DNA of 46,553 bases from Clostridia bacterium (GTDB lineage Bacteria; Bacillota; Clostridia; Oscillospirales; CAG-272), in NCBI GenBank assembly GCA_017456905.1, contig JAFTIL010000011.1, positions 1-46,553 on the forward strand, given 5' to 3'. Both the position numbers and the translations under genes were made by a program. Under the pieces are notes generated by a model. That model saw nothing but the letters and a program-made list of their open reading frames with translations, had not been told where the DNA came from and did not search any database. Within the stretch, counting starts at the first letter, position 1; each line of letters starts with the position of its first letter. Below, piece by piece: positions 1 through 46,553 of the stretch.

Positions 1-2511
1 ATACTTATGGACTAGAGCTGCGATTTCTTCGGTGTAAGTATCGCCACAAGTACAAGTGAAGGTAGTAACGCCATTCTCCGTACAGGTAGCTGCGGTGGTT
101 ACTTCCTCGGTATACTTATGGCCGAGGGCGGCTTTTATTTCTGCGCCACAAACCGTACAGGTCTGTGCGGTGGTGCAGGTGGCGGCTGCGCCGGGGGTGT
201 GAGGAGGCGTACGGGTTGCGCCGCAGACATTACAATCTGCATCACAATTGTCGTCGTAGTTATGACCGGTTGCCCCGTGGGTGACCCACATATCACAATC
301 GGTGTTGTAATAGTAGGTTGTACCCGATGCCGCGCCGGAGGTTATAGTGGTCGGATAGGTAGTGTTGCCGTTGGTGAGAACGGCAGGGGTAATTGCAATA
401 GCAATCCAAGCTTTGGTCTTATCATCGCTACCTGTCTGGAACAACTGATATGTTGTTGTTTCTGTCCCTGGTGTAGTAATAACTTGACCTGTTCCATTAG
501 AATAAATATTAGCTCCGCCACTAGTAGTATATACAGCGCCCAGAGAAGCATCTACTATACCATCAACACAAATCAAGGCATCTTTTTCTCTGCGTTGTGC
601 GACAAAACTGCCTTTCTTGGATGCGGAATACCACAAATCCTTGTAATGTTTATCAGCATGTACAAAGTACGCCTGACCACCTTCATAGGTTCCTGATATC
701 CAATCATTCCAAGAATACGCAACGATTCGCACACCTTCAGCAACAATACATGTTGCACCTGCGTTGATATACAACTCAGAGCCGGGCAACAAAGCCAAAT
801 CCTGTGCGAGTGTTACGTTGCTACCGCTCAATGCCGTAACAGTCATATGCCCGGGAATAGGCAAATTGAAGTCAGCAGAATTAATAGTTGTACTTCCTAT
901 CATAGCCAGCTGCATTGTCATAGAAATTGTACTAACTGAAACTGTGCCGTCAATCTTAAACTCCGTTCTGCCGGTAGACTCATTAAAATCCTTCGTAATT
1001 GAACCACTAGAAAGTTGGAACATGGCACCGCCATTCTCACCGCTAATAATCGGAACATTGCTTCCGGTCACGCCGGCAAGGGTGATAGTGGCAGACATAT
1101 AGGCATTTTCCTTTGCTCCCGCTTCCAATGTTAATGGCACTTCGATGTTTTGCAGATAGTACTGAGACATTGGGAACACATGGTATGTGTTTTTATTATT
1201 ACTATCTGTTGCTGCACTAGAAGTTACATCACCACCGCGGAAGTCTCTAAGTTGGAAGGACTCATATACCGTAGCACCATTTTCAGCTGTTACACTACCA
1301 GATCCGATAATATAACCCCAAGCATATAAGTTTGAACCATTATTAAGAGTAATAGCACTGCCGCTTGTCATACTGATTAATCCGTATGGTCCGGATACGC
1401 ATCCGTTATATCCGTTACCCATTTTCGCGCTTTGTGCTCCTCCAACATTCAACGCTCCATTAACAGTAATGTTCGCACCGCTCGCCATAGTTAAGGTACG
1501 GTATACACTCGGAGCAGTGTATGCATTCTCATGGCATTCCGGAGTTTCCTTGTTGACGGTATTCGCATCATTGTACGGAATCAACAGCGTTACGTCGGAG
1601 GGAATGGTATATTTGCCCGCAGGCAGTGTGCCGTTGTTGAGAAGAACAACGGTTTTGGTGCTACCGTTTGTTGCGGCAGTACACGCCGCATTCAAATCGA
1701 AATACTGATCAGATGTTCCGCTCACACCAAACAACGCTGCATCCGCCGATATGAATACCGGGTACACGGTTGCGGTTTTGGGGAGCACCAAGGATGTACT
1801 CGCGGTATTCGACAGATATTTTCCGGTGGTCTCATTATACCAGCCGAAGAACTTATAGCCGCTTGCCGGTGTTGCAACCACGGCATAGGATTCCGCTGCG
1901 CCCTTGGTAAGCTCCGTAGTTGCTGTAATGGCGGTTCCATCAACGGTATAAGAGCCGCCATCAGCAGGCTTAAACGTAGTCGTTACATTACCGGTAGCCG
2001 TACTTTTTAAGGTAATATCAGTAATTGTTAGCGTATTCGTGGAGCTACCGCTTGGAGATGTCAGCTTAATTACAAGAGAAGCTCCATTAGCCAATGTGCC
2101 CTCATAACTGTTATTACTGATACCCGAAACAGAACCACCGCCGGATAAATTATAACTGAACTTTAAAACCGCTTCACTGCCCAAGTTATTAGTTAAAGTC
2201 AGTTGGGTTGTGATAGTTTTTTTAGAAACAATATACTGAGTATATCCAGTGGCAGTTCCCGTTATAGTATTACCGGATGCACTCCAGTTCGCACTACCTT
2301 TGCTGTTCGAGGCATCCGTCCATGTGGCTCCCAGGCCAGTGACACTCGTGGTAAGAGGACCCGCCGCACTCACCGGCACAGTAAAGCCCCAGCCGCCGAG
2401 ATCAAGCTTAAACCCGTTGCCGAAATCCAGCTCAACGGGGGGGAATACGCCAAGCATCATCGCCAAAAACAATACTGTTGCAACAATGCGCTTAAATTGT
2501 ATTTTTTTCAT
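1..2511 (-). CDS. Secreted surface protein with a B-repeat and Cys-rich C-terminal repeats (partial, runs off left edge)
   Basis: The reading frame is open from an ATG at 2511 to base 1 (837 codons) with no stop, so the C-terminus is outside the window. An AAAGGAAA ribosome site precedes the ATG. Residues 1-50 look like a signal peptide (MKKIQFKRIV, then a hydrophobic run). Residues about 180-253 resemble the divergent InlB B-repeat (SGYKFFGWYNETTGKYL, then a VYPVF end). Residues 254-640 are rich in S, T, G and N with short hydrophobic steps, as in secreted beta-solenoid proteins. The last 75 visible residues hold CxxC/CTC motifs (DCNVCG, CTVCG, CTCGD) followed by YTEE, a repeat type common in clostridial surface proteins. 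It lies 141 bp downstream of the dockerin gene at the end of the capsule unit. A role at the cell surface is inferred; no enzyme motif was seen. Confidence 0.8.
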   Translation of the reverse strand, partial: MKKIQFKRIVATVLFLAMMLGVFPPVELDFGNGFKLDLGGWGFTVPVSAAGPLTTSVTGLGATWTDASNSKGSANWSASGNTITGTATGYTQYIVSKKTITTQLTLTNNLGSEAVLKFSYNLSGGGSVSGISNNSYEGTLANGASLVIKLTSPSGSSTNTLTITDITLKSTATGNVTTTFKPADGGSYTVDGTAITATTELTKGAAESYAVVATPASGYKFFGWYNETTGKYLSNTASTSLVLPKTATVYPVFISADAALFGVSGTSDQYFDLNAACTAATNGSTKTVVLLNNGTLPAGKYTIPSDVTLLIPYNDANTVNKETPECHENAYTAPSVYRTLTMASGANITVNGALNVGGAQSAKMGNGYNGCVSGPYGLISMTSGSAITLNNGSNLYAWGYIIGSGSVTAENGATVYESFQLRDFRGGDVTSSAATDSNNKNTYHVFPMSQYYLQNIEVPLTLEAGAKENAYMSATITLAGVTGSNVPIISGENGGAMFQLSSGSITKDFNESTGRTEFKIDGTVSVSTISMTMQLAMIGSTTINSADFNLPIPGHMTVTALSGSNVTLAQDLALLPGSELYINAGATCIVAEGVRIVAYSWNDWISGTYEGGQAYFVHADKHYKDLWYSASKKGSFVAQRREKDALICVDGIVDASLGAVYTTSGGANIYSNGTGQVITTPGTETTTYQLFQTGSDDKTKAWIAIAITPAVLTNGNTTYPTTITSGAASGTTYYYNTDCDMWVTHGATGHNYDDNCDADCNVCGATRTPPHTPGAAATCTTAQTCTVCGAEIKAALGHKYTEEVTTAATCTENGVTTFTCTCGDTYTEEIAALVHKY

Positions 2512-2525
2512 AGTATTTCCTTTCT

Positions 2526-2596
2526 ATCAAATCGGCGCAACAGCGCCTTTCATTTGATACGCTTCTGCGCGCCCGCCGAAGTGTCGGCGGGCGCAG
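2526..2596. repeat. Two adjacent GC-rich hairpins between secreted-protein genes
   Basis: Arms ATCAAAT plus GGCGC pair with GCGCC plus ATTTGAT (2526-2558). A second palindrome centres on GCCCGCCG/CGGCGGGC (2565-2596). Neither is followed by a clear U-run in the direction of transcription. They may therefore be RNA-processing or stability hairpins rather than standard terminators. They sit between the stop of the upstream gene and the ribosome site of the partial gene. Confidence 0.55.
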
Positions 2597-2652
2597 TTCA
2601 TCCGACCCCTCTCAAAGGAAAAACGAGGGGGAACTACCTATTTTTGACTGAA

Positions 2653-5600
2653 TTACCAGTCGAGCTGCTTCTTATTCAACAGGTCAGCCTTAATGAGCAG
2701 CAGATCCGCTGCCGTAATCTTGCCGTCACCGTTGACGTCACAAACGAGCATCTGCTCATCGGTCAGCTTGGCACCTTCCTTACCCAGGGCGGCCTTCTGC
2801 AGATTGAGCACGTCCTCGTTTTCGAGGATACTGTCACCGTCAAAGTCGCCGGCTACGACAATCTTCACTTCGGTTACACCCTGGGGTATTGCGAAGTTGT
2901 ACGAGGATGCCGTATCTGTGGTAGGATCCACTTGGGCCTCGATGATGCAGAGCTTGCCGTCCGCATCCTTATACATGACCTTACAAGTGATCTCGGAGGT
3001 GATCGTCAGCACGCGGCCGATCTTCTCGAGGTTCTCGATCTGGGACTCACCTGCGTTCTCGCCTTCGGTGGGAATGGTGGCGTCGATGATGGTGACGTTG
3101 CCGGTCAGAAGGTCGGCCGTCAGGCGGCCGTATTCGTCGAAGCTATATGTGCCGGCAGGTACATAGCCATTGGTCCAGTCTGCACCGGTACTGTCAACAC
3201 CAATCCACTTGTCTTCATTTACCGCAATGGCACCGTCATTATTCACAAAGTAATAATAGCCGTCGGTGCCTTGGGTAAGACCCTTATGCCAAGTAGAACC
3301 GTCATAACGAGGATAGATGGTCGCACTATAAAGAACACCGTTCATAAAGAACATCTTTTTGCCGTCGATATCTACGGGGCCGGCATAATCTTTCATGAGA
3401 GCTCCGCGGTCATCGAAGAGACAGGTTACCATATCCTCCTGCTTCTCGCTGGGATAGTTCTTAATATAGGACGCGTATCCCGTAGTCACATAGTAAGGAT
3501 AGTTCTTAGTTACGTGGTAGGTCTCGCCTTCCACCTCGAACCAGCATGCCTTCTTCCAGTCGCCTGCCCATCTGTAGCGCCAGCCGGTCACGCCCTGGTA
3601 GGTATCCTGTTCCCAGGCACCCTTGACAAGAACGTGGTCCTCGAAAGTATACGTATACCACTTTGTCTGCCAGGAGTTTGCAGCTTCATAGATTGCAAAT
3701 TCTCCGTCAACAGCCTTACCGGTATCGGGATGGAAATAATAGTTCTTGCCGTCGATCTGCTGCCAGCCTGTCTGTGCTACGCCGAGGACAGCATAGTAGA
3801 GATCATCGCCGATCTCAACGAGTCCGTTAAAGCCCTGCTCGCTGACAAGCTTACCGGTTTCGTCAAACTCATAGAATCTGTTCTGAGTGGGATCTTTACG
3901 GTCGGTAACGAGCTGAATGCCGGTTACGGGTTCATTCTTTACGTAATAGAAATAATCTTTACCTTCTTCGTGCCAGCCGTTGAGGACTTCGGTACTGAGA
4001 AGATATGCATCTGCGAAGTCAACGTACTGGCCGGAGAATTTAGCACCCTTATCGTTGTTGGTCTCACTTCCTGTATCTCCGCCTGCAGAGGGATCGCTGA
4101 AATCGCTGCGGCAGTCTTCTTCGTGGATATAAGGAACAAGACCGTACTTAGCCTGGTTTGAAGGATCATTGGCGAAGGAATAGAGGGAGCTTGCCGCAAG
4201 ATAGATATCATAGGAAACGGTACCGTTGTTGGTAATAGCGATCTTATTGTCGTAATAAGCAGCGGTATCCTTTACGGTTGCCTTGATACCTGTGAGGATA
4301 CACAGGGAGTTTGCGGTGGCAGGGTCGATGGGCTGAGACTGATTGACCCAGTTGCAAACGATGGTAAGCACGTTATTTTCGTCGAGATTTATGGTCGTGG
4401 GGGTGAAATATTCGGTAAGGATCTTAAGATTCGAGATATCCACGTTCAGATCCTTACTGAATTCCGCTTTGATGGTGACGCGGGTCTGTGTGCATACACG
4501 CTCAGCGAGCTGCAACAGATAGTCCCACGCGGTGGCATTCTCAGTGTACGTGGGAAGCATAGACTTCATAGGCTCAAGCTGGGCCGGGAAGTCAATGGCG
4601 GTCATATCGAGACCGAAGGTATAGTCGATCACAATGGGGGAATCGGGGTCGGAAACGCGGTAAAGCTGGTTATCCAGGGTTTTGGCGTTTTCGATATCGC
4701 GGATCCACGCAAAGGAACGGTTACCCATGGTTGCGTTTGCGAAATCGAAGGTGGCTTCATCTTTGTAATAGAGGTTGATAGTTCCAAATTTTACAATTTC
4801 ACTATCCGCGGTAGCAACGACCGCAATTATATTGGCGATACGGATACCCTTTGTATCATCCCCTGTAAACGTCATTCCGTCAATAATGCCTGCGTCTGAA
4901 ACAAGATCTTCAGTATCAGCAAACAACACGATAGCATCAACCAGAGGCGTAAACGCAACAGGTTTTCCCTGATACCATACGGTGACACCAATTTCCTTAG
5001 GCGTTCCGTAAATCGCGGTGATTCTGTCCTCAGCAAACTTGATGTCATCGGGGATGACAACATTGATGGTCTTTTCGCCCGCAACCTCACCGTCCACGAT
5101 AAACTGAACCTTTACGGTGCCGTAATCCAGTGCGGTAAAGAGACCGTTTTCATCGATGGAGGCGATAGTTGTGTCAGAAACTTGCCAGTATGCGCCGTCG
5201 GGAATCACAGCGGCGTTACCCGTGTTACTGACGCCCTGCACGCTGAACTGCATGGAGGTGCCGGCGGTGATGTATTCATAGTCAGAGGCAATGATTGCGC
5301 TATCGAACGCGGTAGAGGGAGCTGCGGTCGATACAGCGACGAGAGAGGTAGATACTCTTCTCTCGTAACCGTCGGAAGGAACGTTGACAAGCTCGATATC
5401 ATCCTTACCTGCGGGCTTGGAAAGATATGTGGTGGATCCGCCGCCGTCGAGATTGACTGCCTGTACGCAACCTGCCTCAAGCATGATCTGGGCGATCTCT
5501 TCCATTGCGCCGCCTGCGGAACGGGGCAGCTGACGGCCGTCAAGAACCATCATGACTACCTTGCCCTCAGCAGTGATACCGATAGCGGTACGGCTGGCAC

Positions 5601-7137
5601 GGTTTGCGGTGTAGTTTGCGCTCTTAGTTACGCAAACCTTACCGTCTTTAACAAGAACGGAACCGAATGCCTGAATAGCTTCCTTGACCTGACCCGCTTC
5701 AGCGAGTTCTTTGTATTTAGCCTGATCACCGATCACTGCTGTGCCGTCCTGAAGGATAGCAAAGAAGCCGGGTGCGCCTACGGGATAGTACTCAACGCCC
5801 TGCATAACTACAAGGCCAGAGGGAACGCCGGTTGTGATATTGTAGCCTGCACCGTTGGTAGCAACGATGGGATAGAAGTTTTCCTTATCCTTGTTATTCT
5901 TTACAAGAGCATCAACCTGATCACGAACGGTTTGAAGACCGATGTTACTTCCCGTGGGAGCTGCGTTATTGTTGTAGTTAACCAGAAGGTCAACGTCGTC
6001 ACGTGTAACGTCAACGGTTGCAACGTAGTAAACGATCTGCTTGCCGTCTACGGTCTGCGCGTAGTTGATATCCTGTGTGATACCGGGGGCAAGAATAGAA
6101 CTCTCGGTAGAAAAGACAGAATAATAACCGTTTGATGCGGCATCATCGCTCGGAGTGCCTTCGACAAGCTGTCCCTGAGCCTGGCTATAAATGTAATCAG
6201 CTACGGCATAGCAACAAGCCTCGCGAAGTGCGCTGTAAGAAGACAAGCCGCGCTTTGCTTCGAGAATGCTGATACCTACGTCGGTAGAATAGGATTCGAA
6301 GATTGCTTTACGTACCGCTTCTTTGCTATCTGCAACGGCAAAACGGTTGTTCATAAAGTATACGGTACGGTCGATATCGTTGAGGTAAGTATCATCAGCT
6401 TTCTTACTAAAATAAGATTCCATAAGCTCGCTGAAGGTCTTTTCGCCGTTTGCCTTCTTGTACTCGGAAACAAGATAGTAAGCGTCCATATCACCCCAGA
6501 AGTCGTCCCAGCCGAATGCGCCGGAAGCGTCAACTCCGAAGCAATGCTCCTGAACATAGGCTGCCATTTCATTAACATCAATCTCACCATCACCATCAGC
6601 ATCAGCATTCGCGTTGATATCATCAAGATTTGCTACGCTGTACTGAAGCAGGTCGCAGATATCTCCCGCCCAACCGGACAGGTCTGCAGAACCGGGAGCC
6701 ACATAGGAGATGTTCATACAGCCAAACATGTGACCGAAGTCAACCTTGTTGCCGTTAGGGAGCTTAAAATCGCTAATTACGATATCCTTCAGGTTCATAG
6801 CGGTAGTACCCTTTTCGGCATCCTGAGCCTCTACGTAGCTCGTAAAACCTGTGTTTTCGTAGCCGGCAAGGGTGTTCCAGTTATCATCCTGGTATCTCTC
6901 AACACCGGTACGAATGAAGTTCAGTACAAGCTCACCGGGATCTTTTCCGTAGATTTCAGCAGCATATTCTGCTGCGTAGCCCTCAAGAACCTTGAGATTC
7001 GTCATAAAATCTGCATAATTCGTCACACTTCCGCTTTCCACATCTGTTGCATCTTCGGCAACGACAGGAATGGATGTGATGATCATTAAAACAGCCAGAA
7101 TGAATGCTATCAATCTTTGCGAATTTTTCTTGAACAT
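2653..7137 (-). CDS. Secreted phosphodiester glycosidase (NAGPA-like) with Ig-like, cell-wall-binding-like and dockerin modules
   Basis: This is a 1494-aa multidomain exoprotein. Residues 1-28 are a signal peptide. An EF-hand-like loop lies at about 178-190 (DADGDGEIDVNE). Residues 335-605 match the phosphodiester glycosidase/NAGPA fold, with ATNGAGYN, a conserved DGR (about 533) and the VNLDGGGSTT motif (about 561-570). A BIG2-like Ig domain follows (610-695). Residues about 1060-1330 carry aromatic choline-binding-like repeats (GWQQIDGKNYYFHPDTGKA, DIDGKKMFFMNGVLY). The last 65 residues are a type I dockerin with two Ca-binding loops (DFDGDSILENED and DVNGDGKITAAD). NAGPA enzymes remove terminal GlcNAc from phosphodiesters, so action on a phosphate-linked glycan is plausible. 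It lies 80 bp downstream of the LicD and glycosyltransferase genes. The true substrate is unknown. Confidence 0.85.
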   Translation of the reverse strand: MFKKNSQRLIAFILAVLMIITSIPVVAEDATDVESGSVTNYADFMTNLKVLEGYAAEYAAEIYGKDPGELVLNFIRTGVERYQDDNWNTLAGYENTGFTSYVEAQDAEKGTTAMNLKDIVISDFKLPNGNKVDFGHMFGCMNISYVAPGSADLSGWAGDICDLLQYSVANLDDINANADADGDGEIDVNEMAAYVQEHCFGVDASGAFGWDDFWGDMDAYYLVSEYKKANGEKTFSELMESYFSKKADDTYLNDIDRTVYFMNNRFAVADSKEAVRKAIFESYSTDVGISILEAKRGLSSYSALREACCYAVADYIYSQAQGQLVEGTPSDDAASNGYYSVFSTESSILAPGITQDINYAQTVDGKQIVYYVATVDVTRDDVDLLVNYNNNAAPTGSNIGLQTVRDQVDALVKNNKDKENFYPIVATNGAGYNITTGVPSGLVVMQGVEYYPVGAPGFFAILQDGTAVIGDQAKYKELAEAGQVKEAIQAFGSVLVKDGKVCVTKSANYTANRASRTAIGITAEGKVVMMVLDGRQLPRSAGGAMEEIAQIMLEAGCVQAVNLDGGGSTTYLSKPAGKDDIELVNVPSDGYERRVSTSLVAVSTAAPSTAFDSAIIASDYEYITAGTSMQFSVQGVSNTGNAAVIPDGAYWQVSDTTIASIDENGLFTALDYGTVKVQFIVDGEVAGEKTINVVIPDDIKFAEDRITAIYGTPKEIGVTVWYQGKPVAFTPLVDAIVLFADTEDLVSDAGIIDGMTFTGDDTKGIRIANIIAVVATADSEIVKFGTINLYYKDEATFDFANATMGNRSFAWIRDIENAKTLDNQLYRVSDPDSPIVIDYTFGLDMTAIDFPAQLEPMKSMLPTYTENATAWDYLLQLAERVCTQTRVTIKAEFSKDLNVDISNLKILTEYFTPTTINLDENNVLTIVCNWVNQSQPIDPATANSLCILTGIKATVKDTAAYYDNKIAITNNGTVSYDIYLAASSLYSFANDPSNQAKYGLVPYIHEEDCRSDFSDPSAGGDTGSETNNDKGAKFSGQYVDFADAYLLSTEVLNGWHEEGKDYFYYVKNEPVTGIQLVTDRKDPTQNRFYEFDETGKLVSEQGFNGLVEIGDDLYYAVLGVAQTGWQQIDGKNYYFHPDTGKAVDGEFAIYEAANSWQTKWYTYTFEDHVLVKGAWEQDTYQGVTGWRYRWAGDWKKACWFEVEGETYHVTKNYPYYVTTGYASYIKNYPSEKQEDMVTCLFDDRGALMKDYAGPVDIDGKKMFFMNGVLYSATIYPRYDGSTWHKGLTQGTDGYYYFVNNDGAIAVNEDKWIGVDSTGADWTNGYVPAGTYSFDEYGRLTADLLTGNVTIIDATIPTEGENAGESQIENLEKIGRVLTITSEITCKVMYKDADGKLCIIEAQVDPTTDTASSYNFAIPQGVTEVKIVVAGDFDGDSILENEDVLNLQKAALGKEGAKLTDEQMLVCDVNGDGKITAADLLLIKADLLNKKQLDW

Positions 7138-7174
7138 ATTTCAAACCTCTTTCAAATGATATTTATGTTTAATC

Positions 7175-7197
7175 AAGAACGATCTTCATTCTTGAGA
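7175..7197 (-). terminator. Weak hairpin between GT4 and dockerin gene
   Basis: TCAAGAA and TTCTTGA pair around a 9-nt loop in the 80-bp gap. There is no good U-run after it on the minus strand. It may only partly terminate, so the two exoprotein genes could still be read from the capsule promoter. Confidence 0.35.
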
Positions 7198-7217
7198 ATA
7201 TTTTTTCAAACCAAATA

Positions 7218-8393
7218 TTATCCTTCTTCCACAAGCGAAACAAACTGCCCCATCGCGTAGGAATTATCCACGCTACGCGATTGAAGTTCTTCCCGCTTTT
7301 GGCTCAGAGTCAATCGGTCCTTCAGCAGTTCATAAAGCGTTTGATTCAACGACTGTTGGTCATTCTCACAAACCCACCCACAGGCGCGGTCTGTTACCAT
7401 CTCATCGCTAGAATTGGTTCTGGTCACTAACACGGGAACGCCCAATATATAGGATTCATCAATCACCATCGGAGCGGCCTCATGATAAGAAGTCAGCAAA
7501 AACAGATCCGCATTTTTAATAAAGCGATATGGGTTACTCTGCTGACCATGGAATACCACTATGCCATCCAAGTGACGTTCAACTACCGATTGTTTAAGCT
7601 GTTCTTCCAGAACTCCGCTTCCTAAAATATGTAACGTCGCAGGAATTCCCTTATCCACTATGGATGCAACAGCCTCAATAGCCCGATCTACACCCTTTCT
7701 GGGGGAGAGCCTGGTCGCACAAACCATATTGATACGCGTCGAATCGTAAGTCACAGGATCCTTGTCGGCCATGGAACGAATTTCTTTCACATTGTTACAA
7801 TTTCGAACAGTCACGCACTTGTATGCCAGTTCCGGAATCGCCGACTCAAATACCTTTCTGCATCCATCCGAGCAGGCCGCAATGATATCGAATTTTTGCA
7901 TGATTTTACGGTTCACTTTATGATTTGCACCGCACTTATTATAGTCGTCATGAAGGAAGGTGATTTTCTTTGAGGCATTTATACAATGAAGAACAAAATC
8001 CTGAACTCCTCCAAAAAATGATTTATTTCTTCCATTATGCAAAAATGCAATCGCATAATCATATGTTTCCGGTAATTTCTTTTGGCCGAGTCTCATGATA
8101 CGGATCGCGGCAGATCTTCCAAAAATTCGGCAGATCGCAGCCAATGCCCCTCGCTTCAACACATCGATGCCATGCATTTCTCCCTGGCTGACCCCCATAT
8201 AACGGAACAACCCTTTACAGGTAATGCACCGAACACGAGGAGGTAACTGTTCCATATACTCTCCAACAGGAGCGAACAACAGAAGCGTTACATCATATTT
8301 CCCGACGCTATCCAATTCCCACAGCAGATTACACAGACTTTTCTGCACGCCGCCGACCTTCATGTTGTTGTTAACAATTATAATCTTTTTCAT
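7218..8393 (-). CDS. Glycosyltransferase family 4 (GT-B)
   Basis: This 391-aa cytoplasmic or membrane-associated glycosyltransferase is predicted to add a sugar to the lipid-linked exopolysaccharide repeat. The N-terminus has the GT-B acceptor-side motif (NNNMKVGGVQKSLCNLL). The C-terminal half carries CATRLSPRKGVDRAIEAV, LHILGSG, and the EX7E retaining signature within YHEAAPMVIDESYILGVPV. The length is normal for GT4. The ATG overlaps the stop of the upstream GT2 gene by 4 bp (8390-8393), which suggests translational coupling. Donor and acceptor sugars cannot be told from the sequence. Confidence 0.9.
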   Translation of the reverse strand: MKKIIIVNNNMKVGGVQKSLCNLLWELDSVGKYDVTLLLFAPVGEYMEQLPPRVRCITCKGLFRYMGVSQGEMHGIDVLKRGALAAICRIFGRSAAIRIMRLGQKKLPETYDYAIAFLHNGRNKSFFGGVQDFVLHCINASKKITFLHDDYNKCGANHKVNRKIMQKFDIIAACSDGCRKVFESAIPELAYKCVTVRNCNNVKEIRSMADKDPVTYDSTRINMVCATRLSPRKGVDRAIEAVASIVDKGIPATLHILGSGVLEEQLKQSVVERHLDGIVVFHGQQSNPYRFIKNADLFLLTSYHEAAPMVIDESYILGVPVLVTRTNSSDEMVTDRACGWVCENDQQSLNQTLYELLKDRLTLSQKREELQSRSVDNSYAMGQFVSLVEEG

Positions 8394-9193
8394 AGGCTTC
8401 CGTTGCCCGCATAGGGCTTCATTTTTTTCCCAGCGCGAACTCCGGCATACACCAAGCGCAATCTCTTTGCCCAGCCAAGCTCTGTCTTTCGTTTGAAATG
8501 CACACCAAAGTATATGGCCATCAGATAGGCCGTCTTGGGAAACAGCTTACGAACGAGCACGCCTTTATCATAAAAATACTTTTCGTTATATCCCGTGAAC
8601 CAAGAAGAACTATCCTTACAGCAGGACCCCAACACGTAACTGTGCGAATAGACCTTCAGTCCGGCATCGAAACAAGCTTTGAGGAAAAGGCTGTCTTCAC
8701 CTGCGCTGAACGGACATCCTCCACCAAAACATTGAGGGAACGTAATATTGTGGTTCAATATAGCTTTCCGTCGCACGGCAATACGATATGTGCCAAACTT
8801 CATGGAATTCCATACGTGAAGTCGCCCTATGGGGGTCGTTCTTTTTTCCACAACAGAACCGTTCTTTACGATATTCATGCCAAATATAATGACATCCGCT
8901 TTGGGCAGTGCCGCAAAGGCTTCTGTCACAGCCTGCGTCATATCATTATTATATACTACATCATCGTCGGAAAGAAGCAGGATTTCATCGGTAGCGGCCA
9001 GTAACGCGATATTTCGATTGAGTCCCACACCACGAGTTTGGGTGGTGATCATCTTGCATTCTCCCCACTCTGTATTCCAAGACACGATCTCTTCCCGATC
9101 GGCTTGATTGGCTACAACAGCAGGACATCGTATATTCATTTTTTGAACGATCGACACATCGTCTTGATGCATCGTAGCCACCAATACTTGCAA
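8390..9193 (-). CDS. Glycosyltransferase family 2 (GT-A)
   Basis: This 267-aa enzyme should transfer a sugar during assembly of the polysaccharide repeat. The acidic metal/nucleotide-sugar motif is LLSDDDVVYN (residues 76-78 DDD), and an ED pair at about 166-167 (SAGEDSLF) fits the catalytic base region. The start is a TTG at 9193, chosen because a strong GGAGGT ribosome site lies 6 nt upstream and because the first beta strand (VLVATMHQDD) must be included. It is followed by a 4-bp overlap with the GT4 gene. Specificity is unknown. Confidence 0.85.
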   Translation of the reverse strand: MQVLVATMHQDDVSIVQKMNIRCPAVVANQADREEIVSWNTEWGECKMITTQTRGVGLNRNIALLAATDEILLLSDDDVVYNNDMTQAVTEAFAALPKADVIIFGMNIVKNGSVVEKRTTPIGRLHVWNSMKFGTYRIAVRRKAILNHNITFPQCFGGGCPFSAGEDSLFLKACFDAGLKVYSHSYVLGSCCKDSSSWFTGYNEKYFYDKGVLVRKLFPKTAYLMAIYFGVHFKRKTELGWAKRLRLVYAGVRAGKKMKPYAGNGSL

Positions 9194-9224
9194 TTTCCCA
9201 CCTCCACTCTTTAATATTATAGAT

Positions 9225-10124
9225 TTAACGAATACTTCTCGTCAAAACCTCAAAAGTCAAGTTGTTTTGATATTCCCGATAAATTTCATAGGAATGTTCC
9301 AGGTCAACCAACACAGCATGCTGTTTGATCCTGCGCTCCTCAGGAGGGGGGAGCTGCATATAATCCCCGTATAGAATTTTCAATAGTTCTTGAGAATGGG
9401 ACGAAACGGAAAATTCTCCATCCTCAAAAGGCAACATAACCGTAGTAGCGAAATACTCACGCGGATACACGTTTTTCGAATAGCTGGATGCACCTCCGAA
9501 AAAGGTATGCACATATTCACTTTTGTCCGATCCGCCGCAAGCGATAGACAAAAACAGTTTTTTGGGAAGTATACGGCATAATCCCATGAAAACTTTCTTT
9601 TTCTTATTCGTCGTCAAGTACCCGCGTTTCCAAAGGGATTTAGCGATCACGACTTTGGAGGCCAGGAACTGGATCTTTCTGCCTATTTCACTGCTCCGAG
9701 CATAATCGCAAGGGAAAATATCCATATACACGCCTTGATGGGTTAAAGGATCTTTTGGATAATAAGTCTCCAAGCACGCGGTATTGTTCAGACGCAACTT
9801 GGAAAAAAACATGGGCCAATGCTCGGAAAATTCTTTTTGTAAGAAAAATGTTTGCTCATCCAGCACCGTATGAGCCTGCGTCAAAAAACGTTCGTAGTCG
9901 TCTCGCAACATCAGCACGTCTATATCATCGTCCCATGGGATGAAGCCTTTATGACGCACCGCGCCCAACATCGTGCCGGAAAACAACGTATAGGATATGT
10001 TTAACCGCCGACATACGCGGTCAAATTCGCGTAATAGTGTTAAGAGTGCCGCTTGATGCTTGAAGTGCATTTCGTCCTCTTGTATCTCCGGGACGCATAT
10101 AATTTTTGTTTCTGAATTTACCAT
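9225..10124 (-). CDS. LicD family phosphotransferase
   Basis: This 299-aa protein has the LicD/fukutin-type nucleotidyltransferase core: SGTMLGAVRHKGFIPWDDDI at about 49-68, with the catalytic acidic triplet. LicD proteins move phosphocholine or similar phospho-substituents onto cell-surface glycans. Here it lies within the capsule unit, between the polymerase and GT2 genes, so decoration of the repeat unit is likely. No choline kinase or cytidylyltransferase is in the window, so the substituent is open. The chosen ATG has no strong ribosome site; a slightly different start is possible. Confidence 0.88.
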   Translation of the reverse strand: MVNSETKIICVPEIQEDEMHFKHQAALLTLLREFDRVCRRLNISYTLFSGTMLGAVRHKGFIPWDDDIDVLMLRDDYERFLTQAHTVLDEQTFFLQKEFSEHWPMFFSKLRLNNTACLETYYPKDPLTHQGVYMDIFPCDYARSSEIGRKIQFLASKVVIAKSLWKRGYLTTNKKKKVFMGLCRILPKKLFLSIACGGSDKSEYVHTFFGGASSYSKNVYPREYFATTVMLPFEDGEFSVSSHSQELLKILYGDYMQLPPPEERRIKQHAVLVDLEHSYEIYREYQNNLTFEVLTRSIR

Positions 10125-10183
10125 ACGACAATTTTGGAGGTTAATAAAATCACAGAACTCTGTTTTAACATAACTCCGGAGGT

Positions 10184-11533
10184 CTAGATTTCATTCATTT
10201 CCTCCACCTTGATCATTTCTGATTGTTCCTCATCCTGTTGTGACAAAAACATCACACCGACACATACGTACATTGGTATCAAAAAGAACTCGTCGAATCG
10301 TAATACATCGAGACCCACCCAAGGTCCCAATGCTCCGATCAAAAGAACGGCAATCTGCGTCAAGTCCTTCTGCCTGACCACAGTATCCTTCAACAGCGTA
10401 CGAATATAGAAAACGAACCAAGCGGTCAAAATTCCGCTACCTAAAAGTCCAAACTGATATACACCTTGAATTAAAGTATTGTGCGAACCACGGTCATTCA
10501 CCAATACGGAGGATAATCCCCTGCCGAAGAAAAGCAATTTCGGATCATTGATCAGCGCAGTTATATACTGATCCCACAGCTCAGTTCTGTGCGTGGTAAA
10601 ATCGGAAAGATTCTGATCTTGGCTCAGACGTGCCATGAACATGGCGAATTGATCGTAGAAAACAGTTGATGACAACAAAAATACAATGCCTACACATACC
10701 GTCAAAAGAATCGTAATTTTTGCGGTGATTTTTCCTTTTTGAAGCATGAAGGCAATCAGCCAAAACAATACCACGGCAGCGGCAATCAACCAAAAGGATT
10801 TGGAAACGCTCAGCGCGCCGCAGTACACCAACAATACAGCCAAGATCATCAATAGCACGATCCTGAATTTCTTGATGGTATTGATCATCAAAATCAAAAC
10901 ACCGCCCAACGCAGCCGTAATATGTGCCGAATAAAAGTTTGGATCTCCATAATATCCCGAATATCGAACAAGGCCAGAGTATTCGTGCGTCCGAATATAT
11001 TGCCGTATCGCGGGGAAGCCGATGAGGAACCGAGCGGTGATGGCGGCCAGGACGATACCCAGGGCGAAACCCATCGTCAAATCGTAAAAATCATATTTTT
11101 CTCCCAATTCTCTTTTGAAAAAAGGTATCAAAAGCAACGTGAAGAAAAACAAAATAAAACTATTATCAATTGATTCGCCGTATAACGTTTTCACCACCAA
11201 CGCCATTGCAAGCAAAGCCAGTCCGGGAACCAGATGTTTTATACTGATGTTTTTTATGCCCTTTACAGCATATATCAGATAGGCAATCAGCAACGCAACG
11301 GTATAAAACGAAATCATACCGGGACGAATTTTCAACAAAGTTGAGAAGGGCAAAAAGAACATGAGCACCGGCAAGGTCATGCCTTGAATCGCCGTCCAAG
11401 CAACCAAGACAAGAAAACACGCCAAACAGGGTATCAATAGTATTGTGCTTCCCAGGGTTTGTGCAAGCAAAAGCCACGCAACCTCCCCAATGCACGCGAC
11501 AAGCAAAACAATTTTTGATTGAATAGTTACCAT
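10184..11533 (-). CDS. O-antigen ligase/Wzy-type polysaccharide polymerase
   Basis: This 449-aa integral membrane protein has about 11-12 hydrophobic segments. It shows the Wzy_C/O-antigen ligase loop (RYSGYYGDPNFYSAHI at about 190-206, and GRGLSSVLVNDRGSHNTLIQ at about 339-358). It probably joins lipid-linked repeats outside the membrane. It starts 13 bp after the stop of the 50-codon ORF, with TGAGGT as a modest ribosome site, so coupling to that ORF is possible. The family also contains ligases, but the neighbouring Wzz-like and BY-kinase genes favour polymerase. Confidence 0.85.
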   Translation of the reverse strand: MVTIQSKIVLLVACIGEVAWLLLAQTLGSTILLIPCLACFLVLVAWTAIQGMTLPVLMFFLPFSTLLKIRPGMISFYTVALLIAYLIYAVKGIKNISIKHLVPGLALLAMALVVKTLYGESIDNSFILFFFTLLLIPFFKRELGEKYDFYDLTMGFALGIVLAAITARFLIGFPAIRQYIRTHEYSGLVRYSGYYGDPNFYSAHITAALGGVLILMINTIKKFRIVLLMILAVLLVYCGALSVSKSFWLIAAAVVLFWLIAFMLQKGKITAKITILLTVCVGIVFLLSSTVFYDQFAMFMARLSQDQNLSDFTTHRTELWDQYITALINDPKLLFFGRGLSSVLVNDRGSHNTLIQGVYQFGLLGSGILTAWFVFYIRTLLKDTVVRQKDLTQIAVLLIGALGPWVGLDVLRFDEFFLIPMYVCVGVMFLSQQDEEQSEMIKVEEMNEI

Positions 11534-11546
11534 AATTCAATAAACC

Positions 11547-11699
11547 TCATTTTGCCTCTTTCTCGAGGAACACGACTTTTTCGTCGCAACCGTAGTTTCC
11601 ATATCCGCCCCAAGGCCTCATCTTTAAGCACGTATCAAAAGGCACTATAGCATTTGTATTCGCTTTTATTCCAAATCCCATTTGTGTTGTAACTATCAA
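11547..11699 (-). CDS. 50-aa small protein in capsule operon (unknown)
   Basis: This is a short ORF with a TTG start placed 10 nt after AAAGGAGG, the best ribosome site in the 250-bp gap. An upstream in-frame ATG pair (11735) lacks a ribosome site, so the TTG is preferred. The product has no signal peptide or membrane segment. It carries two Cys bracketing a Gly/Tyr-rich stretch (CLKMRPWGGYGNYGC) and a charged tail (VVFLEKEAK). It ends 13 bp before the polymerase ATG. I do not recognise it; it could be a small regulatory protein or a translated leader for the polymerase gene. Confidence 0.5.
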   Translation of the reverse strand: MIVTTQMGFGIKANTNAIVPFDTCLKMRPWGGYGNYGCDEKVVFLEKEAK

Positions 11700-11781
11700 C
11701 GCCGTTATCCCTCCTTTCCACTTTTCATTCATCATTCAAACGCTCGCAACTAAACGATACGTTGAAATCTCAATCTTTCGT

Positions 11782-12477
11782 TTATTTCCTGCCACTTGAA
11801 ACCTTGTTCCACCCATACTCGCAAAAAGCCTCGACAAAGTCTCGTCCAAGCCTCTTCTCCAAGAGAGCGTAACCCTCTCCGGCATTGGGAGAACGGTCGG
11901 ACAGATTGTGGCAATCCGACCCAAGAAAATGAATCTGCTCGTGTTTCAGCATCCGAAGCGCCTTTCGACGCCGTTTCCATTCGGTTAAGAACTCGGAGTT
12001 AACCTGAAACAGAACGCCATTTTGCAATAGCCTTTCCGCGACTCCTTTTTTCTGAATGAACAAATATCGCTCCACATGAGCAATCACGGGAATGATTCTT
12101 CCCTGGCAGGCGATGTCCACGACCTCCTTGAGCGCATATTCCGTCCAATGACGAAAGGGCATCTCAAGCAGCATAAGCCGACTGTCCTGAACACATAGCT
12201 TTTTCAAATCCGGCATTCGGCTGATGCCTTCGTAATACCGCACCTCAGCGCCGAGCAGGATCTTGGGTCTGTTCGGCAGATGCGCAACAGCTTCATATGC
12301 AGCCGCCCGACGCGCCAAGAAAGTATCCACTGATTCATCATTAGCGTAGAAATGAGGAGTAGCCACAACGCACTTGATTCCCTGAGCCTGCATTTGCTCA
12401 AGCATTTTCGTGCTTTCGTCTACGCTTTTGCTACCATCATCTACACCGGGAAGAATATGGGCATGAAAATCAAGCAT
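11782..12477 (-). CDS. cpsB: CpsB/CapC-type PHP-domain protein-tyrosine phosphatase
   Basis: This 231-aa metal-dependent phosphatase is expected to remove phosphate from the tyrosine tail of the neighbouring kinase. The PHP-fold metal ligands are visible: DFHAHILPGVDDGS at the N-terminus, ATPHFY (about 40-45), the Glu in LLGAEVRYYEG, IAHVERY (about 132-138), and GSDCHN (about 188-193). Length and motif order fit the family. The ribosome site AAAGGAG lies 6 nt before the ATG. It lies 15 bp after the kinase gene, the usual CpsC-CpsD-CpsB grouping in a different order. Confidence 0.93.
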   Translation of the reverse strand: MLDFHAHILPGVDDGSKSVDESTKMLEQMQAQGIKCVVATPHFYANDESVDTFLARRAAAYEAVAHLPNRPKILLGAEVRYYEGISRMPDLKKLCVQDSRLMLLEMPFRHWTEYALKEVVDIACQGRIIPVIAHVERYLFIQKKGVAERLLQNGVLFQVNSEFLTEWKRRRKALRMLKHEQIHFLGSDCHNLSDRSPNAGEGYALLEKRLGRDFVEAFCEYGWNKVSSGRK

Positions 12478-12492
12478 GCTCGTCTCCTTTCC

Positions 12493-13281
12493 TTACTTTT
12501 GATTGCTGTCAGAATCCTCATACGTACGGTAATATTTGCTATCGTACTTGGAATAGCGGGAGTATCTCTTATATCTATACTTGCTGTAATAGGCCCTGTC
12601 GTCTGTTGCATTATTCATAACACAGCCCAGTACATTGACATTGGAGAGGCGAAGCTGACGGATGCAGTTGTCCAACTCCCTCTTCTCGGTGTACTCCTGG
12701 CGGACAACCACAATCATACCCGTGATATACTTAGAAACCGCCAGAGCGTCCGAAACGAGGTTGACAGGAGGCAAGTCAAGCACGATATAATCAAAATGTT
12801 CCGAAAGCTCCTTAAGAGCGTCTCCCATACGTTTTGATCCCAAAAGTTCAGAAGGGTTGGGAGGCAACATTCCGGAGGGTAAAATGTACCAATTATCGTG
12901 GTGAGTAGATTTCAGCTTTTCCAGTTGCAAAGGCACTTCTCTGCGGAGCAGATCGGTCAAACCATAGGAGGTCTCCATCTCCAATTTCTTTGCAACCGTC
13001 GGAATACGAAGGTCACCATCCACAAGAAGCACTTTTTTTCCGCTTTCAGCCAACACATAGGCCAGGTTGACCGCCGTAGTACTCTTTCCTTCGCCTCGCA
13101 TGGAGCTTGTCACACCAATGATGTTGCATCCTTCATTTTCAGGGAGCGAGAAAGACAAGTTTGTGCGAAGCAGCTTATACTGTTCGGTTGCGGTAAACTG
13201 CAAATTTTTATGCAGGGTTTTCTGGTTTTCGGAAACAGAGAAGATACTGCGTTTCCCATGTTTTTTTCTTTTAGTTTCCAT
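12493..13281 (-). CDS. cpsD: CpsD/CapB-type bacterial tyrosine kinase
   Basis: This 262-aa cytoplasmic BY-kinase has Walker A (GVTSSMRGEGKSTT, 56-69), Walker A' (VLLVDGDLRIP, 84-94) and Walker B (YIVLDLPPV, 165-173). The C-terminal tail (231-254) holds ten tyrosines, the usual autophosphorylation cluster. It should work with the membrane activator encoded immediately upstream (16-bp gap) and be reversed by the phosphatase downstream. Phosphorylation cycling is known to control polymer length and export in this family. Confidence 0.94.
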   Translation of the reverse strand: METKRKKHGKRSIFSVSENQKTLHKNLQFTATEQYKLLRTNLSFSLPENEGCNIIGVTSSMRGEGKSTTAVNLAYVLAESGKKVLLVDGDLRIPTVAKKLEMETSYGLTDLLRREVPLQLEKLKSTHHDNWYILPSGMLPPNPSELLGSKRMGDALKELSEHFDYIVLDLPPVNLVSDALAVSKYITGMIVVVRQEYTEKRELDNCIRQLRLSNVNVLGCVMNNATDDRAYYSKYRYKRYSRYSKYDSKYYRTYEDSDSNQK

Positions 13282-13296
13282 TGGTATCCCTCTCTA

Positions 13297-14064
13297 TCAT
13301 TTTGTAGCCTGTTTGTCGCTATCCTTTTGATAGCGGCTATAGTAGTATCCGTATTTTTTGGTTCCGCCATCTAAGAGGTTGGGGATCTTTGCGAGGATCG
13401 GATACCCGTAAGTCTTGGTCACGTGCTCCTCATCGTGGATCGTATTATCCATCAGAGCGGAGATGATCAATACCAACACCGAGAGGATCGCGCCCAAAGC
13501 AAAGCCGACGACTGTATACATCGCAACACTCGGGCCAACCTTTTCGTTATTTACGACAGCGGAGTCAACGACTTCCATCGTAGCACCTTCGATGATCTCA
13601 GAGATCCGATCAGGCAGAACCTTGGCAATTCCGTCCGCAATCTTTGCGGCTTCATTCGCATCGCCGCAGGTTACTGTAATCCGCATAACCTCCGTCTCAT
13701 TGACAGCGGCAGAATCGATCATATCGTACACGTCTTCCCAGTCATAATCCACACCGGCTTCGTCAATAACGCGCTCCAGCGTCGTGCGGTTCTTCAGAAG
13801 AACCTGGTACGTTTTTGCCAGATTCTGCGCCGCCGTTAGCTCGGAGTTGTTGATACCGGACTCCGCATTAGAGCTATTATTTACATATAGCATAATCGAG
13901 GAAGAATAGGTCGGGGCAATAACGAATGCCGCCAGAAGAAATCCCAACGCGGCCACGAGCACGCTCGCCAAAGCAACCGCCCAAATCTTGCGCCAGATTA
14001 CCTTGATTACGTGGGACATATCTACCACGTAATAGTTATTTACACTTCTTTCTGTCTTTTCCAT
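13297..14064 (-). CDS. cpsC: Wzz/CpsC-type polysaccharide co-polymerase and kinase activator
   Basis: This 255-aa membrane protein has two transmembrane helices (27-49 and 180-203) around an extracellular domain, the polysaccharide co-polymerase 2b layout of Gram-positives. The cytoplasmic C-terminus carries YPILAKIPN, typical of the kinase-contact region. It then ends with an unusual YGYYYSRYQKD patch that resembles the tyrosine tail of the kinase. It is the first gene after the capsule leader. The ribosome site (AAAGAAAG) is weak, so translation may be limited. Confidence 0.92.
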   Translation of the reverse strand: MEKTERSVNNYYVVDMSHVIKVIWRKIWAVALASVLVAALGFLLAAFVIAPTYSSSIMLYVNNSSNAESGINNSELTAAQNLAKTYQVLLKNRTTLERVIDEAGVDYDWEDVYDMIDSAAVNETEVMRITVTCGDANEAAKIADGIAKVLPDRISEIIEGATMEVVDSAVVNNEKVGPSVAMYTVVGFALGAILSVLVLIISALMDNTIHDEEHVTKTYGYPILAKIPNLLDGGTKKYGYYYSRYQKDSDKQATK

Positions 14065-14207
14065 GAACTTTCTTTCATTCGGCTGATCAGGAAGACGACG
14101 GAAAAACGCTCAACCGTCTACGCTTTACCGTCTTTGCGGAGTCCCGATAAAGATTATTTGCGTGTCCGCATCTCACACAAATATCTTTTCTACAAAGCAG
14201 GAGATTG

Positions 14208-14306
14208 AAAAACGTTAATTACCATTGGGCATAATTAACGCGTAGCGATCATCCCCCACGATTTACTGCTGTGGATCAACAGACCCACGGCAGCAGATAA
14301 CGCGTT
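14208..14306 (-). promoter_or_regulatory. Candidate attenuator/riboswitch in capsule operon leader
   Basis: On the minus-strand transcript, a perfect 7-bp stem AACGCGT/ACGCGTT (forward 14300-14306 with 14237-14243) encloses an inner hairpin. Its arms are CTGCTGCC-GTGG and CCAC-AGCAG (14266-14274 with 14285-14296). Next comes a 9-bp stem CGTTAATTA/TAATTAACG (forward 14232-14240 with 14213-14221) followed by five U's, an intrinsic terminator. The 3' strand of the first stem and the 5' strand of the terminator share four bases (14237-14240), so the two folds exclude each other. This is the layout of a switch, seen directly in the sequence; ligand or trigger is unknown. Confidence 0.6.
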
Positions 14307-14472
14307 CAAAAAGTAGACTTCACACCATCGCCGTCACCTTTCTGAGGCTCACGACACTTAATTTCTTTAGTGTTCATTCTCAAGGCAGCATATAGAAGAA
14401 AATTTTTCTACATTATTATATGTGCAGATGCTTTTTCCTCAAACTATACTTACGCATTTTATCTCACTATGT

Positions 14473-14501
14473 ATTTTAACATATCACGAATATATTGTCA
14501 A
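14473..14501 (-). promoter_or_regulatory. Capsule operon promoter
   Basis: Minus strand: -35 TTGACA (14496-14501), 17-nt spacer, -10 TAAAAT (14473-14478). A perfect palindrome TTGTTAACAA lies 12 bp upstream of the -35 (14514-14523) and could bind a regulator. Transcription would begin near 14466, giving a leader of about 400 nt before cpsC. The stretch 14310-14465 between promoter and switch also has an ACACT/AGTGT hairpin but no ORF. Confidence 0.75.
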
Positions 14502-14523
14502 GTGAAAACTCTATTGTTAACAA

Positions 14524-14837
14524 AATACTCTGTTTTTTTTTACAACAATTTTAAATAATGTAGGGGTGCTTATGAAGCGTTGTTACGTATTTTTGCTATG
14601 CCTATTTTGTGATTTTTGCAGCTTACTGAACTGTGACAAATTCCCATTTATATTTTTCGAGGAAAAGCTCACAATAGTAGCAGAGAACGCGAGACGACGA
14701 TAAACGTCGGGTTGACAAGACGAAAACGCCGCCCTGCGAACTCGATGATATAGATAAAGGTCCGCAAGAACGGACGCAAGTCTCAGCCTTGGATCGCAGG
14801 GCAAGAGCTTGAAACGTAAAAAAGAGGAGTCAAAATT
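14524..14837 (+). promoter_or_regulatory. Structured leader upstream of the spore protein gene
   Basis: This stretch has no gene. It has a 9-bp perfect stem GCCCTGCGA (14731-14739) with TCGCAGGGC (14794-14802). That stem encloses a hairpin GTCCG-CAAGAA-CGGAC (14760-14775). A separate hairpin CGACG/CGTCG with an ATAAA loop lies at 14695-14709. A GAGGAG ribosome site precedes the ATG at 14838. I could not identify a sigma-G promoter with confidence. Confidence 0.45.
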
Positions 14838-15050
14838 ATGGCAAGCAATAAGACCCTTGTTCCTCAGGCCAAGCAGGCTCTGGAACAGTTCAAGATGGAA
14901 GCAGCAAACGAAGTCGGCGTTACCCTGAACCAGAAGGGCTACAACGGTGACCTCACCTCCCGTCAGGCCGGTTCTATCGGCGGTCAGATGGTTAAGAAGA
15001 TGATCCAGTCCTACGAGAACGGTCTGGCTGGTCAGAATCAGAACCAGTAA
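14838..15050 (+). CDS. Alpha/beta-type small acid-soluble spore protein
   Basis: This 70-aa DNA-binding protein coats and protects DNA in dormant spores. It matches the family along its whole length. It has the germination protease region (about 20-27, KMEAANEV), GYNGDLTSRQAGSIGGQMVKKMI in the core helix-turn region, and a polar tail. Length is normal (60-75 aa). The ATG follows GAGGAG. It is monocistronic and ends in a strong terminator. In this family, transcription is forespore-specific. It is good evidence that the organism can sporulate. Confidence 0.96.
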   Translation: MASNKTLVPQAKQALEQFKMEAANEVGVTLNQKGYNGDLTSRQAGSIGGQMVKKMIQSYENGLAGQNQNQ

Positions 15051-15067
15051 TTTTCCCAACCAAAAAA

Positions 15068-15099
15068 CTCCCCTTCCCGATTTCGGGAGGGGGAGCTTT
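15068..15099 (+). terminator. Intrinsic terminator of the spore protein gene
   Basis: CTCCCC-TTCCCGA pairs with TCGGGAG-GGGGAG around a TT loop, followed by CTTTCTAGTTTTT. A nearly identical copy lies at 16692-16728. Confidence 0.85.
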
Positions 15100-15106
15100 C
15101 TAGTTT

Positions 15107-16561
15107 TTATGACGGAAGCTCGAAGGTCAGCTCGTATTCTATGATCCTCATATAGTTCGTCACGTAGTTGGGATCGCCGTAGTAATAGACGTTGATCAAC
15201 CGATAGGTGCCGTTCTCCGTGGGTAAGCAATTAAGTTCACCCGTGGTCAGATTATATACGCTGGCAAACCCCCGCTTCGGCGGGTCGAAAAAGCCTTGGG
15301 TCATACCGATCAGTTCGTTTGGGATGGTAGACAGCCATCGGGAATCGGCTTGGAGTTGGGCTTCAAAAGTTCGAGCGTTCTCGCGGTCAAAATAGACCTC
15401 GCTGACAGAGAGGATATTGCCACGCCCGCCAGATTGTGTACCCTTTGTCCAATCCTGTGTGGTGATCTGCTTGTGAGGCGGGATATCCGTGCCGATGGTC
15501 TGCTCAATCTGCAAAATAGGACCATCATCGTGGGAATACAGATCCGCAAATCCAAAACTGAAGCTACCGTAAATACATAATAATGCTGTCATGATGATGC
15601 CAACAACAATATTTTTCATGTATTTGATGCCTTTTTTCTTCAATATAAAGCCCACCACAATCGAACCCAAGGGAATTGGGGTAAACAGGAAAAAGGCCCA
15701 CATATTTTCAGGCATGGCCAGATGATTCAAGCCAATCAAGGCGGCGACCGTCAGCAACGCAAGCCAAATTGAGGCTATGGACAAGAGAAACAAGACCAAG
15801 GAAATTGTGCTCCAGCTCTTTGAATCCTTCGTTGACACCGATTTATTCTGAACCGTCTTAAAACGCTTGTGAAAGAAGGAATCCTCGCACAGATCCGTTT
15901 TTCGCAGAAAGTAAAGCTGGCCTGCGATTTGCATAATATAAAACCGCTTACTGTCCCTAAGAGCTTCGATCTCTCTAAAATACACCTTCAGGGTCTTGGT
16001 CGTCTCCTTCTCATTGGAGATTCGGATGGTAAGGTAGTCATCAAACACCTCGTAGGTGTAACAGCTCGTTGCGATCCGTGATTCCTTGGTCCGCCATGCT
16101 CTCCTATAGGCAAAAAAGGTCTTGACATAGGTGATCATACCAAACACAAGGATACCAACAATCACGCAGACTGCGCCCTCTGACGCATCAAGAAACGCCA
16201 AGATTATGGTCAAAGCAACTGTTATAACGGCTAAAGAAATCACAGACTTCAAGATCGAGCGGGTCTGAGTGCGAGTGAATTCCTTGACCTCTTGAGGAGA
16301 AAACATAAACTGATAGCTTTCCTCGGACGAGGGCGCAGGTGCTTCCTTTTCCTCTTCCCGCGGTTCATCCTCGGTCAGAAGCTCGTCGATAGACACACCA
16401 AAGATTTCTTTCAGTCGGATCAGATTGTCCACCGTAGGCAGCGTCTTGTCCATCTCCCACAGGCTGACGGTCTGACGGCTGACTAGTAGTTTCTGTCCCA
16501 ATTCCTCTTGCGATAAATTCTGCTTTTTACGATGGTGCTGTATCTTCTCTCCAACAGTCAT
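15107..16561 (-). CDS. XRE-family transcriptional regulator with membrane and extracellular domains
   Basis: In this 484-aa protein, residues 1-60 are a Cro/CI-type helix-turn-helix (QNLSQEELGQKLLVSRQTVS). A linker and two membrane helices (about 105-150) follow. A YcxB-like region (about 165-240, YFREIEALRDSKRFYIMQ) follows. About four more helices (about 255-375) precede a C-terminal domain of about 115 residues that is probably outside the cell. The layout is that of a membrane-tethered regulator that could sense an external signal; the signal is unknown. The gene has its own promoter and a possible operator. Its 3' end converges on the spore protein gene. Confidence 0.85.
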   Translation of the reverse strand: MTVGEKIQHHRKKQNLSQEELGQKLLVSRQTVSLWEMDKTLPTVDNLIRLKEIFGVSIDELLTEDEPREEEKEAPAPSSEESYQFMFSPQEVKEFTRTQTRSILKSVISLAVITVALTIILAFLDASEGAVCVIVGILVFGMITYVKTFFAYRRAWRTKESRIATSCYTYEVFDDYLTIRISNEKETTKTLKVYFREIEALRDSKRFYIMQIAGQLYFLRKTDLCEDSFFHKRFKTVQNKSVSTKDSKSWSTISLVLFLLSIASIWLALLTVAALIGLNHLAMPENMWAFFLFTPIPLGSIVVGFILKKKGIKYMKNIVVGIIMTALLCIYGSFSFGFADLYSHDDGPILQIEQTIGTDIPPHKQITTQDWTKGTQSGGRGNILSVSEVYFDRENARTFEAQLQADSRWLSTIPNELIGMTQGFFDPPKRGFASVYNLTTGELNCLPTENGTYRLINVYYYGDPNYVTNYMRIIEYELTFELPS

Positions 16562-16584
16562 GTCATCACTCCTTTCATGCCATT

Positions 16585-16639
16585 ATTATACCACATTCGA
16601 AGGAAAAAGTAAAGCATAAAGCGCTTGACGATTGTCAAG
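16585..16639 (-). promoter_or_regulatory. Promoter and palindromic operator of the XRE regulator
   Basis: Minus strand: -35 TTTACT (16608-16613), 17-nt spacer, -10 TATAAT (16585-16590). Upstream is a perfect inverted repeat CTTGAC-GATT-GTCAAG (16624-16639), the size expected for an XRE dimer. Autoregulation is inferred. Confidence 0.7.
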
Positions 16640-16691
16640 CAGTGCTTGCGAAGGCGAAAATTTTCATATCTGACAATGTTTTTTCACATTC

Positions 16692-16728
16692 AAAAGCTCC
16701 CCTTCCCGATTTCGGGAGGGGGAGCTTT
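16692..16728. terminator. Terminator, near-identical copy of the spore-gene terminator
   Basis: AAAGCTCCCC-TTCCCGA pairs with TCGGGAG-GGGGAGCTTT. It differs from 15068-15099 by only a base or two in the stem. It lies just beyond the stop codon of the permease relic on the minus strand and could work in both directions. Confidence 0.8.
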
Positions 16729-16745
16729 CTTTATTCACATAGAGT

Positions 16746-16880
16746 ATCAATCATCCAGCTTCATATCCCCATACTTGATCCATTCCAGCTTTCGCATGAT
16801 CTCGGAAAGCAGGAGGGACAGGACAGCGGGGAGGACGAGGCAACACAGCACAAGGCCTGCCCACATCATGGGGGAATGCT
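16746..16880 (-). pseudogene. 3' remnant of a PTS IIC-type permease paralogue
   Basis: On the minus strand, 132 bp (16749-16880) align with 19018-19149 of the intact permease gene. I count three differences: a silent change in Leu, CTT (Leu) for TTT (Phe), and a silent change in Pro. The reading frame ends with the same KLDD but with TGA instead of TAA. Homology stops abruptly at 16880, so the 5' part of about 350 codons is missing. The pattern of mostly silent changes suggests a once-functional paralogue rather than a fresh copying error. Confidence 0.85.
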
Positions 16881-16932
16881 GACATAAAGATAAAGAAAAT
16901 CCTCGCAACATAAAGAAAAATCCCCTGGCCTA

Positions 16933-16961
16933 TTGCAATCAAATGAAAAATGTGGTATAAT
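16933..16961 (+). promoter_or_regulatory. Promoter of the DUF554/PTS gene pair
   Basis: -35 TTGCAA (16933-16938), 17-nt spacer, -10 TATAAT (16956-16961). It lies about 70 bp upstream of the ATG, which is preceded by CAAGGAGAA. Confidence 0.75.
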
Positions 16962-17029
16962 AATTTTGATTATTCAAAAGATAACTCCGCTTTGCGCGGA
17001 AATCCATATGCCAAGGAGAACAGAACTCA

Positions 17030-17917
17030 ATGAAGGGTATCGGTATCCTCGTCAATATTCTGGCCGTCCTGGTGGGCGGCGGCTTCGGACTTATGTTCAG
17101 GGGAAAGCTTAAAATAAGCCTTCAAAAACTTTTATACCGTACGATGGGTCTCGCCGTCATGGCGGTCGCTGCCTATGAATTCATACAGCATTATTTCGTC
17201 ATGTCGAGCGGCGAAGTGGAGCTTACAGGTTCTCTTTTGGTCATCATGGCATTGGTGGTGGGTGGCCTGATTGGCTATCTCTTTAACATCAGCGGCGGCA
17301 TTACCGCTATCGGTAAGACCTTGTCAAAAAAGGATGAGGATGAGAAAGCCAAGGAAAGTGCAAGACTGGATCGCCTGTCCCGTGCCGTGGAGCTGTCTGT
17401 GGAAAAGGATATGAAGCCACCGAAGGTCTCTTTCCTGGATAAGCTTCCTACCTACGCCGCGCCTGCACCCATGACGAACAACGCCTATGCTGACGGCTTC
17501 CTGATCGGAATTGTCCTTTTCTGCGCCAATTCCATGCTGTTCAATGGCGTTATGGCTGACAGCTCATCGGGAGAGACAACCCTTCTCCTCGTCAAATCCG
17601 TTATTGACTTTGTAGCTTGCTTTCTCCTATGCTCAAGCTTTGGCTCGGGGGCTATGTACGCCACCATCCCCATGGCTGTGTTGGAGGTTTTGATCTTTGG
17701 CGTTAATCTGGTTTTGCCTAATTTTACCGCCGAATTCTTTGATCCCACCCTCACGGGGCAGATCTCGGTGATCGGTGCCGTGATCCTCCTGGTCCTCGGC
17801 ATTCAGATGGCCTTTGATCGGAAGAGGCCTAAGGCCGCCGATCTGTTGCCGGCATATCTTATCCCCCTCCTTTATTACGGTATCCTGTTTGTGGTGAATC
17901 TTTTCCTGAGTGATTGA
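17030..17917 (+). CDS. DUF554 family membrane protein
   Basis: This 295-aa polytopic membrane protein begins with GILVNILAVLVGGGFGLMFRGKL, the DUF554 signature start. It has about seven hydrophobic segments and the usual second-half pattern (ADGFLIGIVLFCANSMLFNG, then MALEVLIFGVNL-type segments). A charged insert of about 50 residues (about 98-150, KKDEDEKAKES) separates the two halves and is longer than in typical members. The role of the family is unknown; a transporter is often assumed. It is followed by a 49-bp gap and the permease gene, so the two are likely cotranscribed. Confidence 0.85.
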   Translation: MKGIGILVNILAVLVGGGFGLMFRGKLKISLQKLLYRTMGLAVMAVAAYEFIQHYFVMSSGEVELTGSLLVIMALVVGGLIGYLFNISGGITAIGKTLSKKDEDEKAKESARLDRLSRAVELSVEKDMKPPKVSFLDKLPTYAAPAPMTNNAYADGFLIGIVLFCANSMLFNGVMADSSSGETTLLLVKSVIDFVACFLLCSSFGSGAMYATIPMAVLEVLIFGVNLVLPNFTAEFFDPTLTGQISVIGAVILLVLGIQMAFDRKRPKAADLLPAYLIPLLYYGILFVVNLFLSD

Positions 17918-17966
17918 CCGCCGCAAACTGTGTATAACAATCAAAAAACTAAGGAAGTGATGTTTC

Positions 17967-19151
17967 ATGGCTAAAGGAAAGTATAGCCAAAGACGCAAAG
18001 ACGAGCAAGCAGAGCTCAAACGACAGAAAAAGGTAGCCGTAAAAAACAAGCTGAAGGGCTTGCCCCGCAGGTATTTCATCGACGCCATGGGCGCCATGGC
18101 TTTGGGACTTTTCGCCTCTCTGCTGATCGGCACCATTTTTGACACCCTTGGAAATTACATACCCTGGCTTTTTCTCAAGACCATTGCCTCCTACGCCAAG
18201 CAAGCCACTGGTATGGCCATCGGCGTAGCCATCGCCCATAAGCTGGGGGCCCATCCCCTGGTCATGTTCTCCTGTGCAGGCGTGGGCGCGCTGTCTAACG
18301 CTATGGGGGCTGTCATCGACGGTGGAAAGATCCTCGCTTGGGCAGTTACCGCAGGAACGGGCGAAGGCGTGTTCTACAGCGCAGGCCCCGCAGGTGCCTT
18401 CTTTGCGGTCATTATCGCCGCCGAGATCGGTATGCTGGTTTCTAAAAAGACCCCCGTGGATATCCTCGTCACCCCCGTGGTCACCCTGCTGGTGGGCTTT
18501 GGCGCGGCCTGGGTCTTTTGCCCCGCCGTCTCCTATATCATGTATTATCTCGGCATCTTCATTGCCACCGCCACCACCTTCCAGCCCCTCATCATGGGTA
18601 TCGTGGTGTCGGTCGTGGTGGGTATCATCCTTACCTTGCCCATTTCCAGCGCGGCCATTTGTGCCATGATCTTTTCCTCCTCGGCCTATGAGGTCGCCTG
18701 TATCAACGGCACGGAGGAAGGATTTTTGCTGGCAGGCGGTGCCGCCGTGGTGGGCTGTTGCGCCCAGATGGTGGGCTTTGCCGTCAGTAGTTTCCGCGAA
18801 AATAAATGGGGGGGCCTGGTTTCCCAAGGTCTTGGTACCTCCATGCTCCAGATGGGCAACATCTGCCGCCGTCCCCAGATATGGATCCCCCCGACCCTGG
18901 CCGCCGCCATCATCGGCCCTCTTTCCACCATGGTCTTCAAGCTGGAGTGCATGGGCGTGGCCGCCGGTATGGGTACCTGCGGCATGGTTGGCCCCATCGG
19001 CGTGATCTCAGCCATGGAGCATTCCCCTATGATGTGGGCAGGCCTTGTGCTGTGTTGCCTCGTCCTCCCCGCTGTCCTGTCCCTCCTGTTTTCCGAGATC
19101 ATGCGAAAGCTGGAATGGATCAAGTATGGGGATATGAAGTTGGATGATTAA
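17967..19151 (+). CDS. PTS sugar transporter IIC-type permease (PTS_EIIC_2)
   Basis: This 394-aa membrane protein matches the PTS_EIIC_2 family. It has a lysine/arginine-rich cytoplasmic N-terminus (1-35), then about nine membrane segments. Family stretches visible include AGPAGAFFAVIIAAEIG, LPISSAAICAMIF, CCAQMVGFAVSSFREN, GLGTSMLQMGNI and WIPPTLAAAIIGPL. No IIA, IIB, HPr or EI gene is nearby, so sugar phosphorylation through this protein is uncertain; these orphan IIC proteins may move other small molecules. A near-identical 3' fragment lies 2.1 kb upstream in inverted orientation. Confidence 0.88.
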   Translation: MAKGKYSQRRKDEQAELKRQKKVAVKNKLKGLPRRYFIDAMGAMALGLFASLLIGTIFDTLGNYIPWLFLKTIASYAKQATGMAIGVAIAHKLGAHPLVMFSCAGVGALSNAMGAVIDGGKILAWAVTAGTGEGVFYSAGPAGAFFAVIIAAEIGMLVSKKTPVDILVTPVVTLLVGFGAAWVFCPAVSYIMYYLGIFIATATTFQPLIMGIVVSVVVGIILTLPISSAAICAMIFSSSAYEVACINGTEEGFLLAGGAAVVGCCAQMVGFAVSSFRENKWGGLVSQGLGTSMLQMGNICRRPQIWIPPTLAAAIIGPLSTMVFKLECMGVAAGMGTCGMVGPIGVISAMEHSPMMWAGLVLCCLVLPAVLSLLFSEIMRKLEWIKYGDMKLDD

Positions 19152-19181
19152 GTATTAAGTAACCTCTAAGTATAAACCTAT

Positions 19182-19222
19182 CAACACCCCCTTCCATCGT
19201 GGAAAGGGGTGTTGCCGCTTTT
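19182..19222 (+). terminator. Terminator after the permease gene
   Basis: CAACACCCC-TTCCA pairs with TGGAA-GGGGTGTTG (19182-19214), followed by CCGCTTTT. The stem is strong; the U-run is short. Confidence 0.75.
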
Positions 19223-19248
19223 ATACAGAAGATAAAAGGCCCGTAACT

Positions 19249-19307
19249 CTATGTAAGTGAATCAACCTATGGAAACAGAGAGCAACGATGTTTTGGGTGA
19301 TTCATAG
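19249..19307. repeat. Inverted repeat near the left side of the relaxase island
   Basis: TGAATCA (19258-19264) and TGATTCA (19298-19304) form a 7-bp inverted repeat, with CTATG and TAG as partly matching outer flanks. It lies between the permease terminator and the stop of the relaxase gene. It could be a weak terminator for the relaxase transcript or mark the edge of the inserted DNA; neither is proven. Confidence 0.35.
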
Positions 19308-19351
19308 AATGATAAGAATCTGTCGTCTTGCTGACTTTTCAACACGAAGTT

Positions 19352-20833
19352 TTACTTTTCTTTTTCCTGCTTTTTCTTCTTGGCCTGTGTGATGATCTCG
19401 TCGAGACGGCGCTTCCTTTGTTCACCATTGCCTAATGTCTCTTCCCAAAGATCCTCTTCCTTTTCTTGTTTCTTTTTTTCAACCTGCTCGATGATCTCTT
19501 CAAGCCTACGCTTTGTTTCCTTGCAGTCATCAGATATCTCTCTATGTGAATTGATAGCCTGACGGTTGTTTTTAATCAATTCGCGGGTGAATTGCAAACA
19601 CCCTACTAAATCATTCAAAAACTCTTGCGCCTTGTTTCGACGATGGGATGGAATGAGCTCTGCGAGTTTGAGAGCGTTTGATGCTTTTTCTTCGAAAAAA
19701 TTGACTTTCTCATTGAAGGTCTTGAGTTCGGGATGCCACTCTAAATCAAGTGTGAAATGGTTTAAATACTTTTTTATATCAGCAAGAGGCTTTTCATAAG
19801 CATCCACTTCTTCGACCATTTGCTTTAATCTGCGACACCATTCTTTCTCGTCGCGCTCCGCCGCCTCTATCTGCACACGTAACTGATCCAAGTAATTTCC
19901 CATGGAGTCTATCTGTACATTAAGGTCCTCTATCTCCCCGAACAGTTTTGATTTCTCTTCTTGACGGGCATTCAAAGCCAAGATGAGTTCAGACAGTATG
20001 GCTTCCTTTTCGGCAATCTCCATTTTAATTCTCTCATTGATGTACACGTTCTTTTCGTAATCTTCATTACGGCCGACCTTTTTCTCTTTGAATTCCCAAC
20101 CAAAGACTTCTCTTACAGCAACCTCTGCTTTATCCCTTACCTCACCTTGAAGGATTGTGCCCATTGTTATCTCATTGAAAACGGCGGACTTCTTGTTGCG
20201 ACATGCCAATCCATCAGAAGCATCCGGAGTATATTCAACTGGGACACCCACATAATGGATATGGGGGCAGTTTTCGTCCTGGTGGAGTGAAGCACCGGCT
20301 AATATGAACTCGTAATTGGGTCCCTTAAGCCCTTTAATAGTTTCGATCAGGATATACAGCAAAATTTTGCATATGAGCATACGTTTCTCGAAGGTCTGAT
20401 CTTTCCAATCGGTAAAGTCTCCAATTTGAATCAGACCTTCGACTGCGATTTGCTGGCAACGGTTAGCAGAAACTTTTTCAATATAGCTTTCAATTTTCTT
20501 GTGAGGGGTACCCTCGTTTTCCATTTTCTCGTTGTATTTGTCAATGGCATCCTGGAAAGTGCGCTCGTAAATTTGTTTAACAATCTCCACGAGATCAAGG
20601 TACCCTGAAATTTCAACGAGTTCTCCGTCCTTTATGATATAATGTCGATTTAAGTGCTTAAGGTCGAGATTAATCTCGGACTGCAACTTTGCGCTTTCCT
20701 CAGGGGTGTATTCATGATTGTTGTGTTTCTCAACATTCGCCAAGTCCTTCAGTGCCATGATTGAGGTGTTCTTTCCAGATTTTCTATCACGGCTTGCACG
20801 ACCAATGTGATTGGAATATGAAACTTTTCTCAT
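19352..20833 (-). CDS. MobV-family relaxase (Mob_Pre plasmid recombination/mobilisation protein)
   Basis: This 493-aa protein is a predicted site-specific DNA nickase that starts conjugal transfer at an oriT. It has the HUH-type metal motif HQDENCPHIHYVGVP (the HxDE..PHxH form of MobV) and, near the N-terminus, the KHNNHEY segment that fits MobV motif I. The C-terminal 220 residues are mostly charged coiled coil ending in KKKQEKEK. The ATG at 20833 is preferred because GGAGG lies 6 nt upstream; longer versions lack a ribosome site. No replication, recombinase or secretion gene is in the window, so it is an isolated mobilisation gene. It appears more A+T-rich than the operon to its right, consistent with acquisition. 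Confidence 0.88.
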   Translation of the reverse strand: MRKVSYSNHIGRASRDRKSGKNTSIMALKDLANVEKHNNHEYTPEESAKLQSEINLDLKHLNRHYIIKDGELVEISGYLDLVEIVKQIYERTFQDAIDKYNEKMENEGTPHKKIESYIEKVSANRCQQIAVEGLIQIGDFTDWKDQTFEKRMLICKILLYILIETIKGLKGPNYEFILAGASLHQDENCPHIHYVGVPVEYTPDASDGLACRNKKSAVFNEITMGTILQGEVRDKAEVAVREVFGWEFKEKKVGRNEDYEKNVYINERIKMEIAEKEAILSELILALNARQEEKSKLFGEIEDLNVQIDSMGNYLDQLRVQIEAAERDEKEWCRRLKQMVEEVDAYEKPLADIKKYLNHFTLDLEWHPELKTFNEKVNFFEEKASNALKLAELIPSHRRNKAQEFLNDLVGCLQFTRELIKNNRQAINSHREISDDCKETKRRLEEIIEQVEKKKQEKEEDLWEETLGNGEQRKRRLDEIITQAKKKKQEKEK

Positions 20834-20913
20834 CGAAGGCCTCCGTTCTGCAACTGATTGCCAGCGCAAGAAGCCATGAAAGTGTACCGAACAGCAAAGA
20901 TTCTTTTTTTCAT
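20830..20913 (-). CDS. 27-aa leader ORF translationally coupled to the relaxase
   Basis: An ATG at 20913 sits 6 nt after a TTAAGGAG ribosome site. It opens a 27-codon frame beginning MKKRIFAVRYTF and ending NGGLR. Its TGA overlaps the relaxase ATG as ATGA (20830-20833). The relaxase ribosome site lies inside this ORF. The arrangement suggests coupling or a translational control peptide. A TTG at 20917 would fuse this leader in another frame to the relaxase but is only 2 nt from the ribosome site, which is too close. Confidence 0.6.
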   Translation of the reverse strand: MKKRIFAVRYTFMASCAGNQLQNGGLR

Positions 20914-20979
20914 GCAAAACTCCTTAATTAATATGATTTGTTTTTGTTATAGCGGTTTACTATATTATTTCTGCGAATT

Positions 20980-21024
20980 AGAAAGCATTTCATAGTTGCT
21001 GCAACAGCCTATGGAGTGCTTTCT
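20980..21024. repeat. Strong hairpin upstream of the relaxase
   Basis: AGAAAGCA pairs with TGCTTTCT, with inner pairs CATAG/CTATG-like and GCTG/CAGC around CAA. On the plus strand it is followed by TTATTTAT. It lies between the relaxase leader ORF and the structured RNA region. It may be part of an oriT or terminate antisense transcription. Confidence 0.55.
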
Positions 21025-21080
21025 TTATTTATATACAATCAATACGCATCACCTCCTATGCAATAATTTGATAGACAAAC

Positions 21081-21146
21081 AAAAAGTGCAGTCTTCACGA
21101 ATAGCGAGGTAGGAACAACCTCTCCACATTCGTGAAAACTGCACTT
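21081..21146 (-). terminator. Second (downstream) intrinsic terminator of the structured RNA
   Basis: AAGTGCAGT-x-TTCACGAAT (21084-21102) pairs with ATTCGTGAA-x-ACTGCACTT (21128-21146), 18 pairs with one mismatch. A GAGGT/ACCTC stem lies inside. On the minus strand it is followed by TTTTTG (forward 21080-21085). Its left arm shares TCTTCACGAAT with the arm of the first terminator. Confidence 0.7.
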
Positions 21147-21159
21147 GGTGCATTTTATT

Positions 21160-21504
21160 AAAAAAAGCAATCTTCACGAATCCAATTCAATATTGATTCG
21201 CGAAAGACTGCATCCCGCAACCTTCTACCGCGGTGCTAGCGCTAAGTAGAAGCGGCTTCTCGCTTCGGTCGTTTTCAGTCATCCATAGACTACCGTCGTA
21301 TCTATTTGGATATGTAGACCGCTGACTGGCTGCATTACGGGGCGTCCCCCTGCGCTCGGCGCTCTAATGTTTGAGTATACTAAGAAATGCACTATTCTCA
21401 AACTTACACCTTGGCTGCCTTATTGTTCATGATTAAGCATGGGCAATTGCTCCTTTGGTAAATACAACTTATGTATCGCTTTCAAAGTGAGACAATTTTG
21501 CTTC
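21160..21504 (-). ncRNA. Candidate ~345-nt structured noncoding RNA
   Basis: Minus strand. It begins just after a consensus promoter (21511-21539) and ends at a hairpin (21167-21182 with 21195-21211) followed by seven U's (forward 21160-21166). Between them, consecutive stem-loops are visible. GTTTGAG/CTCAAAC lies at 21369-21403. A three-way junction closed by CATTA/TAATG (21333-21337 with 21365-21369) holds the GGGG-CGT-CCCC and GCGC-TCG-GCGC hairpins. An imperfect ATCC..TAC/GTA..GGAT hairpin sits near 21280-21312, flanked by CAGTC/GACTG. CTTCTAC/GTAGAAG lies at 21222-21252. A 6-codon ORF with an AAAGGAG site lies near its 5' end (about 21430). I do not recognise it as RNase P, tmRNA, SRP, 6S or a known riboswitch. 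An oriT role is an alternative. Confidence 0.5.
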
Positions 21505-21510
21505 GCCTCT

Positions 21511-21539
21511 ATTATAACACAAATTATTAAAAAATGCAA
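21511..21539 (-). promoter_or_regulatory. Promoter of the candidate structured RNA
   Basis: Minus strand: -35 TTGCAT (21534-21539), 17-nt spacer, -10 TATAAT (21511-21516). It diverges from the pncB promoter 55 bp away. Confidence 0.7.
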
Positions 21540-21594
21540 TAATAATATAAAAAATGTTTATATTTATTCTATATTCAGAATTTTTCGCTTTCCC

Positions 21595-21623
21595 TTGACA
21601 TCTCGGCTTCAACGAGGTATAAT
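21595..21623 (+). promoter_or_regulatory. Promoter of the pncB operon
   Basis: Perfect consensus: -35 TTGACA (21595-21600), 17-nt spacer, -10 TATAAT (21618-21623). The spacer carries a small inverted repeat CTCG/CGAG. It is followed by an AAAGGA ribosome site and the ATG at 21685. Confidence 0.88.
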
Positions 21624-21684
21624 AATAGAGATGTAATGTTAATGACGCCGACCTCTTGGGTACGGCAAGAAAGGAATTTTCAAA

Positions 21685-23136
21685 ATGAAGGACATTTCCC
21701 GCAACCTTACCATGCTCTGTGATTTTTACGAGCTCACCATGTCCAACGGCTATTTTAAGACGGGTCTTAAGGATCGTATCGTCTATTTCGACGTATTCTA
21801 CCGCAAGAACCCCGATCAGGGTGGCTTTGCCGTAGTAGCAGGTCTTGAGCAGATCGTGGAGTATATTCAAAATCTTCATTTCGACGAGAACGATATCAAT
21901 TATCTTCGTTCCAAGAATCTGTTCGACGAGGATTTTCTCGCTTATCTTGCCGACTTTACCTTTACGGGTGACATCTGGGCTGTACCCGAGGGAACCTACG
22001 TATTCCCCGGAGAGCCTCTTATGACCGTTCGTGCCCCTGCCATCCAGGCACAGTTTATTGAGACCTACGTGCTCATGGTCATCAACCATGAGTCCCTCAT
22101 CGCTACCAAGGCATCCCGTCTGACGAGAGCCGCCAAGGGACGTGCCGTCAGCGAATTCGGCTCCCGACGCGCCCAAGGAGCGGATGCGGCCATTCTCGGC
22201 GCCCGCGCCGCTTACATTGGTGGCGTGAACAGCACCGCTTGCACCATCGCCGACGAGGTCTACGGTGTTCCCGCCTCGGGCACCATGGCTCACGCTTGGG
22301 TACAGATGTTTGACGATGAATACACCGCGTTCAAGACATACTGTGAACTGTATCCCACCAATGCCACCCTGCTCATCGACACCTACAACGTCATGGAATC
22401 TGGTGTTCCCAACGCCATCCGCGCCTTTGAAGAGGTGCTGAAGCCCATGGGTATCACCAAGTGCGGCGTGCGTCTGGACTCGGGTGACATTGCCTACCTG
22501 TCCAAAAAGGTACGCAAGGCTTTGGACGAGGCAGGCTGGTTTGACTGCAAGATCATTGTGTCCAACTCTTTGGACGAATATATCATCCGTGAGCTCATCC
22601 GCCAGGGCGCGGCTGTGGATGCTTTCGGCGTAGGCGAGCGTCTCATCACCGCCAAGAGCGATCCCGTCTTCGGCGGTGTCTACAAGCTCTGCGCCGTGGA
22701 GGATCCCGACGGCACCATTGTACCTCGCATCAAAATCAGCGAGAACGTGGGCAAGATCACAACCCCCCACTTCAAGAAGGTGTACCGTCTTCGCGGACGT
22801 GACACGGGCAAAGCCGAGGCCGACCTCATCTGTTTGCACGACGAGGTCGTTGACGACAGCCAGCCCATTGAGATCTTTGATCCCATCAACACCTGGAAGC
22901 GCAAGACCCTCACCAATTATACCGCCACTGAACTGCTCGTTCCCATCTTCAAGCACGGCAAGCTGGTATACGATCTGCCCTCTTTGGAGGACATCCGCCG
23001 CCATTGTCAGGAGGAGCGCGAGGGGATGTGGGAGGAAGTTCGCCGCTTCACTAACCCCCACGACTATTACGTTGACCTTTCCCAGAAGCTGTGGGATATT
23101 AAGCACAGCTTGTTGAATAAGAGAAACAAGGGATAA
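21685..23136 (+). CDS. pncB: Nicotinate phosphoribosyltransferase
   Basis: This 483-aa cytoplasmic enzyme joins nicotinate to PRPP, with ATP use, to make nicotinate mononucleotide in NAD salvage. The visible family motifs are DFYELTMSNGYF (14-25), EFGSRRAQG (about 157-165), the regulatory histidine in SGTMAHAWVQMF (about 199-210), and RLDSGDIAYLS (about 265-275). Length is as expected for the bacterial enzyme. It is the first gene of a seven-gene plus-strand run that ends at the terminator at 27967. The uracil-DNA glycosylase gene follows after 10 bp. Confidence 0.97.
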   Translation: MKDISRNLTMLCDFYELTMSNGYFKTGLKDRIVYFDVFYRKNPDQGGFAVVAGLEQIVEYIQNLHFDENDINYLRSKNLFDEDFLAYLADFTFTGDIWAVPEGTYVFPGEPLMTVRAPAIQAQFIETYVLMVINHESLIATKASRLTRAAKGRAVSEFGSRRAQGADAAILGARAAYIGGVNSTACTIADEVYGVPASGTMAHAWVQMFDDEYTAFKTYCELYPTNATLLIDTYNVMESGVPNAIRAFEEVLKPMGITKCGVRLDSGDIAYLSKKVRKALDEAGWFDCKIIVSNSLDEYIIRELIRQGAAVDAFGVGERLITAKSDPVFGGVYKLCAVEDPDGTIVPRIKISENVGKITTPHFKKVYRLRGRDTGKAEADLICLHDEVVDDSQPIEIFDPINTWKRKTLTNYTATELLVPIFKHGKLVYDLPSLEDIRRHCQEEREGMWEEVRRFTNPHDYYVDLSQKLWDIKHSLLNKRNKG

Positions 23137-23146
23137 GGAGGCCGTC

Positions 23147-23719
23147 ATGTCCTACGAGTCCCTCGAAACCCTGGCTACCGATTGCGCCTCCTGTCAGGCC
23201 TGTCCGTTGGGCAAGACCCGCAAAAATCTCGTCTTTGGCGTGGGATCACCCACCGCCGACCTGATGTTCGTGGGCGAAGCCCCCGGTCAACAGGAGGACG
23301 AGCAAGGTATCCCCTTCGTGGGTGCAGCAGGTCAGCTTCTTGACCGCTATCTGTACGCCGTGGACATCCCCCGCGAATCGGTCTATATCGCCAACATTTT
23401 GAAGTGCCGTCCTCCCCACAACCGAGACCCGCTTCCCGAGGAGGAGGACGCTTGTATTCCCCATCTTCGGGAGCAAATCAAGCTCATCCACCCCAAAATG
23501 ATCGTTTGTCTCGGGCGCATTTCGGCCATGCGGCTCATCAAGCCTGATTATCGCATCACCAAGGAGCACGGCACCTTCGTAAAAAAGGGTGCGTTCCTCA
23601 TGACCGCCGTTTACCATCCCTCGGCTCTTTTGCGGGATGCCTCCAAAAAGGAGGCCATGCTCATAGACATGGAAAATATCAAAGCACAGTTAGATATTCT
23701 TACTTCCCAAAACGGCTGA
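23147..23719 (+). CDS. Family 4-like uracil-DNA glycosylase (Fe-S)
   Basis: This 190-aa DNA repair enzyme excises uracil from DNA. Four Cys for the 4Fe-4S cluster are visible: CASCQACPLG near the N-terminus gives CxxC, with Cys in ILKCRPP and one further Cys in DACIPH. Active-site motifs GEAPGQQED (about 43-51) and HPSALLR (about 165-171) are intact. Family 4 enzymes of this size are common in Clostridia. The ATG follows an AAGGAGG ribosome site. It shares the operon with pncB. Confidence 0.93.
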   Translation: MSYESLETLATDCASCQACPLGKTRKNLVFGVGSPTADLMFVGEAPGQQEDEQGIPFVGAAGQLLDRYLYAVDIPRESVYIANILKCRPPHNRDPLPEEEDACIPHLREQIKLIHPKMIVCLGRISAMRLIKPDYRITKEHGTFVKKGAFLMTAVYHPSALLRDASKKEAMLIDMENIKAQLDILTSQNG

Positions 23720-23731
23720 ATGGAGTTTCAT

Positions 23732-24694
23732 ATGACCCTGAATTACACTTCCCTGCTCACCATCATCGCCACCCTGTTTCTGCTGATGGCCTGCGGTTTT
23801 ATCGCCCGCAAAATGGGCATCATTGACGACGTGGCCTCCAAACGGCTGTCCTCCCTCATCATCAAGATCGGCCAGCCCATGATGATCATTGCCGCCCTCG
23901 TCAAAGCGGAATTCTCCATGGAAAACCTCAAGGACGGACTCATCATCGTAGTCATCGGCCTGGGCGTTCACGCCGTCATGTCTGTGTTGGCCTTCGGCTT
24001 TTGCGCGGGCTTTAGGGATCTTGACGAGCGCAAGATCACCGAGTTTTCTTTGGTGTTCACCAACACGGGTTTTATCGGCTTTCCCATCATGGAGGCGCTC
24101 TTTGGCCCCAAGGGGCTTTTCCTTGCCTCCTTTTACATCATCAGCTTCCACCTGTTCATATGGTCCTGGGGCATCGCCATTTTGGCCCGCAAGCGGTCGG
24201 ATATCAAGTTGACCGTCCGTAAAATCTTCATCAATTTAGGTTCTGTTCCCTGTCTCATCGGCATCCTGCTCTATATGCTGGTGATCCCCTTCCCCGATTT
24301 CGTGATGCCCGCCTTTATCGTGAAGTTTATGAGCTATCTCGGAGATCTCTGCACCCCCATCTCGGTGCTGATCACGGGTGCCCTCCTGGCCACAAGAACA
24401 CCGAAACAGATCTTCGGTTCGGGCAAGATCTACTATTTCTCCGGGCTGAAATTGCTGGTCATTCCCGCCATCGTATGCGTGATCGGCAAGCTCATCGGCC
24501 TTCCCAACGACACGGTACTCTTTTGCACCGTGGAGGCCGCTCTCCCTGCCGCCGCCACCATCACCATGTTTTCAGAGCTCTACGGACTCAACGCGGGGTA
24601 TGCTTCCCAGACCGTGGGTACATCCTCTCTCCTATCCGTCGGAACTCTGCCGCTGATCATCATGATCGCAGAGTGGTTTGTCAACCTTTGGTAA
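23732..24694 (+). CDS. AEC-family (auxin efflux carrier-like) transporter
   Basis: This 320-aa membrane protein has about ten helices in two five-helix halves, as in the AEC/BART fold. Typical features are LMACGFIARKMGIID, TNTGFIGFPIMEALFG in the first half, and the conserved PAAATITMFSELYG in the last third. Family members export organic acids or amino-acid-like anions; the substrate is not visible here. I chose the ATG at 23732, because GGAG lies 6 nt upstream, over an ATG at 23720 that has no ribosome site. Confidence 0.9.
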   Translation: MTLNYTSLLTIIATLFLLMACGFIARKMGIIDDVASKRLSSLIIKIGQPMMIIAALVKAEFSMENLKDGLIIVVIGLGVHAVMSVLAFGFCAGFRDLDERKITEFSLVFTNTGFIGFPIMEALFGPKGLFLASFYIISFHLFIWSWGIAILARKRSDIKLTVRKIFINLGSVPCLIGILLYMLVIPFPDFVMPAFIVKFMSYLGDLCTPISVLITGALLATRTPKQIFGSGKIYYFSGLKLLVIPAIVCVIGKLIGLPNDTVLFCTVEAALPAAATITMFSELYGLNAGYASQTVGTSSLLSVGTLPLIIMIAEWFVNLW

Positions 24695-24718
24695 AAATAA
24701 ACATAAAGGATTTTGAAT

Positions 24719-25021
24719 ATGAACAACAGAATTGACGACGAACGCCTGGAATTTCTGTACCGCGGCATTCTGACTCTAGACACTGTAGAGGACTGCCGCC
24801 GTTTCTTCGAAGATCTTTGCACCCCCTCCGAGCTTTTGGAGATGTCCCGCCGTATGCAGGCGGCCAAAATGCTGAAGAACAACATGGTTTATACCGAGAT
24901 CGCCGCTGAGACGGGACTCAGCACCGCTACCATCAGCCGTGTCAACCGTTGCTTGAAGTACAACGACGGTGGCTACGTCAAGGTGCTGGACGATCTGGAT
25001 CGGGTTTATCGGAAAAAGTAA
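24719..25021 (+). CDS. YerC/YecD-type TrpR-related regulator
   Basis: This 100-aa helical DNA-binding protein belongs to the TrpR-like superfamily. The helix-turn-helix lies at about 55-80 (YTEIAAETGLSTATISRVNRCL), and the N-terminal CTPSELLEMSRRMQ helix is characteristic. Targets in this organism are unknown; in the family the protein is a small repressor-like factor. The ATG at 24719 is 8 nt after AAAGGA. A small inverted-repeat element follows, before the methyltransferase gene. Confidence 0.9.
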   Translation: MNNRIDDERLEFLYRGILTLDTVEDCRRFFEDLCTPSELLEMSRRMQAAKMLKNNMVYTEIAAETGLSTATISRVNRCLKYNDGGYVKVLDDLDRVYRKK

Positions 25022-25024
25022 ACC

Positions 25025-25135
25025 GGTAAATTGTTATATAGCGGAGTAACCTCCGAACCTTTCGGGGGTCAGATGACCATGGGGGTTCAGGGGCTTCGCC
25101 CCTGCACCCCCTTAGCCACTAAACAACAACTTATC
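25025..25135. mobile_element. MITE-like element, copy 1 (111 bp)
   Basis: Left end GGTAAATTGTTATATAGCGG and right end CCACTAAACAACAACTTATC are degenerate copies of the 20-bp terminal repeat seen perfectly at 35050-35328. The interior is a GC-rich hairpin (CAGGGGCTTCGCCCCTG). It sits inside the pncB operon between two genes, so it is transcribed. Confidence 0.55.
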
Positions 25136-25165
25136 CGCCAAAATAAAAATAAAAAGGAAAATACC

Positions 25166-26023
25166 ATGTACGACGGTTATCACGCCTTGGCTGCTGCCTA
25201 TGACAGGCTCAACGCCGAGGTAGACTACGAAAAATGGAGTAGGTTCATCCATGCCTGTTTCCAAAAATATCTTCCCGCCAAGCCCGAGATTGTCCTTGAC
25301 CTTGCCTGTGGCACGGGCCGCATGACCTTCCCTCTTTTAGAGATGGGCTACGACATGATCGGCATTGACGGTAGCGAGGATATGTTGGCTGAGGCCTTTT
25401 TCCGCTCCGACGAGCGCGCTGAGCGTTTTTTGGACAAAAACGGCGATCTGCCCAACGACGGCAGTTACAAGTCTCCCCTGTTTTTACAGCAGGATATGCG
25501 GGATTTCGAGCTGTACGGTACGGTGGATGCCACAGTATGTTGTCTGGACAGCCTCAACTATCTGACAGCGGACGGCGACCTTGACAAGTGCCTCGCCTGC
25601 ATCCATCTGTACCTTGCCCCCGGGGGGCTTTTGGTCTTTGACATGAACACCCCCTACAAATTCGAGCATATCTACGGCAACAACGCTTACGTCCTGGAGG
25701 ACGGCGCCACCGCTGACCGAGGCGCGGTGTTCTGCGGCTGGCAGAACGAATACGACCCCGAAAGTCGGCTGTGCAAGTTCTATCTGTCGGTCTTTGAAGA
25801 ACAAGAAAACGGCTCTTACCGCCGCGCCGATGAGGTGCAAACCGAGCGTTGCTACACCTTGGACGAAATGACCGCTGCCCTCGACAAAGCGGGCTTTGCC
25901 CTTTGCGGTGTCTTCTCCGATTTTGACTTTTCCCCCATCACCGAGACCACCGAACGGTGGTACGTGGTGGCGAGGACGAGAAAGCGCGGAGATTGGTATT
26001 TGTGCGAAGATATAAACATTTAA
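25166..26023 (+). CDS. Class I SAM-dependent methyltransferase
   Basis: This 285-aa soluble enzyme uses S-adenosylmethionine. Motif I is LDLACGTGRMTFPLLEMG (about 41-58), followed by MIGIDGSEDML (acidic motif II) and CCLDSLNYL/LLVFDMNTPYKFEH (motifs IV and post-IV). It resembles the YqeM group; the methyl acceptor is unknown. The ATG at 25166 has an AAAGGA-type site just upstream. A longer in-frame start at 25031 would be read through the MITE-like element and is rejected. Confidence 0.88.
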   Translation: MYDGYHALAAAYDRLNAEVDYEKWSRFIHACFQKYLPAKPEIVLDLACGTGRMTFPLLEMGYDMIGIDGSEDMLAEAFFRSDERAERFLDKNGDLPNDGSYKSPLFLQQDMRDFELYGTVDATVCCLDSLNYLTADGDLDKCLACIHLYLAPGGLLVFDMNTPYKFEHIYGNNAYVLEDGATADRGAVFCGWQNEYDPESRLCKFYLSVFEEQENGSYRRADEVQTERCYTLDEMTAALDKAGFALCGVFSDFDFSPITETTERWYVVARTRKRGDWYLCEDINI

Positions 26024-26062
26024 TTATTGACAACCTATAAAAAAACAAGGAATAAATTATTT

Positions 26063-26962
26063 ATGGAAATCAAAAACACCATCCTCCGCGGCATGACCCA
26101 GGACGGCAGCGCCCGCATCCACGTCATCCGCTCCACAGAGCTGGTCAATCAGGCCATCGAATATCATAAGCCCTCCCCCACCGCCACCGCCGCGCTCGGC
26201 CGCGCTTTGACCATCACCTCCATGATGGGCTGTATGCTGGGCGAGGAAACCGACTCCATCACCGTGTCCTTTGAGGGCGACGGCCCTGCAGGTCGCGTGC
26301 TGGCGGTCAGCGATTGGTTGGGCAACGTGCGCGGCTATATTCAGCATCCCGAGGCTGATCTGCCTCTCAAGTCCAATGGTAAGCTGGACGTGGGCGGCCT
26401 CATTGGCGCGGGTGTTTTGAACGTCATCAAGGATTTGGGCGGCGACATTCCCGAAAGCGGCGCCGTGGCTCTGGTCAGCGGTGAGATCGCCGAGGACGTG
26501 ACCACTTATTACGCCGAGAGCGAGCAGGTGCCTACCCTGTGCGCTTTGGGTGTCCTCATCAACGAAGACCACACCTGCCGTGCGGCAGGCGGTATTCTCA
26601 TTCAGCTTCTTCCCTTTGCAGATGACGAGACCGTCAACCTTATCGAGCGCAATGCCGCTGATCTTGCCCACATCAGCGCCATGATCGACGCAGGTATGGA
26701 CAACAAGGCCATTGCCGACGTGGCTCTCCGTGACATTCCCTATGATGTCTTCGACGAGCTGGAGGTTGGCTACAAGTGCACCTGCTCCAAGGACAAGATG
26801 GATGCCGTCATGCGCTCCATCGGCCGCCGCGAGGTGAATCGCCTGCTCTCTGAGCAAGTGGCCGAGGGCAAGCCTGAGGAGCTGGAGATCTCCTGCCGTT
26901 TCTGCAACACGCATTACGTGTATAGCAAGGACGAGCTGGACAGCATGGATTTTGCGAAATGA
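26063..26962 (+). CDS. hslO: Redox-regulated chaperone Hsp33
   Basis: This 299-aa cytoplasmic holdase is turned on by oxidative stress. The C-terminal zinc/redox switch is intact: YKCTCSK (CxC) and, 30 residues on, CRFCN (CxxC). The N-terminal domain starts ILRGMTQDGSARIHVIRST, as expected. The start at 26063 fits the family and follows CAAGGA. Its stop overlaps a longer possible cysK start but the preferred cysK ATG is 54 bp downstream. In this operon it adjoins cysteine synthase, a pairing that makes sense for thiol stress. Confidence 0.96.
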   Translation: MEIKNTILRGMTQDGSARIHVIRSTELVNQAIEYHKPSPTATAALGRALTITSMMGCMLGEETDSITVSFEGDGPAGRVLAVSDWLGNVRGYIQHPEADLPLKSNGKLDVGGLIGAGVLNVIKDLGGDIPESGAVALVSGEIAEDVTTYYAESEQVPTLCALGVLINEDHTCRAAGGILIQLLPFADDETVNLIERNAADLAHISAMIDAGMDNKAIADVALRDIPYDVFDELEVGYKCTCSKDKMDAVMRSIGRREVNRLLSEQVAEGKPEELEISCRFCNTHYVYSKDELDSMDFAK

Positions 26963-27015
26963 TTTTGCGGGGTGTCTCTTGGGACACCCTTGCGCATATA
27001 GAAAGGAACTACATC

Positions 27016-27945
27016 ATGCCCATCTACACCTCCATCGACCAAGCCGTTGGCCGCACGCCCCTCGTGGAGTTGCGGAACATTGAAAAAATATATGATCTCA
27101 AAGCCCGCCTTTTTGCCAAGGTGGAGGGCGTGAACCCCGGCGGGTCTGTGAAGGACCGCGTAGGGGTAGCCATGGTGAACGAGGCCGAGGCGGCAGGCAA
27201 GCTGACCCCCGGTTCCGTTATCATTGAACCTACTTCAGGCAACACGGGCATTGGCCTTGCCATGGTCTGCGCCGCACGGGGCTATCGTTGTATCATTGTG
27301 ATGCCCGACACCATGTCGGTAGAACGGAGGATGATCCTCTCGGCTTTGGGGGCTGAATTGGTGTTAACGCCAGGCTGCGAAGGCATGAACGGGGCCATCG
27401 CCAAGGCCGAAGAGCTTTCAAAGACCATCCCGAACGCCATGGTAGCTGGGCAATTTGTCAATCCCGCCAACGCCAGGGCTCACGAGCTGACCACGGGCCC
27501 CGAGATCTGGGCTGATACCGAGGGTCACGTTGACGCCTTCGTGGCAGGCGTGGGTACGGGCGGCACCATCACGGGAACAGGGCGATATCTCAAGTCCCAA
27601 GACCCTTCGGTGCAGATCATCGGCGTGGAGCCTGCGGATTCCCCCATCTTGTCGGGCGGCAAGGCGGGCGCGCACGGTCTCCAAGGCATCGGCGCGGGTT
27701 TTATTCCCGAGGTGCTGGACGTTTCCCTTCTGGATGAGGTCATCACGGTGACCACCGAAGAGGCATACGCTGCAGGGCGTTTGCTGGGGCACAAGGAGGG
27801 TATTCTTGCGGGTATTTCCGCCGGGGCAGCGCTTCACGCGGCTGTTTTAGTGGCACAAAGAGAGGATTTGGCGGGCAAGAACGTGGTGGTTCTTCTTCCC
27901 GACACGGGTGATCGGTATTTGTCTACAGCTTTATTTGGAAATTGA
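27016..27945 (+). CDS. cysK: Cysteine synthase A (O-acetylserine sulfhydrylase)
   Basis: This 309-aa PLP enzyme makes cysteine from O-acetylserine and sulfide. The PLP lysine lies in NPGGSVKDR (about 36-44). The substrate loop PTSGNTGIG (about 70-78) and phosphate-binding GVGTGGTITG (about 176-185) are intact. Length is standard. The ATG at 27016 is 8 nt after AGAAAGGA. It is the last gene of the operon and is followed by a strong terminator. Confidence 0.96.
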   Translation: MPIYTSIDQAVGRTPLVELRNIEKIYDLKARLFAKVEGVNPGGSVKDRVGVAMVNEAEAAGKLTPGSVIIEPTSGNTGIGLAMVCAARGYRCIIVMPDTMSVERRMILSALGAELVLTPGCEGMNGAIAKAEELSKTIPNAMVAGQFVNPANARAHELTTGPEIWADTEGHVDAFVAGVGTGGTITGTGRYLKSQDPSVQIIGVEPADSPILSGGKAGAHGLQGIGAGFIPEVLDVSLLDEVITVTTEEAYAAGRLLGHKEGILAGISAGAALHAAVLVAQREDLAGKNVVVLLPDTGDRYLSTALFGN

Positions 27946-27966
27946 CCCCTCTATGGGGTAACCATG

Positions 27967-27993
27967 CCCCTTCGACGGTGTCGGAGGGGTTTT
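27967..27993 (+). terminator. Terminator of the pncB-cysK operon
   Basis: CCCCT-T-CGAC pairs with GTCG-G-AGGGG around GGT (27967-27989), followed by TTTTG. Confidence 0.9.
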
Positions 27994-28087
27994 GTTTATA
28001 AATTTTTCTATAGAGGCAGATTTTCCTCCCGATTGTCGTCTTTATAAGTGAAAGGATCTCCACAAAACAATGAAAGGAGTGTACCGT

Positions 28088-28633
28088 ATGAAGGACGTCG
28101 ACATTGTGGCATTGTATTTTGCCCGCGATGAAGAAGCCATCCGTGAGAGCCAGAAGGCCTACGGCAACTACTGCACCACGGTGGCTATGAATATTCTTGC
28201 CTCCAAGCCCGACGCCGAGGAATGTGTTAACGACACGTGGCTCAAGGCCTGGAATTCCATCCCTCCCGCACGCCCCTACGACCTCAAGGCCTTCCTTGGC
28301 CGCATCACAAGAAATCTGTCTCTTGACCGTTTCCGTACCTTGAAGCGTCATAAGCGCAATAGAGACCTGGAGGTGGCCATGGAGGAATTGGCCGAGGCCA
28401 TTCCCCTGCCCGACGACACGAAAGACAGCATGCTCAAGCAGCTTTTCAGCGAGTTTTTGGCGCAGACGGATTCCCTCAACCGTCGTCTGTTCGTAGGGCG
28501 CTACTGGCACGGCTACACGGTGGGCAAGCTGGCCAGTCACTACGGACTCACCGAGAATGCCGTCTCTCACCGTCTGTCGCGAACACGGACAGCGCTGAAA
28601 GAATTTTTGGAGAAGGAGGGCTACAGGGTATGA
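28088..28633 (+). CDS. ECF-like sigma-70 family RNA polymerase sigma factor
   Basis: This 181-aa protein has a region 2 helix with ECVNDTWLKAWNSIP (about 41-55) and SLDRFRTLKRHKRN, and a region 4 helix-turn-helix with YTVGKLASHYGLTENAVSHRLSRTRTALKEFL near the C-terminus. The ATG at 28088 is chosen because AAAGGAG lies 8 nt upstream; an ATG at 28070 has no site. It overlaps the downstream membrane protein gene by 4 bp (28630-28633), the usual sign of a sigma/anti-sigma pair. Its target promoters are unknown. Confidence 0.93.
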   Translation: MKDVDIVALYFARDEEAIRESQKAYGNYCTTVAMNILASKPDAEECVNDTWLKAWNSIPPARPYDLKAFLGRITRNLSLDRFRTLKRHKRNRDLEVAMEELAEAIPLPDDTKDSMLKQLFSEFLAQTDSLNRRLFVGRYWHGYTVGKLASHYGLTENAVSHRLSRTRTALKEFLEKEGYRV

Positions 28634-31311
28634 AGGGCTTTATCGCCATGCAAAAAATGGACTTGATTGATGACGAGTACATCAGAGAGGCCGAGATCGA
28701 TGCGGAGACCCCCGTAGTGATCTCCGAAGAAGGGCGGTTTTGGAAGAGATTTGCCCGCTTTATGAATTCCCCCGTGGGGGTGGCTATGCTGTGCGCCGTG
28801 GTGTCCCTCAGCGTGCTGGCGGCCATCGTCATGGTGGGGACGGGCAAATGGGAAGAATGGTTCCCGCCTGCGGGGACAGGCAACGAGCAAACATCCGCCA
28901 CCGAAAATACGGATGCTCCCCCCACTCAGGACGAGACACTCCCGCCCATTGAGACATTGGATGCCAAGTCTTTCGTCCCCCAGTTCTATCAGGCCCTTAA
29001 GGACAAGGACATGATCGGTAAGATCCCCGATCCCGCCGTGAATGGTGGGCTGATATTCTCGGACGATCCTACGTACATCGTGAAAGAGGAAAACATTCAC
29101 AACACCACTCCTCTCGAGATATATGAAGAAACGGGAGCCCTGATTTTTGACGCAGGCGTGATGGTCTATCTGTGGATGGACGGCGAAATCTATATCCTCA
29201 ACCAAAGAGTGGTCTGGGGATCAGGCTTTACAGGTGCTGTGCTTTGCGACTACGATCAAAACGGCACAGAGGATATTTTCTGCGGATATATCACCAGCCT
29301 GTCGGGTGTCTGGTATACCGATTTCGTGGTGTTTGATGTCACCGACAAAGCCTTGCGCCATAATCTGCGGCGCGTTCCCTCCGACAATTCTTCCATGGTC
29401 GTTGGATACATGATCTTTTGTAACTATGGCATGATCCAAAAGAGAACAACCGACGGGAAAGACTATTATGACCTTTACGAAGCGGGATTCAAGCAGGAAG
29501 GGGACTCATTCGTTCTGACGCCTGAAAAATTATATATCACCTTGACGCCCTCCCCTCAAGGATTGCTACCGATATCCGGCGGAGAGTACCAAGACCCCAT
29601 TCCCACGATCAATCTCATTCCCAACACGGATATTAACAAGATCACTCAATGCTTGGTTGACCACGGCTTTACAGGAGGGCTGGGGCAGAGCGAGTTTATT
29701 GACGGCGTGCTTGGGAAATTCTCTTATGAGGGACAGCCTCTGCATGAGTTCCCCATTACCGTTGGTGACGGCGATTTGGAGGACGGCGGTTTCGTTTCCG
29801 TAGCCAATTTTTATGAATCATACCTATCCTTTGATCATTATGCCGAGCATCGCCCCGGGGGTGAAAATAGCTATTCCTACTCCCTCGCCACCCAAGTTCC
29901 CTTGGAAGGCTTTGCCCTACCCTACGACATGGAATTCGGCATGACCTTTGCGGAGGCATGGGAGATCATGGGCCTGGGTGAAATGAAAGACTACGGCTCG
30001 GGAGAGACGGTTTTGTACCGCGTTGGCAACGAGACGTTAACGCTCAGCAAAAACTTTACCGATCCCGAGACCTTAACGGATACATATACCGTCAAGCTGA
30101 TCTTCTCTCAAACCGCCACTGAGGGCGAGGGAACGAGAAGTGTGGCCATCAGTTTTGGAGAGGATCTGACTCTCCGCGAGATTAAAATTTCCGTGTCCAC
30201 CAAGGGTAACGCTTCCTTTGAGGAGTCTACACCACCCCCCATCACCGACATCGCTATGCAAATGTACGAAGCGGCGATCCATGATGAAATCTACGTTTTT
30301 GATGAACGCTTGGGCGAGGCAAAACTGAAAAGCCTGCGCTTCCCAAGTAACGATACAAGTTTAGATGCATACAAATTACTCCAAAAAGCGATACTGGATG
30401 TGGATCAGGATGGCGTCAGCGAATACGTGATTCAATCCCCCGATCATGAATATATCATTTTGCGCTGCTATAACGGCAAGGTATTCAGTTACCGTTTGGA
30501 TGCCTGTGATTTTTATAAATTCAACACAGACGGCACCTTTTATTGGTGTCATTCCCCCGAATCCGGGGAGAGGGAGTGCGGACTGAGCAAAATCATCTTT
30601 GTCGGCGAAGCGATCAACATAAAATCCATCTACAGTCTTACATATTCCCCCAATCCCGCCCAATATGAATATTTCGTAGAGGGAAAGGCGGTTACGGAAG
30701 ATGCATATGGCCATTATCGCAATCAAAACATAATACGCTACGAAGAAATGAAATTTTCTCAATTTGAGATGTCCTGTTCTTATCCCATAACCGCGGAGCA
30801 AGCATGGAATTTGGCAAACGCATATTGGGATCACCAAGACGGCAACGAGGAAGCCTCTGCCGGAACCATCTGGATCGTCAGAATCAAGTTGATCGACACA
30901 CCAAATGCTGAAACGGACGATTATCGCTTTGCTTTTCAAGAGGAATGGTACTCAGGCGGTGGGTTGGAGGGATATGAATGTATGCCGCCGCATACGATCC
31001 GCGAACATGATCAAATACTCGTGAATGCTTTTACGGGAGAAATTACAGCATCCACATATGATCCGAACGGCAAGGGTGTTTCCGTTGAGGAAGCCATAGA
31101 AATTGCCAAAAATGATTGTGAATACATTGATTTTGACAAGGAAGAAAACAGATATCGTGTTGAATACGCTGTCAATGAGCCGGCGCCCGATCATATTTAC
31201 GTTATCGTCATTCAAGAATACGTTGTCGATCACTATTCTGTTTATGCGGAAAAATGGGTGGATAAAAACACGGGAGAAATCATCTCTCCGTATTATATAT
31301 CCGGTAAGTGA
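28630..31311 (+). CDS. Large single-pass membrane protein, putative anti-sigma/sensor
   Basis: In this 893-aa protein, residues 1-45 are cytoplasmic, with the DLIDDEYIREAE segment that recurs in sigma-linked membrane proteins of Clostridia. A helix at 49-70 spans the membrane. The remaining 820 residues are outside. The C-terminal 180 residues carry two PepSY-like stretches (ITAEQAWNLANAYWD, and VSVEEAIEIAKN up to VDKNTGEIISPYY). There is also a possible repeat with DVDQDG/DYDQNGTEDIF, like integrin-type Ca loops. The ATG overlaps the sigma gene. A role in holding or signalling to the sigma factor is inferred from context, not proven by motif. It is much larger than typical anti-sigma factors. 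Confidence 0.75.
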   Translation: MKGFIAMQKMDLIDDEYIREAEIDAETPVVISEEGRFWKRFARFMNSPVGVAMLCAVVSLSVLAAIVMVGTGKWEEWFPPAGTGNEQTSATENTDAPPTQDETLPPIETLDAKSFVPQFYQALKDKDMIGKIPDPAVNGGLIFSDDPTYIVKEENIHNTTPLEIYEETGALIFDAGVMVYLWMDGEIYILNQRVVWGSGFTGAVLCDYDQNGTEDIFCGYITSLSGVWYTDFVVFDVTDKALRHNLRRVPSDNSSMVVGYMIFCNYGMIQKRTTDGKDYYDLYEAGFKQEGDSFVLTPEKLYITLTPSPQGLLPISGGEYQDPIPTINLIPNTDINKITQCLVDHGFTGGLGQSEFIDGVLGKFSYEGQPLHEFPITVGDGDLEDGGFVSVANFYESYLSFDHYAEHRPGGENSYSYSLATQVPLEGFALPYDMEFGMTFAEAWEIMGLGEMKDYGSGETVLYRVGNETLTLSKNFTDPETLTDTYTVKLIFSQTATEGEGTRSVAISFGEDLTLREIKISVSTKGNASFEESTPPPITDIAMQMYEAAIHDEIYVFDERLGEAKLKSLRFPSNDTSLDAYKLLQKAILDVDQDGVSEYVIQSPDHEYIILRCYNGKVFSYRLDACDFYKFNTDGTFYWCHSPESGERECGLSKIIFVGEAINIKSIYSLTYSPNPAQYEYFVEGKAVTEDAYGHYRNQNIIRYEEMKFSQFEMSCSYPITAEQAWNLANAYWDHQDGNEEASAGTIWIVRIKLIDTPNAETDDYRFAFQEEWYSGGGLEGYECMPPHTIREHDQILVNAFTGEITASTYDPNGKGVSVEEAIEIAKNDCEYIDFDKEENRYRVEYAVNEPAPDHIYVIVIQEYVVDHYSVYAEKWVDKNTGEIISPYYISGK

Positions 31312-31360
31312 CGCTGCACCAGCTTTTGTCGGGGCAACTCGGTGGAGATTTAGTTTTAAA

Positions 31361-31378
31361 TTGATAAAATTTTATCAA
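31361..31378. promoter_or_regulatory. Perfect 18-bp palindrome, candidate operator
   Basis: TTGATAAAATTTTATCAA reads the same on both strands. It ends 15 bp upstream of the -35 box of the cytidylate-kinase-like gene. It may bind a dimeric regulator; it could also end the upstream transcript weakly. Confidence 0.6.
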
Positions 31379-31393
31379 TCCACAAAATCCCCC

Positions 31394-31422
31394 TTGTCAA
31401 ACTCACTTTTTTGTGATATAAT
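31394..31422 (+). promoter_or_regulatory. Promoter of the cytidylate-kinase-like gene
   Basis: -35 TTGTCA (31394-31399), 17-nt spacer, -10 TATAAT (31417-31422), followed by GGAGGGAGT before the ATG. Confidence 0.85.
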
Positions 31423-31455
31423 ATTTCTATTAAAGAGAGCATCGGAGGGAGTATC

Positions 31456-32070
31456 ATGAAAAAACGCATCATTACCGTCAGCCGTGAGTTTGCCAGCGGC
31501 GGTCACACCATTGCCAAACTGGTAGCAGATCGCTTGGGTGTAGCTTTTTACGATAACAAGCTTATTACAGAGGTTGCCAAATCCAGCGGACTTTCCGAGG
31601 AATTTATCAAGGAGCATGAAGAGTATGCGTCTCATTCCAACAGCTTTCTCTTTCAGCTCGCCATGAGCACAGCAGGAAGCCTGGGCTATCCCTCTGTCTA
31701 TCAGCGGCTCTACGAGGCGCAAACCCGCGTCATTGAGGATATCGCCGACAAAGAGCCTTGCGTTATCGTTGGTCGTTGCGCTGACTACATTCTCCGTAAC
31801 CGTGCCGATTGTCTCCACGTATTTATCCACGCTGACATGGATCACCGTGTAGCTCACATTTTAGAGCATTACGGTCAGACCGAAAAGACTCCCGAACAGC
31901 GCCTCAAGGACAAGGACAACCGCCGCCGCAACTACTACCGCTTCCACACCGACCGTGAATGGGGCATCTGCACCAACTACCACATGGCCTTGGACAGCGG
32001 ACTTCTCGGCGAGGAGCTTTGCGCCCAGCTCATCATGAAGGCTCTTGAGGATACGGCAAGTAAGAAATAA
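31456..32070 (+). CDS. Cytidylate kinase-like family protein
   Basis: This 204-aa cytosolic P-loop-related protein starts KKRIITVSREFASGGHTIAKLVADRLG, the cytidylate kinase-like 2 signature, in which the usual GxxGxGKS loop is replaced by REFASGGHTIAK. Other signs are CVIVGRCADYILR (about 98-110) and the lid region KDKDNRRRNYYRFHT (about 152-166). The family is widespread in Clostridia, but its substrate has not been clearly fixed. It stands alone with its own promoter and a palindrome upstream. Confidence 0.9.
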   Translation: MKKRIITVSREFASGGHTIAKLVADRLGVAFYDNKLITEVAKSSGLSEEFIKEHEEYASHSNSFLFQLAMSTAGSLGYPSVYQRLYEAQTRVIEDIADKEPCVIVGRCADYILRNRADCLHVFIHADMDHRVAHILEHYGQTEKTPEQRLKDKDNRRRNYYRFHTDREWGICTNYHMALDSGLLGEELCAQLIMKALEDTASKK

Positions 32071-32080
32071 TTAAATCATC

Positions 32081-32112
32081 AAAGCCCGCAGGCACGCCTG
32101 CGGGCTTTCTTT
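32081..32112. terminator. Bidirectional terminator between convergent genes
   Basis: AAAGCCCGCAGG pairs perfectly with CCTGCGGGCTTT around CACG. It serves the kinase-like gene on the plus strand and leuS on the minus strand. Confidence 0.92.
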
Positions 32113-32118
32113 CTGATC

Positions 32119-34527
<2,409 letters not shown>

Positions 34528-34567
34528 GGTTTGTATATCCTTTCAGTTATTTATTTAGGGAGTACGC

Positions 34568-34716
34568 TTGGGAAACTTTTTGAAAAAAGTTTCCCAAACC
34601 CTTCAAAAACTTTTAAAAAATAGTTATGATGGTGGGAGGCAAGGTGGTTCTTTACTTTTTTGTTTTGAAGTTTTTGAGGGGGGCGAGGGGGAACTTTTTT
34701 CAAAAAGTTCCCCTCG
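34568..34716. repeat. Two copies of the GTACG-hairpin element between T-box and leuS
   Basis: Copy A (34568-34597) has arms TTGGGAAACTTTTT and AAAAAGTTTCCCAA. Copy B (34684-34716) has arms CGAGGGGGAACTTTTT and AAAAAGTTCCCCTCG and is in the opposite orientation. The outer sides carry GTACGC or GCGCAC, and the inner sides TTCAAAAACTTTTAAAA-like tracts. The pair lengthens the gap between T-box terminator and leuS ATG to about 200 nt. Confidence 0.75.
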
Positions 34717-34732
34717 CGCACTCCCCAAAAAC

Positions 34733-34981
34733 AAAAAAAGCCTCTGAAAAATCAGAGACGGGAAACACCCGCGGTACCACTCCGCTTGACACGCCCATAG
34801 AGAGCCTGCCCACTTGACCTCGGTAACGGTGAGTACCGTTCTGCCCTACCCTGCTTATGCCGCAGATCGAACAGACCGCTCGGGGGTGAGATGGACAGCC
34901 TATCCTGCCGTGTCACACCAAACCACGGCTCTCTTGAAGGACTCGGATATACAATGCCCCGTCACAGCGTTTTTGAATAAC
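34733..34981 (-). ncRNA. T-box leader (tRNA-Leu sensing) of leuS
   Basis: The minus-strand transcript has stem I features (AGAGAGCC, GGTGTGA, then CCCCCGAGC). It also has the conserved antiterminator bulge (AGTGGTACCGCGGGT, forward 34768-34783). An intrinsic terminator CTCTGA/TCAGAG ends in seven U's (34733-34759). A CTC leucine codon in the CATCTCACC context (forward 34888-34890) is the likely specifier. In this family uncharged tRNA binds and stops termination. Assignment to leucine fits the downstream gene. Confidence 0.93.
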
Positions 34982-34987
34982 AGGAAT

Positions 34988-35016
34988 ATTATAATATGTT
35001 TTTTGGAAAATGTCAA
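34988..35016 (-). promoter_or_regulatory. Promoter of T-box/leuS
   Basis: Minus strand: -35 TTGACA (35011-35016), 17-nt spacer, -10 TATAAT (34988-34993). Perfect consensus. Confidence 0.9.
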
Positions 35017-35049
35017 GGGGTTTCGGGGAAATTCTTTCGTGTATCGTTT

Positions 35050-35328
35050 AGAAGATAAATTGTTGTTTAGCGGAGGAGGCACGAAGAAAGGCTCTCCCTC
35101 TGGGAGAGCTCCCGCCCAGCTTTGCGACGGGCGGGTGAGAGGGTGAAAACGCCAATTGTCGCCTAAATGCCCTCTCCGTCACGCATGAAGCGTGACACCT
35201 CCCCCAAAGGGGGAGGCTTAATGGGCGGCTTCGCCGCCTTTGGGAGGCCCCCTCCTTGAGGGGGCTGTCGCCCAGCCCTGCGGCGGGCGACTGGGGGAGT
35301 TAGTCACATAAACAACAATTTATCTTCT
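35050..35328. mobile_element. MITE-like element, copy 2 (279 bp, perfect 20-bp terminal repeats)
   Basis: AGAAGATAAATTGTTGTTTA at 35050-35069 is repeated as an exact inverse at 35309-35328. The interior holds several GC-rich hairpins (CTCTCCCTCTGGGAGAG; CTCCCCCAAAGGGGGAG; CCCCCTCCTTGAGGGGG; GGGCGGCTTCGCCGCC) and no ORF. The right repeat covers the final codons and stop codon of the metallophosphoesterase gene, so the element may have set the present end of that protein. No transposase is encoded. Confidence 0.7.
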
Positions 35329-36099
35329 CTCTTTCGATTGCACCCTTACCACGACCACCTCGCAGGGATTAAAAAACCTGGGGATCGGCTTGACGGTATT
35401 GACCACGCCGCGGGAGATGACCAGCCGTCCCTCGTGGACACCCGAGGTGTACTTAGGAAACAGGGGTTGGTCGGGTGCGTAGACCCCGCGGCCAAAGAAC
35501 CGCCATTGGCCGCCATGGGCGTGTCCCGATACGATCAGGTCGATGTCATATGGGCGGAGGTAACGGTCAAAATACTCGGGATGATGGCAAAGGAGCAGCT
35601 TATAGCCCGGCTGCTTGGCGTAGGTCTCGATCCAATCGTACACGGGAACTCTACCGGGGTTTAGAAGTCCCGAACCCAGCCCGCCGATGGTGATACCGCG
35701 GAAGGTGACCCAGCCCTCGTCCACGAGGATCGCACCGCTTTGACGGATGATCTCCTTCCAGGAGGGGTGAACTTTTCCCCTCCCTACCTCAAGGTGTTTT
35801 GCATGGCGAAGATTTCTGTGACAGGCGCCGCTTTCGTGATTGCCAAAAGAATAAAAGGTGGGCGCGATCTTTACGGCTTCCCATAAAAGATCAAGTCCCG
35901 GTCGGTGGACGGTCTCGGGCTGCCACTCGTCCTCCAAGGATTCGGTAAGATCACCGGGGATGAGGATCATATCGGGCTTTTCGGCCTTCAGTATCTCAAG
36001 GATACGACCGCAGGCATGGTCATGGAGGTCAGCCACGATGGCGCAGGTGAAGGACACGCCCGTTTTTGGGGTGGTCAGGTCATACCGTGTCACTCTCAT
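35320..36099 (-). CDS. Metallophosphoesterase
   Basis: This 259-aa calcineurin-like phosphoesterase has a complete metal set: VADLHDH (about 23-29), IPGDLTES (about 48-55), FGNHES (about 88-93), CHHPEY (about 178-183), and GHAHGGQWR (about 200-208). It resembles the YkuE/YaeI-type membrane-linked group but has no clear N-terminal helix. Its ATG overlaps the stop of the VanZ-like gene by 4 bp. The last codons and stop fall within a MITE end repeat. Substrate unknown. Confidence 0.93.
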   Translation of the reverse strand: MRVTRYDLTTPKTGVSFTCAIVADLHDHACGRILEILKAEKPDMILIPGDLTESLEDEWQPETVHRPGLDLLWEAVKIAPTFYSFGNHESGACHRNLRHAKHLEVGRGKVHPSWKEIIRQSGAILVDEGWVTFRGITIGGLGSGLLNPGRVPVYDWIETYAKQPGYKLLLCHHPEYFDRYLRPYDIDLIVSGHAHGGQWRFFGRGVYAPDQPLFPKYTSGVHEGRLVISRGVVNTVKPIPRFFNPCEVVVVRVQSKERR

Positions 36100-36644
36100 A
36101 GGCGTTTTTCCTTTCTTTTACGGATCAGATGGAATACAAGAAGCAGAATGAGGTTCATGCCCACGATGCCTGTAAGACTGCCGCTGAAATCAATGAGCAC
36201 GTCCAGAGCGGCGGGGCCTCGTTGGGTAAAGATCTGATGAACCTCGTCGCTGATGGCATACAGAAGGCAAAAGCCTGCGGGAATGACCCACCACAGCCAC
36301 TTTTTTCCCTTGCCCAGAGCGTGCATAAAAGCAGTAGTCAACACACCCAAAAGACCGAACTCACAGAAGTGTGCCAGCTTGCGGATGGGCGGGTGATATT
36401 TTTCGATCACCTCTTCCTGCTCAGGCGGCGTCATGGTCTCGTAGTCCTTGACTATGATCTCCACGATGGTCTCGGTGACGCCTTGGCTTCGGTTTCCCGA
36501 GTCTTCGCGATCTTCTGTGGAAAAGCAGAAAATGAGCGTCATATTAGCCGCGATGGCGACACCCAGCAGGATGCAGAGAAGCAATCTCACGGGAAAAGGC
36601 TTTTTCTGCTTGGTTTGTTTATTTTTAGTAGTTTTTCGTTTCAT
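36096..36644 (-). CDS. VanZ-like family membrane protein
   Basis: In this 182-aa protein, a basic N-terminus (KRKTTKNKQTKQKK) is followed by a membrane helix at about 19-41. The VanZ signature follows: RKLAHFCEFGLLG (about 88-100), AISDEVHQIF (about 129-138), DVLIDFSGSLTG (about 147-158). Two more helices and a basic tail end the protein. VanZ proteins are linked to glycopeptide resistance and cell envelope functions, but most chromosomal copies, like this one, have no resistance genes nearby. It sits between a lipoprotein and a phosphoesterase in one operon. Confidence 0.9.
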   Translation of the reverse strand: MKRKTTKNKQTKQKKPFPVRLLLCILLGVAIAANMTLIFCFSTEDREDSGNRSQGVTETIVEIIVKDYETMTPPEQEEVIEKYHPPIRKLAHFCEFGLLGVLTTAFMHALGKGKKWLWWVIPAGFCLLYAISDEVHQIFTQRGPAALDVLIDFSGSLTGIVGMNLILLLVFHLIRKRKEKRL

Positions 36645-36656
36645 GATAGACCTTTC

Positions 36657-37037
36657 TTAAGGTGCGCAAGAGGCACAGAGCCGTTCCTTGCCCTCGGACT
36701 CCGCTTCGGGGATCTTACCGCTACATATCTCGTCTTCACTTGCATGAGAGATGTGATAGCAATCCTTTTTCGCGTGGTATACCGACCCCTTCTTCAGCCA
36801 ATAGACCGTGGCATCGGGGGACAGAGTCTCGGGCTCAGAGGTTTCTCCGGAGCTTTCATCGTCGGGCTCAGCCGCGGTTTCAAAGATAGCTCGTGAGATC
36901 TCCAAAAGCTCTTCGGGGGTAACGGTGTCACCTGCGTCGAAGTCATCGGACAGAAGCCCATGACTGCGGCAGGCTGTGAGCATAGCGCACAGGAGGCCAA
37001 GGGTGCAGAACAGGGATAAAAAGGTCTTTAACTTCAT
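36657..37037 (-). CDS. Small lipoprotein with Cys/His motif
   Basis: This 126-aa exported protein has a lipoprotein signal with lipobox AMLTAC, so Cys23 would be lipidated. An acidic spacer follows. The C-terminal 50 residues carry VYWLKKGSVYHAKKDCYHIS and end CASCAP; the YHxxxC..CxxC pattern suggests metal binding or a small disulfide module. The ATG at 37037 lies 5 nt after AAGGAGG. It is the first gene of the lipoprotein-VanZ-phosphoesterase operon, with 12 bp to the next gene. Function unknown. Confidence 0.8.
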   Translation of the reverse strand: MKLKTFLSLFCTLGLLCAMLTACRSHGLLSDDFDAGDTVTPEELLEISRAIFETAAEPDDESSGETSEPETLSPDATVYWLKKGSVYHAKKDCYHISHASEDEICSGKIPEAESEGKERLCASCAP

Positions 37038-37065
37038 AAGTGCCTCCTTAATTATTATCATGGAA

Positions 37066-37094
37066 ATAATATCATTCTTTTCGGAGTTTGTCAA
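37066..37094 (-). promoter_or_regulatory. Promoter of the lipoprotein-VanZ-phosphoesterase operon
   Basis: Minus strand: -35 TTGACA (37089-37094), 17-nt spacer, -10 TATTAT (37066-37071), about 30 bp before the lipoprotein ATG. Confidence 0.8.
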
Positions 37095-37106
37095 ACTTCC
37101 GAAGAA

Positions 37107-38372
37107 TTATTTCTTTTTTCGGGGGTCGTAGTCCTTGTGAAAATTTCCCGTTTTGCGATCGGGACGGCGGTCACCACTTCGGGGATGGTCAAACCGAGGT
37201 TTATCATAACGCGGCTGATCGAAACGGGGCGCCCTTCCCTTTTGCACATCGTCTACGGGCTTGAAGAACTCGTAAAGGTAGCAAGGAAGCATACCGTTAT
37301 AGAGCTTTTTCGTCTTATCGGCAGGACGGCCATAGAGACGGTCAAACTTATCGTGGGAGGTCAGCACGTAGATCTGCCAGGGGGCAAGATCCTTCCAGCT
37401 TCGACCCAGCTCACGGTAAAGCTGTTCCACCTCGTGTAATTCTCCCATGCGCTCTCCGTAGGGAGGATTGCACACGACGGTGCCCTTGCGATCCAGCTTT
37501 TTAATGGTGCGGGCATCGGCATGGAAGATATTGAGGTACTCCTCCACCCCTCCGCGCAGGGCGTTTTCATAGGTGATGTCCAGGATATCCTCGTCGATAT
37601 CCGAGGCGTAGACTTCAAAGCGGCAATCCGTTTTAATGGCAGCTTCGGCAGCCTCGCGGGCATCCTTCCAAAAAGCCGCAGGTACGCGATGGAACTGCTC
37701 GGCGGCAAAGGAACGGCCAATGCCGGGTGCGCGGTTTGCGACGATCTGTGCCGCTTCAATGGCGATGGTACCCGCGCCGCAGAAGGGATCCCAAAAGAGG
37801 ATATCCTCGCGGGGACGTGCGGTAAGAGCAACGGCGGCGGCCAGAGTCTCACGTAAGGGAGCGGCACCTGCTTCGGTACGGTAGCCTCGCTTATGGAGAG
37901 CGATGCCCGAAGTATCGATCATCAGGTGGGCAATATCCTTGAAAATAAAGAACTCGATCTGATACTTGACCCCCGTTTCCTCAAACCAGGAAATACCGTA
38001 TTTATCGTGAAGTCTCTCCACCACCGCCTTCTTGACGATACTTTGGCAATCGGGGATGGAGGTCAATCCCGAGCGAATGGAATGACCCTTCACGGGAAAT
38101 GCGTCGTTGCGGTTGATCCATTCTTCCCAGGGAAGGGCTTTGGTGCCATCGAACAGGTCGGCAAAGGACTTGGCCTCAAAGGTTCCGAGGCGGACAAAGA
38201 CCCGCTCGGCGCAACGCAGGTGGATATTGGCGCGTGGAATGTCAGATTCCTCGCCTTCGAAGGTAACGCGGCCGTCCATAGTGTCGAGGCGCTTGAGGCC
38301 GAGGGCGTCGATTTCCTCGCCCAGAAGCTTTTCAAGTCCGAACATACAGGTGGCAACAAGTGTAAGTTTCAT
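37107..38372 (-). CDS. THUMP-domain 23S rRNA guanine-N2 methyltransferase (RlmL/YpsC-like)
   Basis: In this 421-aa enzyme, residues 1-60 are a ferredoxin-like start (TLVATCMFGLEKLLGEEI). THUMP follows (about 60-155). The Rossmann methyltransferase (about 160-375) has DPFCGAGTIAIEAA as motif I and NPPYGERM as the base-binding motif IV, both diagnostic for guanine-N2 methylation. The last 45 residues are a basic tail with near-repeats RFDQPRYDKPRFDHPR and ending DPRKKK, probably RNA-binding. The ribosome site is AAAGGAA. The tail is an unusual addition compared with short family members. Confidence 0.93.
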   Translation of the reverse strand: MKLTLVATCMFGLEKLLGEEIDALGLKRLDTMDGRVTFEGEESDIPRANIHLRCAERVFVRLGTFEAKSFADLFDGTKALPWEEWINRNDAFPVKGHSIRSGLTSIPDCQSIVKKAVVERLHDKYGISWFEETGVKYQIEFFIFKDIAHLMIDTSGIALHKRGYRTEAGAAPLRETLAAAVALTARPREDILFWDPFCGAGTIAIEAAQIVANRAPGIGRSFAAEQFHRVPAAFWKDAREAAEAAIKTDCRFEVYASDIDEDILDITYENALRGGVEEYLNIFHADARTIKKLDRKGTVVCNPPYGERMGELHEVEQLYRELGRSWKDLAPWQIYVLTSHDKFDRLYGRPADKTKKLYNGMLPCYLYEFFKPVDDVQKGRAPRFDQPRYDKPRFDHPRSGDRRPDRKTGNFHKDYDPRKKK

Positions 38373-38402
38373 GGTGGTATTTCCTTTAGTTTATTTGTAT
38401 TG

Positions 38403-38775
38403 CGGTATAAATTGCTGTTTGAAGGGGTACGGTTAGGGAAAACTTTTTGAAAAAAGTTTTCCCTAAAACCCTTTCAAAAACCTCTAACAAAAAATAGTTG
38501 CCAAGAAATTAAACAGCGGAAAGAGTGTGGAAATCTTTTGATCCGTCGAGGGAAATTCGCATCATAGCGAGGGCTCCGTTTACCGCCCATGTGGAGCCCC
38601 GTCTCACTGCGGCTCGGTCACGCCGCGGCTCTGACTGCCACTGGCAGTCATTCAGTACCGCGTCGCCGCTTCGCTACCCACAAGAACCTCCCAATGACCC
38701 TTCGCGGGAGGTTGTTTGCATGGGGTGACCCCCCCGGCATTGGCCGGCGGCACTGCCGCCAAAGAACAATTTATC
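38403..38775. mobile_element. MITE-like composite element, copy 3
   Basis: The right end CCGCCAAAGAACAATTTATC (38756-38775) matches the 20-bp terminal repeat at 18 positions when inverted. The left end near 38405 (TATAAATTGCTGTTTGAAGG) is more diverged. A GTACG-hairpin element (38432-38465, arms TTAGGGAAAACTTTTT/AAAAGTTTTCCCTAA) is nested near the left end. The rest holds short palindromes (GACTGCCACTGGCAGTC; CCTCCC..GGGAGG) and no ORF. This fills most of the 543-bp gap between the methyltransferase gene and the lipoprotein gene. Confidence 0.5.
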
Positions 38776-38854
38776 ATACCCTCCTACGGCATGAGCCGAG
38801 GCGGAATTTTCTGAAATTCTTCACAAAAGCTTCATAAAAATTCAAAAACATCAA

Positions 38855-38884
38855 CTGACTTTTAACACATTATAGGCGTATAAT
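38855..38884 (+). promoter_or_regulatory. Promoter of the beta-helix lipoprotein gene
   Basis: -35 CTGACT (38855-38860), 18-nt spacer, -10 TATAAT (38879-38884). The -35 is imperfect. Confidence 0.6.
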
Positions 38885-38915
38885 ATGTCTATCATATGTA
38901 AAGGTGTGCATTTCT

Positions 38916-40877
38916 ATGAACAATCAGCATATCAGGCGCACAGCGGCTCTGCTCGCCGTGCTGCTCTCTTTTGGCTCTCTCCTTGTCTCGTGCAGCAAAG
39001 AGGGAGATAAAACCGACGGCACCCAAAACGGTACTGTCGCAAATAACGGAATCATTCCATCGGGCTCTGACATCGAACCTACGACAGGCTCGGCTACCCA
39101 AGTAGTCACCCCCGACACCCTGCCCGAAGTAGTGACGGTGGAGGATCCCACCATAGGATCTTACGCACAAACCACCGAGACGGTCATCACCCTGGGTGGC
39201 AGTATCACGGTAGACGGCACGGGTGCCACGGCGGACGGAAAAACTGTGACCGTGACAAAAGCGGGCACCTACCTTGTCAGCGGTTCCATAGCTGACGGGC
39301 AGATCGTGGTGGACACCACGGATGAAGCCAAGGTCGTCCTGATCCTCAACGGCGTTTCCCTGACCTGCTCCGACGGACCTGCGGTATTCGTCAAGTCTGC
39401 CCCAAAGCGGGTGGAATTCTACACCGCCGAAGGGTCGGTCAACATCCTCTCCGACGGCACGGGCTACGTGGTGGCTGACGAGGACCAAGCAGAAGGTCAA
39501 ATCTATCCCAACGCCTGCATTTACGCCTCTGAGGATCTCCGCTTCGAAGGCGAAGGCACCCTGTACGTAAACGGCAACGCCGACAAAGGGATCAACACAA
39601 AGGACGATCTGGACGTGCGAAGCGGCACGCTGGTCATCACCTCGGTGGGCGTGGGTATGCGCGGCAACGACTCGGTCACGGTCAGCGGCGGCGAGATCAC
39701 AGTCACCGCGGGTGGCGACGGCATCAAGAGCGCCAATATTGAGACCGTGGGCAAGGGACAAGTCCTCATTGAAAACGGTACGCTGTATATTACTGCTACG
39801 GGGGACGGCATTGCCGCCGCTACGGATCTGACGGTGACGGGCGGTGTCATGGTCATCAACACCAAAGACGCAGATAGCAGTTCTCTGTCCGCAGCCAACG
39901 AATCCCCCGCTTATGAGGCTCTGCGAGGTCCCGGGGGCGGGATGCCTCCCGGAGGCTTCGGCGGCGGCCCCGGTGGTGGCGGCGGTATGCCCGGTGAGGG
40001 CAACAGCAACAAGTCCTCCATCAGCGCCAAGGGGCTCAAGGCCGCAGGCACGCTGATCGTGTCCGGCGGCAAGATCACCATTGACTCAGCTGATGACGGC
40101 ATCCATGCCGACGACGCGGTGTGGATCAAAGACGGAAGCATCCACATTTCCGCCAACGATGACGGCATCCACGCCGACCATACCCTCACCATCAGCGGCG
40201 GTGTGACCGAGGTAGCCAAGAGTTATGAGGGCGTCGAGGCCAATCAGATCACCATTTCGGGCGGCACGAACCGTATCACCGCCTCCGACGACGGCACCAA
40301 CGCCAACGGCGGCACGTCCATGGGCGGTCCCGGCGGCTGGTGGGGTCATTCATCTGAAAGCACCGAGGAAGATACCGCCACAGGTACGCCTCTGCTCACC
40401 ATTTCGGGGGGCTACACCGTGGCCAACGCCGCAGGTGACGGTATCGACTCCAACGGCAACATAGTCATGACGGGGGGCACGCTGTACGTCTACGGCCCCA
40501 CCAACAACGGCAACGGCCCCATCGACTTCGGTGACGGCAACTGCAACATGACCATCTCGGGCGGTACGTTTTTGGCCGTCGGTAGTAGCGGCATGGCGGA
40601 CACGGCACAGAACAACGGTCAGGCGGTGTTCGCGGCTTATATGAACACCCTCCAGGCAGGCACGCTCATCGGCATCAAGGATGCGGACGATCATATGATC
40701 GCCGCCTTTGAGCTGCCCAAGGCCATCGCGTCCATTGTGTATAGCTCCTCTGCCCTGACGGCGGGTGAGACTTACACTTTTGTGTACGGCGGTCAAGCGG
40801 GCGAGGCCACGGACGGCGTGGTGGACGTGAACAGTTATACGGGCTACAGCGAGATGGGAAACTTGGAAGCGTATTAA
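38916..40877 (+). CDS. Carbohydrate-binding domain lipoprotein (Cthe_2159-like beta-helix)
   Basis: This 653-aa surface lipoprotein has lipobox LLVSC within the first 30 residues. From about residue 90 to 600 it has repeated TVSGG, LTISGG and LYVNG-type strands and ADDGIHADD turns, typical of the right-handed beta-helix family of Cthe_2159, known to bind cellulose and acidic polysaccharide. A Gly/Pro linker (about 335-365, GGMPPGGFGGGPGGGGG) splits the helix, with another Gly/Trp-rich piece at about 470. The acidic DG/DDG turns may bind calcium. The ATG at 38916 is preferred (AAAGGTG upstream). It is monocistronic with its own promoter and terminator. Confidence 0.88.
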   Translation: MNNQHIRRTAALLAVLLSFGSLLVSCSKEGDKTDGTQNGTVANNGIIPSGSDIEPTTGSATQVVTPDTLPEVVTVEDPTIGSYAQTTETVITLGGSITVDGTGATADGKTVTVTKAGTYLVSGSIADGQIVVDTTDEAKVVLILNGVSLTCSDGPAVFVKSAPKRVEFYTAEGSVNILSDGTGYVVADEDQAEGQIYPNACIYASEDLRFEGEGTLYVNGNADKGINTKDDLDVRSGTLVITSVGVGMRGNDSVTVSGGEITVTAGGDGIKSANIETVGKGQVLIENGTLYITATGDGIAAATDLTVTGGVMVINTKDADSSSLSAANESPAYEALRGPGGGMPPGGFGGGPGGGGGMPGEGNSNKSSISAKGLKAAGTLIVSGGKITIDSADDGIHADDAVWIKDGSIHISANDDGIHADHTLTISGGVTEVAKSYEGVEANQITISGGTNRITASDDGTNANGGTSMGGPGGWWGHSSESTEEDTATGTPLLTISGGYTVANAAGDGIDSNGNIVMTGGTLYVYGPTNNGNGPIDFGDGNCNMTISGGTFLAVGSSGMADTAQNNGQAVFAAYMNTLQAGTLIGIKDADDHMIAAFELPKAIASIVYSSSALTAGETYTFVYGGQAGEATDGVVDVNSYTGYSEMGNLEAY

Positions 40878-40893
40878 ATATAAAATCAATCAC

Positions 40894-40922
40894 GGGCGAT
40901 TCCGAAAGGAGTCGCCCTTTTT
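40894..40922 (+). terminator. Terminator of the beta-helix lipoprotein gene
   Basis: GGGCGATTCC pairs with GGAGTCGCCC around GAAA (40894-40917), followed by TTTTTG. Confidence 0.92.
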
Positions 40923-40937
40923 GTTTCCAAGGTACGC

Positions 40938-40971
40938 AAGGGAGAAACTTCTTAAAAGAAGCTTCTCCCTT
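40938..40971. repeat. GTACG-hairpin element, fourth copy
   Basis: AAGGGAGAAACTTCTT pairs with AAGAAGCTTCTCCCTT, preceded by GTACGC and followed by GAACCCTCTTCAAGAACTTTT. It is diverged in the arms, but compensating changes keep the stem, which suggests selection for the fold. Confidence 0.7.
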
Positions 40972-41081
40972 GAACCCTCTTCAAGAACTTTTAAAACAAT
41001 TTGTTTTAAAGGATTTTTCCTACCGTAGTATATGGCTGACATGAGTTGAACATCCCCAAGACAGAGACACACCGCAGGTGG

Positions 41082-41846
41082 TCATCTAAACCAATGCCCC
41101 TTTTCCACGCCCTTTTCGGTATGGAAACCAACACGCAGGATCTGATACCAGACCTCTTGGTGATCGCCGTCCTCGGGGAGGATGTTCAGAGCGGTTCTCA
41201 TGGCCTTGATGATGTATTCGGGGTTGAGGTTTTCGGTGTTCCCCGCCCGCAGGGTGGTGCGGATATGGATGATATCGTTCACGTCCGCAGAAGCCTTGAG
41301 GCTGTGGATCATAGGACGGATATCCACTTCCTTATCGCCCGATTTGGATCTCTTATTCATGACGATGGGCTCACCGTCGGGGGCGAAAAAGCCGTTGATA
41401 GCGCTTGCGATCTCGGCGGCATCACCGGGGGTGGCGAGAGTCATCTCGTAAGTGGCCCAGCCGATGTCCATAAAGGAGGTTTGGGGGATATAAACAGCGG
41501 AGACCTGCATTTCATCGGTCAGCTCGGCGTTGAGCTGATTTTTCATTTCTTCACAGGTGATTTCACGGTCAATGCGGAGATCCACCATCTCTTCAAGACC
41601 TTCCGAGCCAACCGGTAGCGGCACGCCGAAGACGATCTTGGAGTGGGGGTTGAAGCCCTTGGTGTACCACATGGGGATGTCGGCACGGACGAGGACTCTC
41701 TGCCACGTCCTTTGGAGATCCAGGTGGGAGAAGAACTGGAGGTTGCCCGTCTTGCGGAAGATGACACGGTAGGTCATGGGCTCGGCCAAGAGGGGTCTGT
41801 CAAACTTGGAGGGGTGCTTTTTCATCATTTTTTCTTGGGACAGCAC
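41082..41846 (-). CDS. TIGR03936-family radical SAM-associated protein (DUF2344)
   Basis: This 254-aa protein shows the family start YRVIFRKTGNLQFFSHLDLQRTWQRVLVRADIPM and then GFNPHSKIVFGVPLPVGSEGLEE. It accompanies, or is fused to, the radical SAM protein encoded just upstream in many Clostridia. The GTG at 41846 is favoured because AGGAGG lies 9 nt before it. It overlaps the radical SAM gene by 22 bp, so translation is coupled. An alternative ATG (41828) lies over the stop of that gene. The joint function is unproven; a tRNA or ribosome modification is often suggested. Confidence 0.92.
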   Translation of the reverse strand: MLSQEKMMKKHPSKFDRPLLAEPMTYRVIFRKTGNLQFFSHLDLQRTWQRVLVRADIPMWYTKGFNPHSKIVFGVPLPVGSEGLEEMVDLRIDREITCEEMKNQLNAELTDEMQVSAVYIPQTSFMDIGWATYEMTLATPGDAAEIASAINGFFAPDGEPIVMNKRSKSGDKEVDIRPMIHSLKASADVNDIIHIRTTLRAGNTENLNPEYIIKAMRTALNILPEDGDHQEVWYQILRVGFHTEKGVEKGHWFR

Positions 41847-43684
41847 GTTCTTTCACCTCCTAATTTGTTGGCACCGCAGCCCGAACAACCCTCGCGGCAG
41901 TTGGGAGTGGTGGCGGCCTCGTAGGCCTTCATGCGCTCTCTCTTGAGGAATGCCTTGGTCACGCCGCAGTCGATGATATCCCAAGGCAGGACCTCGTCCA
42001 CATCGTAACGGCGGTTGGCGTAAAAGGCAGGGTCAACACCGGTATCGGCAAAGACTGCCATCCATTTCTCATAATCGAAATATTCAGACCAGGCATCGAA
42101 CTTAAAGCCTCTTTCACAGGCCACCGCCAAGGCGGGTGCCAGACGGCGGTCGCCGCGGGCAAGGACGGCCTCGATGACGCAGGTTTCGGCATCATGGTGG
42201 TTATACTTCACACGGCGATCCTTAACGCAAGAGCCCACGTAGGCCTGCTTGCGCTTCATTTCCTCCAGGGTATCCTGGGGCTCCCATTGGAAGGGGGTGA
42301 AGGGCTTGGGGATGAAGGGGGAGACGCTGATGGTGACCTGGGGGTGTCTTCCCTTCTGACGGTTGGGATTTTGATAGTAGGCGTTCACCACGCGATGGGC
42401 CAGCTCGGGGATCTCGGCCAGATCCTCGTCGGTCTCGGTGGGGTGCCCCTGCATGAAGTAGAGCTTGACTTGGTTCTTGCCCGCGTCAAAAGCCACGTTC
42501 ACCGCGCGCATCAGGTCCTCCTCGTAGAGATTCTTGTTGATGACGTCGCGGAGTCTCTGAGAGCCTGCCTCGGGAGCGAAGGTGATGGTGGAGGTACGGA
42601 CGGAGGCCACCTTGTCCATCAGCTCCTTGGTAAAGGAGTCAGCGCGGAGAGACGGGAGCGCCAGATTGACCATGTTGGGGTTGGTCCAGGACAGGAGCTT
42701 GTCGGTCAGCTCGTCTACACGGGTATAGTCGCTGATGGACAGGGAGGACAGGGACAGCTCCTCGTAGCCCGTGGACTCAAAAATGGCACGGCACTGACAA
42801 TCAATCACATCGGGAGTCTTTTCTCTGACGGGACGATAGACCATGCCCGCCTGGCAGAAGCGGCAACCGCGGATACAACCGCGACCCACTTCCACAGTGA
42901 TGCGGTCCTGTACCGTCTCAATATAGGGCATGACCACGTGGTCGGGCATAGCGGCCTTGTCCATATCCTCCACGATGCGCTTGGTGACCACCTTGGGGAT
43001 ATCATCATAGACGGGGGTATAGGCCTTGACGGTGCCATCCTCATTGTAGGTCACGTCAAAGAGGGAGGGTACATACACACCGGGGATGGTACGGGCGGCC
43101 TCGTGGAGGAAGGCGGCACGAGTATAGGTGCCGTCCTCCTTCATTTGGATGTAGAGACGGACGATCTCAGGGAGCATTTCCTCACCCTCGCCGATGTTGA
43201 AGAGGTCAAAGAAATCTGCCACAGGCTCGGGGTTGTAGGTACAGGGGCCGCCACCGATAACGAGGGGGCAGTCCTCACCGCGATCTTTGGCATACAGAGG
43301 GATATTTCCAAGAGTCAGCATATTGAGAACGGTGGTATAGCACATCTCGTACTGAAGGGTAAAGCCCACGAAATCGAAATCCGAGATGGGATCACCGCTC
43401 TCCAGCGCGGTCAAGGGGATGTTGTGCGCCTGCATTTTAGTCTGCATATCCTCCCAAGGAGCGAAGACACGCTCACACCAGATATCGTCATGCTGATTGA
43501 GACAATGGTAGAGGATGCGCATACCCAGGTTGGACATACCGATCTCATAGGAATCGGGGAAACAGAAGGCAAATCTTGCCTTAATATCAGCTTTATCTTT
43601 CACGGTCTGACCGTACTCGCCGCCCGCGTAGCGGCCGGGGCGGGAAACAGAGGTCAGGATCATACGTTTTTGGTTTTGGTTCAT
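41825..43684 (-). CDS. TIGR03960-family B12-binding-like radical SAM protein
   Basis: In this 619-aa enzyme, the N-terminal half has a B12-binding-like fold (FCFPDSYEIGMSNLGMRILYHCLN; VGFTLQYEMCYTTVLNML; PLVIGGGPCTYNPEPVADFFD). The radical SAM cluster motif is RGCIRGCRFCQAG (CxxxCxxC, about 276-283). The C-terminus ends in CREGCSGCGANKLGGERTCC, a Cys-rich tail that may hold a second metal site. The ATG at 43684 has GGGAG 6 nt upstream. It is translationally coupled to the TIGR03936 gene. Substrate unknown. Confidence 0.94.
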   Translation of the reverse strand: MNQNQKRMILTSVSRPGRYAGGEYGQTVKDKADIKARFAFCFPDSYEIGMSNLGMRILYHCLNQHDDIWCERVFAPWEDMQTKMQAHNIPLTALESGDPISDFDFVGFTLQYEMCYTTVLNMLTLGNIPLYAKDRGEDCPLVIGGGPCTYNPEPVADFFDLFNIGEGEEMLPEIVRLYIQMKEDGTYTRAAFLHEAARTIPGVYVPSLFDVTYNEDGTVKAYTPVYDDIPKVVTKRIVEDMDKAAMPDHVVMPYIETVQDRITVEVGRGCIRGCRFCQAGMVYRPVREKTPDVIDCQCRAIFESTGYEELSLSSLSISDYTRVDELTDKLLSWTNPNMVNLALPSLRADSFTKELMDKVASVRTSTITFAPEAGSQRLRDVINKNLYEEDLMRAVNVAFDAGKNQVKLYFMQGHPTETDEDLAEIPELAHRVVNAYYQNPNRQKGRHPQVTISVSPFIPKPFTPFQWEPQDTLEEMKRKQAYVGSCVKDRRVKYNHHDAETCVIEAVLARGDRRLAPALAVACERGFKFDAWSEYFDYEKWMAVFADTGVDPAFYANRRYDVDEVLPWDIIDCGVTKAFLKRERMKAYEAATTPNCREGCSGCGANKLGGERTCCPKKK

Positions 43685-43721
43685 GGTCATCTCCCGCAAA
43701 GAGGTGCGGGTCCTTTCTTTA

Positions 43722-46553
43722 TCACTTTTCGCTTGAAGTCTTATAGTTTTGGTCCTTCCCTGTCATAGATAGGCGGGAGGAGCGCAGGGTGGTTTTGACA
43801 CACAGGCATATGGTCCCCGCCCACAGGAAATGCCACAGTCCAAGGATCAGGGAGCTGACGTGGGTCATGATCCCGAGCCCTAAAAGTAAACCAAAGCCTA
43901 CGATGGCCAAAAGGGAGCATATCCATGCCAGCACGCGGGTGCGCCCTGCGACGGTTTTGATACGTCGGCAGGCAACCAACGGGTAAGTCACGTCCACGGC
44001 GCGGCCCGTGGCAAGAATACTGCCGGAGCGACTGTCGCGCTCTTCATCCACGTAATCGGGACGGATCAGATGAATGCGCGGGACTGCGTCGGTGGCCAGG
44101 GGGGTGAGCAGATCAGGGGTCAGGATGGGATCGTAGCTGATCACAGACATGCTGTAGCCCATAGGGCCGAGGGTGCTGACCGCTTGGGCAAAAGAGCGTC
44201 TCGGACGGTATTTGACGGCATAGGCCAATCGGAATTTGCGGTCAAAGGCAAGGTACAGCACACGGCTGTCCTCGGTACGCTTATACATACTCTCCATACT
44301 GACACGAGGGAGCTTGATGCCTCTGCGGTTCAGCGCGTCGTACGTACCCAACAGCACCTCACAGGCCATGTCCAGACGGCGGTCTACCATATACAGGCGC
44401 AAAGTATGCTTATCGGCTTCGGCGATCTCCAGATGGATCCCCTTCAGCTCGTCTTCACGGATAGGATATTCCTCATCATAAAGGGCGAAGCCCAAGAGGG
44501 CAAAGAGACGGTTGGCAATCAGGCGGTATTCTCCTGCCTCGGTGTCTCCCACCATGGTAACGGCCTTCATTTGGGTGGCCTTCATGACGTCATTTGCCTG
44601 GAAATACAGCCGCATGGTCTCGTTCTCAGCGTGTTTACCGGGCGCATACTGCAGAGACGCCTCGGGTGTCAGAACAGCACAGCCGTGGCGACCGATGGTG
44701 CGGTTGACAAGCAGCAGAGGGAGCGTCAAAGCCGGCAGATAGGCGGCGGGAAGCACGGCCAGGTAGGTACCTACAAATGCGGATAAGCCTTGTGTCCAAG
44801 CACCTCGCCCCATGACCACCACCACACCTGCCACGACAAGAGCACCCACCAAAGCTACGCAAGCGGACAAGCCCACGGCACGGGTGTTACTATCGTATTT
44901 CGTCACCTGCAGAAAATAGTCAGCCAGGCGTTCGACCTTACGTACACGGAAGGTGCGTGCATACGCAGAGGCGTCATCGTTGCCATTCTCATGCGTCTCG
45001 GGCGCCACCACATATTTGGACTTGCCCGAAGAAACCGCACGGAAGCACAGTCGCTCAGAGGCAGTTCTGAAGCAATCGCCCAAGCAGGCGAAAAAGAGGA
45101 AAAGAAGGAAAGCGCCGATATACAAACGGATCCCCTGCCCTGCCAGGAAACAGGCCGCCACGGTCCCGGCTAACGTGACCAGAAAGGCGGCTGCGGGCAT
45201 GGCATAGGCCACCGGCTTCAATTCAAAGAGACTGCGGATGCCTTTGGCCAGATAGGTGATCGAAGGAAGGCATCCCAAAACAAGCCACAAAAGAGCCGCA
45301 AGGGGATAGGCGAAGGAATCCGAAAGAAGCTCCATTTTGTCTCCCATGACGGGCGCGAAATCAGGGAAAACGTCAAAAGCCATGCCCACGAGAGCAAAGG
45401 CCAAAGACATCCAAAGACGGAGTTTGCAGAGGATATTGGCACCTGCATATGCCCGTTCTTGCTCACAGGTCTGTTCAGCCGAGACGTATTCCTCGCCGTC
45501 GTAGACCACGGGAGGCGTGTTGCGGATGCTCCCCTTGTCCTTACGATGATACTCTTCTCTGTCACAGGAATTGCTGACACGGGTAATATGCTCGGTCTCC
45601 TCCACTTTTTTCAGCTCGGATTCATAACCAAGATGGAGATACAGGGCCGTATCCTTATCCTTCAGCTCGCCGTCTTCTGTCACAGCGTAGCCCTGCAACC
45701 GCTCCTTTTCAGAGGTTTGCACTTTACTTACAGGCTCGCTGCTTCGGTCGAGAGCGGAGGAAGGCTTTACTGCATCGTTCGCCGTGCGACTGCCCCCCCT
45801 CTTCCCCGAAGATTCGATAGAATCCAGCGTCAGTTGCAAGGGATCGTACCAATGGCGTTGGGGCTTTAACATATCGATCTCAGAGGATTGTGCCTCCATG
45901 ATCTCTTCAGCTTCGGAGGACATCATGACCTCTGCTTCCTCACCCTGGTCGATGAAGAAATTCAGCTGATCCATATCTTCGAGGTCATCATCCTCGCGAT
46001 TAGCCGCGTCTTGGGGATCAAAAACTCTTCGCAAGGCGGCTTTGGTATCGTCATCCAGATGAGATGACAGGAAGTTGTCCAGTATATCGTCGGATGAGCG
46101 ACCGTTGACATCACGGTCATCTCCCGTATGTGCTTGGGTATCGCGTTCGATCTCATCCATCAGGTCGGAGAAGGTAAGAGTACCCTGATAATCGGCATCA
46201 ACGTCATCCAGAACCTCGAATGCCACAACTTTCTCGATCTCTTCGAATTCCTCGATTTCCTCGACTTCTTCGGGTTCCTCGCCCTCCTCGGGTTCCTCGA
46301 TTTCCTCAGGTTCCTCGATTTCTTCGGGTTCCTCGATTTCTTCGGGTTCCTCGATTTCCTCGGGTTCCTCGATTTCCTCGGGTTCCTCGATTTCCTCGGG
46401 TTCCTCGACTTCTTCGGGTTCCTCGATTTCCTCGGGTTCCTCGATTTCCTCGGGTTCCTCGATTTCCTCGGGTTCCTCGATTTCCTCGGGTTCCTCGACT
46501 TCTTCGGGTTCCTCGATTTCCTCGGGTTCCTCGATTTCCTCGGGTTCCTCGAT
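43722..46553 (-). CDS. Membrane protein with degenerate P1B-ATPase-like topology and acidic repeat N-terminus (partial)
   Basis: The frame is open from the right edge to the stop at 43722 (943 codons visible), so the start lies outside. The first 95 visible residues are an acidic hexapeptide repeat (EEPEEI/V). An acidic cytoplasmic region of about 260 residues follows. Eight membrane helices then group 4+2+2. After helix 4 is a cytosolic loop of about 60 residues; after helix 6 ([24 protein letters not shown]) is a 250-residue cytosolic region; helices 7-8 and a short tail end the protein. This is the layout of heavy-metal P-type ATPases. The CPC, TGES and DKTGT motifs are absent; a GDTEAGE stretch lies about where DKTGT would be. 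It is best read as an inactive relative. No close family name is recognised. Confidence 0.65.
46258..46553. repeat. 18-bp tandem repeat coding for EEPEEI/V
   Basis: About 16 units of TCCTCGATTTCCTCGGGT run to the window edge, with a few units differing at one base (ATT/ACT, TTC). On the minus strand each unit codes for six residues, so changes in copy number keep the frame. The array is probably longer than the window shows. Confidence 0.95.

Follow-up and report, generated by a model that had tools for sequence, protein, structure and literature searches.

Can a promoter, a pair of terminators and a number of drawable stem-loops beside a solitary relaxase gene be taken as a new structured RNA, or do they serve the gene next to them? 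The question is raised by 345 nt in contig JAFTIL010000011.1 of a Clostridia bacterium (assembly GCA_017456905.1), of which the entire analyzed stretch of 46,553 nt is called the window here. The original prediction described a promoter-to-terminator unit of no known family beside a lone relaxase, and this description was confirmed by the sequence, by Rfam and by the MOBV type of the relaxase. The further step, to a new structured RNA, could not be upheld, as no homologue turned up in the genomes, plasmids, phages and relaxase loci searched and the core is only mildly more stable than shuffled sequences. The features on which the argument rests are collected in Table 1.

Table 1. Features of the relaxase insertion and of the predicted transcription unit, in window coordinates
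Feature	Position	Strand	Basis or remark
Insertion with relaxase and transcript unit (2.4 kb)	19152..21572		Three sister genomes lack it here
Inverted repeat 3′ of the relaxase, terminator-like by eye	19170..19226	-	Repeat search (I1)
Divergent MOBV/Mob-Pre relaxase	19352..20833	-	Similarity and motif; start by alignment
27-codon frame	20830..20913	-	Frame list; Pfam match absent
Two hairpins between T2 and relaxase, candidate oriT	20948..21024	-	Place and layout like relatives; z -3.75
Terminator T2 (arms 3 and 4), U-rich tail	21081..21146	-	Folding; arm 3 also pairs with T1 arm 2
Terminator T1 (arms 1 and 2), U7 tract	21160..21211	-	Folding
Predicted 345-nt transcript, no family, homologue not found	21160..21504	-	Rfam, BLASTN, covariance model, folding
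Core, multibranch domain (model R2)	21208..21345	-	Covariance model; matches are the two contig copies of the locus alone
Hairpin GTTTGAG...CTCAAAC in core	21369..21403	-	Folding; overlaps 10/12 promoter-like site 21401-21374
Putative 6-codon frame MLNHEQ behind Shine-Dalgarno-like AAAGGAG	21420..21440	-	Sequence
5′ stem, 3′ strand with Shine-Dalgarno-like AAAGGAG (21456-21450)	21446..21496	-	Minimum pair probability 0.75-0.98, by helix
Promoter TTGCAT-17-TATAAT with extended -10 (TGTTATAAT)	21511..21539	-	Sequence and shuffles; predicted start near 21504

The predicted minus-strand promoter is present (TTGCAT at 21539-21534, a spacer of 17 nt, TATAAT at 21516-21511), and a TGT ahead of the -10 makes it an extended -10 element, though its -35 is weak. 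Because only three of the six -35 positions match, it is missing from the simple promoter scan; T1 and T2 are likewise unlisted by the simple terminator rule, despite their strong folding. The element TGnTATAAT occurs once on the minus strand between the relaxase ATG (20833) and 21575, while 75 of 2000 mononucleotide shuffles of this stretch contain at least one. In the region 19150-21700 the promoter scan found six promoter-like sites against 5.6 expected. One of its sites falls within the interval itself (TTGAGA-16-TATACT, 21401-21374, minus strand, 10/12) and may hint at other transcription starts. A 17-nt direct repeat (94%), TTATTAAAAAA(A/T)GCAAT, flanks the unit, with one copy at the -35 region (21524-21540) and the other at the U tract of T1 (21155-21171); it is AT-rich and may have arisen by chance.

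At the other end, both the U-run terminator and the related second one about 80 nt further on were borne out by folding. The T1 hairpin (21211-21167) with its U7 reaches -20.9 kcal/mol (z -4.3) and the stronger T2 hairpin (21146-21084) with its U-rich tail -38.1 kcal/mol (z -7.8). The sequence thereby carries what defines an intrinsically terminated transcription unit, namely a sigma-70 type promoter, a G+C-containing hairpin and a U tract, all on one strand.

Between promoter and terminators the interval carries no convincing gene. That it holds no frame beyond a few codons is literally wrong, as there are minus-strand frames of 40 codons (TTG start) and 31 codons (ATG start), yet a frame as long as 40 codons arises in 208 of 500 shuffles and neither frame has a Pfam match. 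A protein-coding role was rejected on these two grounds. Further downstream, the 27-codon frame of Table 1 is preceded by AAGGAG; its stop codon and the start codon of the relaxase overlap (ATGA), which suggests translational coupling.

The relaxase frame is intact (521 codons) and lies on the same strand as the promoter and the terminators. Its start was placed by alignment to a relative (E 3e-27; MRKVSYSNHI / MTEVSYSAHI). By similarity to MOBV proteins and by the HxDExxPHxH motif it belongs to the MOBV (Mob/Pre) relaxases, of which it is a highly divergent member. In tblastn the best match (1e-15, 27% over 54% of the protein) is a recombination protein whose plasmid is typed as MOBV, and small plasmids of Leptotrichia, Fusobacterium and Enterococcus are among those with such a protein. 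The NCBIfam MobV match stays below its cut-off (20.9 vs 100 bits), Pfam yields nothing at E 0.001 and only unrelated weaker matches, and phmmer against solved structures found no relaxase. With the single protein as query, no relative was found in the genome contigs of 84,980 species; an alignment as query retrieved at least 364, and the best 80 of these were retained. In viral contigs the corresponding numbers are zero and five loci. Among 391 genomes of the class, the closest relatives by E-value are 30-36% identical.

Relaxase and transcription unit lie in one insertion. Homology to three sister genomes (G001, G002 and G004) stops at 19142-19151, at the end of the PTS gene, and resumes at 21573-21591; the flanking genes are present there without 19152-21572. 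The other members of the genus are uninformative on this point, because their two flanking genes lie on different contigs, lie far apart or are unmatched. The relaxase is the one gene of note in the insertion. The adjacent DUF554-PTS block (16881-19149) is inverted here relative to the same three genomes, in which it runs in the opposite direction and adjoins the nicotinate phosphoribosyltransferase gene. A 132-bp inverted duplication marks the block ends (16749-16880 vs 19018-19149, 97.7%). Insertion and inversion have a common breakpoint and may have been one event.

The reading that we favor, if only tentatively, is that the interval is a terminated 5′ leader which throttles expression of the relaxase and works like the prgQ leader of pCF10. 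RNA polymerase would start near 21504, and the short RNA would normally end at T1 (about 345 nt) or at T2 (about 420 nt). Only read-through transcripts would then proceed, via the likely oriT, into the relaxase. Several observations favor this reading. The extended -10 promoter is followed by T1 and T2, both strong and in tandem, and all three share the strand of the relaxase, in an insertion with no other frame of note. There is also no good promoter-like site after T2: from there to the relaxase ATG, the sole site with at least 8/12 matches is ATGAAA-18-AATAAT (9/12), which lacks an extended -10. Promoter scanning of this kind is crude, and a promoter of the relaxase's own may have been missed; the inner 10/12 site likewise weighs against a single start.

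The arms of T1 and T2 are related in sequence and pair across the two hairpins. The energies are -20.5 kcal/mol for arms 1:2, -19.6 for 2:3 (15 pairs) and -28.3 for 3:4. Shuffled 2:3 arms average -5.0 kcal/mol, and the best of 1000 reaches -15.0. If arm 1 were held elsewhere, arm 2 would pair with arm 3 and T2 would be delayed too. As the two terminators share arms in this way, a single upstream event could open both, and the pair would form a two-step gate. Partial transcripts were folded as well. When the nascent RNA has reached 21190, a small hairpin (21225-21202) takes up much of arm 1 and is incompatible with T1, and when arm 1 is blocked in an RNA ending after arm 3, the minimum-energy fold is 2:3. 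Once arm 4 is present, however, 3:4 beats 2:3 even with arm 1 blocked. Duplication of a terminator may by itself have produced the cross-pairing. Arm 1 is also able to pair with arm 4 (-21.7 kcal/mol). The high stability of T2 and its distance from the gene, about 250 nt, also count against the leader reading.

A transcription attenuator or riboswitch would call for an antiterminator that competes with the terminator beyond chance. The 2:3 pairing is strong. A core antiterminator that captures arm 1 would make an attractive switch, but it finds no support in shuffles: arm 1 and the core pair at shuffle level (0.71 vs 0.67 in shuffles, with 144 of 300 as high), and a local duplex between them is equaled in strength in 47 of 500 shuffles. 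The full leader prefers the T1 fold (-104.4) over the antiterminator (-102.6).

The precedent for a throttling leader is pCF10. In the excerpted accounts of that plasmid, a promoter, a short peptide gene and a noncoding region are followed by two successive terminators and then by transfer genes (PMC8265641, PMC6540685); the two potential terminators between prgQ and the next transfer genes are named IRS1 and IRS2 (PMC8265641). The likeness is one of layout, and the leader here is a predicted one. These excerpts call the terminators of pCF10 relatively weak, and a single relaxase gene follows the putative leader here. pCF10 also has the anti-Q antisense RNA, whereas here no plus-strand promoter-like site was found from which an antisense to the leader could start. 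A second comparison is mobM of pMV158 (MOBV1), where Pmob1 overlaps oriT and Pmob2 adjoins it. That locus likewise has control sequences upstream of a MOBV relaxase and on its strand, but the excerpted papers describe neither a 345-nt leader nor tandem terminators, and the present relaxase is highly divergent (PMC5863519, PMC6540685).

T-box leaders also end in a terminator, and the 7-mer ACCGCGG, which we take to be a T-box motif, is found here as well. The Rfam T-box model, however, is silent at the unit even at E 10, while it does find a T-box leader (RF00230) elsewhere in the window, at 34751-34974 on the minus strand (100.7 bits), ahead of a gene that resembles leucyl-tRNA synthetase (32119-34527).

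Two further readings are close rivals of the leader. The first, which we regard as somewhat less likely, is that the element makes a free small RNA of about 345 nt, which would act in trans or as an antisense; T1 would be its true end and T2 a safety terminator, and the relaxase would be expressed separately. The unit has its own promoter and terminator, and strong tandem terminators suggest a finished unit. Against it stand the negative searches for an Rfam family and for homologues. The Infernal search called for by the original prediction gave no Rfam 15 family at the unit at the gathering threshold, the T-box being the sole hit of the window. Up to E 10 (20900-21690) there were seven hits at chance level (best 0.082), all far below gathering; five were microRNA models, three of these on the T2 hairpin. 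T-box, group II intron and tmRNA were rejected without a hit, and circularly permuted group II introns, as excerpted in PMC8637638, were considered as a comparison.

A BLASTN search for homologues in Clostridia genomes and plasmids had also been proposed, and it found none. With 461 bases as query, 145 related genomes (own genome included) returned this locus alone at E 0.001. In 394 genomes of the order (own included) at E up to 1, the matches listed apart from this locus are short and scattered; 243 of these genomes have some match, and the best E among the matches listed, 0.002, was read as chance. The same was concluded for a 53-base, 79% match (E 3e-4) of a sister genome to the AT-rich 21509-21559. 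Fragments of 27-32 nt were all that 72,556 plasmid and 50,697 phage records contained, and viral contigs held no exact 19- or 18-mer. The 138-nt core was also made into a covariance model from its one sequence; with the stricter filters, a search of 395 genomes of the family (own included) detected only two contig copies of this locus. The second copy differs at 1 of 6548 bases and is not independent, because it is a duplicate contig in a genome with 8.8% contamination.

It had also been asked whether copies always sit next to MobV genes. The covariance model matched none of 111 relaxase loci (96 + 15), BLASTN at such loci found no equivalent of the 345-nt unit either. As far as the searches reach, there is thus no conservation outside this strain, an outcome which the original prediction itself had named as speaking against a new RNA. 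With no homologue in any collection that was searched, covariation is not computable, and homologues with compensatory base changes, the mark of a conserved structured RNA class, were not seen there. For the same reason any function and any special RNA fold of the unit are putative, and the missing conservation and covariation count against the leader reading too. In open-licence literature, titles and abstract beginnings on relaxase-linked noncoding RNA or covariation, on MobM antisense or attenuation, on single-strand origins and on relaxase attenuation with tandem terminators mention no such RNA.

The second close rival, which we consider less likely again, is that the interval has no function at the RNA level. 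It would then be an orphan stretch of a mobile insertion with an incidental promoter, and the duplicated hairpins would merely insulate neighbors. Apart from the missing relatives, the case for this reading comes from folding. The 350-nt piece that includes T1 folds better than its shuffles (z -3.7), but without T1 the 293-nt core is at z -2.27, and 4 of 200 shuffles do as well. When 20600-22149 was scanned in 150-nt windows, a strong excess of stability lay over T1 and T2 and a weaker one at 21350-21499 on the minus strand (z -2.6), while within 21200-21400 the z values were 0 to -1 on both strands. The extra stability of the unit is mainly in T1 and T2. A density of perfect stems far above the surroundings had been claimed. 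The interval has four perfect stems of at least 6 bp, a count reached in 94 of 395 other 345-nt windows, and its longest stem, 7 bp, is matched or exceeded in 194 of the 395; an exceptional density is therefore not upheld. Among windows of like G+C, 32 of 120 folds are at least as stable as that of the core.

Ordinary stem density also counts against a free small RNA, for which the mild stability of the core is a point in favor. The absence of any RNA function is in turn hard to square with an extended -10 consensus and strong, well-placed terminators on one strand, or with the z values of the whole core and of its 5′ part. The helices with a pair probability above 0.5 include the 5′ stem over AAAGGAG, the GTTTGAG hairpin, GGGG/CCCC, a 6+4-bp stem, GAAGCG/CGCUUC and T1. 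The three-way junction of the original prediction can be drawn, but within it only the GGGG/CCCC hairpin exceeds 0.5. The GTTTGAG hairpin is reminiscent of a type II CRISPR repeat. This candidate was rejected: exact copies of its 14-mer are confined to this locus, and as many looser matches were found for the control. A Cas9_REC search gave no match, and its positive controls were likewise silent.

It is improbable that the hairpins of the interval act as single-stranded DNA, either as an oriT or as a single-strand origin (sso) in the leading region after transfer, although the interval does adjoin a MOBV relaxase. MOBV loci, mostly of Clostridia, share with this one the HxDExxPHxH motif and hairpins upstream of the relaxase. 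Of 96 such loci examined, 95 gave a frame and 92 an anchor. The common MOBV oriT core AAAAGTGCTTTTGCGTTAC lies within 600 nt upstream in 83 of the 92, a number that does not count independent cases because some contigs were drawn from two collections and appear twice; up to four substitutions were allowed and at most two observed. This core with its flanking inverted repeats is absent from the insertion. The oriT matrix gives at best 2.6 there, as against 34-44 for 15 distinct instances and shuffle maxima of 1.5 on average (95th percentile 8.0). An oriT in the 345 nt, the GTTTGAG hairpin included, was rejected on this matrix.

A better candidate lies outside the interval. Upstream of the gene in six of nine loci of closer relatives (L175-L183), namely L175, L176, L177, L179, L181 and L182, the motif GGGGGTTA was found, on the strand opposite the relaxase in L177 and L179. 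The oriT-like type of these relatives is a two-tier hairpin ending in GGGGG, then TTA, then a second hairpin, and the four loci that were folded (L175, L176, L177 and L181) have both hairpins. These six loci, all of the same class, represent a MOBV group whose oriT-like double hairpins (four of six folded) differ from the common type. A similar layout is seen here between T2 and the relaxase, with two hairpins 15 nt apart and without GGGGGTTA. This double hairpin is likely the oriT, which disfavors the earlier suggestion that the interval hairpins play this part.

A weaker alternative to it is a putative nick site over the -10 region, where TGTGTTATA resembles the pMV158 nick region TGTG/TTATAC in the excerpt of PMC5863519. 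No other 9-mer of this kind occurs in the window, and this one lies at the only coding-strand GTTA in 20833-21575 (15 of 2000 shuffles). The motif was picked after the sequence was seen, and no notable hairpin surrounds it (DNA fold -1.3 kcal/mol, z +0.84). As for a single-strand origin, the excerpted PMC4595007 places a functional sso of ICEBs1 downstream of its oriT and notes that structure may matter for sso function. No similarity of length was found by BLASTN among the 72,556 plasmid records, and hence no match to a known plasmid sso.

Least probable of all is a new structured regulatory RNA on a minimal mobilizable element, which would sense a signal through its multibranch core; arm 1 would be captured, arm 2 would pair with arm 3 and the duplicated terminators would open in one step to switch the relaxase on.

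Some other features of the window may be recorded here. The minus-strand frame at 2653-7137 (1494 codons) encodes a protein that matches phosphodiester glycosidase and dockerin; Ig-like and choline-binding-like matches fall below the cut-off. An 18-bp tandem repeat in 17 copies (46243-46553) reaches the contig end, and the 834-codon minus-strand frame beside it (43722-46226) has no Pfam match.

If the interval is an orphan part of an insertion, the locus would show that a promoter, terminators and drawable stems are insufficient to establish a structured RNA. This lesson follows from a measured stem density equal to the background and a core only mildly better than shuffles. If instead the leader reading is true, transfer of a tiny mobile element would be restrained by transcription termination, through an unusual terminator pair of four arms.
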